45,981 nt of DNA. It comes from Maricaulis sp. Lineage in GTDB: Bacteria; Pseudomonadota; Alphaproteobacteria; Caulobacterales; Maricaulaceae. Positions 1-45,981 of the stretch are shown here, piece after piece (position 1 is the first letter of the stretch; the number at the start of each line of letters is the position of its first letter). Location: NCBI GenBank assembly GCA_002692855.1, contig NZMJ01000021.1:11535-57515 (forward strand). Reading direction: 5' to 3'. The position numbers and the translations under genes are program-made. The notes below the pieces were generated by a model, which was not told where the DNA came from, did not search any database, and saw only the letters and a program-made list of their open reading frames with translations.

Positions 1-579
1 CAGATGGGTTCGCGCATGGTCGGGGGCGAGACCTCCTTCCTGCCGCTGAAGCTGAATACTGCGGGCGTGATCCCGGCGATCTTCGCCACGTCGCTCCTGC
101 TGCTGCCGGCGACCATTGCCAGCTTTGCCTCGCAGACGAACATGGAGTGGCTGCAAACGACCGCTGCTGTGCTCGGTCGTGGACAGCCAGCCTTCCTCGC
201 GCTCTATGCTGCGCTGATCATCTTCTTCACCTTCTTCTACACGTCGATCGTGTTCAATCCCGAAGAGACGGCTGACAATCTGCGCAAGTATGGCGGCTTC
301 CTGCCGGGTATCCGTCCGGGCAAGCGCACGGCAGAGTATCTCGATTACGTGCTGTCGCGCCTGACGCTGATCGGCGCGCTCTACCTGACCATCGTCTGCC
401 TGTTGCCCGAATTTATCCGCGGACCGGCCTCGGCCGTGACCTTCGCGCTCGGCGGCACGTCGATCCTGATCGTGGTGTCGGTGACGCTTGATACGGTCGG
501 CCAGATCCAGTCGCACCTGCTGGCGCACCAGTATGAAGGCCTGATCAAGAAGACGAAGCTGCGAGGCCGTCGCCGATGA
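1..579 (+). CDS. secY: Protein translocase subunit SecY (C-terminal part; start lies outside the window)
   Basis: Central channel-forming subunit of the Sec translocon in the inner membrane. The reading frame is open from base 1, so the gene is cut by the window edge and only about the last 192 residues are seen. These hold several hydrophobic helices, the conserved cytoplasmic loop 'GIRPGKRTAEYLDYVLSRLT' that takes part in SecA/ribosome contact, and a basic tail ending LRGRRR. It ends in the overlap ATGA with adk, the usual order at the end of the spc operon in alphaproteobacteria. The identification is firm; only the missing N-terminal half is unknown. Confidence 0.95.
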   Translation, partial: QMGSRMVGGETSFLPLKLNTAGVIPAIFATSLLLLPATIASFASQTNMEWLQTTAAVLGRGQPAFLALYAALIIFFTFFYTSIVFNPEETADNLRKYGGFLPGIRPGKRTAEYLDYVLSRLTLIGALYLTIVCLLPEFIRGPASAVTFALGGTSILIVVSVTLDTVGQIQSHLLAHQYEGLIKKTKLRGRRR

Positions 580-1142
580 ACCTCGTCCTGTTCGGACCTC
601 CGGGCTGCGGCAAGGGTACGCAGGCCAAGCGCATCGTCGCGGAGCGGGGCTGGGTTCAGCTTTCGACCGGCGACATGCTGCGGGCTGCCAAGTCTTCGGG
701 CTCGCCACTGGGCCAGAAGGTTGCCGGGATCATGGATCGCGGCGAACTGGTCTCGGACGAGATCGTGATCGCGCTGATCGAAGAGCGCCTGCCGGAAGTG
801 GAAGCATCGGGCGGAGCGATCTTTGATGGCTTCCCGCGCACCGTCGCCCAGGCGGAAGCGCTCGACCGGCTTCTCGAAAGCCGCGGCGGGAAAGTGGACG
901 TTGTCATCCGCCTGACGGTGGATGAGGAAGAATTGGTCCAGCGTGTGGTTCGCCGCTCGCAGGAAGAGAATCGCCCCGACGACACGCCGGAAGTCATCCG
1001 GACCCGTCTGGGCGTGTATGACAAACAGACCGCGCCGCTCATTCCCTACTATGAAGCCAAGGGGATTGTGCGCGAGGTCAATGGAATGGGCACAATGACC
1101 GAAGTGGCGTCCGCCATTTCCGATGTGCTGGATAAAGGTTGA
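576..1142 (+). CDS. adk: Adenylate kinase
   Basis: Interconverts ATP + AMP and 2 ADP in the cytoplasm. The 188-residue product has the P-loop GPPGCGKGT (residues 7-15), the 'STGDMLR' AMP-binding segment and 'DGFPRTVAQAEAL'. It is the short form: after 'RRSQEENRPDD' the LID is a short loop rather than the longer zinc-type or E. coli-type LID, which is normal in alphaproteobacteria. The start ATG overlaps the secY stop by the four bases ATGA, so the two are probably translationally coupled. A 148-base gap with its own promoter follows before rpsM. Confidence 0.97.
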   Translation: MNLVLFGPPGCGKGTQAKRIVAERGWVQLSTGDMLRAAKSSGSPLGQKVAGIMDRGELVSDEIVIALIEERLPEVEASGGAIFDGFPRTVAQAEALDRLLESRGGKVDVVIRLTVDEEELVQRVVRRSQEENRPDDTPEVIRTRLGVYDKQTAPLIPYYEAKGIVREVNGMGTMTEVASAISDVLDKG

Positions 1143-1161
1143 AACTTGGCTGTCGCACCGG

Positions 1162-1189
1162 TTGACGGGGCAAGGCCAGAGACTATAGA
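1162..1189 (+). promoter_or_regulatory. Probable sigma-70-type promoter for rpsM-rpsK-rpoA-rplQ
   Basis: TTGACG (1162-1167), a 16-base spacer, then TATAGA (1184-1189), very close to the bacterial housekeeping consensus and placed about 100 bases before the rpsM start. It would let the rpsM-rplQ unit be transcribed apart from the upstream secY-adk genes. The match is seen directly; activity is inferred. Confidence 0.6.
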
Positions 1190-1220
1190 TAGCGCCCTTC
1201 GCGAAACGGGCGGCACGCAA

Positions 1221-1243
1221 CCGGTTCCCTGTCATGGGACCGG
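1221..1243 (+). other. Hairpin in the rpsM leader
   Basis: CCGGTTCCC (1221-1229) can pair with GGGACCGG (1236-1243), with one bulged base, around the loop TGTCAT. It lies in the untranslated leader between the predicted promoter and the rpsM ribosome-binding site (TAAGGAGA, about 1278-1285). Ribosomal protein operons are often controlled by a protein binding its own leader. Whether this hairpin does so is speculation. Confidence 0.3.
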
Positions 1244-1290
1244 ATACGGGCCAGACCCGCGATTGGCGCGACCAAGGTAAGGAGAGCATC

Positions 1291-1659
1291 GTGGCCCGCA
1301 TCGCCGGCGTCAATATTCCGACGAACAAGCGCGTGGAGATTTCCCTGCGCTACATTCACGGCATTGGTCCTGCCAAAGCGAAGGAGATCTGTGAAAAGGT
1401 CGGAATCGCTTCGGAGCGCCGTGTCAATGACCTGACTGACGCGGAAGTCCTGCAGATCCGTGAAACCATCGACCGTGACTACATGGTCGAAGGGGATCTG
1501 CGCCGGGACGTCGCGGTCAATATCAAGCGGCTGATGGACCTCGGTAATTACCGTGGTCTGCGTCACCGCCGGGGTCTGCCTGTGCGCGGTCAGCGTACGC
1601 ACACCAATGCGCGCACGCGCAAAGGACCGGCGAAACCTATCGCCGGCAAGAAGAAGTAG
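1291..1659 (+). CDS. rpsM: 30S ribosomal protein S13
   Basis: S13 sits in the head of the small subunit and contacts tRNA and the large subunit. The product is 122 residues, the normal length. It begins [19 protein letters not shown], has the helix-two-turn-helix part ([14 protein letters not shown]) and ends in the basic tail [28 protein letters not shown] sequence. GTG at 1291 is chosen because MARIAGV is the invariant family N-terminus and TAAGGAGA lies a few bases upstream. An in-frame ATG at 1234 would add a non-homologous extension. Confidence 0.97.
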
Positions 1660-1674
1660 GCGTAAGGGACCGAG

Positions 1675-2064
1675 ATGGCCAAGGAAACGACCAAAATTCG
1701 CCGCCGCGAGCGGAAGAATATCATTTCCGGCGTCGCGCACGTGAACGCCAGCTTCAACAATACGATGATCACCATCGCCGACGCCCAGGGGAACACGATT
1801 TCCTGGTCGTCCGCCGGCGCAAATGGCTTCAAGGGTTCGCGCAAGTCGACCCCTTACGCTGCCCAGGTGGCCGCCGAGCAGGCCGGTCGCAAGGCGATGG
1901 AACACGGTATGAAGACGCTGGAAGTCAACGTGTCCGGCCCGGGTTCGGGCCGTGAGTCCGCGCTTCGTGCGCTGCAGTCCATCGGGTTCACGCTGACGAC
2001 CATTCGTGACGTCACGCCGATCCCGCACAATGGCTGCCGCCCGCCGAAGCGCCGCCGCGTCTAA
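1675..2064 (+). CDS. rpsK: 30S ribosomal protein S11
   Basis: S11 forms part of the platform of the small subunit near the mRNA exit. The 129-residue product has the family signatures '[21 protein letters not shown]', '[17 protein letters not shown]' and '[19 protein letters not shown]' at the C-terminus. It lies 15 bases after rpsM. The gene for S4 (rpsD), which follows rpsK in E. coli, is absent here, as is usual in alphaproteobacteria. Confidence 0.97.
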
Positions 2065-2078
2065 ACTACTGCATACCG

Positions 2079-2097
2079 GGCCGCGCGCCGCGCGGCC
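2079..2097 (+). other. Perfect GC hairpin between rpsK and rpoA
   Basis: GGCCGCGC (2079-2086), loop GCC, GCGCGGCC (2090-2097): an eight-pair perfect stem without a following T run. The rest of the 102-base gap holds a near-direct repeat, ACACCGCGCGAACG at about 2113-2126 and ACACCGCGCGCGAACG at about 2139-2154. It could act as an mRNA processing or attenuation element between the S11 and alpha-subunit cistrons. Confidence 0.4.
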
Positions 2098-2166
2098 TGG
2101 CGGCGACGGAATACACCGCGCGAACGGGCAGGGCCCGACACCGCGCGCGAACGAGAGGCAAGACCT

Positions 2167-3186
2167 GTGATCGAGAAGAACTGGCAAGAGCTGATCCGTC
2201 CGATGAAGCCCGAAGTCAAAGCGGGCCATAATCCGGAACGGAACGCGACGATCGTCGCGGAACCGCTGGAGCGTGGCTTCGGCATGACGCTCGGCAACGC
2301 GCTGCGTCGCGTTCTGCTGTCTTCGCTGCAAGGCGCGGCGGTGACGGCGCTCCAGATCGACGGCGTCGTGCACGAATTCTCGTCCATTCCGGGCGTCCGC
2401 GAAGACGTCACCGACATCGTGCTGAACATCAAGCAGGTTGCCCTGCGCATGCACGGTGAAGGCCCCAAGCGCGTTGTTCTGCGCAAGTCGGGTCCGGGTG
2501 AAGTGACCGCCGGCGACATCGAAGAGACGGCAGATATCGAAGTGGTCAACAAGGACCATGTCATCTGTACGCTCGACGAGGGCGCGGAAGTCCGCTTCAC
2601 GCTGACCGTGAACACCGGCAAGGGCTATGTCCCGGCCGACCGCAACCGTCCGGAAGACGCGCCGATCGGCCTGATCGCCGTCGATTCGCTCTACAGCCCG
2701 GTCAAGCGCGTCGCCTACCGCGTGGAAAACACCCGCGAAGGCCAGGTGCTCGACTATGACAAGCTGATCATGGACGTGGAAACCAACGGTACGATCAAGC
2801 CGGAAGATGCGGTCGCGTTTGCCGCGCGCATCCTTCAGGACCAGTTCCAGATCTTCATCAACTTCGAAGAAGCCGTCGAGAAGCGCACCACCGAGGACGA
2901 TCGTCCCGAGCTGGACTTCAACCCGGCGCTTCTCAAGAAGGTCGACGAGCTGGAATTGTCGGTTCGTTCGGCCAACTGCCTGAAGAACGACAACATCGTT
3001 TATATCGGTGACCTGATCCAGAAATCGGAAGCGGAAATGCTCCGCACCCCGAATTTCGGCCGCAAGTCGCTGAACGAGATCAAGGAAGTTCTCGCCCAGA
3101 TGGGTCTCCACCTGGGTATGGAAGCGCCGAACTGGCCGCCCGAGAACATCGAAGATCTTGCCAAACGTTTCGAGGAACACGTCTGA
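2167..3186 (+). CDS. rpoA: RNA polymerase alpha subunit
   Basis: Scaffold for RNA polymerase assembly and contact point for activators and UP elements. The product is 339 residues. The N-terminal dimerisation domain (about 1-235) includes '[18 protein letters not shown]' and '[10 protein letters not shown]'-like sequence. A linker and the C-terminal domain (about 265-330) follow, with '[16 protein letters not shown]' carrying the DNA-contacting arginine and '[18 protein letters not shown]'. GTG at 2167 gives the standard [12 protein letters not shown] start and is preceded by GAGAGGCAAGACCT. It is followed after 49 bases by rplQ. Confidence 0.97.
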
Positions 3187-3235
3187 TCCGCGTCCGTGAG
3201 GACCCGGTCGTCTCAGACCATCAGGAGTAATCGCC

Positions 3236-3655
3236 ATGCGTCACGGCGTCGCCCATCGCAAACTCGGCCGTACCACGTCGCACCGTCATGCCATGTTCGC
3301 CAACATGGCGGCGTCGCTGATCGAGCACGAACAGATCGTCACCACCTTGCCGAAAGCCAAGGAAATGAAGCCGATCATGGACAAGCTCATCACGCTCGCG
3401 AAGCGCGGTGACCTGCACGCTCGCCGCCAGGCCATTGCCAAGGTGCGCGACGTGGCCCAGGTCGCCAAGCTGTTTGAAACGCTTGGCCCGCGCTACAAGG
3501 AACGCAGCGGTGGCTATACGCGCGTTCTGAAAGCCGGCTTCCGCCACGGCGACAATGCGCCGATGGCTGTCATCGAGCTGGTCGAGCGCGACGAGAGCGC
3601 CCGCGGTGCGGCTGACCGTGCCCGTCACGCCGAGATGGACACTACGGACGAGTAA
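3236..3655 (+). CDS. rplQ: 50S ribosomal protein L17
   Basis: Large-subunit protein near the exit tunnel. The 139-residue product opens with [20 protein letters not shown], the family signature, followed by '[20 protein letters not shown]' and '[20 protein letters not shown]'. AGGAG lies at the expected distance before the ATG. It is the last gene of the unit and is followed within 30 bases by an intrinsic terminator. Confidence 0.97.
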
Positions 3656-3681
3656 TCCTCGCGCCATATTGATTTCATGCG

Positions 3682-3716
3682 AAAGGCGGCTTTCTTGGAC
3701 AGGAAGCCGCCTTTTT
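3682..3716 (+). terminator. Rho-independent terminator of the ribosomal protein unit
   Basis: AAAGGCGGCTT (3682-3692) pairs perfectly with AAGCCGCCTTT (3704-3714), and the right arm runs into five T. It sits directly downstream of rplQ and before the protease gene, so it ends the rpsM-rplQ transcript. Confidence 0.85.
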
Positions 3717-3758
3717 CGTATCCGATTGTCACCCGGTCGCCTTCAGGGAATTGTTTCG

Positions 3759-5198
3759 ATGAATCGTATCGCCATCATCGCGCTCACCTCGCTTGTTTTC
3801 GCGTCCGCCTGCGGTGCGCAGGAGACGCCGGACAATTCACTGGCGGACGAGGCAGCGCGCACCGAGACACTGGCCGATGCCGATTTCCGTGAAGTCCCGT
3901 CCAGCCAGGCGCAGGTCATGCTGTCCTATGCCCCGGTGGTGCGCGAGGCGGCTCCTGCGGTCGTGAATGTCTATTCCACACGCGTGACGCAGCGCCGGAT
4001 GGATCCGTTCTTCGAGCGATTCTTCGGCCAGCAAGGCCCGCAGAATGACGTCCAGCAATCGCTCGGGTCCGGGGTCATCGTCGATCCGTCCGGCATCATC
4101 GTCACAAACAATCACGTCGTCGCGCAGGCGACGGAACTTCGGGTCGTCCTCAACGACCGCCGCGAGTTCGAAGCCGAGATCCTGATCGCCGATGATCGCA
4201 CCGACCTGGCGGTGCTGCGGGTGATCACGGACGAGCCGCTGCCGACCCTGCCGTACGCGCAGGCTGGTGCCGCCCAGATCGGTGATCTGGTGCTGGCGAT
4301 CGGCAATCCGTTCGGTGTTGGCCAGACCGTCACATCGGGCATTGTGTCCGCACTGGCCCGGACCGAGGTCGGCGTGACGGATTTTGCCTTCTTCATCCAG
4401 ACTGATGCGGCGATCAATCCGGGCAATTCGGGCGGGGCGCTGGTCAATATGGATGGCCAGCTCATTGGCGTGAACTCGGCAATCTATTCGCGGTCGGGCG
4501 GTTCGAACGGGATCGGCTTTGCGATTCCGATCGAGATGGTGCGGCGGGTCGTGGATGCCGCGATGACCGATGGCGAGCTGATCCAGCCCTGGCTGGGGGC
4601 TCGCCTGCAAACGGTCACCGGCTCCATCGCCGACAGCCTGGGTCTCGATCGTCCGCAGGGCGCGCTGGTGGCAGACATCTATCCGGGGTCTGCGGCGATG
4701 TCGGCGGGCCTCGAACAGGGCGATATCGTCCTGTCGATCGATGATGTTGCCGTCAATGACGGGGCGGGGGCGAATTTCCGATACGCGACGCGGGCCATCG
4801 GCGAGACCGCGACATTCTCGGTCATCCGTGATGGCGACAGGCTGGACCTGTCGGTGCCGGTCCGGATTGCGCCGTCGGACCCGGACCCGGCCCGCCAGGT
4901 CGTCGAAGGCCGCAATCCGCTGGCCGGAGCCGAGATCGCCAATCTCTCGCCCGGCTTCAATGACGAACTGGGAATCGATCCGTTTGCGCGCGGCGTTATC
5001 GTGCTGGCAGTCCAGCGCGGGAGCGCGGCCGACTATTTTGGCCTGCGTCCCGGAGACCGGGTGCTGATGCTCCAGGACCAGCGAATGGACACGGTCGATG
5101 ACGTGATCGACACGGTGAATGACGCGGCTGACGCGAAATCCTGGCCGATCGCGATCGAACGGCGCGGACAACGCGTCGAACGCACGCTCCAGCTCTAG
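3759..5198 (+). CDS. Periplasmic DegP/HtrA-type serine protease with two PDZ domains
   Basis: Envelope quality-control protease and chaperone. The 479-residue product has an N-terminal export signal (MNRIAIIALTSLVFASAC, then GAQ). Cys18 may be lipidated, but the -3 residue is Ala rather than Leu, so ordinary cleavage is also possible. The trypsin-like domain holds the triad His119 (TNNHVV), Asp149 (DRTDLAVL) and Ser224 (NPGNSGGAL), and two PDZ domains follow (about 255-350 and 380-475). ATG 3759 is chosen because it begins the signal sequence; upstream in-frame sequence crosses the rplQ terminator. The stop overlaps that of the converging VOC gene (shared CTAG). DegP and DegQ cannot be told apart by eye. 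Confidence 0.92.
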   Translation: MNRIAIIALTSLVFASACGAQETPDNSLADEAARTETLADADFREVPSSQAQVMLSYAPVVREAAPAVVNVYSTRVTQRRMDPFFERFFGQQGPQNDVQQSLGSGVIVDPSGIIVTNNHVVAQATELRVVLNDRREFEAEILIADDRTDLAVLRVITDEPLPTLPYAQAGAAQIGDLVLAIGNPFGVGQTVTSGIVSALARTEVGVTDFAFFIQTDAAINPGNSGGALVNMDGQLIGVNSAIYSRSGGSNGIGFAIPIEMVRRVVDAAMTDGELIQPWLGARLQTVTGSIADSLGLDRPQGALVADIYPGSAAMSAGLEQGDIVLSIDDVAVNDGAGANFRYATRAIGETATFSVIRDGDRLDLSVPVRIAPSDPDPARQVVEGRNPLAGAEIANLSPGFNDELGIDPFARGVIVLAVQRGSAADYFGLRPGDRVLMLQDQRMDTVDDVIDTVNDAADAKSWPIAIERRGQRVERTLQL

Positions 5199-5602
5199 GC
5201 GTCTTTCAGCGTCACCACGCTCCAGACGTGACCGAACGGGTCACGGAGCTTTCCGTGTCGTCCAAAGAATTCCTCGGTCACGGGACGGATTTCCTTCGCG
5301 CCTGCCTTGATGGCGCGGTCAAACCATGCGTCTGCATCGTCGACCGTCAGGCTGATCGTCACCGTCGTGCGGCCGCCAAGCGTGGGCGGTGCGACCGTTC
5401 CGGTCAGATGTTCGATCTCCGGAAACTCGTCGGCCAGCATGACGATGCCGCCATTGATGCGCAGCGTCGCGTGACCGAGCTTGCCCTCATGGTCAAAGCG
5501 TTCGAGTTCCTCGGCGCCAAAGGCTGCCTCGTAAAACGCGATGGCTGCCAGTCCGCCCTGGACGGACAGGTAAGGTGCTGTTGCACGCTTGGGGTCGCTC
5601 AT
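5195..5602 (-). CDS. VOC-superfamily (glyoxalase/PhnB-like) protein
   Basis: A 135-residue protein of the vicinal-oxygen-chelate fold. Two beta-alpha-beta-beta-beta modules are visible: 'PYLSVQGGLAAIAFYEAAFGA' at the N-terminus and 'VDDADAWFDRAIKAGAKEI' with 'RDPFGHVWSV' at the C-terminus. The pattern matches the PhnB-like branch, often of unknown substrate. The start is the ATG at 5602 because AGGAGG lies seven bases upstream; a GTG at 5620 would put that site inside the gene. It is transcribed against its neighbour, with the stop codons overlapping as CTAG. The enzymatic role is unknown. Confidence 0.85.
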   Translation of the reverse strand: MSDPKRATAPYLSVQGGLAAIAFYEAAFGAEELERFDHEGKLGHATLRINGGIVMLADEFPEIEHLTGTVAPPTLGGRTTVTISLTVDDADAWFDRAIKAGAKEIRPVTEEFFGRHGKLRDPFGHVWSVVTLKDA

Positions 5603-5697
5603 GGCCTTGCCTCCTGACACTATCCCGACAGGCTATGGCGGTGCGCGGCATGAAACCAGTCCTTCGCGTGCGGCGCGAAGACGCCTACGTTTTGACC

Positions 5698-7011
5698 ATG
5701 AGCAATCTGTTTGAAGCAGCGGGGATGGATGACGGTGCGCCGCGCCCACTGGCTGACCGTCTGCGTCCGAAAACTCTCGACGAGGTCGTCGGGCAGGATC
5801 ACCTGCTGACGGGGAAGGGGCCGATTGCGCGCATGCGCGCGCAGGGGCGTCTGGCTTCGATGATCCTGTGGGGGCCGCCCGGCGTGGGCAAGACGACGAT
5901 CGCGCGGCTGCTGGCGCAGGATTCCGGCCTCGAGTTCGAACGGTTGTCGGCGGTGTTCTCGGGCGTGGCCGACCTCAAGAAGGTGTTCGAACGCGCTCGC
6001 GCGCGGCGTCAGTCCGGGCGCGGGACCCTGCTGTTCGTGGACGAGATCCACCGCTTCAACCGGGCGCAGCAGGACGGGTTTCTGCCCGTCGTGGAGGAAG
6101 GCGTGGTGACGCTGGTCGGCGCGACCACGGAGAACCCCTCCTTCGAGTTGAACGCCGCGCTCTTGTCGCGCTCACAGGTGATGGTCCTGAAGCGCCTCGA
6201 CGAAGCAGCGCTGAACCTGTTGCTGGACCGCGCAGAGGCGGAGTACGGCAAACCGCTGCCGGTAACGGACGAGGGCCGCGCAACATTGGCGGCGCTCGCC
6301 GACGGCGATGGCCGCTATCTGCTCAATCTTGCAGAGGAAGTGTTCGAAAGCCCGCCGGGGCACAATCTGGAGCCGGGCGAGATCGCGGAATTGCTGCAAA
6401 AGAGGGCGCCCGCCTACGACAAGGATCGCGACGAGCACTACAACCTGATTTCAGCGCTGCACAAGTCGATCCGGGGATCGGACCCGGACGCGGCGCTCTA
6501 CTGGCTCGCCCGGATGCTGGGTGCCGGGGAAGACCCGCTCTATCTCGCGCGGCGGCTGGTCCGCATGGCGAACGAGGATATCGGCCTTGCGGACCCCACG
6601 GCGATACACGCCGCGCTGGCAGCCAAGGATGTGTACGACTTTCTGGGGTCGCCCGAAGGCGAACTGGCGCTGGCGCAGGCCGTGGTTCATCTCGCCGCCG
6701 CCCCGAAATCCAACGCGGTCTACACCGCCTGGAAAGGGGCGATGCGGCTGGCGCGCGAAACCGGCAGCCTGATGCCGCCCAAGCACATCCTCAACGCTCC
6801 GACCAAGCTGATGAAATCGGAAGGCTATGGCTCGGGCTATGAATATGACCATGACGCCGCGGGCGGGATTTCCGGACAGGACTATTTTCCCGACGAGATG
6901 CGTGACCGGCCTGTGCTCTATTCGCCGACGGACCGGGGCCGGGAGGCCGCGATTGCCGAGCGGCTCGCGCACTGGCGCGGGATCCGGAGCAAGCGGCGGG
7001 GCGGTCAATGA
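5698..7011 (+). CDS. rarA: Replication-associated recombination protein A (MgsA/RarA, AAA+ ATPase)
   Basis: Clamp-loader-like AAA+ ATPase that acts at stalled replication forks; relative of eukaryotic Mgs1/WRNIP1. The 437-residue product has Walker A GPPGVGKTT (residues 59-67), Walker B LLFVDE (111-116), the sensor-1 segment GATTENPSFELN (about 141-152), and the C-terminal tetramerisation region with 'SALHKSIRGSDPDAALYWLARML' and 'AAPKSNAVYTA'. ATG 5698 gives the family N-terminus MSNLFEAAG...PLADRLRPKTLDEVVGQ. It overlaps the following deacetylase gene by ATGA. Confidence 0.95.
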   Translation: MSNLFEAAGMDDGAPRPLADRLRPKTLDEVVGQDHLLTGKGPIARMRAQGRLASMILWGPPGVGKTTIARLLAQDSGLEFERLSAVFSGVADLKKVFERARARRQSGRGTLLFVDEIHRFNRAQQDGFLPVVEEGVVTLVGATTENPSFELNAALLSRSQVMVLKRLDEAALNLLLDRAEAEYGKPLPVTDEGRATLAALADGDGRYLLNLAEEVFESPPGHNLEPGEIAELLQKRAPAYDKDRDEHYNLISALHKSIRGSDPDAALYWLARMLGAGEDPLYLARRLVRMANEDIGLADPTAIHAALAAKDVYDFLGSPEGELALAQAVVHLAAAPKSNAVYTAWKGAMRLARETGSLMPPKHILNAPTKLMKSEGYGSGYEYDHDAAGGISGQDYFPDEMRDRPVLYSPTDRGREAAIAERLAHWRGIRSKRRGGQ

Positions 7012-7802
7012 TCCGGCTGCTCGTCAACTCGGTCATTGCCGTGATGGCGGTGTTGCTCGTGGCCGGGCTCATCGCACTCTTGGCCGGGCGGACGCTGTTC
7101 GCTGAACGAGGCGTGCCGGAAATCCACTCAGTCCGCGATGACCTCGAGGCCAGTCACATCCTCTTCGTGTTCGCGCACCCCGACGATGAAATCCTGGTCA
7201 CCGAACTGATCACGCGCGCCGTGGAAGAGGGCATCCGGGTCACAACGCTGACCGCAACGCGGGGCGAAGCGGGTACGCAATACCCGCCAATTGTCGATCA
7301 GGCGTGGCTGGGCGTTGTGCGTGAAGGCGAATTGCGGCGGCACGGATTTGCGCTCGGGATCGAGCGCCAGATCGTGCTGGGGCTTCGTGATGGCGGGGTG
7401 TCCGACACACCTGACGGCGAGCTGGCCGATCAGGTTCGGGCGGTCATATCAGACGTGCGCCCCGACCTGGTCGTCAGCTTTCACCCGGCCAGCGCGATCT
7501 CGCTTCATCCAGACCACATGGCGATGGGACGGGCCGCACGGTCCGCTGCCGCAGACCTTCCTGTGCTGCATGTTCTGGGACCGCGGCCGGGGTTCCGGCG
7601 CTTCGGCGGCGAGAACCAGCGACACGTGGCCGATCTTCAACCGGATCCCGATCTGGCGCTGGATGCCGATCCGCGCCTGAAGCTGCGCGCCTGGCGCATC
7701 CACCAGTCCCAGACACGCTATATCGCCGGGACGACCGGGCTTCCGGCGTGGGTGCTCTATTCGATCTGGCGGCAGGAATATTACGCCTGGGCGGACGAAT
7801 AA
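7008..7802 (+). CDS. PIG-L (LmbE-like) family deacetylase, membrane-anchored
   Basis: Zinc-dependent N-deacetylase family acting on N-acetylglucosamine-type substrates. The 264-residue product starts with a single hydrophobic helix (about 3-27) that probably tethers it to the inner membrane. The zinc site motif is FAHPDDEIL (HPDD at 57-60), with the third ligand in 'SLHPDHMAMG'. The order and spacing resemble human PIG-L, including the N-terminal anchor. It overlaps rarA by four bases and is probably co-transcribed. The substrate is unknown. Confidence 0.88.
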   Translation: MIRLLVNSVIAVMAVLLVAGLIALLAGRTLFAERGVPEIHSVRDDLEASHILFVFAHPDDEILVTELITRAVEEGIRVTTLTATRGEAGTQYPPIVDQAWLGVVREGELRRHGFALGIERQIVLGLRDGGVSDTPDGELADQVRAVISDVRPDLVVSFHPASAISLHPDHMAMGRAARSAAADLPVLHVLGPRPGFRRFGGENQRHVADLQPDPDLALDADPRLKLRAWRIHQSQTRYIAGTTGLPAWVLYSIWRQEYYAWADE

Positions 7803-7866
7803 ATTTCCTCTCCCGATTGCGCTGAAGGGCTGGTACAATCGGAATACTCTTGGGGGAGGGAATTTC

Positions 7867-8244
7867 ATGAAGATCGAACGTATCCATTTGACGCTGGGTC
7901 TGATCTGGCTGCTGGGCGGAATGACGCTCGGGCAGATCATGGGCGGGTCCGGTGACCACGGACAGATGCCGACCCACGCACACATCATGCTGGTCGGCGG
8001 CGTCCTGTCGATCCTCTGGGCGATCCTCTACAGGGCGTTCGCTTTCAAACAGGGGATACTGGCGTGGCTGCAAGTTGCCACGCACCAGGGCGGCGCAGCG
8101 CTCATGATCTATTGCCTGTTCAATATGTATGGCGGTGGTCAGCCCGACATGGCCGTGCTCGGGCCGATGATCGGAGTTGCTGGTCTGCTGGTGATGATCT
8201 CGGTCCTGCTGATCCTGATCCAGAGTTTCCTGAACCGGAACTAG
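7867..8244 (+). CDS. Small four-helix membrane protein with conserved-looking histidines
   Basis: A 125-residue integral membrane protein of unknown function, with about four hydrophobic helices (roughly 7-26, 38-57, 66-86, 96-120). Histidines cluster in and beside helices: DHGQMPTHAHIMLVGG near residue 37 and 'VATHQGGAAL' near 76. The HAHI-x-L-x-G arrangement recalls heme-copper-oxidase-like or NnrS-like membrane proteins, but I would not assign heme binding. A strong purine-rich ribosome-binding site (GGGGGAGGG) precedes the ATG. A GC hairpin follows the stop. Confidence 0.7.
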   Translation: MKIERIHLTLGLIWLLGGMTLGQIMGGSGDHGQMPTHAHIMLVGGVLSILWAILYRAFAFKQGILAWLQVATHQGGAALMIYCLFNMYGGGQPDMAVLGPMIGVAGLLVMISVLLILIQSFLNRN

Positions 8245-8254
8245 GCCGCCGGGC

Positions 8255-8277
8255 GGGAGAGGCCGGCAGCCTCTCCC
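8255..8277 (+). terminator. Possible terminator hairpin
   Basis: GGGAGAGGC (8255-8263), loop CGGCA, GCCTCTCCC (8269-8277): nine perfect pairs just after the stop of the small membrane protein gene. Only CTT follows rather than a T run, so termination would be weak or the hairpin may only protect the mRNA end. Confidence 0.35.
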
Positions 8278-8316
8278 CTTGCGCGGGCGCGCGCTGGGGC
8301 GTATCCCGCGCGGAAG

Positions 8317-8700
8317 ATGACCCAGCTCGCTTTCATTGCTTTCGGCGGTGCCCTTGGCGCCGTGGCCCGGCACCTGTTCGGGCAATGGACGCTGCGCGTC
8401 TTCGGCCCCGAATGGCCCTATGGCACATTCGGTGTGAACGTGATCGGCGGCCTGGTCATGGGCGTCTTCATCGGTTGGCTGGCGGGGGCAGGCAGGGCGG
8501 ATGCCAACATGCTGCGCAGTCTTGTCGCGGTCGGCATCCTGGGCGGTTTCACGACTTTTTCGGCCTTCTCGCTCGACGTCGTCGTGATGATCGAGCGCAA
8601 GGCCTATGCTGGCGCGATGGGCTATGCCGTCGCCAGCGTGGTTGCATCGGTGCTGGCGCTGTTCGTCGGCCTTCTTCTCGCACGGCGGTTCATCGCATGA
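8317..8700 (+). CDS. crcB: Fluoride ion channel CrcB/Fluc
   Basis: Dual-topology fluoride exporter of the inner membrane. The 127-residue product has four transmembrane helices and the family signatures 'GGALGAVARHLFGQW' (N-terminal arginine motif), 'GVNVIGGLVMG' with the helix-2 Asn, and 'GILGGFTTFSAFSLD' with the phenylalanine/threonine track of the pore. It overlaps the following pseudouridine synthase gene by ATGA. I saw no recognisable fluoride riboswitch in the 72 bases upstream. Confidence 0.93.
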   Translation: MTQLAFIAFGGALGAVARHLFGQWTLRVFGPEWPYGTFGVNVIGGLVMGVFIGWLAGAGRADANMLRSLVAVGILGGFTTFSAFSLDVVVMIERKAYAGAMGYAVASVVASVLALFVGLLLARRFIA

Positions 8701-9683
8701 GTCAGGTTCAAATTCTCACGGTTGGCGAGGGCGATGATGGGGCGCGTCTCGATCGCTGGTTCAAGAAGCGCTTTCCGCACGTCAATCACGGGCAGGTCCA
8801 GAAGCTGTTGCGGACCGGGCAAGTGCGCGTGGATGGCGGGCGCGCCAAGCCCGATACACGCCTGAACGCCGGGCAGGAGGTGCGCATTCCGCCTCTGCCC
8901 GACCCGACTGCCGAACGCTCGATGGACAGCATCAGCCGCGAGGATGCTGCCTTCGCGCGCTCGCTGGTGATCTATCAGGACGATGACCTGATTGCGTTCA
9001 ACAAACCGCATGGCCTGGCGGTGCAGGGCGGCACGAAGACGAAGCAGCATCTCGACCGCCTGCTGATGGCTTTCGGCAAGGACGACCGCAAGCCGCGCCT
9101 GGTGCACCGGCTGGACCGGGATACCTCCGGCGTGATCGTCGCCGCCAAGTCGCTCGACAGTGCCGCACGGCTTGCGAAGGCTTTCCAGAACAAGGCGGCA
9201 GAGAAGACCTATTGGTCGGTTGCGCTTGGTGTGCCGCGCCCGAAGACGGGCGAGATCAAGGGCTTCCTGAAGAAATCATCCGGCGGCAAGGACGGGGCGG
9301 ACCGGGAGATCATGATCCCGGCCGAGCACGGCGATCCCGATGCGCAATATGCGCGCACGCTCTACACGACCGCTGGCGAGGCCGGGCAGAAGGCGAGCTT
9401 CGTGGTGCTGAGACCGATCACGGGCCGCACTCACCAATTGCGCGTCCACATGGCGGGCATCGGCCACGCCATCCTCGGCGACGGCAAATATACCTGCGAC
9501 CGGGAAACGCCGGGCGGGCTGGAACGCAAGCTGCACCTGCATGCGCGCCGGCTGGTCCTGCCGCTGGGCAAGCACCACCTGGTTCTGGAAGCACCGCTTC
9601 CCGACCATATGCAACGGACGTTCGACAAGCTGGGCTTCGACCCGGACCTGATCGACGAAGCCGCGATCGAGGACATGCTCTAG
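8697..9683 (+). CDS. rluC: RluC/RluD-family 23S rRNA pseudouridine synthase
   Basis: Isomerises uridines in 23S rRNA. The 328-residue product has an N-terminal S4 RNA-binding domain (about 14-70, 'RLDRWFKKRFPHVNHGQVQK') and a catalytic domain with VHRLDRDTSGV, where Asp140 is the expected nucleophile, followed by 'PITGRTHQLRVHMA'. The start overlaps crcB by four bases. The order RluC - HAD phosphatase - ATP12 is common in alphaproteobacteria. RluC is preferred over RluD by the sequence of the C-terminal part and by context, but positional specificity is inferred. Confidence 0.88.
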   Translation: MSQVQILTVGEGDDGARLDRWFKKRFPHVNHGQVQKLLRTGQVRVDGGRAKPDTRLNAGQEVRIPPLPDPTAERSMDSISREDAAFARSLVIYQDDDLIAFNKPHGLAVQGGTKTKQHLDRLLMAFGKDDRKPRLVHRLDRDTSGVIVAAKSLDSAARLAKAFQNKAAEKTYWSVALGVPRPKTGEIKGFLKKSSGGKDGADREIMIPAEHGDPDAQYARTLYTTAGEAGQKASFVVLRPITGRTHQLRVHMAGIGHAILGDGKYTCDRETPGGLERKLHLHARRLVLPLGKHHLVLEAPLPDHMQRTFDKLGFDPDLIDEAAIEDML

Positions 9684-9685
9684 GA

Positions 9686-10378
9686 ATGGCGGATCTGAAA
9701 CTCGCCCTGTTCGATCTCGACGGCACGCTGGTGGATTCCCGCCAGCTGATCCATGCGGCCATGGACGACGCCTTTCGCAAGAGCGGCCTGCCGGGCTGCG
9801 AATATGACCATGTCCGCAAGATCGTCGGCATCGAGCTGACCGAGGCGGTGCCGATGCTTCTGCCGAGCGATTATCCGGCCGACGGCGCGGCGCGCATCAC
9901 GCAGGATTTCCGGGAAAGTTTCGTGCGCATGCGCGCCGACGGCACGCACCTGGAGGGCTTGTACGAGGGCGCGCTGGACCTGCTGGCGCACCTCGAGCGC
10001 GAACACTGGCTGATGGGCGTGGCGACCGGAAAACCGCGCCGCGGTCTCGATCACATCCTCGATGCGCACGATCTGCGCGGCTTCTTCATGACGCTTCACA
10101 CGAGTTGTACCGGGCCGGGCAAGCCTAACCCGCGCATGGTGCACGAAGCGATGGCGGCTACGGGCACGCGGGCCGAACAGGTCGCGATGATCGGCGATTC
10201 CACCCACGACATCGCCATGGCCATCAATGCCGGCGTCCGCGCCAAGGGCGTGACCTGGGGCTTCCATACGGCAGACGAGCTGACCGGGGCCGGGGCGCAC
10301 GAAATCTTCGACAGGTTCGATGATCTGCGTGGCGGGCTCGACCGGTTCGGCGGAACACTCGGGATGGCGGCGCAATGA
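9686..10378 (+). CDS. HAD-superfamily hydrolase, phosphoglycolate phosphatase-like
   Basis: A 230-residue haloacid-dehalogenase-fold phosphatase. Motif I is LFDLDGTLVDS (residues 7-17), with the nucleophile and acid/base aspartates. The cap domain follows, then motif II near 'GVATGKPRRG', the motif III lysine in 'GPGKPNPRM' and motif IV 'MIGDSTHDIAMAINAG'. It starts three bases after the rluC stop and overlaps the ATP12 gene by ATGA, so the three are one operon. The physiological substrate is unknown; Gph-like activity is only a family guess. Confidence 0.88.
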   Translation: MADLKLALFDLDGTLVDSRQLIHAAMDDAFRKSGLPGCEYDHVRKIVGIELTEAVPMLLPSDYPADGAARITQDFRESFVRMRADGTHLEGLYEGALDLLAHLEREHWLMGVATGKPRRGLDHILDAHDLRGFFMTLHTSCTGPGKPNPRMVHEAMAATGTRAEQVAMIGDSTHDIAMAINAGVRAKGVTWGFHTADELTGAGAHEIFDRFDDLRGGLDRFGGTLGMAAQ

Positions 10379-11121
10379 GCGAATTTGAAACCAAGCCGGG
10401 GGTCCGAATCCCGACGCAGAAGGATCACCTTCCGAAGCGTTTCTACACCGAGACCGGTGTCGCCGAGCGCGACGGCGCCTACAATGTGCTGCTCGATGGC
10501 CGCCCCGTGAAGACGCCCGGCAAGCGGGCGCTTGCCTTTCCTTCAGCTGAGCTGGCTGAAGCGGTTGCCGCAGAATGGGCTGCGCAAGGCGAGCGGATTG
10601 ATCCGCTGACCATGCCGCTGACACGCCTCGCCCACGGCGCCATCGATGCCGTGCCGGGCCATCGTGACGCGGTGATCGCCGAAGTCCTGAAATATGCGGG
10701 CACGGACCTGACGCGTCATCGCGCCGCCGCGCCGCCCGACCTCGTCAGCCGCCAGGCGGAATCCTGGGACAAGGCGCTGAACTGGGCCGATACGGTGCTG
10801 GGCGCACACTTGCCGCCGGTGACAGGCATCCTGCCCGCGGCAACGTCGCCGGCTGCGCTGGCGGCGATGAAGGATCGCGCCGAAAGCTATGACGACTGGC
10901 GGCTCGCCGTTCTGGGTCACGCAACGGCGGCGACAACATCGGCCGTGCTGGCCTTCATGCTGTGCGAGGGTGCGCTGAGCGGCGAGGCGGCCTTCGACGC
11001 CAGCCGGATCGACGAGACCTATCAGGCCGAGCACTGGGGCGAGGACAGCGAGGCGGCGTCACGCGCGGCGGTGCTGAAGCGTGAAATGGTCGCGTGTGCG
11101 CGGCTACTCGCCGCGCTTTAA
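10375..11121 (+). CDS. ATP12-family F1-ATPase assembly chaperone
   Basis: ATP12 chaperones bind free F1 alpha subunits during ATP synthase assembly; the family is found in mitochondria and alphaproteobacteria. The 248-residue product shows 'PKRFYTETGVAERDG', 'VLLDGRPVKTPGKRALAFPS' and 'AEWAAQGERIDPLTMPLTRLA', and ends with the helical domain ('WGEDSEAASRAAVLKREM'). It overlaps the preceding HAD gene by four bases. The domain match is clear. Confidence 0.93.
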   Translation: MSEFETKPGVRIPTQKDHLPKRFYTETGVAERDGAYNVLLDGRPVKTPGKRALAFPSAELAEAVAAEWAAQGERIDPLTMPLTRLAHGAIDAVPGHRDAVIAEVLKYAGTDLTRHRAAAPPDLVSRQAESWDKALNWADTVLGAHLPPVTGILPAATSPAALAAMKDRAESYDDWRLAVLGHATAATTSAVLAFMLCEGALSGEAAFDASRIDETYQAEHWGEDSEAASRAAVLKREMVACARLLAAL

Positions 11122-11171
11122 TCCTGCGCCGCGAGACGCTATCCAGAAGACGGATTTCAAGGGAGGCCGAC

Positions 11172-11816
11172 ATGGCCAAGACCGGACCCGGCGGCATGCT
11201 GGATTTCGACGCGCTGCGCCAGGCGGACATGCGGGCCCGGCCCTTCAACTATTTCATTGCTGCAGGCGCGGTCACCGAGGCCGAGGCCGAGGCCGTGCGG
11301 TCCGACTATCCCGCGATCAACAAGCCCGGCTATTTGCCGCTGTCGAAGCTGGAAGCGTCGGGAGCGTTCAAGCGCCTGACCGACGATCTCAACAGTCCCG
11401 AACTGGCCGAAGTCCTGAGCGAGAAGTTCGGCGTCGATTTCACCGACAAGCCGCGCATGATTACCGTGCGCCGCCTGTCGCAGAAGTCTGACGGTCCGAT
11501 CCACAATGACAGCAAGGCCAAGATCTTGACCATGCTGATCTATCTCAACAAGGACTGGGACGGGACGGGTGCGGGATGTATCCGCGCGCTCAACGGCCCG
11601 GATGATTTCGAGGACTTCGCGGAAGAAGTGCCGCCGCTGTCGGGCTATGTCTTCGCCTTCCTGCGCGATGACAATTCCTGGCACGGCCATCTGCCCTACG
11701 AGGGCGAACGCTACGTCATCCAGACGACTTTCCTGACGAGCCAGGCCGAGCTGGACCGGAAGGAAAACCGCGGCGGGCTGCAATATGTCCTCAAGAAGCT
11801 GAACCCGTTTCAGTAG
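11172..11816 (+). CDS. 2-oxoglutarate/Fe(II)-dependent oxygenase family protein
   Basis: A 214-residue protein with a double-stranded beta-helix oxygenase pattern. The HxD iron motif is His111-x-Asp113 (IHNDSKAK), the distal His is 171 or 173 (SWHGHLPY), and Arg180 (GERYVIQT) is positioned to bind 2-oxoglutarate. ATG 11172 follows the strong site AAGGGAGG. The substrate is unknown. Repeats begin 13 bases after its stop. Confidence 0.8.
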   Translation: MAKTGPGGMLDFDALRQADMRARPFNYFIAAGAVTEAEAEAVRSDYPAINKPGYLPLSKLEASGAFKRLTDDLNSPELAEVLSEKFGVDFTDKPRMITVRRLSQKSDGPIHNDSKAKILTMLIYLNKDWDGTGAGCIRALNGPDDFEDFAEEVPPLSGYVFAFLRDDNSWHGHLPYEGERYVIQTTFLTSQAELDRKENRGGLQYVLKKLNPFQ

Positions 11817-11828
11817 GTCTCGCTCATC

Positions 11829-11856
11829 CGTCATCCCAACGAAAGCCGGGATCCAG
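11829..11856 (+). repeat. Single arm of palindromic repeat family A
   Basis: A 28-base arm of the form CGTCATCCC-ACGAAAG-GGGATCCAG with an imperfect stem around a GAAA loop. It is the first of four arms between 11829 and 12272 and has the same orientation as the left arm of the 69-base unit just after it. Confidence 0.75.
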
Positions 11857-11871
11857 CAGAACTTGCGCGTA

Positions 11872-11940
11872 CGTCATCCCGACGAAAGTCGGGATCCAGA
11901 ACGACTTTTGATCTGGATTCCGGCTTTCGCCGGAATGACG
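11872..11940. repeat. 69-base inverted-pair repeat unit (family A, copy 1)
   Basis: Two 28-base arms in inverted orientation (11872-11899 and 11913-11940) around a 13-base spacer. Each arm is itself a short hairpin: CCCGAC-GAAA-GTCGGG in the left arm, TTCCGGC-TTTC-GCCGGAA in the right. The right end continues CTTA, and TTA is the reverse-strand stop codon of the GIY-YIG gene. A second unit with the same 28-13-28 layout lies at 14011-14079. The structure resembles REP/BIME-type elements. Confidence 0.8.
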
Positions 11941-11941
11941 C

Positions 11942-12232
11942 TTAGATGGAAAGATCGGCGTACAAATCTCGCCATTCGGGATTGCTCTTCTCGATGAGAG
12001 CTATTTTCCAGTCACGTTTCCATTCCTTGATCTGTTTCTCGCGCGTGATGGCGTTTTCCATCGTTTCGTGCGCTTCAAACCAGACAAGCGTGTGAACTCT
12101 ATATTCAGCGGTGAACCGCGAACCCTGACCGTTCTTGTGCTGCCAGACCCGGCCAATGAGGCCGCTAGTCACGCCTGTATAAAGCGTCCCGTTTCGCCGA
12201 CTTGCCAGTATGTAGACGCAAGGGTGTTTCAT
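11942..12232 (-). CDS. Small GIY-YIG nuclease-domain protein
   Basis: A single-domain GIY-YIG protein of 96 residues, the YhbQ/UPF0213-like size. The core is '[19 protein letters not shown]' (the GIY half reads VYI, the YIG half reads YTG), followed by [10 protein letters not shown] with the catalytic-type Arg and His, and a helical C-terminus ([15 protein letters not shown]) that carries the expected Glu. The start ATG at 12232 is supported by homology of MKHPCVYIL. The gene sits exactly between two family-A repeat arms: one abuts its stop codon, and another ends 12 bases before its start. The cellular role is unknown. Linkage with the repeats suggests, but does not prove, a role in their spread. 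Confidence 0.87.
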
Positions 12233-12244
12233 CACCGGTTTGTA

Positions 12245-12272
12245 CTGGATTCCGGCTTGCGCCGGAATGATG
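12245..12272 (-). repeat. Single arm of palindromic repeat family A upstream of the GIY-YIG gene
   Basis: A 28-base arm beginning CTGGATTCCGGC, loop TTGC, GCCGGAATGATG, in the same orientation as the right arm of the 69-base unit at 11872-11940. It ends 12 bases from the GIY-YIG start codon, so it lies in that gene's promoter/leader region and about 90 bases before pccB. Confidence 0.75.
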
Positions 12273-12359
12273 CCGATCAAGAAGCACCCGGAAATTGCCC
12301 CTGAACCCGTCCCGGTGCTAACTGACGGTCGAGACAAGCGAAGCGGGGCGAGCCATCCG

Positions 12360-13892
12360 ATGAAAGACATTCTCGAACAGCTGAACGAGCGCCGGGAACG
12401 CGCGCGGCAAGGCGGGGGCGCAGCCCGGATCGCCAAGCAGCACGAGAAGGGCAAGCTGTCGGCGCGCGAGCGGATCATCCTCTTGCTCGACGAGAACAGT
12501 TTCGAGGAATGGGACATGTTCGTGGAGCATCGCTGCACGGACTTCGGGATGGAAGGCAAGACGATTCCCGGCGACGGCGTCGTGACCGGGCACGGCACGA
12601 TCAATGGCCGCCTGGTCTATGTCTTTTCCAAGGATTTCACGGTGTTCGGCGGATCGCTGTCCGAGACCCACGCCCAGAAGATCGTCAAGGTCCAGAAGGC
12701 TGCCGTGCAGAACGGCGCGCCGATCATCGGCATTTTCGACGCCGGTGGTGCGCGCATCCAGGAAGGCGTCGCGTCGCTGGGCGGTTATGCCGACATCTTC
12801 CTGCAGAACACGCTGGCCTCCGGCGTCATCCCGCAGATCTCCGTCATCATGGGCCCGTGTGCCGGCGGCGACGTCTATTCGCCCGCGATTACCGATTTCA
12901 TCTTCATGGTGCGCGACACGTCCTACATGTATGTGACCGGCCCGGACGTGGTGAAGACGGTCACCAATGAAGAAGTCAGCCACGAGGAACTGGGCGGGGC
13001 GAGCGTGCATGCGCGCAAGTCCGGTGTGGTCGACGGGTCGTTCGAGAACGATCTCGAAGCCCTGGTCCAGATGCGACGCCTGATCGACTTCCTGCCGTCC
13101 TCGAACCGGGAAAAGGCCCCGACGCGGCCGGTCTATGACCATCCCGACCGTTCGGAGCCCAGCCTCGACACGCTGGTGCCGGGCAATCCCAACAAGCCTT
13201 ATGACATCAAGGAATTGATTTCAAAGGTCGCCGACGAGGGGGATTTCTTCGAGATCAGCCCGGAATTCGGCAAGAATATCGTCGTCGGGTTCGGACGCCT
13301 GGAAGGTCAACCGGTGGGCTTCGTGGCGAACCAGCCGATGAGCCTCGCCGGGGTTCTCGACATTGATGCGAGCCGCAAGGCGGCGCGTTTCGTGCGCTTC
13401 TGTGACGCGTTCAACATTCCGCTCGTCACCTTCGTGGATGTGCCCGGCTTCCTGCCCGGCACGAAGCAGGAGTATGGCGGCCTGATCAAGCACGGCGCCA
13501 AGCTGCTCTTTGCCTATGCCGAAGCGACGGTTCCGAAGCTGACCGTGATCACGCGCAAAGCCTATGGCGGCGCGTATGACGTGATGAGCTCAAAGCATTT
13601 GCGCGGCGACGTGAACTACGCCTGGCCGACGGCGGAAATCGCCGTGATGGGCGCCAAGGGGGCGGCGGAGATCATCTTCCGCGCCGATGCGGACGATCCC
13701 GAAAAGATGGCCGAGCATGCGAAGAATTACGAGGAACGCTTCGCCAATCCCTTCGTCGCGGCCGGCCGGGGCTATATCGACGACGTCATCCAGCCGCGCA
13801 ATACACGCCGTCGCCTCGTGCGTGCCCTGCGCACGCTGAGGCACAAGAAGGCGGAAAACCCCTGGAAGAAACACGACAATATTCCGCTCTAA
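12360..13892 (+). CDS. pccB: Propionyl-CoA carboxylase beta subunit (carboxyltransferase)
   Basis: Transfers CO2 from carboxybiotin to propionyl-CoA, giving methylmalonyl-CoA. The 510-residue product has both crotonase-like halves: the N half with '[20 protein letters not shown]', '[20 protein letters not shown]' and '[18 protein letters not shown]', and the C half with '[20 protein letters not shown]', '[14 protein letters not shown]' and '[18 protein letters not shown]'. The overall pattern is closest to PccB rather than AccD or MccB. ATG 12360 starts the conserved '[20 protein letters not shown]'. Its partner pccA lies 4.3 kb downstream with five unrelated genes between. Confidence 0.93.
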
Positions 13893-13915
13893 CGGTCTGA
13901 AATTCGATGTTTCTT

Positions 13916-13990
13916 GTCCCGGCCTTGTGCCGGGACCTACCGTCTGTGACGGGTTCGCACCGAAGGTAGGCCCCGGACTAAATCCGGGGC
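13916..13990. repeat. Double-hairpin intergenic repeat (family B)
   Basis: Hairpin 1 is GTCCCGGC-CTTGT-GCCGGGAC (13916-13936). Hairpin 2 is GCCCCGGA-CTAAA-TCCGGGGC (13970-13990). Between them CCTACC (13936-13941) is matched by GGTAGG (13965-13970), so the whole element is an imperfect inverted repeat of about 75 bases. It lies between the converging pccB and DUF302 genes and may act as a two-way transcript end. Confidence 0.7.
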
Positions 13991-14010
13991 AGCGAGGAAT
14001 GGAATGAATT

Positions 14011-14079
14011 CGTCACTCCCGCGCAGGCGGGAGTCCAGATTTTCGGGTTTGCTGGATTCCCGCCTTCGCGGGAATGACG
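14011..14079. repeat. 69-base inverted-pair repeat unit (family A, copy 2)
   Basis: Same architecture as the unit at 11872-11940: a 28-base arm (14011-14038), a 13-base spacer and a 28-base inverted arm (14052-14079). The arms form ACTCCCGC-GCAG-GCGGGAGT and ATTCCCGC-CTTC-GCGGGAAT. Stem bases differ from copy 1 in compensating pairs, while the outer CGTCA and inner TCCAG are kept. The right end again runs into CTTA, where TTA is the stop of the DUF302 gene. Confidence 0.8.
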
Positions 14080-14080
14080 C

Positions 14081-14539
14081 TTAATCGTTTCCCGTCACCT
14101 CTCGCGCAAAGCCATCGAGCGCTTCGGTCATCTGGTCGAGCGCGTCGCCGCTGTTGATGGCGTGACGGGCCGCGATGGCACCGGGGTCGGTATAGGCGAG
14201 CCAGACTTCGTCATCGTCTTCCCAGACCAGCATACGCACCGGCAGGTCGAGCCCCGCCGTGCGGCTTTGCGCGATCAGGGGCGTGCCGAGCGCGGGATTG
14301 CCGAAGATGACAAGCCCGGTCGGCTCCATTTCGACGCCCGTGGTCTCGGCGCCCGCCGCGTGGTCGATGCGGGCGAAGACCTGCGCGCCGCGGCTTTCGG
14401 CCTCGGCCTCGATCCGGTCGAGCGTCGTGCGCACCGAATATTCGCTCTCCATCACGATGACGCCGTCGGCGACGGGCGCTGACGGGCTGCACGCGGCGAG
14501 GGCGAGCGTGGCGGTGGCGGCGAAAGCAAAAAATTTCAT
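14081..14539 (-). CDS. DUF302-domain lipoprotein
   Basis: A 152-residue exported protein. The signal MKFFAFAATATLALAAC ends in a lipobox (LALAAC), so it is likely a lipoprotein. The mature part is a DUF302 domain: 'YSVRTTLDRIEAEAESRGAQVFARIDHA', 'LVIFGNPALGTPLIAQSRTAG' and 'PVRMLVWEDDDEVWLAYTDP'. The start at 14539 has AAGGAG seven to eight bases upstream; a longer frame would run into the repeat before it. The function of the domain is unknown. Its stop codon touches the end of a family-A repeat unit. Confidence 0.85.
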   Translation of the reverse strand: MKFFAFAATATLALAACSPSAPVADGVIVMESEYSVRTTLDRIEAEAESRGAQVFARIDHAAGAETTGVEMEPTGLVIFGNPALGTPLIAQSRTAGLDLPVRMLVWEDDDEVWLAYTDPGAIAARHAINSGDALDQMTEALDGFAREVTGND

Positions 14540-14586
14540 GTCGGGTCTCCTTCTAAGAGGGAACATTTCGCGGCTGGGTGGGTTCC

Positions 14587-14654
14587 GCGCCGCCCTCATT
14601 CCCTTCGTTTTGAAGGGGGAGAAGCTGCCCAAGGGGCGAATGAGCGGGCGGCGC
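14587..14654. repeat. 68-base palindromic element after the desaturase gene
   Basis: Outer arms GCGCCGCCC (14587-14595) and GGGCGGCGC (14646-14654) pair perfectly. Next, TCATTC (14596-14601) pairs with GAATGA (14638-14643). Inside, CCCTTC (14601-14606) pairs with GAAGGG (14612-14617) around GTTTT. The outer arm ends at the base before the desaturase stop codon (CTA, 14655-14657 on this strand). It probably forms the 3' end of that transcript. Confidence 0.65.
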
Positions 14655-15533
14655 CTAGGTCCGCACAGCCTTGCGGATCACGGCCGGATAGCCGGGACTG
14701 ATGCAGTCATGGCCGTCGTAATAGCCGCGCTCGGACAAGAGGCGGTGCAGGCGCGGCAGGTGATAGGGCGGAACGGCTGCGAACATGTGATGTTCGAGGT
14801 GGTAGTGGACGTGGTTCGGGGCCACCAGAAGACGTTCGAGCCAGTTGGCGCGCGTCGTGTGCGTGTTGCGCCTTGGCTCCGTGTCGTAGCGGTCGAGCGC
14901 GACACCGTGTTCGCCGATATTCCTGAGGCGCATGATCGCCGGATAGACGAAAATCCGCGCCGTCCACCACAGGGCCAGCGCCCACGGAGCCTGCGCCACG
15001 ATCAGCGCAGCCAGCAAGGCCAGCTGAAATACGATCGGCGGGATGCGCCGTTCCCAGTCGGACTGCGTCCACAGGAAGATCAGCTCCTTCACACCGGTCT
15101 GGCCCGTGAGGTCGCGGATGAATTTGCGCCGCAAGCTGTCGGCAGAGACCGGGTAGTCCCGCACGAGGCCCTGATCGGGGTCCTTGTCGGTGCCCGCGTG
15201 CCGGTGATGGTCCAAATGGTACGGCCTGTAATCACGCAGCGGCACACCGACCGCTGCACCGCCGATCCACGTTCCTACGAAGTCATTGAGCCGCCGCGAG
15301 CGGAACAGCGAATGGTGCGCGCAATCATGCATCACGATGGCCAGCGCGAGTTGACGTCCCCCCAGCACCAGAATGCTGATCACGGATAGCCAGGGGTTCC
15401 AGATTGCCAGCGCGAAGGCCGCGGCGATCAGGGCAAAGTCTCCTGCAAGCATCAGCGCGCCGCGCCAGTTCTCGGTCTTTGAGAGCGTCCGCAATTCTTC
15501 GCGGGTCAGGGCATCGGACAGCTTCATCGTCAT
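14655..15533 (-). CDS. Membrane fatty acid desaturase family protein
   Basis: Non-heme di-iron membrane enzyme of the fatty-acid desaturase/hydroxylase type. The 292-residue product has hydrophobic pairs around residues 28-66 and 165-200 and the three histidine boxes HDCAHH (69-74), HLDHH-R (106-111) and HYHLEHH (242-248), which hold the di-iron centre. The pattern fits the lipid-desaturase clade. The start MTMKLSDALT at 15533 fits the family; the frame upstream of it runs through repeat sequence. The substrate could be an acyl lipid or a carotenoid and is not fixed by sequence. Confidence 0.87.
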   Translation of the reverse strand: MTMKLSDALTREELRTLSKTENWRGALMLAGDFALIAAAFALAIWNPWLSVISILVLGGRQLALAIVMHDCAHHSLFRSRRLNDFVGTWIGGAAVGVPLRDYRPYHLDHHRHAGTDKDPDQGLVRDYPVSADSLRRKFIRDLTGQTGVKELIFLWTQSDWERRIPPIVFQLALLAALIVAQAPWALALWWTARIFVYPAIMRLRNIGEHGVALDRYDTEPRRNTHTTRANWLERLLVAPNHVHYHLEHHMFAAVPPYHLPRLHRLLSERGYYDGHDCISPGYPAVIRKAVRT

Positions 15534-15597
15534 GGCCGCGAATCTAGCATGATGCGTATCCGGACAGCAAAATCCGCGTTGAGCGCAAATGTGTTTT

Positions 15598-15699
15598 CCT
15601 CCCCCGCTTGCGGGGGAGGTGTCGGCGCAGCTGACGGAGGGGGAGGACGCCCCCCTCGTCCCTTCGGGACACTCCCCCCGTGAACGGGGGGAGAAGGGG
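15598..15699. repeat. Multi-hairpin intergenic repeat (family C)
   Basis: Three palindromes in a row: CCTCCCCCGC-TT-GCGGGGGAGG (15598-15619), GTCC-CTTCG-GGAC (about 15658-15670) and CTCCCCCC-GTGAAC-GGGGGGAG (15672-15693). It lies in the divergent gap between the desaturase and beta-propeller genes, so it falls in both upstream regions. It is related in layout to the element at 39536-39636. Confidence 0.7.
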
Positions 15700-15779
15700 T
15701 CGGATTGATATGAACCCGATTTCACGCCCAAGCGCTGCGCACCGCGCTAAGGTTGGTGTTCATGCAGGGAGGCTTCACG

Positions 15780-16745
15780 ATGAGAATGCTTTTGACCGGA
15801 TTGTGCGCCGCCGGGCTGGTGGCCGGCGCTGCGCTGGCAGACGACCTGATCCTGGTGGTCAACAAGGGCGAGGATACGCTGGCACTGGTCGACGCCGAGA
15901 CGTTCGAGGTGATGGCCACAGTGCCCACCGGGGCCAATCCGCACGAAGTCTATCCCTCACCGGACGGCCGGCTTGCCTATGTGTCGGACTATGGCGGCGC
16001 ACAGGGCACGAGTGTGACGGTCATCGACCTGGACACGGCGAGCGCGACGGCCAGCTGGGACATCGCGCCCAATCGCGGCCCGCACGGCATCTGGGTCAGC
16101 GGTGATGGCGCGCATGTCTGGGTGACGACCGAAACCAGCGGCACGGTGACCGAAATCGACGCCGCGACAGGCGAGGTCGCGACGGTCTGGCACACGGGGC
16201 AGGCGGTCAGCCACCAGCTGATCCCGACTCCGGACGGCGCGAAACTCTACATTGCCAATATCGGGTCGGGCTCTGTCACCGTGATCACGCGCGCAACCGG
16301 CGACGTCGTGTCCATCCCCACAGGGGCGGGGGCGGAAGGCATCGACGTTTCACCTGACGGATCGGAGGTCTGGGTCACGAACCGGGGCGATGCGACCGTG
16401 TCGGTGATCGACGTGGCCAGCGACACCGTGACGGCGACCTTTGCGTCCGGAGGGCTGTTGCCGATCCGGGCGCGGTTCACTCCGGACGGAAACGAGGTCT
16501 GGGTGTCGAACGCCAATTCCAACAACGTCGCCGTATTCGACGCGGCGACCCATGCACTCCTCGCGACAGTCGAGGTGGGCGCCATCCCGGTGGGGCTGCT
16601 GATGGAGCCCAATGGCGAGCGCGTTTTCGTGGCCAATACACAGGATGACTTTGTCACCGTGATCGACCGCGAGAGCCGCGAAGTGACCGGGCGAATCGAG
16701 ACCGGCGACGAGCCGGACGGTATGGCCTGGGCGGTGCGGGACTAG
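15780..16745 (+). CDS. Exported YVTN-type beta-propeller protein
   Basis: A 321-residue periplasmic beta-propeller. The signal peptide MRMLLTGLCAAGLVAGAALA is cleaved before DDL. The repeats are evident from 'YVSDYGGAQ', 'YIANIGSGSVTVI', 'WVTNRGDATVSVID', 'WVSNANSNNVAVFD' and 'FVANTQDDFVTVID', about seven blades. Such proteins are found near PQQ-dependent or cytochrome-linked systems, but no such neighbour is here. ATG 15780 is chosen because AGGGAGG lies just before it and it begins the signal peptide. The stop overlaps that of the converging membrane-protein gene (CTAG). Confidence 0.85.
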   Translation: MRMLLTGLCAAGLVAGAALADDLILVVNKGEDTLALVDAETFEVMATVPTGANPHEVYPSPDGRLAYVSDYGGAQGTSVTVIDLDTASATASWDIAPNRGPHGIWVSGDGAHVWVTTETSGTVTEIDAATGEVATVWHTGQAVSHQLIPTPDGAKLYIANIGSGSVTVITRATGDVVSIPTGAGAEGIDVSPDGSEVWVTNRGDATVSVIDVASDTVTATFASGGLLPIRARFTPDGNEVWVSNANSNNVAVFDAATHALLATVEVGAIPVGLLMEPNGERVFVANTQDDFVTVIDRESREVTGRIETGDEPDGMAWAVRD

Positions 16746-17590
16746 ATCTTCCGCTTCGGCATGGCCCGGCCCTCGATCACGCCGGCCATCACTGCCCACA
16801 CGGGCAGAGTTGCGAACAACATGGCGGGACCACCGAACAGACTGGCGACTCCGCCCGCGAGTGCCAGTGCCATGCCTGTCTGAACCCGTCGCCGCGACAG
16901 GGGTTCGTCGGCGCGCAGGTCGCAGCAGGTTGCCGGGGGCGGTGTGGTGAAGATCATCAGGAGGAAGAGGCCGCCCGCAACGGCGGCGGCAACCAGCCAG
17001 CCGCGCTCGATCAGCAGGACATTTCCGGGGTGCGGCGCGCCGGTCGCGGCCATCGCGTAAAGCCCGGCGATGAAAACGATGACCGCCGCGTAGAGGTTAT
17101 TCCCCTGTGTGCGGTCGAAAACCGTGTCGATGGTCAGGGCGGCCGCAATCAGGAAGCAGGTCCACCACGGCGCGCCCATCAGCGCGAGGCCGATCGCGAA
17201 GAGGCTCATCATGATGAGATCGAACAGTTTGAGCGGATCACCCACGGTGCGATTGACGATCCGGACGGCGAACAGGACCGCTGCGATGTTCAGGATCGAG
17301 GCATTGAAGCCGAAACCCACGGCCAGAAGTGCCAACGCCATCCCGACAAAGGCGGAATGATTGACGTCGGGATCAAGCTCGCGCCCAAGTGCCCAGGCCA
17401 GGAAGGCGATGAACATCGCTTCGATAGCCACGAAGACCGCTTCGGTCATCCCCATGATGCTGGTCATGTAGAGATAAACGGCGACGGCGATGCCACCGAG
17501 CGGCGCCAGGATCATCACGGCCAGATTGCTCGCGTATTTCGGTTCGACCGGGCGGGCCAGCGATGAATAGCGGTAAACCGGGTGTGTCAT
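16742..17590 (-). CDS. Polytopic membrane protein of unknown function
   Basis: A 282-residue integral membrane protein with about seven or eight hydrophobic helices and a short polar N-terminus (MTHPVYRYSSLARPVEPKY). Notable residues are 'TPPPATCCDLRADEPLSRRR', a cytoplasmic-looking loop with a Cys pair before the last two helices. I do not recognise the family. It converges on the propeller gene and diverges from the K+ channel gene with a 78-base gap. Confidence 0.72.
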   Translation of the reverse strand: MTHPVYRYSSLARPVEPKYASNLAVMILAPLGGIAVAVYLYMTSIMGMTEAVFVAIEAMFIAFLAWALGRELDPDVNHSAFVGMALALLAVGFGFNASILNIAAVLFAVRIVNRTVGDPLKLFDLIMMSLFAIGLALMGAPWWTCFLIAAALTIDTVFDRTQGNNLYAAVIVFIAGLYAMAATGAPHPGNVLLIERGWLVAAAVAGGLFLLMIFTTPPPATCCDLRADEPLSRRRVQTGMALALAGGVASLFGGPAMLFATLPVWAVMAGVIEGRAMPKRKI

Positions 17591-17668
17591 GGCGTTCGGG
17601 TCCCTCTGTCGTATGGCGCCACACTAGACCGCTTCGATTGCGAGGGAAGTGGCGCTACTGTCAGTTTC

Positions 17669-18142
17669 ATGACCGAGTCCGAGACATTTAGCCTGATGAC
17701 GCCGTTGGCCGTTGCTACGGCGGTCATCACCTTGACCGTTGTGATCCACATGCTGGGCCTGACCGCGCTGATGGCGACGATGCAGTCGCGTTCGCGCCAT
17801 ATCAAGCCCACCCAGTCACTGCACCGGCAAGGGGTGTTCGTGGTGCTGGTAGTGATGGGGCTGGTGCTCATCCACGGCATCGAGATCTGGCTGTACGCCT
17901 TCGTCTATTTGCTGCTCGGCGCGGTCGGAACCGTTGAGGAGGCTCTCTATTTCTCGGCGACGACCTTTACGACACTGGGCTATGGCGACGTCATCCTGGA
18001 AAGCCGCTGGCGGCTCGTCGCGGCCCTTGAAGGGGTCAATGGCTTCCTGCTGCTGGGCTGGTCCACCGCCTTCCTGGTGTCGGTGATCAGCCGGCTCCGC
18101 TCCGCAGAACTGGAATGGATAGACCGGCTCGGCGAGGACTGA
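17669..18142 (+). CDS. Two-helix potassium channel-like protein
   Basis: A 157-residue ion channel subunit of the Ion_trans_2 type. The selectivity filter TLGYGD (residues 102-107) lies in 'FSATTFTTLGYGDVILESRW', between two hydrophobic helices (about 56-80 and 115-143). An extra N-terminal helix (about 12-36) precedes them. There is no RCK/TrkA-N domain. ATG 17669 is the start that removes a polar upstream extension. Confidence 0.85.
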   Translation: MTESETFSLMTPLAVATAVITLTVVIHMLGLTALMATMQSRSRHIKPTQSLHRQGVFVVLVVMGLVLIHGIEIWLYAFVYLLLGAVGTVEEALYFSATTFTTLGYGDVILESRWRLVAALEGVNGFLLLGWSTAFLVSVISRLRSAELEWIDRLGED

Positions 18143-18218
18143 TCCGCTTTCGCGGCTTGCCGCTGCGACCACGCACGGGCTAAACCGGCACAAAGCTTCG
18201 GGCATGCGAAGGGCTGGA

Positions 18219-20243
18219 ATGTTCAAGAAAATCCTGATTGCCAACCGCGGCGAAATCGCCGTCCGCGTTATCAAGACCTGCCGGCGCATGGGTATTGCGA
18301 CGGTCGCGGTCTATTCTGAAGCCGACGCCGATTCCAAGGCCGTCGACATGGCCGACGAAGCGGTCTTTATCGGCCCGCCGGCTCCGGGTGAAAGCTATCT
18401 GCTGATCGACACCATCATTCAGGCCGCCAAGGACACGGGCGCCGAAGCGGTGCATCCCGGTTTCGGCTTCCTGTCCGAGAATCCCAAGTTCGCAATTGCG
18501 CTTGAAGAGGCCGGCATCGCCTGGATCGGCCCGAACATCCATGCCATCGAGGCCATGGGCGACAAGATCACATCGAAGAAATTCGCCGCCGAGGCGGGTG
18601 TCACAACCGTACCGGGGCATATGGGCCTGATCGAGGATGCCGAGGAAGCGGCAAGGATTGCTGCGGATATCGGCTTCCCGGTCATGATCAAGGCGTCGGC
18701 GGGCGGCGGCGGCAAGGGCATGCGTATCGCGTGGGACGAGGACGAGGCACGCGACGGCTTCAAGTCCGCGCGATCCGAAGCCAAATCCAGCTTTGGCGAC
18801 GAGCGCATCTTCATCGAGAAATTCGTGGTGAAACCGCGCCACATCGAGATCCAGGTGCTCGGTGACAAGCACGGCAATGTCATCCATCTCAACGAACGTG
18901 AATGTTCGGTCCAGCGCCGGAACCAGAAGGTCCTGGAAGAGGCGCCGTCTCCCTTCCTCGACAAGGCCACGCGCGAAGCCATGGGCGCGCAGGCTGTCGC
19001 CCTGTCGAAGGCCGTCGACTATGACAGCGCCGGGACGGTGGAGTTCATCGTCGACGCGGACCGGAATTTCTATTTTCTTGAGATGAACACCCGCTTGCAG
19101 GTCGAACACCCGGTCACCGAGCTGACCGTCGGCCTCGACCTCGTCGAGCAGATGATCCGCATCGCCGCCGGCGAGCCGCTGAAAATTCGCCAGAAGGATG
19201 TGAAGATCAACGGCTGGGCCGTGGAAGCACGCCTTTATGCTGAAGATCCCTATCGCGGTTTTCTGCCATCCATCGGGCGGCTGAAGCGGTATCAGGAGCC
19301 TGCCGAGGGAGCGCTGGGCGACGGTACGCTGCGCATCGATTCCGGGGTGCGCGAAGGCGACGAGATCTCGATGTTCTACGACCCGATGATCGCCAAGGTG
19401 ATCGGGCACGCCGAAACCCGCGAAGCGGCCATCGATACCCTGCTGGCGGGGCTCGACCGCTATCATGTCGAAGGTGTCACCTCGAACGCGCCCTTCCTGG
19501 CGGCGTGTCTCGGCGAGGCCGATTTTCGCAAGGGCGACATCCATACCGGCTATATCGACGAGCATTTCCCCGAAGGTTTCCACGGAACCGCACCGACCGA
19601 AGACCAGCTGCGCTACCTGACCGCCGCTGCGGCTTTTATCCACACGGTGAATGTGCGCCGTGCCGAACGTACCAGCGGGCGCATTTCTGCGCCGCCGGTT
19701 GCCCATGCCCAGGAGTGGGACGTGCTGCTCGACGGGCGCCGGATTCCGGTGGAGATCGACCTGCCGGACGCCGCGATCGGTGGCGGGGGCGAGGCAACGT
19801 TGTGGATGCCGGAACTGGTCGGCGAACCGGTGATGCTGAAGTCCGCCTGGTTGCCGGGTACCCATTTGTTCGAGGGACGGTTCGGAGAGGAACGCTTTGC
19901 GGTCTCGTTTGCCGACAAGACCGAAGGCTACTGGCTGCGGCACCGCGGCTTCACCGCCACCGCCATTGTCTGCACCCACGTCTCGGCAGACTTGCACGCC
20001 ATGCTGCCCGAGAAGGAAGCTGGCGCTTCGGCGAAGATGGTGGAAAGCCCAATGCCGGGCCTCGTCGTTAGCATCGACATCGAGCCAGGCCAGGAAGTCA
20101 AAGCCGGCGAGCCCCTGATGGTGATCGAGGCGATGAAGATGGAGAACGTCCTGCGCGCTGAAATCGACGGGGTGATCAAGACGCTTCACGCCAAGCCGGG
20201 CCAGTCAGTCGCCGCCGACGAATTGCTGGCCGAGTTCGAGTAG
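18219..20243 (+). CDS. pccA: Propionyl-CoA carboxylase alpha subunit (biotin carboxylase plus biotin carrier)
   Basis: Carboxylates its own biotin using ATP and bicarbonate and passes CO2 to PccB. The 674-residue product has the biotin carboxylase domain (about 1-450) with 'FKKILIANRGEIAVRVIKT', the ATP-grasp loop 'IKASAGGGGKGMRI' and 'EMNTRLQVEHPVTELTVG'. A BT linker region follows (about 500-600), then the biotinyl domain with EAMKMENV, where Lys640 is the biotin site. ATG 18219 begins the standard MFKKILIANRGE. MccA elsewhere in the window (37536-39527) is its paralogue; PccA is assigned here by overall sequence and the presence of pccB nearby. Confidence 0.92.
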   Translation: MFKKILIANRGEIAVRVIKTCRRMGIATVAVYSEADADSKAVDMADEAVFIGPPAPGESYLLIDTIIQAAKDTGAEAVHPGFGFLSENPKFAIALEEAGIAWIGPNIHAIEAMGDKITSKKFAAEAGVTTVPGHMGLIEDAEEAARIAADIGFPVMIKASAGGGGKGMRIAWDEDEARDGFKSARSEAKSSFGDERIFIEKFVVKPRHIEIQVLGDKHGNVIHLNERECSVQRRNQKVLEEAPSPFLDKATREAMGAQAVALSKAVDYDSAGTVEFIVDADRNFYFLEMNTRLQVEHPVTELTVGLDLVEQMIRIAAGEPLKIRQKDVKINGWAVEARLYAEDPYRGFLPSIGRLKRYQEPAEGALGDGTLRIDSGVREGDEISMFYDPMIAKVIGHAETREAAIDTLLAGLDRYHVEGVTSNAPFLAACLGEADFRKGDIHTGYIDEHFPEGFHGTAPTEDQLRYLTAAAAFIHTVNVRRAERTSGRISAPPVAHAQEWDVLLDGRRIPVEIDLPDAAIGGGGEATLWMPELVGEPVMLKSAWLPGTHLFEGRFGEERFAVSFADKTEGYWLRHRGFTATAIVCTHVSADLHAMLPEKEAGASAKMVESPMPGLVVSIDIEPGQEVKAGEPLMVIEAMKMENVLRAEIDGVIKTLHAKPGQSVAADELLAEFE

Positions 20244-20337
20244 GCGGGCAGGGGGACGCTACACAGCAGTTTTCCCGGTTGGCGGGCGGCCGGATTAGGC
20301 TAGCGTGCCGATCAGGGAAATTAGCTGGGAGGGACCC

Positions 20338-20862
20338 ATGAATCCTGTTGCTTGGTTTGTTCCGGGCGTGCGCGCCAATGGTGCCACGTTCTTTGCCGGA
20401 CTGATTGTCTGGTTGTTGATTGACGCGGCGCGAACCGCCGGTCTGCTTTATGGCGGGGTCGACCTGCCGGCGATGACGGGGCTGATCTCGCTCGTCCTGA
20501 TCGTGCTGTTCCTGATATTCCTGCACGTCAATCGACTGAATGACGCCGGACGAAGCTGGACCTGGGTCCTGTTGCCCGTGCTGTTGTCGATCGTGGCGTA
20601 TTTCGTTGTCCTCATGATCTTCGGGATGATGATCTTCTTCGAACAACTCGGTGTGTATGCCGATGCGAACGGTCTCGATGGCGGGACGATCATGCAGGAC
20701 CCGGCCCTGATGGCCGAGTTCCAGGCCTGGTTTGAAGCCAATGCGGACCAATGGGCGGGCAGCCAGGGCGTCGCCACATGGTCGTCCTTCGCCGCCTTCT
20801 GGGTCGTCTATGTGCTGTTCGGGTTCTGGTTCCGGGGCATGCCAAGCCGCGAAGCGGCCTGA
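20338..20862 (+). CDS. DUF805-like membrane protein (first of three)
   Basis: A 174-residue membrane protein with about four helices. It carries the DUF805-like signature NRLNDAGRS (residues 65-73) after the second helix, where classical members have KR-LHD-GKS. Residues 105-145 form a polar insertion (GTIMQDPALMAEFQAWFEAN). It begins a tandem run of three such genes on this strand. The function is unknown. Confidence 0.75.
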   Translation: MNPVAWFVPGVRANGATFFAGLIVWLLIDAARTAGLLYGGVDLPAMTGLISLVLIVLFLIFLHVNRLNDAGRSWTWVLLPVLLSIVAYFVVLMIFGMMIFFEQLGVYADANGLDGGTIMQDPALMAEFQAWFEANADQWAGSQGVATWSSFAAFWVVYVLFGFWFRGMPSREAA

Positions 20863-20957
20863 CCCGTTTGCGAGATTCGCCCGAGCGGCGATTGACTCAA
20901 GCCGGACTCGCCCTCCACGGTAGTTCCTCTGTGAACGAACCGGGGAGGGCGTTTCTC

Positions 20958-21470
20958 ATGGATCAGGCTAAAGTTCAGGGTCTTCAGGACCTGTTGTTGA
21001 AGTTCGAGGGCCGCATCGGACCGAACTCGCTCTGGCAGGGCGCGATCGTTATTCTGATCGTCATGGTCTTGCTTCAGCTCCTGGGCTTCCTGCTCGGATT
21101 TCTGGGCATGATCTTCTACCTGCTGACGATCGCGCTGATCTATCCGCTGTTCTGTATCTACGCGAAACGCTTCCACGATGCGGGCAAGCCGGCGATCTGG
21201 ACGCTCGCCGTTCTGGCCGGAATGATCGTTGCCTACATGATCCTCAACACATTGATGGCGCCATTCTACATGAGCAATGCGGTCGCTGCGGCCAACAGCG
21301 GGGCCGTCTACACCATGACCTTCACGGCGCTTCTGGTCGGTTGGATCATCACCGCCGTGGTCCATCTCGGCGCGGCCTTTGTGGTCAACCAGGTGCTGAA
21401 ATCAGACCCGGCTCCGAATGCCTACGGTCCGCCGCCGGTCGATGCCGCGTCGCCCAATCCGCTGGGCTGA
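20958..21470 (+). CDS. DUF805-like membrane protein (second of three)
   Basis: A 170-residue protein with about four membrane helices. The signature KRFHDAGK lies at residues 70-77, and the N-terminal 'FEGRIGPNSLWQG' matches 'NGRIGQQNFWIG' in the next gene. The C-terminus is a proline-rich tail (PAPNAYGPPPVDAASPNP). ATG 20958 follows GGGGAGGG at good spacing. It is separated from the third gene by 34 bases, so they are likely co-transcribed. Confidence 0.8.
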   Translation: MDQAKVQGLQDLLLKFEGRIGPNSLWQGAIVILIVMVLLQLLGFLLGFLGMIFYLLTIALIYPLFCIYAKRFHDAGKPAIWTLAVLAGMIVAYMILNTLMAPFYMSNAVAAANSGAVYTMTFTALLVGWIITAVVHLGAAFVVNQVLKSDPAPNAYGPPPVDAASPNPLG

Positions 21471-21504
21471 CGCGTAAAATTCCAGGCTCTGACAGGGGGA
21501 AAGC

Positions 21505-22065
21505 ATGAGCATTTCCGACGTACTCTTCAATCCGAACGGTCGGATCGGCCAGCAGAATTTCTGGATCGGCGTGATCATTCTCGTCGGGGCCAATTTATTT
21601 CTGGCCTGGATACCCATAATCGGCTGGCTGATCTGGCTGGGGCTCTACTATGTCGGCATTTGCGTTTACGGAAAACGCCTCCACGACATCGGCAAATCCG
21701 TCTGGATTCACATCCTCGTGCTGATCGCCACATTCATGCTGACGGTTGTGCTGTTGTTCATGGTCGGCGGCTCCATTCTCGCGATGGCCCTGAATTCGGA
21801 CGGCCAACCTGATTTTGCGGCCATCATGTCCCTTATGGGCAGCATATTCAGCGTGTTCGTCTTCCCGACACTGATCTGGATTGGCTACACGATCTGGCTT
21901 GGGCTCGCGAAAGGTGATGCGGGGGCAAACGCCTATGGCGCGCCCGAGGTGACTGCGGCGCCCGGTGCTGTCTCGACACCGCCTTCATCGACGCCGCCGG
22001 CCCAGCCGACGGTCACGCCGCCGCAGACGCCGCCCCCGGGCGACGCGCCGCCGCCGACGAGCTGA
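21505..22065 (+). CDS. DUF805 membrane protein (third of three)
   Basis: A 186-residue member closest to the DUF805 consensus: 'FNPNGRIGQQNFWIGV' at the N-terminus, KRLHDIGKS at residues 57-65 and four helices. A long proline/threonine-rich tail follows (about 145-186, ending PPPGDAPPPTS), which is probably unstructured and cytoplasmic. An intrinsic terminator follows 23 bases after the stop, closing the three-gene run. Confidence 0.85.
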   Translation: MSISDVLFNPNGRIGQQNFWIGVIILVGANLFLAWIPIIGWLIWLGLYYVGICVYGKRLHDIGKSVWIHILVLIATFMLTVVLLFMVGGSILAMALNSDGQPDFAAIMSLMGSIFSVFVFPTLIWIGYTIWLGLAKGDAGANAYGAPEVTAAPGAVSTPPSSTPPAQPTVTPPQTPPPGDAPPPTS

Positions 22066-22088
22066 GGCGGAAGCATCAAACCGACATC

Positions 22089-22120
22089 AGGCCCGGCGCA
22101 AATGCCGGGCCTTTTTGTTT
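22089..22120 (+). terminator. Rho-independent terminator after the DUF805 genes
   Basis: AGGCCCGGC (22089-22097) pairs perfectly with GCCGGGCCT (22104-22112), and the right arm runs into TTTTTGTTT. It separates the DUF805 run from the converging lipB gene. Confidence 0.85.
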
Positions 22121-22124
22121 GGGG

Positions 22125-22820
22125 TCAGTCCAGTAGCCGCGGCGCAGCAATGTCGTCGAGATCGCCGAAAACGTTGGCAAAAGCGCCGCGCATGACGGCG
22201 GTGACGTCCTTGATCGAGGCGTCGATTCCAAGGTCGGCCAAGCTGGTCACGCCGTATTTCTGCTCGGATATTCCGCAGGGTGTGATGCCGGAAAAATGCG
22301 ACAAATCGGTCGAGACGTTCAGCGCAATGCCGTGAAACGACACCCATCGGCGCAAACGCACCCCGATGGCTGCAATCTTGTCCTCATATCCCTCACCCTT
22401 GTCGGGGCGGGCGACCCACACGCCGACACGCTCGCAGCGCCGTTCGCCGACGACATCGAACGCGGCGAGGGTCTGGATGATCCACTCTTCCAGCCCGCGC
22501 ACGAATTTCCGGGCATCGCGGCCCCGCTCGGTCAGGTTCAGCATGACATAGCCGACGCGCTGGCCGGGGCCATGATAGGTGTATTCCCCGCCGCGCCCGG
22601 TCTTGTGGACGGGAAAGCGGTCGGGTTGGAGCAGATCGCCGGCATCGGCGCTGGTGCCACCGGTATAGAGGGGCGGATGTTCCAGCATCCACACCAGCTC
22701 CGGCGCCTCGCCCGCGGCGATCGCGGCGGCCCGGTCTTCCATGAAGGTCACGGCCTGCGGGTAGGCGATTAATCCGTCAGAAACGGCCCACTGGGTTTTT
22801 TGCTGTGTCATCTCGGTCAT
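22125..22820 (-). CDS. lipB: Octanoyltransferase LipB
   Basis: Transfers octanoyl groups from acyl carrier protein to lipoyl domains, the first step of lipoate synthesis. The 231-residue product has '[19 protein letters not shown]' (about 73-91), the catalytic Lys148 in '[15 protein letters not shown]' and Cys182 in SGITPCGIS. These are the acyl-cysteine/lysine dyad of the family. An additional downstream start (MTQQKTQ) is possible. Its start codon overlaps a TTAACCAT box shared with the divergent FliN-like gene. Confidence 0.94.
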
Positions 22821-22826
22821 GGTTAA
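22819..22826 (-). promoter_or_regulatory. CtrA-type 8-mer TTAACCAT between lipB and the FliN-like gene
   Basis: On the reverse strand the bases read TTAACCAT, the short CtrA-binding motif described for Caulobacter-type bacteria. It lies 77 bases upstream of the FliN-like start codon and overlaps the lipB ATG. A second half-site TTAA at N7 spacing is not present, so binding is a prediction. Confidence 0.35.
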
Positions 22827-22902
22827 CCCGCCGGAAACGGCCTGTGCCTGAACATTGTGTGTGAAGCGATAAGTATCAAGCGCGCGAGCGAGGGGTGAGC
22901 CT

Positions 22903-23151
22903 GTGAGTCAGCTGGGATCCGTAAAGGTCGAAGTGAGCGTCGTTCTCGGTCGATCCTCCATGCCGATCCAGCAATTCCTGCGGATGGGCCGGGGCGCCGT
23001 CATCCCGCTCGATGCCCAGGAAGACGATCCGGTCTGGATCCTTGCGAACAACCATCCGATCGCGCGCGGCGAAATCCAGATCCAAGGCGACCGGGTGACC
23101 GTCAACATCCTCGGCCCGGCGGATGTGAACGCCTTCTATGCTGCGGCCTGA
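22903..23151 (+). CDS. Short FliN-like (SpoA-domain) flagellar switch protein
   Basis: An 82-residue protein consisting almost only of a SpoA/SURF domain: '[20 protein letters not shown]', 'GRGAVIPLD' and '[20 protein letters not shown]'. These match the C-ring protein FliN, which sets flagellar rotation direction. GTG 22903 is the start; GAGCGAGGGGTGAG lies just upstream. No other flagellar gene lies nearby, so it is an orphan, either the true FliN or a paralogue. Confidence 0.8.
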
Positions 23152-23170
23152 CTTTCCGCGGCATCGCGCA

Positions 23171-23200
23171 CTTCACAAGCCCTCATTCCGCTGCTATCTC
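23171..23200 (+). promoter_or_regulatory. Possible promoter of tRNA-Leu
   Basis: CTTCAC (23171-23176), an 18-base spacer, then TATCTC (23195-23200), ending 18 bases before the mature tRNA. It resembles alphaproteobacterial housekeeping promoters and sits where a stable-RNA promoter should. Confidence 0.35.
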
Positions 23201-23218
23201 GCACGGCCCTGACACGAT

Positions 23219-23305
23219 GCGGTCGTGGCGGAACTGGTAGACGCGCAGCGTTGAGGTCGCTGTGGGGTAAAACCCGTGGAAGTTCGAGTCTTCTCGACCG
23301 CACCA
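23219..23305 (+). tRNA. tRNA-Leu (anticodon GAG)
   Basis: An 87-base class II tRNA. The acceptor stem GCGGTCG (23219-23225) pairs with CGACCGC (23295-23301), followed by A and an encoded CCA (23303-23305). The anticodon stem CAGCG/CGCTG encloses the loop TTGAGGT, giving anticodon GAG (23253-23255), which reads CUC/CUU. A long variable arm (TGTGGGGTAAAACCCGTG region) and the T-arm AGTTCGAGTC complete it. No integrase or att-like duplication was seen beside it. Confidence 0.95.
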
Positions 23306-23316
23306 TGTCATCGAAG

Positions 23317-23344
23317 CGCCGCCCCTTCACGGGGCGGCGTTTTC
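23317..23344 (+). terminator. Terminator of tRNA-Leu
   Basis: CGCCGCCCC (23317-23325), loop TTCAC, GGGGCGGCG (23331-23339), then TTTTC. It lies 11 bases after the CCA end. Confidence 0.85.
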
Positions 23345-23474
23345 GATTCCGGGGCCCAGTGATGCAGCGGTCGATTATCCCCTGCGAAATTCCCGCGAAC
23401 ACCCTAATCCTGCCCTCGAAAAGCGCTACCTTCGTCGTTACTCTCACGAACGAAGCGCCTTTCAAGGATCCTCC

Positions 23475-24857
23475 ATGAGCGAAACCGCCGAACTTCCGAC
23501 GGAAGACTCCCCGCAAGGCGAGGTCGATGTCTCCAAGGCTGTCGCCCTGTCGGCGATGATCGAGGAGAATGACGCGGCGGCCATATCGCGTCTGATGGCG
23601 GGGCTTCACCCGGCCGATATCGCCGACCTGATCGAGCAGCTGACTGCCGAACAGCAGGAAGAACTGGCCAAGCTGGCGCCGGACATCCTGACCGGTGAAG
23701 TTCTCGCCAACCTGCAATGGGACACGCGCGAACTGGTCGCGGCTCATCTCGACCCGGCCCATCTCGCAGCCGCCATCCAGGAACTCGATTCGGATGACGC
23801 GACGCTGCTGGTCGAGGAACTCGACGATGCGCTGCGCGCGCAGGTCATGGCCGAGGTGCCGGAAGAAGACCGTGCGGCGCTGGAATCGAGCCTGTCCTTT
23901 GACGAGGAGACGGCCGGCCGCCTGATGCAGCGTGAATTCGTTGCGGCGCCGGACTTCTGGACGGTCGGCCACACGATCGACCACATGCGTGCAGCCGGCG
24001 ATGAGCTGCCGGAGCTGTTCTTCGATGTTTATGTCGTCAACACCGGTTTCGAACCGGTCGGAGCGGTCTCCGTCAGCCGCCTGATGCGGTCGAAGCGCGC
24101 GGTGATGCTGTCGGAGATCATGGACGAGATCCGCGTGCGGATTGACCCTGATACCGACCAGGAAGACGTCGCCTATTATTTCGAGAAATACCACCTGATC
24201 TCGGCACCGGTCGTCGATGCCGCCGGGCGGCTGTCCGGCATGCTGACGGTCGACGACATGGTCGAGGTCATCCAGGAAGAGAACAAGGAAGACATCCTGG
24301 CACTCGCCGGCGTCAATGAGGCCGGTCTGACCGATACGGTGATGGAATCGGTCAAATCACGCGCGCCGTGGCTGCTGGTCAATCTGGGTACGGCGGTTCT
24401 GGCCTCCGGCGTGATCGCGCTGTTCGAAGGCGCGATCTCGCAACTCGTGGCACTGGCGGTGCTAATGCCGATTGTCGCGTCGATGGGTGGCAATGCTGGC
24501 ACCCAGTCGCTGACCGTTGCGGTGCGGGCAATCTCGTCGCGCGACCTGACGTCGGCCAATGCCCGGCGCGTGATCTGGCGCGAAGGCATGACGGGCGCGT
24601 TCAACGGGCTGATCTTTGCGGTGGTGATGGGGCTCGTGGCCGGGTTCTGGTTCCAGAACTGGGCGCTTGCCGGGGTGATTGCCGCGGCGATGATCATCAA
24701 CCTGGCCTGTGCCGGGCTGGCCGGAATTCTCGTCCCGCTGGGGCTGAAGCGATTCGGCGCAGACCCGGCGGTTGCCTCGTCGGTTTTCGTGACCACTGTT
24801 ACCGATGTGGTCGGCTTCTTCGCCTTCCTCGGACTTGCCGCTATGGTGCTGCTCTAG
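23475..24857 (+). CDS. mgtE: Magnesium transporter MgtE
   Basis: Mg2+-gated magnesium channel of the inner membrane. The 460-residue product has the N-terminal superhelical domain (about 25-135, 'LHPADIADLIEQLTAEQ'), two CBS domains (about 145-270, ending 'MLTVDDMVEVIQEENKEDIL') and a five-helix pore domain with 'MGGNAGTQSLTVAVRAIS'. The 130-base leader after the tRNA terminator contains inverted CTTCG/CGAAG-type repeats (about 23430-23460), but no M-box riboswitch was recognised. Confidence 0.95.
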   Translation: MSETAELPTEDSPQGEVDVSKAVALSAMIEENDAAAISRLMAGLHPADIADLIEQLTAEQQEELAKLAPDILTGEVLANLQWDTRELVAAHLDPAHLAAAIQELDSDDATLLVEELDDALRAQVMAEVPEEDRAALESSLSFDEETAGRLMQREFVAAPDFWTVGHTIDHMRAAGDELPELFFDVYVVNTGFEPVGAVSVSRLMRSKRAVMLSEIMDEIRVRIDPDTDQEDVAYYFEKYHLISAPVVDAAGRLSGMLTVDDMVEVIQEENKEDILALAGVNEAGLTDTVMESVKSRAPWLLVNLGTAVLASGVIALFEGAISQLVALAVLMPIVASMGGNAGTQSLTVAVRAISSRDLTSANARRVIWREGMTGAFNGLIFAVVMGLVAGFWFQNWALAGVIAAAMIINLACAGLAGILVPLGLKRFGADPAVASSVFVTTVTDVVGFFAFLGLAAMVLL

Positions 24858-24886
24858 CGGGGCGTTCAATCTGATCGGGTAGTTCA

Positions 24887-25834
24887 ATGTTGCGTCACTG
24901 GTTTGTTTTCGGCCTGTCTCTGGCCGCCATTGTTTCCTCTGCCGCCTTTGGCGACGGCGAATGGTCTGACGGGCCGCGCCTGCAGGACCCACGTTCCGGC
25001 CTGGCTGCGGTCGAATTCGAGGGCGCGATCTATGTCGCCGGCGGAGCGGGCCTGACCCAGCCGCGCGAAGAGGTCGAATATCTCGACCTGGCGTTGGGCG
25101 AATGGCGGGATGCCACGCCGCTGCCCGCCGGTCTCGAACGCTTTGGTCTCGCGACCATCAACGGCCGTATCTACGCCGCCGGAGGCTATGCGGCGCGTGA
25201 AGGCGTGCGTCCGATTGCCGACATGTGGTCCTACGACCCGGCCTCGGGCGTCTGGGCTCGCGAACCCGCCATGCCGGGTCCGAAGGCATCCTTCCAGCTG
25301 GTCGCAACGCAGGACCGCCTGTTCGCCATTGGCGGCGAGACCGGCGAGGGCGTGACCTATGCCTTCGACCCCGAGGCGCAGGAATGGGAAGAATTCGACG
25401 CGCCGGAACACGTCGCACGGCGCGGCGCTTCGGCGGTATTCACTGACGGGCTGATCTACCTGATCGGCGGGGCACGTTCCGGTGCCGCTTCGAGCCGCGT
25501 CGATGTGCTGGACCCCGCCACCGGCGAATGGAGCGAGCGCGCAGAGATGCCTTCGCCGCACGCCGGTCATGCCACGGCCGTCGTGGAAGGCCGCATCCAT
25601 GTCTTCGGTGGGCGCGGCGCCGATCTCAGCCAGACGCTGAGCGATCATCTCGTGTACGACATCGCCGCTGACCGCTGGGAGAATGCCGAGGGCTTGCCCG
25701 CGCCGCGTACCGATGCCGCGGCTGCCGTGATCGGAACGCGCATCTACCTCATCGGGGGCGGCGCAGGAGGCGGGTTTTTCGCGCCCTTCACCGCAGTCGA
25801 CGAGACCGACATTTATTCCGAGGGTCTGCGCTAA
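24887..25834 (+). CDS. Exported kelch-repeat beta-propeller protein
   Basis: A 315-residue protein with a signal peptide (MLRHWFVFGLSLAAIVSSAAFG) and about six kelch repeats. These are recognised by paired glycines: 'IYVAGGAGL', 'IYAAGGYAA', 'LFAIGGETG', 'IYLIGGARS', 'IHVFGGRGA' and 'IYLIGGGAG', each followed by a Tyr/Trp spacer such as 'GEWRDATPLPAG' and 'GEWSERAEMPSPH'. It is probably periplasmic. It lies 29 bases after mgtE and 63 bases before spmX. The role is unknown. Confidence 0.87.
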   Translation: MLRHWFVFGLSLAAIVSSAAFGDGEWSDGPRLQDPRSGLAAVEFEGAIYVAGGAGLTQPREEVEYLDLALGEWRDATPLPAGLERFGLATINGRIYAAGGYAAREGVRPIADMWSYDPASGVWAREPAMPGPKASFQLVATQDRLFAIGGETGEGVTYAFDPEAQEWEEFDAPEHVARRGASAVFTDGLIYLIGGARSGAASSRVDVLDPATGEWSERAEMPSPHAGHATAVVEGRIHVFGGRGADLSQTLSDHLVYDIAADRWENAEGLPAPRTDAAAAVIGTRIYLIGGGAGGGFFAPFTAVDETDIYSEGLR

Positions 25835-25897
25835 ACGGCGTCCGGCTTGCAGATGACATCCGTGGAGCCCCCAAAGGCGTCCCGGATTGGAACATCG

Positions 25898-27316
25898 ATG
25901 AAGCTGCGACTTAAATCCTCATCGGCTGCCCGCTCCCTGATCAGGGAGTACGAGCCCTTTCACGCCGTCGCCGAACGCGATGCGGATGGACGCTGGACGG
26001 TGGGGTATGGTCACCGCGCCGGAGCGCGCGAAGACACAACGGTCAGCCGCGACGATGCCGATCTCCTTTTGATCTATGACGTGCTGCAGGCCGAGCGCGC
26101 AATCGACGAGACAATCACCGAGGACTTGCAGACGCCGCAGCGTGACGCGCTGGTCGCCTTTGCCCTGGGGATCGGACTGACGGCGTTCCGTCGCAGCGCC
26201 GTTGTGCGGTTGATCAACAAGGGACGCTGGAGCGCCGCAGCCGACGCCATCGCTGCGTGGGGCGGCGGCGAGATCGGCCGGCACCTGGCCGAGCGCGACC
26301 TGTTCCGCACTGATTTGCCTGCCGATACCAGTTCGACGCCTGTCGAACTGGTGATCGAGGTCGAACATCCCGATCTGGACGACGAGACGCCCGTTACCGA
26401 GGTCGATGCCGAAACCGAAGGTGACGCAAGCGATCCCGATCCGGTTGGCATCGAACCATCCGCCAGTGACGATACGGATGACGCTCCGGCCGATGACCCG
26501 GAATCAAGTGAAGCGCCGGAAGCGCCCGCCGAGACGGAAATCGCCGACGAACCGGCGGACGAAGTCGCCGTCCCCGCTCCGCAAGCCGTCGCATCACGCC
26601 CGCTTCGCAGCGCTGTCGCCGAACGGGTGATCGCCCGCATGCGGTCCCAGCTCGCGATCCGCGAGCCAGAGCCGGTCGAGGACGTACAGGCAGCAACCAG
26701 GGACGACGACACCGAAGCGGATCTTCCCGACGACACCGCCATGAACGGTCCGGTCGGGTATGTCTTTGCCGAGGCCGCCGAAGCGGAGCTCGATGACGAC
26801 ATCCTGGTCCCCGAAGCGGAAGAGACGCCCGGGCCTCTTCGCAGTGAGCCCCCTGAGACCGTTGAATTACCCGATCAGCCGATTGATGCACTGCCGGTCG
26901 TGGCAGGCGCCGCGGCAACGGGTGAGGTGGGTCATGCCAACGGCTTGTCGCGCGCCGGGAACCCTTCGGACGGCGATGTCGAAATCGAAACGGCGGACGA
27001 GGACGAGGGCCTTCCTGTGCCTGAAGACATTTCGCCGGAGTTTGAAGCCGGTGCCTTCGTGCCCCGCCGGAATGGCTGGGCCAATGGTGATGATTCTCCT
27101 GCACCGCAGGCGGCGAGTTTCCCGACCGGAACCGTGTCAGTCCTGGGGATCGGCATCCTGGCCTTTGGCGTCGGCGTCTGGGATACGGCTTCGCGCTGGG
27201 ATGCCTATTACACAGGCGATGTCTGGCCGTTTGGCCCTGCGACTGCGGCAGCAGGATTTGTCCTGACGGCGGCGGCCTCGATCGCCCTTATCGGGCGGAC
27301 GATGCGCAAAAGCTGA
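25898..27316 (+). CDS. spmX: SpmX-like polar muramidase-domain membrane protein
   Basis: In Caulobacter, SpmX localises the DivJ kinase to the stalked pole and links polarity to stalk growth. The 472-residue product has the three SpmX parts. First is an N-terminal GH24 lysozyme-like domain (about 8-130) with 'EPFHAV', 'GRWTVGYGH' and 'TPQRDALVAFALGIGLTAFR'. Second is a long acidic, low-complexity region (about 135-405). Third are two C-terminal membrane helices (about 412-430 and 447-466). Glu19, Asp28 and Thr34 give the E-8-D-5-T spacing of active phage lysozymes. ATG 25898 starts the lysozyme homology. It is not part of a prophage; the neighbours are chromosomal. Confidence 0.85.
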   Translation: MKLRLKSSSAARSLIREYEPFHAVAERDADGRWTVGYGHRAGAREDTTVSRDDADLLLIYDVLQAERAIDETITEDLQTPQRDALVAFALGIGLTAFRRSAVVRLINKGRWSAAADAIAAWGGGEIGRHLAERDLFRTDLPADTSSTPVELVIEVEHPDLDDETPVTEVDAETEGDASDPDPVGIEPSASDDTDDAPADDPESSEAPEAPAETEIADEPADEVAVPAPQAVASRPLRSAVAERVIARMRSQLAIREPEPVEDVQAATRDDDTEADLPDDTAMNGPVGYVFAEAAEAELDDDILVPEAEETPGPLRSEPPETVELPDQPIDALPVVAGAAATGEVGHANGLSRAGNPSDGDVEIETADEDEGLPVPEDISPEFEAGAFVPRRNGWANGDDSPAPQAASFPTGTVSVLGIGILAFGVGVWDTASRWDAYYTGDVWPFGPATAAAGFVLTAAASIALIGRTMRKS

Positions 27317-27374
27317 CGTAAACGTCACCTTCGTCCGCTTGACCCCTCGGGGGTAATGCGCCATTTCCCCGCGC

Positions 27375-28547
27375 ATGATCCCGAACCAATACCCCTCGAT
27401 GAATTTCGATCTTGGCGAAACCGCCGAGATGATCCGTGACACCGTACGCAGCTTTGCGTCCGATGAGCTGGCGCCGCGCGCCGCCGAAATCGACCGCACG
27501 GATGAATTTCCGGCCGACCTGTGGCGCAAGATGGGCGATCTGGGCCTGCTGGGCATCACGGTCGAGGAAGACTGGGGCGGCACGGGGCTCGGCTATCTCG
27601 AACACGTCGTCGCGATGGAAGAAATTTCCCGGGGTTCGGCCTCGGTGGGCCTGTCCTACGGCGCCCACTCCAATCTGTGCGTCAACCAGGTCCGGCGCTG
27701 GGCCAATGACGAGCAAAAGCATCGCTTCCTGCCGGGCCTTATCTCGGGCGAGAAGGTCGGCGCTCTGGCGATGTCCGAACCGGGGGCTGGCTCCGACGTG
27801 GTGTCGATGCGCCTTAAAGCGGTCAAGCAGGGCGACCGCTATATCCTCAACGGTTCGAAGATGTGGATCACGAACGGTCCGTCCGCGGACGTGATCGTGG
27901 TCTATGCGAAGACGGACCCGGACGCGAATTCGAAGGGGATCACCGCCTTCCTCGTCGAGAAGGGCATGAAGGGGTTCTCGATTGCGCAGAAGCTCGACAA
28001 GCTCGGGATGCGCGGCTCTGAAACGGGCGAGCTGGTCTTTGAGGACTGCGAAATCCCGGAAGAGAACATCATGGGGCCGCTCAATGGCGGCGTAAAAGTC
28101 CTGATGTCAGGCCTCGACTACGAACGGGCTGTGCTCTCGGCTGGTCCGATCGGCATCATGCAGGCCTGCATGGACGTGGTTCTGCCCTATGTTCACGAGC
28201 GCAAGCAATTCGATCAGCCGATCGGCAATTTCCAGCTGGTGCAGGGAAAACTGGCCGACATGTATGTCCGGATGAATGCTTCACGCGCCTATGTTTACGC
28301 CGTTGCGAAGGCATGCGACCGGGGCGAGACGACCCGCAAGGATGCGGCGGGTGCGATCCTTTACGCCGCAGAATCGGCGACCCAGCTGGCGCTCGATGCG
28401 ATCCAGTTGCTCGGCGGCAATGGCTATATCAATGAGTATCCGACCGGACGATTGCTGCGCGATGCGAAGCTTTACGAGATCGGTGCCGGGACCAGCGAAA
28501 TTCGCCGCTGGCTGATCGGACGCGAGCTCTTTTCAGAGACGCGCTGA
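27375..28547 (+). CDS. ivd: Isovaleryl-CoA dehydrogenase
   Basis: FAD-dependent dehydrogenase that converts isovaleryl-CoA to 3-methylcrotonyl-CoA in leucine degradation. The 390-residue product has the acyl-CoA dehydrogenase N, middle and C domains, with '[13 protein letters not shown]' and '[20 protein letters not shown]'. The catalytic base appears to be Glu250 in '[13 protein letters not shown]', the position specific to isovaleryl-CoA dehydrogenases, while the usual C-terminal Glu is replaced in '[12 protein letters not shown]'. An alternative start at Met9 is possible. It is the first of the leucine genes spread over the next 12 kb. Confidence 0.92.
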
Positions 28548-28622
28548 CCGCCTTTTTTCTGCAAGTCATGGAACCAAATGGCGATTGTTTCGCTTGAACA
28601 AGCAGTTCAAGGGGAAAATTCC

Positions 28623-29141
28623 ATGCGCACCATGCTTATGATTACCGCCGCCAGCCTGTTTGCCGTCGCCTGCAGCGATACCGACATGCCGTCCGGCGAA
28701 GAGATGGAAAACGACGCCGAGCAGGCTGTCGAAGCTACCGGGAATGCTCTGGAAAGCGCAGGCGACGCCGTCGTCGATGCTGCCGAGCGTGCCGGAGAGG
28801 AAATGGACGAGATGGGCGAGGACATGCCCGTCCGCGAAGTCAATGGCCGCTGGGGCATCACGTCGGCTGCCTGCAGCATGGACAATGACATGCGCGACGG
28901 CGTCATCGTGATCTCCCGCTACACGATCGCGATGGGGCTCGACCAGTGCGCCATCCAAACCGTCGATGTCGGCGCTGATGGCTACACCCATTTCGTCACC
29001 GAATGCGAAGACGGTGAGGGCGGTGGCTCCTACATGCGTGATTTCCACGTCATGCGGACCGGCGACACCCTGTCATTCGACAATCTCGACATGGGCCGCC
29101 AGGAAGAATATGTCCGCTGCACGATGGATGACGAGCGCTAA
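28623..29141 (+). CDS. Small acidic lipoprotein with amphipathic helical region
   Basis: A 172-residue exported protein with a lipobox-type signal (MRTMLMITAASLFAVAC). Residues 25-65 are strongly acidic and Ala-rich with heptad character ('AEQAVEATGNALESAGDAVV'), followed by a globular part with four Cys after the lipid Cys (AACS, QCAI, TECE, RCTM) that could form two disulfides. The ATG at 28623 is favoured by the signal and by AAGGGG upstream. No family was recognised. It abuts the next gene as TAATG. Confidence 0.7.
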   Translation: MRTMLMITAASLFAVACSDTDMPSGEEMENDAEQAVEATGNALESAGDAVVDAAERAGEEMDEMGEDMPVREVNGRWGITSAACSMDNDMRDGVIVISRYTIAMGLDQCAIQTVDVGADGYTHFVTECEDGEGGGSYMRDFHVMRTGDTLSFDNLDMGRQEEYVRCTMDDER

Positions 29142-29851
29142 TGGCCTTTGATGACCTGAAGGCGGTTTTCGTCAATTGCACGCTGAAGCGTTCGCCCGAC
29201 ACGTCCAACACTGAAGGCCTGATGAAGGTCGCGCAGGCGATCATGGACAAGCAGGGTGTGAAGACGGAGGTGATCCGGCTGGTGGATCACCCCGTCGCGC
29301 CCGGCGTCTATCCCGACATGACCGAACATGGCTGGCCGGTCGATGCCTGGCCGGGTCTGTGGAAGCGGATCAAGGCGGCGGACATTCTGGTCGTGGGCTC
29401 ACCCATCTGGCTGGGCGAGGAGAGCTCGGTCTGCCGGGTTCTGATTGAACGGCTCTACGGTCAGTCCGGTGACACCAATGACAAGGGCCAGTACGTCTTT
29501 TACGGCAAGACGGGCGGCTGTGTGATCACCGGCAATGAGGACGGTATCAAGCATTGCAGCCAGACCATCCTCTATGCGCTCCAGCACATCGGCTACACCA
29601 TCCCGCCCCAGGCCGACTGCGGCTGGATCGGCGAAGCGGGCCCAGGGCCTTCCTATTGCGATGAGGACAGCGGCGGTCCCGAAAACGAGTTCACCCAGCG
29701 CAACACGACCTTCATGGCGTGGAATCTCATGCACATGGCGCGGATGCTGAAGGATGCCGGCGGCATCCCGAGTGAGGGCAATTCGCGTGTGGCATGGGAC
29801 AAGGGAGAGCGTTTCGACCATCCCAACCCCGAATACCGTTCGGGCGACTAG
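29141..29851 (+). CDS. Flavodoxin-fold NAD(P)H-dependent FMN reductase-like protein
   Basis: A 236-residue cytoplasmic flavodoxin-fold protein: 'LKAVFVNCTLKRSPDTSNTEGLM' at the N-terminus binds the flavin phosphate, 'ILVVGSPIWLGEESSVCRVL' is the second flavin loop, and 'GKTGGCVITGNEDGIKHC' the third. The pattern fits the NADPH-dependent FMN reductase/flavodoxin_2 group. It shares one base with the preceding lipoprotein gene (TAATG), and its stop overlaps that of the converging patatin gene. The substrate is unknown. Confidence 0.82.
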   Translation: MAFDDLKAVFVNCTLKRSPDTSNTEGLMKVAQAIMDKQGVKTEVIRLVDHPVAPGVYPDMTEHGWPVDAWPGLWKRIKAADILVVGSPIWLGEESSVCRVLIERLYGQSGDTNDKGQYVFYGKTGGCVITGNEDGIKHCSQTILYALQHIGYTIPPQADCGWIGEAGPGPSYCDEDSGGPENEFTQRNTTFMAWNLMHMARMLKDAGGIPSEGNSRVAWDKGERFDHPNPEYRSGD

Positions 29852-31578
29852 CTGAAAATCTTCGACCGAATGTCGTCGTCGGCTTCGTCGAGCGCGCGCA
29901 TTGCGGCTTCGTAGCCGGACTGGATCGTGTCCTCAAACCGCTTCCATTCCCGCAGATCGGTATCGATTTCGGGCAGGGCGACGAGATCGGCGGCTTTCAG
30001 GAAGCTCTCGTGGCGGTCGACCATCGTTCCGGCGGTGGCGGCGCGCATCAGCAGGGACGCGATGGGCGGCGGTTCTCCGAAGCCGTGCTTGCGAATCCAG
30101 CCGAAGAAGCTGGGCGGATTTTCGAAATCCTTCGCATTCACACCACTGGCGCGCGTGACATCGCAGCCCACGTTGGCGCCGCGGTGGAAGGCCCGCATTT
30201 GCTCGGAAGGGAAGTTGGTGAAAACCGCTCCATCAACGAGCAGGCTGTCCCCCTCGACGACCGGAGGCAGGATGCCCGGCAGGGCGATGGAGGCGCGCAG
30301 GGCATGACGCAGCAGGCCGCGCCGGTGGATATGCGGCCGCCCCGTCGACAGGTTCGACGACACGCAGAAATAGGGCCGCGTCATGTCGGCGATCTCGATG
30401 TCGCCGAAATGCTTTTCAAGCCGGTGATCGACCTTGTCACCGCGCGCCAGCGAGACGACCGGCAATTGCCAATCCGACAATGGGTTGGAATCGACGAAGG
30501 CATCGCGAATGCGTTCCACGATTTCTTCGTGGCTCCATTCCAGTCCTTCGCTGGCGGCGAGAATGGCCCCCATCGACGCCCCGCACAGGAAATCGAATTC
30601 AAGACCCGATGCCTCAAAGGCCTGCATCGCGCCGATATGGGCATAGGCGCGTGCACCGCCGCCCGACAGCACCAGCCCCAGTGAACGGCCCGAGAGGGTC
30701 CGCGCCAGCCGCTTCAGGTCCGCCGTCGAACCTTGCCGCCAATGGAAAATCCGCGCCGCGTCGGCGGCGTCCATCCATTCCTGGGGGCGGGCGGCGCGTG
30801 CGACACCGTCATGGTGGAGGAGCACAACATCGAGCAGTTTGAGATTGGTGGCCGGAGACGGGTCAGCGGGAATGAGTGGACCTGACGGCCGCGCGTCCGA
30901 GCGGGCAAACAACCAGACCCGGTCAGCCCGGCCCATTGCTCGGCGAGCCCAGTGGGGATTGCCAAGACGGGCAGTCAGGAAGACCAGGTCATGCCCGGAT
31001 TCAAATTCATCCAGCCTGGTGCCCGCGAAATCGGCGCATTCCTCGCCGCCGATCGCGACGGACACGCCTATGGCCTCGAGTGCGTCCTTCAGGGCGCGGG
31101 CACGGTATTCCAGATCAATGGTTGGCGAAGACGCGATGAAGGCGAAGACGCGTGGCTCTGATCCGCCGCGCTGCGGTCCTGACCGAAGCCGCCGAAGCAT
31201 CATCTTGGCCAGTTCGCGCATTAGCGACGGGTGCTTGTCGGCGATCCGGTCAAAGCTGGCGCGGGGCAGGCGCACGACCTCGCTGTCGCGCATGGCATAG
31301 ACGCTGGCCGAGTGCGGGCGTTCTTCCAGCATCGACATTTCGCCGACGGGCTCGCCCTGCCGGATATAGCCCAGGAGATTGGGCCGTCCGAGCGCGCCAT
31401 TGCGGAAGGCCGCCAGCGCGCCGGAGCGCAGCAGGTAGAACGCATCCGCCGGTTCGCCCTCGCCAAACAGCATCGCCCCTGCGGGCAGGCAGAACCATTC
31501 CACCTCGTGCTCAACGGCTTTGAGAGCCGCCTTGCCGATGTCGTCGAAGAATCCGAGGAAGGAAAGGTTGAGGGGCAT
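29848..31578 (-). CDS. Patatin-like phospholipase with N-terminal cyclic-nucleotide-binding domain
   Basis: A 576-residue protein of the bacterial neuropathy-target-esterase (NTE) type. Residues about 10-125 form a cNMP-binding domain ('LLRSGALAAFRNG', 'GEPVGEMSMLEERPHSASV'). A linker region follows, then the patatin domain (about 300-470) with the oxyanion loop SGGGARAYAHIG, the nucleophile Ser335 in GASMG, and Asp449 in LLVDGAVFTN completing the dyad. It probably cleaves acyl esters of phospholipids at the inner membrane face. It is divergent from the next small secreted-protein gene. Confidence 0.9.
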   Translation of the reverse strand: MPLNLSFLGFFDDIGKAALKAVEHEVEWFCLPAGAMLFGEGEPADAFYLLRSGALAAFRNGALGRPNLLGYIRQGEPVGEMSMLEERPHSASVYAMRDSEVVRLPRASFDRIADKHPSLMRELAKMMLRRLRSGPQRGGSEPRVFAFIASSPTIDLEYRARALKDALEAIGVSVAIGGEECADFAGTRLDEFESGHDLVFLTARLGNPHWARRAMGRADRVWLFARSDARPSGPLIPADPSPATNLKLLDVVLLHHDGVARAARPQEWMDAADAARIFHWRQGSTADLKRLARTLSGRSLGLVLSGGGARAYAHIGAMQAFEASGLEFDFLCGASMGAILAASEGLEWSHEEIVERIRDAFVDSNPLSDWQLPVVSLARGDKVDHRLEKHFGDIEIADMTRPYFCVSSNLSTGRPHIHRRGLLRHALRASIALPGILPPVVEGDSLLVDGAVFTNFPSEQMRAFHRGANVGCDVTRASGVNAKDFENPPSFFGWIRKHGFGEPPPIASLLMRAATAGTMVDRHESFLKAADLVALPEIDTDLREWKRFEDTIQSGYEAAMRALDEADDDIRSKIFS

Positions 31579-31694
31579 GGTTCGTGATGAGTCTCTGTGT
31601 TCGCGCCAACGCTAGCGCAGACCCGATGGGCGCGCCACGGCGCACGTTTGTGCAGGCAATCGACTTTCCGTCGTCGATCGTCAATGGTGACGGT

Positions 31695-32153
31695 ATGTTC
31701 CGGATTGCTTCTCTGCTGGTCACAAGCATCGCATGCTCCTTCGCACCGAATGCGGTGGCGCAGGAGGAGGCGTGTTACGACGCGGAAATTTCGGCTTCGA
31801 TTACGGGGCAGACACCTACAGTGATGAGGGACTGTGACGATTGCATCATCATGAGATGGCCCTGGTTCGTCGCTCTCGAAGTCGCGCGGACACACTTTGG
31901 CGATGTGGCTCGCGGACCGCTGACAGTATTGTCGGTCCAGCATTCGGGGCTTCGAACCGATCGCGGCATCGTCCGATGGAAACTGCGCAACAACACGCTG
32001 GGTGGTTTCAACGTGGTGGGAGCATTCGGCTCCGGTCCTGAAACCCGGTGCCCGACCGGTACGCCACCGGCGCGCCCATTTATAGATCCGGGGACCCAAC
32101 GCACGCTCGACGACATTCGCCGGGAGGGCGAAGAGCGATACTCGTTTCATTGA
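31695..32153 (+). CDS. Small secreted protein, four cysteines
   Basis: A 152-residue protein with a likely signal peptide (MFRIASLLVTSIACSFAPNAVA, cut before QEE). The mature part has four Cys (EACYD, RDCDDC, TRCPTG), enough for two disulfides, and a basic C-terminus. ATG 31695 is chosen as the start of the signal; a longer frame exists from 31584. No family was recognised. Base composition is slightly lower in GC than the neighbours. Confidence 0.55.
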   Translation: MFRIASLLVTSIACSFAPNAVAQEEACYDAEISASITGQTPTVMRDCDDCIIMRWPWFVALEVARTHFGDVARGPLTVLSVQHSGLRTDRGIVRWKLRNNTLGGFNVVGAFGSGPETRCPTGTPPARPFIDPGTQRTLDDIRREGEERYSFH

Positions 32154-32177
32154 TACTTGGTGGGCCGCTGACGCGTC

Positions 32178-32978
32178 TCAGTCTTCGAAATAATCCAGCG
32201 GGTCGACCCAGTCCATCTCGACCGAATCCTGAATGAACTGGTCCAGCAGGAATTTGTGGCCCGCGCCATAGATCACCAGCACCCGCTCGCCCGGCTCTGC
32301 GACCCATGAAATCTGGGCGAATATCTGCAGGTTCCTGCCCCACCAATTGGTCATTTCATTGGCACCGACCGGGTCGTCAACGCTGCCCAGCTGGGCAAGG
32401 GTCAGATAGACGTCGTGAAGCGCGATGAATTCAGGCTGGTTGGCCGCCGCCAGCCTTTGGCCGACGGTGACGTCCGGGCGGTTCAAGCGGGCGTCGTCAG
32501 CCTCGATCCGCGCACGCAGATCTTCGAGACGCGCGAGCAGACCGGTCTGCCCATTGTCCTGACCGGCGGCGAACATCGCTTCGAAATCCATGCCGGCCGA
32601 ATAGTCAGCTGCATAGAGCCGGTCGTGGCCCAGGCGCGCCGCGAGCCGCATGCCGATCTGCTGGCGCTCATTGACGGTCAGCGCCTGCTCGCCGCGACGA
32701 TAGGCGGCGTAGGTCTCGTTGAACGCAGCCTCGTGCTGCGGGGCCAGTTCGACGACGATGCGCGTGGGGCGGAAGGCCGCCAATCGTTCGACGACGGCTT
32801 CGATCTCGGCCTGACGTGCCGGCGCGAGATAGTCGTCGACTGCCGGGTTGATGTAGTCAGCACCCCCGCCCGTGAAATGGAATGTGCCCAGCACCATCAC
32901 TTCGGGACGCGGGTCTTCATCGGCAATGGCTGATGCGGCACTCAGCACAAGGGCAAGGACAGCGATAACACTTCGCAT
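32178..32978 (-). CDS. Exported DUF5694/TraB-like protein
   Basis: A 266-residue protein with a signal peptide ([19 protein letters not shown]). It resembles the DUF5694 group, related to TraB/GumN hydrolase-like folds: '[13 protein letters not shown]' at the N-terminus, '[17 protein letters not shown]', and near the end '[20 protein letters not shown]'. The conserved His and Glu residues in these segments could bind a metal. The function is unknown. It diverges from mccB with a 142-base gap. Confidence 0.78.
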
Positions 32979-33120
32979 GGCGGCGTCTCCGTTCCGGTTC
33001 TGCAGTGAGATGCCCTTGTGCCGGGGATCGGATGCAAGACGCGCCGATGCGTTGCCGGGAGGCGGGTTTATTGGCTATGTGCTGTGTCATCGGCTTCCGC
33101 GTCAGAGAGCGACCCATCGC

Positions 33121-34728
33121 ATGAGCACACTTACCTCGCAGATCGACCCCAATTCCGACGCCTTCAAGTCCAATCGCGAGGCGATGGGCGCGCTGGTGGA
33201 CGAATTGCGCGAGCGCACAGCCACGGCCGCCCTGGGGGGATCCGAGCGGGCACGTGACAAGCATGTCAGCCGGGGCAAGCTGTTGCCGCGCGACCGGGTG
33301 GAGCGGCTGCTCGACCCCGGTTCGCCCTTCCTCGAGATCGGCGCGCTGGCGGCCAACGGCATGTATGATGACGACATTCACGGAGCCGGCATGATCGCCG
33401 GCATCGGACGGGTGTCGGGCCGCGAGGTCATGGTCGTTTGCAATGACGCCACCGTAAAGGGTGGCACCTATTATCCCATGACGGTGAAGAAGCACCTGAG
33501 GGCACAGGAGATCGCGCGGGAGAATCGTCTGCCATGCGTCTACCTGGTCGACTCGGGCGGCGCGAACCTTCCCCACCAGGCGGAAGTCTTCCCCGACCGC
33601 GAACATTTCGGCCGCATCTTCTACAATCAGGCCCAGATGTCCTCAGCCGCCATTCCGCAGATCGCGGTGGTGATGGGCAGCTGCACGGCGGGTGGCGCCT
33701 ATGTTCCTGCCATGTCCGACGAGACGATCATCGTGCGCGAGCAAGGCACGATTTTTCTCGGCGGCCCGCCGCTGGTGAAGGCCGCAACAGGCGAGGTGAT
33801 CTCGGCCGAGGATCTTGGCGGCGCGGACGTCCATGCGCGCAAGTCCGGCGTGGCGGACCACTATGCGGCCAATGACGATCATGCCCTGTTCCTGGCGCGG
33901 CGCAGCGTCGCCACGTTGAACACACGCAAACCGGAATGGCCCGACCTGGCCGAGCCGGTTGCGCCGGCCCATGCGCCCGACGAACTGAACGGCGTCGTCC
34001 CGACAGACCTCAGAACGCCGTACGACGTGCGCGAAGTGATTGCGCGGATTGTCGACGGGTCCGAGTTCGATGAGTTCAAGAAACTGTATGGGGAAACACT
34101 GGTGACGGGTTTTGCCCGGATCGAGGGCATGCCGGTCGGCATCATTGCCAATAACGGCATCCTGTTTTCCGAAAGTGCCCAGAAAGGCGCGCATTTCATC
34201 GAATTGTGCGCGCAGCGCAAAATCCCGCTCGTCTTCCTGCAGAATATCACCGGTTTCATGGTCGGCTCGAAATACGAGGCGGGCGGTATTGCCAAGGACG
34301 GCGCCAAGCTGGTGACAGCGGTGTCGTGCTTTGCCGGGCCGAAGGTGACCATCATCATCGGCGGCTCTTACGGGGCCGGCAATTACGGCATGTGCGGGCG
34401 TGCCTACAGCCCGCGCTTCCTGTTCATGTGGCCGAATGCGCGCATCTCGGTGATGGGCGGGGAACAGGCCGCCAGCGTGCTGGCCACCGTCAAGCGCGAC
34501 GGCATGGAAGCGCGCGGGGAGACCTGGTCCGCCGAAGACGAGGCTGCGTTCAAGACACCGATCCGCGAAACCTACGAAGCCGAAGGATCGCCCTATTTCT
34601 CGACCGCGCGGATGTGGGATGACGGCATTATCGCCCCCGCCGATACGCGCACCGTAATCGCACTGTCTCTGTCAGCGGCACGCAACGCTGAGTTCCCCGA
34701 TACGAAATTCGGCGTCTTCCGGATGTAG
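33121..34728 (+). CDS. mccB: Methylcrotonyl-CoA carboxylase beta subunit (carboxyltransferase)
   Basis: Transfers CO2 to 3-methylcrotonyl-CoA, giving 3-methylglutaconyl-CoA in leucine degradation. The 535-residue product shows '[21 protein letters not shown]', '[19 protein letters not shown]', '[20 protein letters not shown]', '[16 protein letters not shown]' and '[23 protein letters not shown]', all typical of MccB (LiuB) rather than PccB. ATG 33121 begins the family N-terminus. Two small membrane protein genes separate it from liuC. Confidence 0.95.
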
Positions 34729-34762
34729 AACAAAATCCTCCCGCAGCCGTTATGGTGACGCG

Positions 34763-34770
34763 TTAACCAT
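34763..34770 (+). promoter_or_regulatory. CtrA-type 8-mer TTAACCAT before the small membrane protein pair
   Basis: A perfect TTAACCAT lies 26 bases before the start of the 34797 gene and 34 bases after the mccB stop. The same 8-mer occurs between lipB and the FliN-like gene. No TTAA follows at the N7 spacing of the full CtrA site. Confidence 0.35.
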
Positions 34771-34796
34771 GACGCGAGACGTCAATAGGCTGGGAC

Positions 34797-35117
34797 ATGG
34801 AAAATTTCTTCAATGACGTGCTGGATTTTGCACGGACGGGTTTTGCTGAGGTCAATGCGGTACAGGGCCTGGTCGTCGCGATCATCGCCGTGCTTTTCAT
34901 GAGTAAATGGGGGCAGTGGCTGGCCATCACCGCCGGAGCGGTCGCGGCGCATGTCGCACTGGACATCATGGCGCCGGTGTTTGCCGAGAGCGGTCCCTTC
35001 CGTCTGCCGCCGGTCCTGGAAGGGCATTACTGGCGCTATATCGGTTTGTTGCTGGCCGGATATTTCATCGTCGTCGGCGTGTTGTTTCTCTTGAAGAAAC
35101 TGATCATACGCGGCTGA
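34797..35117 (+). CDS. Small membrane protein with H-x3-D-x3-P and PF-x-LPPV signature (first of a pair)
   Basis: A 106-residue protein with two or three membrane helices (about 22-36, 40-60, 80-100). The signature is His52, Asp56 and Pro60, then PFRLPPV at 67-73. The 35347 gene has the same residues at the same spacing and a similar N-terminus (MENFFN here, MEDFMN there), so the two are paralogues. I do not recognise the family. The gene lies 68 bases after mccB, with a CtrA-type box in the gap. Confidence 0.75.
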   Translation: MENFFNDVLDFARTGFAEVNAVQGLVVAIIAVLFMSKWGQWLAITAGAVAAHVALDIMAPVFAESGPFRLPPVLEGHYWRYIGLLLAGYFIVVGVLFLLKKLIIRG

Positions 35118-35216
35118 ACGGATTGCAAACCGGGACGAGCACACCCTGCGGCGAGCAATCAAACTGGCGTTTGCGACAGATTTGCAACAAAATTCTTGCA
35201 AGCGGGGTGCGTTAAA

Positions 35217-35250
35217 CCCCTGTGTCTGCGTGTTTTTCGCGTCACAGGGG
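35217..35250. other. Inverted repeat in the gap between the paired membrane genes
   Basis: CCCCTGTG (35217-35224) is matched by CACAGGGG (35243-35250) across an 18-base loop that contains GCG...CGC and a T run. It is the main structure in the 229-base gap 35118-35346, which also holds two TTTGCAA-type repeats (about 35120-35190) and GCATTAAC (35271-35278). It may be an operator or a weak terminator; nothing coding was seen. Confidence 0.4.
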
Positions 35251-35346
35251 AAGTCGCTTCACAACAGCGGCATTAACAAGAAGTTTCCATTCCAAGTGCG
35301 TCTGGGGCTAAGATGGGCGCTGAGGGCGAACCGAGGGGATAACGCC

Positions 35347-35742
35347 ATGGAAGATTTCATGAATACGCTTGAGGGCTGGTTTGCGCCAGTCTGGAACTGG
35401 TTCGAGCCGGGGCTCGTGACCTATGCCGGAAACGGGGAATCGGTGGCCTGGATGCCGTTCCTGATCCAGCTCGGCGTGATTGCGCTGGTGCTGGCGATTT
35501 TGATGCGGGGCGCTGGTGCGATCCTGATCTTCACGATTGTCGGCGTGGTCATCCACGTTGTCGTCGATATTGTCATGCCGATGGTGCGCGACGGCGCGCC
35601 GTTCGGCCTTCCGCCCGTCATGGCTGACGCTGGCGGCGTGAACATGGTCTATCTGCAATATCTTGCAGCGCTGGCCGTCGGATACCTGATCGCGATCATC
35701 ATCTTCTCGATCATCAAAGGCATGATCTTCCGCGGCGACTGA
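35347..35742 (+). CDS. Small membrane protein with H-x3-D-x3-P and PF-x-LPPV signature (second of a pair)
   Basis: A 131-residue paralogue of the 34797 product with three membrane helices (about 34-53, 56-78, 100-125). It carries His70, Asp74 and Pro78, then PFGLPPV at 85-91. ATG 35347 is chosen because GAGGGGAT precedes it and MEDFMN aligns with MENFFN of the first copy. A terminator follows 23 bases after the stop. No known family was recognised. Confidence 0.77.
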   Translation: MEDFMNTLEGWFAPVWNWFEPGLVTYAGNGESVAWMPFLIQLGVIALVLAILMRGAGAILIFTIVGVVIHVVVDIVMPMVRDGAPFGLPPVMADAGGVNMVYLQYLAALAVGYLIAIIIFSIIKGMIFRGD

Positions 35743-35765
35743 CCCGGAATGTCATGAGAGACAGG

Positions 35766-35800
35766 AACGGCCGTCCGGCATCCGGGCGGCCGTTTTCCTT
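35766..35800 (+). terminator. Rho-independent terminator after the membrane protein pair
   Basis: AACGGCCGTCCGG (35766-35778), loop CAT, CCGGGCGGCCGTT (35782-35794), with one G-T pair, then TTTTCC. It separates the pair from the liuC-DUF817-mccA unit. Confidence 0.85.
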
Positions 35801-35861
35801 TGCGCGGGGATAGAGGCGGGGTTATCCCCGTTCTCCCCGAAGCCGTATCTGCGAGACGCCC

Positions 35862-36659
35862 ATGTCAGACGAATCCCCTGTCCTGTTCCAGGTCACGCCC
35901 GGCCAAACCGCCGTCATCACGCTGAATCGGCCCGAGCGCCACAATGCGTTCAATGCCGAGGTGATCGCGTCGCTGACCGAGATATTCGACCTCCTGTCGA
36001 ACAATACCGACGAAGTGCGTTTCGTGATCCTGCGCGGGGCGGGAAAGAGCTTCTCGGCCGGTGCTGACCTCGACTGGATGAAAGACCAGTCGATGAATAC
36101 GCTCGACGCCAATCGCGAGGACGCGCAGGCGCTCGCCGACATGCTGCACAAGCTCTACACGCTGCCGCAGATGACGGTAGCGCTGGTGCAGGGGGCCGCG
36201 ATGGGGGGCGGGGCCGGCCTGGTCGCTGCATGCGATGTCGCCGTTGCGGTCAAGGACACCAAGTTCAAGTTCTCCGAGGTCAAGCTGGGCCTGACACCGG
36301 CAACGATCTCGCCCTTCGTTGTGCGCGCAATCGGACCGCGCTGGGCCAAGGCGCTGTTTGTCAGCGCCGAAGGCTTTGACGCGAGCTTCGCGCACCAGAT
36401 CGGGCTGGTTCAGTATGTCGTCGACAGTATCGACGCGCTGGGCGGGATGGAAGAACATCTCGCCACGCTGGCCTTTGCGGCAGCCCCCGGGGCCATCGCC
36501 GATGCAAAGGCGCTGGTCGATGACGTCGTCGGTGAAGAGATCGATCACGGCCTGATGAAGGGCCTGGCGAAGCGGATCGCCGAGCGCCGCGCCAGCGACG
36601 AAGGCAAGGAGGGGCTGGCTGCCTTCCTTGAAAAGCGGAAGCCGAGCTGGGCGGAGTAG
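35862..36659 (+). CDS. liuC: Methylglutaconyl-CoA hydratase (enoyl-CoA hydratase family)
   Basis: Hydrates 3-methylglutaconyl-CoA to HMG-CoA in leucine degradation. The 265-residue crotonase-fold product shows 'VITLNRPERHNAFNAEVI', the oxyanion loop 'GAGKSFSAGADLDWMK', 'GAAMGGGAGLVAACDVAVAV' and 'FKFSEVKLGLTPATISPFVVR'. As in bacterial LiuC proteins, the first catalytic Glu of classical enoyl-CoA hydratases is replaced in GGGAGL, while the second (FSEVK) is kept. The following DUF817 frame starts inside its 3' end. Confidence 0.9.
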   Translation: MSDESPVLFQVTPGQTAVITLNRPERHNAFNAEVIASLTEIFDLLSNNTDEVRFVILRGAGKSFSAGADLDWMKDQSMNTLDANREDAQALADMLHKLYTLPQMTVALVQGAAMGGGAGLVAACDVAVAVKDTKFKFSEVKLGLTPATISPFVVRAIGPRWAKALFVSAEGFDASFAHQIGLVQYVVDSIDALGGMEEHLATLAFAAAPGAIADAKALVDDVVGEEIDHGLMKGLAKRIAERRASDEGKEGLAAFLEKRKPSWAE

Positions 36660-37530
36660 GGCGCTGAACCTGCTGCGTGATCCCCGGGCCTGGCTGCACG
36701 CGCGCCACGATGCGTGGCGGGCGGCTTTCGTGCGCGGGCCGGTCACGCAATTCGCGTTCGAGTTTGTCAGTTTCGGCGTGAAGCAGGCCTGGGCCTGCCT
36801 GTTCGGCGGGCTGATGCTGGGGCTGCTGATCGCGACCTTCCTGTTTTACCCCGACGATGCCGCCCTCGGGCGCTATGATTTTCTGACGCTGTCGGCGCTG
36901 GCCATCCAGATCGGGATGCTGGTGACCAGGCTGGAGACGTGGGAAGAAGCGAAGGTCATCCTCGTCTTTCACGTTGTCGGGACGGTGATGGAGATCTTCA
37001 AGACCCACATGGGCTCGTGGATCTACCCCGAAGACGCCTTCCTGCGGATCGCGGGCGTGCCGCTCTTCTCGGGCTTCATGTATGCCGCCGTCGGCAGCTA
37101 TATCGCGCGGGTCTGGCGCATCTTCGATTTCCGGTTCGACCGTTTTCCGCCGCTGTGGCTGCAAGGCCTGCTGGCGCTGGCGGTCTATATCAACTTTTTC
37201 ACCCACCACTACACGGTCGATATTCGCTGGGCGCTCTATGCCGCTTCGGTCGCGATCTACGGTCCGAGCGTGATCTGGTTCCGGCCGGATCTGAAGCACC
37301 GCTTCATGCCACTGGTGGTCGGATTGCTGCTGGTCGCGCTGTTCATCTGGTTTGCCGAGAATATCGGTACCTTCACGCGCGCCTGGGCCTATGCAGGGCA
37401 AAGCATGACGGACTGGCGTCCGGTGTCTTTGCACAAGCTCGGTTCGTGGTATCTCCTGATGATCATCTCCTTCGTCCTCGTGGCCGGTGTCCACAAGGCG
37501 AAGGGTCTCGAAAAGCCGGACGAAAGCTGA
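36628..37530 (+). CDS. DUF817 family membrane protein
   Basis: A 300-residue integral membrane protein with about eight helices. 'FVSFGVKQAWACLFGGLMLGLL' near residue 45 and 'EEAKVILVFHVVGTVMEIFKTHMGSW' near 105 match DUF817, a family with no assigned function. The start is uncertain: TTG 36628 lies inside liuC, while CTG 36664 just after the liuC stop is preceded by GGAG. Either way it is translationally coupled to liuC, and it ends five bases before mccA, so it belongs to the leucine-degradation operon. Confidence 0.82.
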   Translation: MKSGSRAGRSRALNLLRDPRAWLHARHDAWRAAFVRGPVTQFAFEFVSFGVKQAWACLFGGLMLGLLIATFLFYPDDAALGRYDFLTLSALAIQIGMLVTRLETWEEAKVILVFHVVGTVMEIFKTHMGSWIYPEDAFLRIAGVPLFSGFMYAAVGSYIARVWRIFDFRFDRFPPLWLQGLLALAVYINFFTHHYTVDIRWALYAASVAIYGPSVIWFRPDLKHRFMPLVVGLLLVALFIWFAENIGTFTRAWAYAGQSMTDWRPVSLHKLGSWYLLMIISFVLVAGVHKAKGLEKPDES

Positions 37531-37535
37531 CGCCC

Positions 37536-39527
37536 ATGTTCAAGACGATCCTGATTGCGAACCGCGGCGAGATTGCCTGCCGCGTGATGCGCACCGCCAA
37601 GGAGATGGGGATTCGTACCGTCGCGGTCTATTCCGAGGCCGACGCGAAGGCGCCCCATGTGAAGATGGCTGACGAAGCGGTCCTCATCGGGCCTGCGCCT
37701 TCGGCGGAAAGCTATCTGAAGGCCGAAAAGATACTCGAAGTCGCCAGGCAGACCGGCGCGGAAGCGATCCATCCCGGCTATGGCTTCCTGTCGGAGAATG
37801 CCGGTTTCGCCGAGGCCTGCGCCAAGGCGGGGATCGTGTTCATCGGGCCGTCGCCGGACGCGATCCGGGCAATGGGTCTCAAGGACCGCGCCAAGGCGTT
37901 GATGGAGGAGGCCGGTGTGCCGGTTACGCCCGGCTATCACGGCGAGGACCAGGACCCCCAGCATCTGAAAGCGGAAGCAGACAAGATCGGCTATCCGGTG
38001 CTGATCAAGGCGGTCGCCGGCGGCGGCGGCAAGGGGATGCGCAAGGTCGATGACGGCAAGGACTTTCTGGCATCGCTGGAAAGCTGCCAGCGCGAAGCGT
38101 CCAAAAGCTTTGGCGACGACAACGTCCTGATCGAGAAATTCATCACCAGCCCGCGCCATATCGAGGTGCAGGTGTTCGGCGACAACCATGGCAATGTCAT
38201 CCACCTCTATGAGCGTGACTGCTCGCTGCAGCGCCGCCACCAGAAGGTGATCGAGGAAGCGCCCGCGCCCGGCATGACCGACGAAGTGCGCGCCGCGATG
38301 ACCAAGGCGGCCGTCGATGCGGCGAAGGCGGTGAATTATTCCGGTGCGGGGACGGTGGAATTCATCGTCGACGGGTCCGGCGCGCTGCGTCCTGACGGCT
38401 TCTTCTTCATGGAGATGAATACCCGCCTGCAGGTGGAGCATCCGGTCACCGAAATGGTGACGGGGCTCGACCTCGTGAAATTGCAGCTCGAAGTCGCCGC
38501 GGGCGGCAAGGTGCCGTCGCAGGACGACATCACCCTGACCGGCCATTCGATCGAGGCACGCCTCTACGCCGAAGATCCGCAGAGCGGGTTCTTGCCGTCG
38601 ACAGGACCGCTTAAGCGGCTTCGCTTGCCGTATAACGGGCAAGGAATTCGCGTCGACACCGGCGTCGAGGAGGGCGGCGAGGTCTCGCTGTTCTATGATC
38701 CGATGATCGCCAAGGTGATCAGCTTTGCGAGCGGCCGTCAAAAAGCGATCGCCCGCCTCGCCGACGCCATCGAGGACGGGGTGGCGACCTGGCCCGTGCG
38801 CGCAAATGGTGCATTCCTGCGTCGCGCTCTTTTGCATCCCGATTTCATGGCCGGTGACGTGTCGACTCATTTCATCGAGCGGTATCTGGATGAGCTTGTC
38901 CCGCAAGGCGCTCGGCCTGAAGCTGCTGCCGTGGCGGCGTTGGCGGCCCTTCGAGGGCAGGCCGGCGATCCCTGGGGGTCCGCCAGTGGCTGGCGCATGA
39001 ATGCCACGCCGCGCCGCCGGGTGGGATTCGAGATCGATGAATCCGAGGTCGAGCTGTCGATTCAAAATAACGGTGACACGACCTGCGTGACGACCCCGTG
39101 GGGCGAGGTCGTCCTGTCCGGCGCCCGCACTTCGCGAACCGGCGACATTTCAAAGGTCAGCTGGCAAGCCGGGAACGAAACCCGCGGCGCGGAAGTCGCC
39201 CATCTCGGGGAGGGACTGCTGGTGCTGTTCGGCGGTGAGGGGCGGTTGTTCGCCTGGCCGCGCCCTGACGCGCTCGCTGATGCACTGGCCGCAGGCAATG
39301 CCGTGAAGGCGCCGATGCCGGGCAAGGTCCTCGCCGTTCATGTCAAGCCGGGCCAGAGCGTCACGAAGGGCGATCCGATGGTGGTGCTGGAAGCCATGAA
39401 GATGGAGCACGCCCTGACTGCGCCGCGCGACGGCGTGGTGGAGAGCGTATCGGCCGAGGCCGGATCGCAAGTGGGTGAGGGCGATGCCTTGATCACGCTG
39501 GCGGACGAGGCAGAGGCGGCGGCGTGA
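37536..39527 (+). CDS. mccA: Methylcrotonyl-CoA carboxylase alpha subunit (biotin carboxylase plus biotin carrier)
   Basis: Carboxylates its biotin and hands CO2 to MccB. The 663-residue product has the biotin carboxylase domain (about 1-450: 'FKTILIANRGEIACRVMRTA', 'IKAVAGGGGKGMRK', 'EMNTRLQVEHPVTEMVTG'), a BT-like middle part and a biotinyl domain with LEAMKMEHAL, where Lys622 is the biotin site. It is assigned to Mcc by position behind liuC and by sequence; pccA in the window is the other copy. An inter-gene repeat follows the stop. Confidence 0.93.
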   Translation: MFKTILIANRGEIACRVMRTAKEMGIRTVAVYSEADAKAPHVKMADEAVLIGPAPSAESYLKAEKILEVARQTGAEAIHPGYGFLSENAGFAEACAKAGIVFIGPSPDAIRAMGLKDRAKALMEEAGVPVTPGYHGEDQDPQHLKAEADKIGYPVLIKAVAGGGGKGMRKVDDGKDFLASLESCQREASKSFGDDNVLIEKFITSPRHIEVQVFGDNHGNVIHLYERDCSLQRRHQKVIEEAPAPGMTDEVRAAMTKAAVDAAKAVNYSGAGTVEFIVDGSGALRPDGFFFMEMNTRLQVEHPVTEMVTGLDLVKLQLEVAAGGKVPSQDDITLTGHSIEARLYAEDPQSGFLPSTGPLKRLRLPYNGQGIRVDTGVEEGGEVSLFYDPMIAKVISFASGRQKAIARLADAIEDGVATWPVRANGAFLRRALLHPDFMAGDVSTHFIERYLDELVPQGARPEAAAVAALAALRGQAGDPWGSASGWRMNATPRRRVGFEIDESEVELSIQNNGDTTCVTTPWGEVVLSGARTSRTGDISKVSWQAGNETRGAEVAHLGEGLLVLFGGEGRLFAWPRPDALADALAAGNAVKAPMPGKVLAVHVKPGQSVTKGDPMVVLEAMKMEHALTAPRDGVVESVSAEAGSQVGEGDALITLADEAEAAA

Positions 39528-39535
39528 ATCTGTCG

Positions 39536-39636
39536 CCCCCCTCTCCCCTCGGGGGAGAGGGCCGGGGTGAGGGGTGACTCTCAGAAACAGCCCCTCATCC
39601 GCCCTTCGGGCACCTTCTCCCCCAAGGGGAGAAGGG
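39536..39636. repeat. Multi-hairpin intergenic repeat (family D)
   Basis: In order: CTCTCCCC/GGGGAGAG (39541-39559), GGTGAGGGG (about 39566-39574) facing CCCCTCATCC (about 39590-39599), GCCC-TTCG-GGC (39601-39611) and CCTTCTCCCC/GGGGAGAAGG (39613-39635). Elements with these hairpins are scattered through many alphaproteobacterial genomes. It fills most of the gap between mccA and the cupin-like gene. Confidence 0.75.
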
Positions 39637-39717
39637 ATGAGCAACGACTTCTGACGGCAGAATTACGAAAACTGGCCCGATTCCTGCTCGCGTGAGACGC
39701 GAATAAGGGAGTTGACC

Positions 39718-40668
39718 ATGAACGGCACAGGCGAAACGCACACCAAGGTCGTCACGGAGTGGAGCCCGGAAGCAAAGGCGGACTTCCGCCAGCGCGTCAC
39801 AGTTGGGCGTCACAACCTGCATGAGCGCCCGGAATTCTCCGATGAGGCGCTGGCACGGCTGATCGACCGGCATCCCCGCGAACTGACCGATTTTTGCACG
39901 ATGGGCGAGCTCGCCGACGGCAAGGAGAGCTGGCGTGCCGGTGATCCGGGCGATTTTGGCGGTGATGAACTGGTCGAAGCGGTGCGCCGCGGCAAGCTGT
40001 GGATCAATCTGCGCCGCGCGATGACCGATGACCCCGACTATCTGCCGCTCTATGAGGGGCTGATGGCCGACATGTCGCGGCTCAACCCCGGCTATCGCCC
40101 CCTGAATGCCGAGAGCGGCATCCTGATTTCCTCGCCGACGGCGCAGGTCTTCCTGCATTCCGACGTGTCCGAAACCATCCTGTGGCATGTGCGCGGCAAG
40201 AAGCGGATCCGCATCTACCCGGCTACCGAGCCTTATGTCTCGGACCAGCACATGGAAGCGATCCTGCATCATGAGCAGACCGAAGACCTTCCGTTCGACC
40301 CGCGCTGGGACGCGGACTGCGAAGCGGTCGACCTGGAGCCGGGCATGTTCACGTCCTGGCCGCTGCACGGTCCTCACCGGGTGCAGAACCTCGACGGGCT
40401 GAACGTTTCGGTGACGATGGAGATCGTGACCCAGGATTCGCTGTTCAAAAACAACGTGCTTTACGCCAACGGCGTGATGCGCCGGAAGTTCGGCTGGTCG
40501 CCGAAATCCGCGAAAACGGCGGGGCCGGGCGCCTATATGAAGCTGGCCCTGTCCAAGCTCGCCAAGACGATGTGGAAGGAAGACAAGCCGATGCCGAAGA
40601 GCGAACGCACCTTCGACATCGATCCCGACGCCCCCACGGGCTTCCGCGAGCGCCGCAAGGCGGGCTGA
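39718..40668 (+). CDS. JmjC/cupin-like putative Fe(II) oxygenase
   Basis: A 316-residue cytoplasmic protein with a cupin_8/JmjC-like core: 'SSPTAQVFLHSDVSETILWHV' gives His147-x-Asp149, 'KKRIRIYP' follows, and the distal His is 217 or 220 in 'SWPLHGPHRVQN'. Such cupin-like proteins hydroxylate proteins or small molecules, but the substrate here is unknown. ATG 39718 is preferred over TTG 39712 because of AAGGGAG upstream. Confidence 0.8.
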   Translation: MNGTGETHTKVVTEWSPEAKADFRQRVTVGRHNLHERPEFSDEALARLIDRHPRELTDFCTMGELADGKESWRAGDPGDFGGDELVEAVRRGKLWINLRRAMTDDPDYLPLYEGLMADMSRLNPGYRPLNAESGILISSPTAQVFLHSDVSETILWHVRGKKRIRIYPATEPYVSDQHMEAILHHEQTEDLPFDPRWDADCEAVDLEPGMFTSWPLHGPHRVQNLDGLNVSVTMEIVTQDSLFKNNVLYANGVMRRKFGWSPKSAKTAGPGAYMKLALSKLAKTMWKEDKPMPKSERTFDIDPDAPTGFRERRKAG

Positions 40669-40734
40669 TTTTCCATGGACACGGGCAGGATGCGCTCGTA
40701 TCTCTGCGTCCACGCGGGGGCGTGACGGAGAGAC

Positions 40735-41532
40735 ATGATGCGTTCCTTTCTCGTGTTTGCGGGCCTTATGCTTGCGCTGATTTCCCCCGCCTTTGCCGAC
40801 AATGCTGATGCCACGAGAAATTGGCCGCCCTTGGTGCGCCAGGCGCTGGGAACTGCCCACGAAGGCAACGAAGACGATATCTGGCGGTTCACGATGACCG
40901 CCGACTATGGCGATGCGGGCCGTTTCTCGGCGCGCTTCGATTCAACGCTTCCCGAAGGCGAGCGCTGGACGCTGGTCAATCCGGCCAGCGCCGAAACCAT
41001 GAGCGACGCGTTGCGCGATCACTGGATCGACCTGTCCACGCCCGATGAAGACGAAGACGCGGGCGATTCCGAATCCGCCGACGAGGAAGATTCGGGTACA
41101 TCCTTCGGGATTGGCGGCGGAGGCAGTGGCCTGTTCTTCAGCGCCGAGACGGCCGAGATGATCGGCGGTGACCTGGCCCAGTTGCGCCGTGCGGGCGGGC
41201 GGACGGCCTACACTTTCCAGCCGCGCATGAGCGACGATGAAGACGGCGGCGATGCTGACGATTTCGGCCGTTTCCTTTCGGGTGAACTGACGGTGACCGA
41301 GTCGGATCCGTTCGTCGAGCGCTTGCGGATTCACGCGCCGGCCAGCTTCAAGCCGCATCCGGCGGCTCGGGTCCATTCCTTTGAAATGGTGATGGAATTT
41401 GCTCGCGTCGAAGGCTTGCCGGGACCGATCCTGCAGAGCTTCGCAACTGATGTTGATGTCAGCGCGCTGTTTCAGCGTCAGACTCAGGCCTTCCGGTTCA
41501 CCTTCTCCGACGTGGAATACGAAGCGCGCTAG
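40735..41532 (+). CDS. Secreted protein with Asp-rich segment, function unknown
   Basis: A 265-residue protein with a signal peptide (MMRSFLVFAGLMLALISPAFA). Residues about 105-135 are very acidic followed by glycines ('DEDEDAGDSESADEEDSG', then 'GIGGGGSG'), and another acidic run lies near 165. The rest looks like a beta-rich globular domain. No family was recognised. Confidence 0.65.
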   Translation: MMRSFLVFAGLMLALISPAFADNADATRNWPPLVRQALGTAHEGNEDDIWRFTMTADYGDAGRFSARFDSTLPEGERWTLVNPASAETMSDALRDHWIDLSTPDEDEDAGDSESADEEDSGTSFGIGGGGSGLFFSAETAEMIGGDLAQLRRAGGRTAYTFQPRMSDDEDGGDADDFGRFLSGELTVTESDPFVERLRIHAPASFKPHPAARVHSFEMVMEFARVEGLPGPILQSFATDVDVSALFQRQTQAFRFTFSDVEYEAR

Positions 41533-41569
41533 CTTTGACGCCGGGGAGGTTTCGTCCTAGCTCCAAGGC

Positions 41570-42004
41570 ATGCCGCTGCATCTGATCAAGCTGTGTGTCG
41601 GGGTCGAGTCTGTCGAAGACCTTGAAGAGTCCCGCGACCGGCGCGTGGCCTTGCGCGCATCGCGCGGCGAGCCCGCCGTCTCGCGCCATGTGACGCGGAT
41701 GACGCCGAAGCGGCAGGACGAGGTTCTGGACGGCGGCAGCCTCTACTGGGTTATCAAGGGCGTTATCCAGTGCCGCCAGCGGATCGTGTCCCTCGACGAG
41801 GTGTTCGATGCGGACGGCACCCGCCGCTGCGCTATCGTGATGGATCCCGAGATCGTCCGGACGGCTCCCTCCCCGAAGCGGCCATTCCAGGGGTGGCGGT
41901 ATCTGAAGGCCAGCGATGCGCCGATGGACCTGACCGTGGCGACCGGCGGCCTGGAACTTCCCGACGAATTACGCCGCAAGCTGATCGAGATCGGGGCCTG
42001 GTAA
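41570..42004 (+). CDS. DUF1489 family protein
   Basis: A 144-residue cytoplasmic protein conserved in alphaproteobacteria: 'LIKLCVGVESVEDLEESR', 'HVTRMTPKRQDEVLDGGSLYWVIKGV' and 'PKRPFQGWRYL'. The function is unknown. Its stop codon is immediately next to the stop of panC on the opposite strand, with no base between. Confidence 0.9.
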   Translation: MPLHLIKLCVGVESVEDLEESRDRRVALRASRGEPAVSRHVTRMTPKRQDEVLDGGSLYWVIKGVIQCRQRIVSLDEVFDADGTRRCAIVMDPEIVRTAPSPKRPFQGWRYLKASDAPMDLTVATGGLELPDELRRKLIEIGAW

Positions 42005-42871
42005 TCAGGCCGGGTGTGCGGCCACGTTGTCGATGAGCCGCGTGTCTCCGAGCCGGATCGCGGCGAGGATTCGCGCCGGGCGGTCGAGCACCGGGCCGGG
42101 CAGGGCCGACAGCGTTTCGGCGCAGCGCACCTCGATATAGTCAACCAGGTCAAAGGCGCTTTCGGCGATCATGCGGGCCGTATTGAGCGTCCCGGAGATC
42201 GGTTCGCCCTTTTCCAACGCCTCGGCGCAGGAAAACAGCAATGCATTCAGGCGCACGGCGCGGACCCGGTTTTCCGGCGAGAGATAGACATTGCGCGAAG
42301 ACAGGGCGAGGCCGTCGGCTTCGCGGACGACCGGGCCGGGGATGATGTCGACATCCAGGTCCAGATCGGCCGCCAGCCGGGTGATGACAAGCAATTGCTG
42401 GTAGTCCTTCTCGCCGAACACGGCGCAGTCGGGCCTGACCTGCGTGAACAGCTTTGTGACCACCGTCGCGACACCATCAAAGAAGTGCGGCCGGAACCGG
42501 GTTTCGAGCTCCTGCGACGGTCCGCCGACATGTACCGATGTGGCGAACCCGTCCGGATACATTTCCGGTCCGTTGGGCGCATAGAGCAGGTCGCAGCCGG
42601 CCGCCGCGAGCCTGGCCGCGTCATCGGGCAGTGTCCGGGGATAGGCACCGAAGTCCTCGCCCGGGGCGAATTGCTTCGGGTTCACGAAAACACTGGCAAC
42701 GGTCTTGTCCGCGCGGCTTTTCGCGATGTCGATGAGGGAGATATGCCCGGCGTGCAGCGCGCCCATCGTCGGGACGAAGCCGACGGTTTTGCCGTCCGAC
42801 TTCCAGCCGGAAACGATGGCACGCAGGTCTGCGACGGTGTGGACGGTCGGGATCGGCAGGGTTTCGCTCAT
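42005..42871 (-). CDS. panC: Pantoate--beta-alanine ligase
   Basis: Joins pantoate and beta-alanine with ATP, the last step of pantothenate synthesis. The 288-residue product has 'GFVPTMGALHAGHISLID' (HxGH-type nucleotidylyl-transfer motif), 'VFVNPKQFAPGEDFGAYPR', 'FGEKDYQQLLVITRLAADL' and 'ADGLALSSRNVYLSPE' (KMSKS-equivalent region). ATG 42871 begins the family N-terminus; an upstream frame to 42907 lacks homology. Confidence 0.95.
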   Translation of the reverse strand: MSETLPIPTVHTVADLRAIVSGWKSDGKTVGFVPTMGALHAGHISLIDIAKSRADKTVASVFVNPKQFAPGEDFGAYPRTLPDDAARLAAAGCDLLYAPNGPEMYPDGFATSVHVGGPSQELETRFRPHFFDGVATVVTKLFTQVRPDCAVFGEKDYQQLLVITRLAADLDLDVDIIPGPVVREADGLALSSRNVYLSPENRVRAVRLNALLFSCAEALEKGEPISGTLNTARMIAESAFDLVDYIEVRCAETLSALPGPVLDRPARILAAIRLGDTRLIDNVAAHPA

Positions 42872-42935
42872 GCAAGGGCGTGTAAGTGGCTGCCGAACGG
42901 GAGGCAAGAGGCGCGACTCGCGCTAGAGGGGAAGA

Positions 42936-43508
42936 ATGCTTCGCACGGTCCTGATTCTCGCATCCGTCCTGCTCATCCCGGCCTGTGCCACAACGGGCGG
43001 CCATAGTACGCCGGCGCAGCGTCCGTCGCCCGCTGTCGCGGATCATCCCGATGCCCGCCTCGCCATCGCCATTGCGGCGGAACTGGAAGCGCGCGCCGCC
43101 ACCGGGACCGCACTCGCAGGTCCGAGACCTCAGATGGAGGCCCTGGCCGCCGCCCTGTGGTCGCGCAATGAAGCCGAGCCTGCACCGGAAGCAGAACCGG
43201 AAGAGATCATCCCGCCTGGCCGCAGCCTGCTTTACGGCGTCCACATCGCCTCCTACCGGACACAGGATCATGCAATCCAGGGCTGGCGGACGATGCAGGA
43301 CCTGCTTCCGGGTGTGCTGGGTCCACTCGAAGCGCGGGTCGAACCGGCCGATCTCGGTGAACGCGGCGTCTATCTTCGCTTGAAGGCGGGGCCGTTCACG
43401 ACACCCGAGGCGGCGCAGTCGGCATGCCGGTCCTTGAGCGAAAGCGCAATTTACTGCCAGGTGATGGCGTTTTCCGGGGAGGCGCTGGTGACGGACGCGG
43501 AAAATTAA
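42936..43508 (+). CDS. SPOR-domain lipoprotein
   Basis: A 190-residue protein with a lipobox signal (MLRTVLILASVLLIPAC), a proline/glutamate-rich spacer (about 80-95) and a C-terminal SPOR-like domain: 'LYGVHIASYRTQDHAIQGWR', 'VYLRLKAGPFTTPEAAQSACR' and 'IYCQVMAF'. SPOR domains bind denuded peptidoglycan at division sites. It sits next to mipZ and a SPOR-carrying D,D-carboxypeptidase. Confidence 0.8.
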   Translation: MLRTVLILASVLLIPACATTGGHSTPAQRPSPAVADHPDARLAIAIAAELEARAATGTALAGPRPQMEALAAALWSRNEAEPAPEAEPEEIIPPGRSLLYGVHIASYRTQDHAIQGWRTMQDLLPGVLGPLEARVEPADLGERGVYLRLKAGPFTTPEAAQSACRSLSESAIYCQVMAFSGEALVTDAEN

Positions 43509-43578
43509 TCTCTGCGCCCCTTGCTTTATCGGATACGCAAATACCCTATCTTGCCATCACGCTCCCTGAAGCCCGGAC

Positions 43579-44466
43579 ATGATGAACGACACGGCGCGAC
43601 CCATCACCAGCGGTATGAAGCTGCCCGGACGCGGTTCGGGCCAGCCTGCGCATGTCATTGTCATCGGCAATGAAAAGGGCGGCGCCGGCAAGTCGACCGT
43701 CGCGATGCATCTGGCCGTGGCCCTGATGCGGATGGGGCGTGTGGTCGGATCGATTGATCTCGATGTCCGGCAGCGGTCGTTTTCGCGCTATCTGTCCAAC
43801 CGCAAGCGCTGGTGCGAAACGCATGGCGCCGATCTGCCGACGCCGATCGAGGAAATCCTCGAGCCGAGCGCGGAGCGTCATCTCGACCGGGCCGAGGCGG
43901 AGGAGACGGAACGATTCAAGGAGGCGATCTCGCGGCTGCGCGGCCAGTGCGACTTCATCCTGATCGACGCGCCGGGCAATGACACGCATTTTTCACGCCT
44001 CGCGCACGCTGCCGCGGACACCATCATCACGCCGGTCAATGACAGCTTCATCGACTTCGACCTGCTGGCCGAGATCGATCCGGACACATTCCAGGTCGGG
44101 CGACCTAGCTTTTACGCCGAGCTGGTCTGGGACTGCCGGAAGAAGAAGGCGCAGCGCGAGAAAAAATCGATTGACTGGATCGTGATGCGCAACCGCGTCT
44201 CGATGCTCGATGCGCGCAACAAGCGGCGCGTGGGCGAGGGGCTGAAAAAGCTCTCGGAGCGGATCGGCTTTCGTCTCGCCCCCGGCTTTGCCGAGCGCGT
44301 GATCTACCGTGAGCTGTTTCCACTGGGGCTGACGCTGCTGGACCTGACCGAGGACGGTTCGACCATTCCGTTCACGATGAGCCATGTGGCGGCGCGGCAG
44401 GAATTGCGCGACCTGATCATCATGTTGAAACTTCCAAGCCTGACCGGCGAACGCATCCCGTTCTGA
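43579..44466 (+). CDS. mipZ: Division-site ATPase MipZ
   Basis: ParA/MinD-family ATPase that forms gradients from the poles and blocks FtsZ assembly there, setting mid-cell division. The 295-residue product has the deviant Walker A KGGAGKST (33-40), 'VGSIDLDVRQRSFSRYLSNR', 'CDFILIDAPGND' and 'VNDSFIDFDLL', and a C-terminus with 'RVIYRELFPLGLTLLDLTED' and 'MSHVAARQELRDLI'. These match Caulobacter MipZ closely in pattern. A possible promoter lies in the AT-richer 70 bases upstream, but I could not fix its elements. It is followed after four bases by the DnaJ-like gene. Confidence 0.94.
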   Translation: MMNDTARPITSGMKLPGRGSGQPAHVIVIGNEKGGAGKSTVAMHLAVALMRMGRVVGSIDLDVRQRSFSRYLSNRKRWCETHGADLPTPIEEILEPSAERHLDRAEAEETERFKEAISRLRGQCDFILIDAPGNDTHFSRLAHAAADTIITPVNDSFIDFDLLAEIDPDTFQVGRPSFYAELVWDCRKKKAQREKKSIDWIVMRNRVSMLDARNKRRVGEGLKKLSERIGFRLAPGFAERVIYRELFPLGLTLLDLTEDGSTIPFTMSHVAARQELRDLIIMLKLPSLTGERIPF

Positions 44467-44470
44467 CGCG

Positions 44471-44911
44471 ATGCCATTTCTTCTCGCCGGTCTCGTCCTC
44501 ATCATCGCTGCCTGGTTCGGTCTGCGCGCTTTCGCGCGCATGACGCCGCAGCAGGCGCGCAAGTGGAGCCGTGTCGTGATGGGCGCCGGCGCCGTGGCGT
44601 TCGGCGGATTGATGACCCTGCGCGGACTGGCGGTGTTCGGTGTGCCGCTGGTGGGTGTCGGGCTAGGCCTGCTCGGGGTTGCCTTTGGGGTGCGCGCGAA
44701 GCCCCGGCGCGGCAGCGCTGCGAGTCCGCCAACATCTTCGATGAGCCGCGCGGAAGCGCTGGAAATTCTGGGACTGAGCGAGGGCGTCGAAGACGACGCC
44801 ATCCGCGCTGCCTATCGCAGCCAGATGAAACGCAATCACCCCGACACAGGCGGATCACCCGCGCTTGCGCGGCGCATTCGCGATGCGCGGGACGTCCTGT
44901 TGAATGACTAA
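44471..44911 (+). CDS. Membrane-anchored DnaJ-domain protein
   Basis: A 146-residue protein with two N-terminal membrane helices (about 3-20 and 36-70) and a C-terminal J domain (about 92-146): 'EALEILGLSEGVEDDAIRAAYR', then HPD in 'KRNHPDTGG', then 'RIRDARDVLL'. It should recruit DnaK to the membrane, and the layout resembles Tim14/DnaJ-like proteins of alphaproteobacteria. It lies four bases behind mipZ and is probably in the same operon. Confidence 0.88.
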   Translation: MPFLLAGLVLIIAAWFGLRAFARMTPQQARKWSRVVMGAGAVAFGGLMTLRGLAVFGVPLVGVGLGLLGVAFGVRAKPRRGSAASPPTSSMSRAEALEILGLSEGVEDDAIRAAYRSQMKRNHPDTGGSPALARRIRDARDVLLND

Positions 44912-44928
44912 GGTGCGCTGAGGCGCGG

Positions 44929-45981
44929 TCAGGCGTCCGGAGACACCGCAAAGCAGGCTTCGCTGCGGGCAGCGAGCAAGCGGCACACGCTGCGCGCCGT
45001 ATCGGCATCGACACCTTCAAAGCGGGCGCGGAAAAGGCGGCGGCCATTGGTGTCGACCGAGGGCGTCGCGAGTTGAGCGTTCGACAGGTCCGGTGCGAGG
45101 CCGCGAACCGTCTCGAGACGGGCGAGGGCGGCGGCCTCGCCGGTATAGGCGCCCACCTGGATGGCCCACTGGCCGGCGGGCGCGGGATTGGCAATGCGCT
45201 GCACTGCGGGTTCGGCGGGAGCCGGCGCGGGGAGGTCTGCGAGCCGGGTCGTTTCGACCGGCTCACTCGCCGGTTCGTGCGTCGGCGCCGGACCGTCGTC
45301 CATCACCACCCGCAAGGCCGGCATGTTCTCGGCATCGCCCTGGGCGACCGGACCGTTGAGATCGAGTTGCGCGATCTCCATCGCAATCGTGTCCTGCATG
45401 CGGATCGGGTTCATTCGGGGCAGGATGTCGTTCGCGGCGACCAGGATCTGCTCGCGGCGCGCGAAGGAGCGGAAGGCGGCATTGACCAATTCTTCGGCAT
45501 GCGCGTCACGCGAGGCGGCGGTCGGGCCGCCCATCACGACCGCGACGATCCGGTGGCCGTCGCGTTCGGCCGTGACAGCGATGTTGAAGCCCGAAGCGCG
45601 GATATATCCCGTCTTCATGCCGTCGACGCCCGCCACGCGTCCCAGGAGATTGTTGTGACCGCGCCACGTGCGTCCATTGTGCACGAAGCTGCGTTCCTGG
45701 AAGTAGTGAAAGTATTGCGGGAAATCGCGGTGCAGAGCGATCGACAGGCGAGCCATGTCGCGCGCCGTGGTCATCTGACGGCTATTGGGCAGTCCTGATG
45801 CGTTGCGGAAAGTGGTCTGCGAGAGGCCAAGCGCGCGGGCGCGTGTTGTCATCTGCGCGGCGAAGGCTGCCTCGGTGCCACCGAGATGCTCGCCCACGAC
45901 GACTGCAATGTCGTTGGCGCTGCGGATCACAAGGGCCCGAATGGCGGTCTCGACATCAATCGTGTCGCCGCTGGCCACACC
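44929..45981 (-). CDS. D-alanyl-D-alanine carboxypeptidase with C-terminal SPOR domain (N-terminal part outside the window)
   Basis: Penicillin-binding protein that trims peptidoglycan pentapeptides in the periplasm. About 350 residues are visible; the signal peptide and the SxxK active-site serine lie beyond the window edge. Seen are the SxN motif in 'VIRSANDIAVVVGEHLGG', 'FRNASGLPNSRQMTTARDMARL' and the KTG motif in 'VDGMKTGYIRASGFN'. A proline-rich linker follows, then a C-terminal SPOR domain ('GQWAIQVGAYTGEAAALARL' to 'RSVCRLLAARSEACF'). The SPOR domain suggests action at the septum. It converges on the DnaJ-like gene. Confidence 0.92.
   Translation of the reverse strand, partial: GVASGDTIDVETAIRALVIRSANDIAVVVGEHLGGTEAAFAAQMTTRARALGLSQTTFRNASGLPNSRQMTTARDMARLSIALHRDFPQYFHYFQERSFVHNGRTWRGHNNLLGRVAGVDGMKTGYIRASGFNIAVTAERDGHRIVAVVMGGPTAASRDAHAEELVNAAFRSFARREQILVAANDILPRMNPIRMQDTIAMEIAQLDLNGPVAQGDAENMPALRVVMDDGPAPTHEPASEPVETTRLADLPAPAPAEPAVQRIANPAPAGQWAIQVGAYTGEAAALARLETVRGLAPDLSNAQLATPSVDTNGRRLFRARFEGVDADTARSVCRLLAARSEACFAVSPDA

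What the first reader, a model, noticed from the sequence alone, without database searches (positions are those of the whole stretch)
25898..27316. SpmX with a complete phage-lysozyme catalytic triad
The N-terminal domain has Glu19, then eight residues, Asp28, then five residues, Thr34: the E-8-D-5-T spacing of active GH24 phage lysozymes. As I recall, SpmX arose from a co-opted phage lysin, and in Caulobacter the middle Asp is not conserved (a Leu lies at that place) and hydrolysis is reduced. If so, this version has either kept the ancestral active site or regained it, and may still cut peptidoglycan while acting as a polar scaffold. The acidic linker and two terminal membrane helices are intact, so it is not a prophage lysozyme.
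Basis: partly seen in the sequence, partly recalled or inferred. Interest (0 to 1): 0.7.

Follow-up and report, generated by a model that had tools for sequence, protein, structure and literature searches.

The report
Polar scaffold with revived lysozyme triad
A bacterial protein that is likely a cell-pole scaffold (SpmX) carries all three classic lysozyme catalytic letters, but at least one of them was likely regained late on a domain that has lost other parts of the lysozyme cleft and is predicted to sit inside the cell, so it probably organises the pole rather than cutting cell wall.

Summary
ORF 25898-27316 is an intact SpmX ortholog of a Maricaulaceae (Hyphobacterium-like) bacterium. It has a GH24 domain with E19-(8)-D28-(5)-T34, an acidic disordered linker and two C-terminal membrane helices, in the recurring mgtE-kelch-spmX-acyl-CoA-dehydrogenase locus.

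The full triad with this spacing is rare: 2 of 154 SpmX genes from the order and 11 of 262 SpmX-like proteins. Leu stands at site 28 in 99 of the 154.

The trees put these proteins deep inside the SpmX clade, so the Asp was regained, not kept. Asp arose at least four times; Thr34 and even the catalytic Glu19 vary in the same branch.

The domain has lost 7 of the 17 positions that never vary among 11 lysozymes compared, including the Gly12 and Tyr18 equivalents and the FNxG Asn. Its C-lobe hairpin is 11 residues shorter than in most other SpmX. It scores lower against the lysozyme profile than a Caulobacter-type SpmX that lacks the Asp (77.7 against 121.7 bits). Charges predict a cytoplasmic domain.

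Best reading: an ordinary SpmX polar scaffold with re-acquired triad letters, probably not a working muramidase. A re-armed enzyme is not excluded (about 7%).

The parts
25898..27316 (+). spmX ortholog, 472 aa plus stop
   Evidence: intact ORF; inside the SpmX clade; recurring locus
25898..26320 (+). GH24 (phage-lysozyme-like) domain, residues 1-141
25952..25954 (+). Glu19, catalytic Glu equivalent (T4L Glu11)
   Evidence: alignment
25979..25981 (+). Asp28, regained triad Asp (T4L Asp20)
25997..25999 (+). Thr34, triad Thr (T4L Thr26); kept or regained is unsettled
26258..26293 (+). Trp121 to Glu132: shortened C-lobe hairpin, 10 residues between them against 17 or 21 in 11 lysozymes and 21 in SpmX outside Hyphobacterium and Maricaulis
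   Evidence: VIA-align pairs model 6-139 with 6h9d 6-150
26279..26281 (+). Arg128, likely salt-bridge partner of Glu19
   Evidence: Arg in 262 of 262 SpmX-like proteins; an Arg-Glu bridge in T4L-like lysozymes is described in PMC8228626 (passages)
26339..26371 (+). conserved motif PVELVIEVEHP, residues 148-158, just after the domain
26321..27124 (+). acidic, Pro-rich linker predicted disordered, residues 142-409
   Evidence: composition; low pLDDT over most of it
26612..26653 (+). conserved helix in the linker, residues 239-252 (candidate oligomerisation helix)
   Evidence: helix 239-252, block 241-250 pLDDT 81; conserved within Hyphobacterium-like rows; Perez et al. predict an isolated linker helix in Caulobacter SpmX (PMC5347347, passages)
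27125..27193 (+). membrane helix 1, residues 410-432
27230..27310 (+). membrane helix 2, residues 445-471
23475..24857 (+). mgtE neighbour (synteny marker)
   Evidence: PF01769; found in 129 of 154 genome loci
24887..25834 (+). kelch-repeat protein neighbour (synteny marker)
   Evidence: PF01344; synteny
27375..28547 (+). acyl-CoA dehydrogenase neighbour (synteny marker)
   Evidence: PF00441/PF02771; within 1.5 kb in 93 of 154 genome loci

Best explanation
The ORF is a SpmX ortholog whose GH24 domain carries E19-D28-T34, but the Asp was likely regained late, inside the Maricaulis/Hyphobacterium branch, on a domain that has lost 11 hairpin residues and other lysozyme-invariant positions, and the protein is predicted to work as a cytoplasmic PopZ-binding, DivJ-recruiting polar scaffold that would not cut peptidoglycan. 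Shown here: membership in the SpmX clade, the recurring locus, the rarity of the triad, the nested place of the triad clade, the lost cleft positions and a confident model of the domain. Inferred: in this branch Glu19 is mostly kept for structure, as a bridge to the invariant Arg128 and as part of the PopZ/DivJ-binding face, while sites 28 and 34 became free to vary, and Asp and Thr fell together once with the phage spacing and once with a one-residue shorter spacing (P0016). The membrane helices and the C-terminal charges would hold the domain on the cytoplasmic side, where it meets PopZ. The linker would concentrate DivJ, as described for Caulobacter (PMC8849385, passages). Untested: binding, localisation and lytic activity of this very protein.
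For: Clade: careful tree of 97 rows, triad clade 100/96, inside 23 rows at 99/92, inside 41 rows at 100/100; phage lysozymes far off. An AU test rejects joining the triad rows with the lysozyme rows (p 2.8e-21). Locus: acyl-CoA dehydrogenase just downstream in 17 of 18 loci of genera g1 (the window's) and g7 (Maricaulis-type) and in 93 of 154 genome loci overall; mgtE in 129 of 154. Regain: marginal state of the SpmX root (without family f5) at site 28 is Leu 0.75-0.98 and of the nearest 37-row ancestor Gly 0.88-0.99; four separate gains of Asp. Keeping Asp along the stem costs 23 changes against 18. Lability: Asp in 4 of 154, full triad in 2 of 154; catalytic Glu replaced by Q, V or T in 8 of 262 SpmX-like proteins, all 8 with the shortened hairpin, while Arg128 is 262 of 262. 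Degenerate cleft: 10 of 17 lysozyme-invariant positions kept, hairpin 11 residues shorter than in SpmX outside this branch, Pfam score 77.7 bits against 121.7 for a Caulobacter-type SpmX and 151-177 for two phage lysozymes. Topology: charge bias for N-in/C-in in 140 of 145 SpmX, 5 ties, none opposite. The PopZ family PF10691 is in the same genome. Among the 95 family genomes that the tool tallied as at least 90% complete and at most 5% contaminated, the 3 without SpmX also lack PF10691, against 4 of 92 with SpmX.
Confidence: 0.77

Rival explanations
1. A re-armed enzyme: Asp28 (and perhaps Thr34) was regained under selection, and the domain again cuts peptidoglycan or a cytoplasmic precursor at the pole while also acting as scaffold.
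For: E-8-D-5-T in every row of the clade (12 of 12); Asn107 present in all 12 as in lysozymes while 22 of 26 other Hyphobacterium-like rows lack it; intact fold at high pLDDT; purifying selection; 12 or more D+T rows in only 1.7% of simulations.
Against: Gly12 and Tyr18 equivalents, the FNxG Asn, the second Arg of RR and 11 hairpin residues are gone; no hydrophobic N-terminal stretch (the best 19-residue window of residues 1-140 lies at residue 85, inside the fold) and N-in topology predicted; relatives lost even Glu19; no activity was detected for Caulobacter SpmX (PMC5347347, passages).
Confidence: 0.07
2. Asp28 and Thr34 are held by selection for a non-catalytic reason, such as a tighter beta-hairpin or a better PopZ/DivJ contact, and the likeness to the phage triad is incidental.
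For: Conserved in the clade; the catalytic face matters for PopZ and DivJ binding in Caulobacter, where E19R abolished both in vitro (PMC5347347, passages).
Against: Both sites take many letters in close relatives (one search counts 11 and 12 changes outside the clade), so strong constraint there is not general.
Confidence: 0.12
3. The ancestral phage active site was kept without a break in this lineage and lost separately in the others.
For: All three letters match the phage motif; Thr34 may have been kept; Asp is among the open states of the node that also takes in family f5.
Against: Needs 23 instead of 18 changes at site 28; Leu at the SpmX root at 0.75-0.98; the triad clade is nested inside starred branches mostly without Asp.
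Confidence: 0.03
4. A prophage lysozyme, or a SpmX whose domain was swapped for a phage one.
For: Triad letters only.
Against: AU test p 2.8e-21 against a triad-plus-lysozyme clade; bacterial locus recurs in relatives; no phage family among the seven neighbours scanned.
Confidence: 0.01

Closest known systems
SpmX of Caulobacter and Asticcacaulis (lysozyme-family localization factor, NF051871; solved domain 6h9d)
   Same: GH24 domain at the N-terminus with the Glu at the same place, acidic Pro-rich linker, two C-terminal membrane helices, mgtE and acyl-CoA dehydrogenase as neighbours in the Caulobacter-type genus
   Different: Asp28 present where those have Leu; hairpin 11 residues shorter; Pro20 for Gly and Gly91 for Asn; NF051871 score 96 bits against the cut-off of 700
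GH24 phage lysozymes (P21, P22, DLP12, AcLys 6et6, PHAb11 9kbs)
   Same: fold and E-X8-D-X5-T motif (motif in PMC8228626, passages)
   Different: predicted membrane-anchored host protein, no phage gene among seven neighbours scanned, cleft positions and hairpin residues lost
SpmX of other Hyphobacterium and of Maricaulis
   Same: same shortened hairpin, Pro20 in most and invariant Arg128
   Different: site 28 is mostly G, also N, Q, T, E, A, S, H, R and now and then D; site 34 is mostly V, also I, T, L, R, S, K, A

Membership tests
SpmX | N-terminal GH24 lysozyme-like domain | tested here: met
SpmX | acidic, Pro-rich disordered linker | tested here: met
   72 D+E, 11 K+R, 31 P in residues 142-400; low pLDDT
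SpmX | two C-terminal membrane helices | tested here: met
SpmX | place inside the SpmX clade | tested here: met
SpmX | orthologous locus shared with Caulobacter-type spmX | tested here: met
   mgtE and acyl-CoA dehydrogenase flanks; in family f3 36 and 33 of 38 loci
SpmX | naming rule only, not a defining feature: score over the NF051871 cut-off of 700 bits | tested here: not met
   96.3 bits; in the order only 18 of 398 genomes reach it, so it marks near-Caulobacter sequences
SpmX | binds PopZ and DivJ, polar localisation | not testable with these tools
   PF10691 (the PopZ family, by recall) is encoded in the same genome; no binding test possible
active GH24 phage lysozyme | catalytic motif Glu-X8-(Asp/Cys)-X5-Thr | tested here: met
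   motif as given in PMC8228626 (passages)
active GH24 phage lysozyme | residues conserved in T4L-like lysozymes: Gly12 and Tyr18 equivalents | tested here: not met
   Pro20 and Glu26; Gly and Tyr in 11 of 11 lysozymes
active GH24 phage lysozyme | Arg that bridges the catalytic Glu | tested here: met
   Arg128 aligned to an Arg in 11 of 11 lysozymes; the bridge itself was not measured
active GH24 phage lysozyme | C-lobe hairpin length and FNxG Asn | tested here: not met
   10 residues where 11 lysozymes have 17 or 21; Gly91 for Asn
active GH24 phage lysozyme | muramidase activity | not testable with these tools
   needs protein and sacculi
prophage endolysin gene | phage gene neighbourhood | tested here: not met
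   seven neighbours scanned (22125-31578): six match Pfam families that are not phage families, one has no match; the locus recurs in relatives

The most novel reading that the evidence does not exclude
A co-opted and disarmed phage lysin has re-armed itself: in one lineage the polar scaffold SpmX regained its complete Glu-Asp-Thr active site long after losing it, on a trimmed cleft, and now both organises the pole and cuts glycan there, showing that the detoxification of a domesticated lysin is reversible.
Probability: 0.07. Interest if true: 0.75.

Novelty: new member of a known kind. Interest (0 to 1): 0.33.

Why it matters
SpmX is known as a phage lysin turned into a bacterial scaffold (by recall, Randich et al. 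2019). This branch shows what can happen to an abandoned active site: the Asp and Thr positions drift through many letters, the catalytic Glu is sometimes lost, an Arg that likely bridges it never is in the set examined, and the full triad can come back by few changes. It warns against calling an enzyme active from a catalytic triad alone, and gives a natural series of domains (with and without Asp, Thr, Glu and hairpin) in which scaffold and enzyme roles can be told apart at the bench.

Tried and rejected
Prophage lysozyme or phage domain swap: rejected by tree, AU test and locus. Asp retained from the ancestor: disfavoured by tree and site reconstruction. A relative of the whole protein in viral contigs: 18 pattern stretches, none confirmed. 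SpmX lost in the same-genus genome G009: rejected, its two ends were found at two contig ends. Codon tests of selection on sites 28 and 34: not possible, as DNA was held for only two members of the clade (window and RI_22); the pairwise values are for whole regions, and the linker dS is near saturation.

Sampling limits. The SpmX set from the other families of the order was taken from the printed top of the list (382 of 398 genomes matched), so it leans towards strong matches; from the window's family 76 of 130 matching genomes were used. The protein lists were capped: one search printed the best 120 of 2,969 matches, another the best 120 of 131, all 58. In one search the 140 rows were chosen by hand: up to a set number per genus, with 16 proteins (mis-started, fragmentary or close to others) and the duplicate window locus L076 left out; P0027, which has lost Glu19, was among them, but L192 of the same kind stayed. 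In one search 43 more rows were dropped as near copies or long branches. That PF10691 is the PopZ family is recall; among 14 control genomes it rings in Caulobacter vibrioides alone. PMC11594527 (passage) lists 6H9D among proteins with a conserved triad; the alignment shows Leu and Met there, against that statement.

Literature. Papers were seen as passages only or as search listings. The key paper on SpmX as a detoxified phage lysin (Randich et al. 2019, Curr Biol) is not held and is cited from recall; its reference line was seen in PMC12364344. A search for SpmX with Hyphobacterium found 0 papers, and SpmX with 'catalytic triad' 2 papers, of which one was looked into; in those searches I found no report of this triad.

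Full report

It is SpmX. Searches of one genome per species found a SpmX-profile match in 382 of 398 genomes of the order and a match to the Maricaulaceae alignment in 130 of 137 genomes of the window's family; of the seven misses, one (G009) has the gene cut by contig ends. Named relatives are Hyphobacterium, Maricaulis, Oceanicaulis and Glycocaulis, among others. In the tree the window protein sits in a triad clade of 12 rows (quick tree of 140 rows, support 98) or 6 rows (careful tree of 97 rows, 100/96), inside the Maricaulaceae branch with Maricaulis and Hyphobacterium (41 rows, 100/100), inside SpmX. Joining the triad rows with the lysozyme rows is rejected (AU p 2.8e-21). The neighbours mgtE, kelch protein and acyl-CoA dehydrogenase recur. 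The dehydrogenase lies within 1.5 kb downstream in 93 of 154 genome loci (one of them at under 50% identity) and 32 of 33 named loci, in 17 of 18 loci of genera g1 and g7, and in 33 of 38 loci of family f3; mgtE is in 129 of 154. Against this, whole genera and all 8 loci of family f5 show no dehydrogenase in the stretch held.

How rare is the triad. Across 154 SpmX genes the letters at 19/28/34 are E-D-T in 2 (window and RI_22), D at 28 in 4, Leu at 28 in 99, and Glu at 19 in 153. Among the 264 proteins that three protein searches listed (two of the lists were capped at 120), I set aside P0057 (phage-like) and the fragment P0058; 12 of 262 align as E-D-T. One of these, P0016 of Hyphobacterium lacteum, has the spacing 8 and 4 rather than 8 and 5, which leaves 11 with the phage spacing. 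None of the 120 listed relatives of a Caulobacter-type SpmX has Asp or Cys at the site: 116 are E-L-T, 3 lack letters at one or more of the three sites but have Leu at 28, and 1 has no letters at any of the three (best 120 of 2,969).

Kept or regained. With sites 28 and 34 taken out of the tree, an equal-rates reconstruction gives Leu at the SpmX root without family f5 (0.75-0.98 over three rates), Gly at the ancestor of the 37 nearest rows (0.88-0.99) and Asp at the ancestor of the triad clade; four separate gains of Asp fall inside SpmX. The older node that also takes in f5 is open between Asp and Leu. Forcing Asp along the stem raises the changes at the site from 18 to 23. Thr34 is less clear: Thr at the SpmX root, Val favoured over Thr at the 37-row ancestor, and tied parsimony. 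Simulation at the rates of this branch gives at least one D-and-T row in 37% of runs and 12 or more in 1.7%; the clade size depends on how many near copies the databases hold.

The rest of the cleft. In an alignment with 11 GH24 lysozymes (10 phage records and P0057), 17 columns never vary among the lysozymes. The window keeps 10 (E19, G38, L58, A84, G93, S100, N107, G124, R128, E132) and differs at 7 (P20, E26, A87, G91, the loop Gly, E125, H129). Between Trp121 and Glu132 it has 10 residues; the lysozymes have 17 or 21, and SpmX outside the Hyphobacterium-like and Maricaulis rows 21. PMC8228626 (passages) names Gly12 and Tyr18 of T4 lysozyme among residues conserved in this fold, and an Arg that bridges the catalytic Glu. 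Here the Gly and Tyr equivalents are Pro20 and Glu26, and the Arg is likely Arg128, present in 262 of 262 SpmX-like proteins. Likeness to the lysozyme profile falls from 151-177 bits (two phage enzymes) to 121.7 (a Caulobacter-type SpmX without Asp) and 77.7 (the window, with Asp). So by overall profile this domain is further from an enzyme than the Caulobacter-type one, in spite of the Asp. Eight of 262 proteins, all with the shortened hairpin, have Gln, Val or Thr in place of Glu19; six more lack letters there.

Where it sits and what it does. No hydrophobic N-terminus is seen, and the charges around the two membrane helices predict both ends inside (window: 0, 1 and 3 K+R before, between and after; 140 of 145 scorable SpmX of 154 in the same sense, 5 ties). 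PMC5347347 (passages) reports for Caulobacter SpmX that the lysozyme domain binds PopZ and DivJ, that E19R abolishes this in vitro, that no lytic activity was detected, and that the protein is likely largely cytoplasmic. PF10691, by recall the PopZ family, is encoded in the window's genome. Among the 95 family genomes that the tool tallied as at least 90% complete and at most 5% contaminated, the three without SpmX (G272, G327, G366) also lack PF10691, against 4 of 92 with SpmX (Fisher p 2.5e-4); over all 137 it is 4 of 6 against 13 of 131 (p 0.002), with G009 counted as having SpmX. G272 and G327 share a genus, so this is about two independent events. I therefore read the protein as a PopZ-bound scaffold, and Glu19 and Arg128 as structural and binding residues.

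What remains open. The domain is under purifying selection (dN 0.14, dS 0.92 against RI_22), the triad is constant in its clade, and Asn107, an invariant lysozyme residue that 22 of 26 other Hyphobacterium-like rows lack, is present in all 12 rows. A re-armed enzyme is therefore not excluded, and only an assay can settle it. I searched the literature library nine times; the searches closest to this triad showed no report of it, but most subscription papers are not held.

Noticed in passing
genomes G272, G327 (genus code g10) and G366 (g4): Small Maricaulaceae genomes (1.7-1.8 Mb) lack both SpmX and PF10691 (PopZ); G400 (88% complete) also lacks both.
   Followed up: partly
L049:10439-12493 reverse strand (also pieces at the right ends of L047, L052, L070): About 2.3-4.9 kb downstream of spmX in Maricaulis and relatives, on the other strand, lies a protein with up to three GH24-like stretches, one with an E-D-T site by eye. 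The PF00959 search of the window's genome shows no protein with several such stretches.
   Followed up: partly
SpmX-like proteins P0020, P0027, P0233, P0246, P0247, P0252, P0253, P0254: Catalytic Glu19 itself replaced by Gln, Val or Thr while Arg128 stays; all have the shortened hairpin.
   Followed up: partly
G009 C3:4-87 and C2:564259-564342: The two ends of spmX of this same-genus genome lie on two contigs, an assembly break and not a loss.
   Followed up: yes
genome G000, contigs C42, C47, C67: The assembly is 4.07 Mb against 2.2-2.8 Mb in its genus with 5.9% contamination; GH24 genes on these contigs may be phage lysozymes of other bacteria, an impression from reading C42 and C67.
   Followed up: no
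window 26339-26371 and 26612-26653: Two conserved islands in the linker: PVELVIEVEHP right after the domain, and the helix AVAERVIARMRSQL.
   Followed up: no
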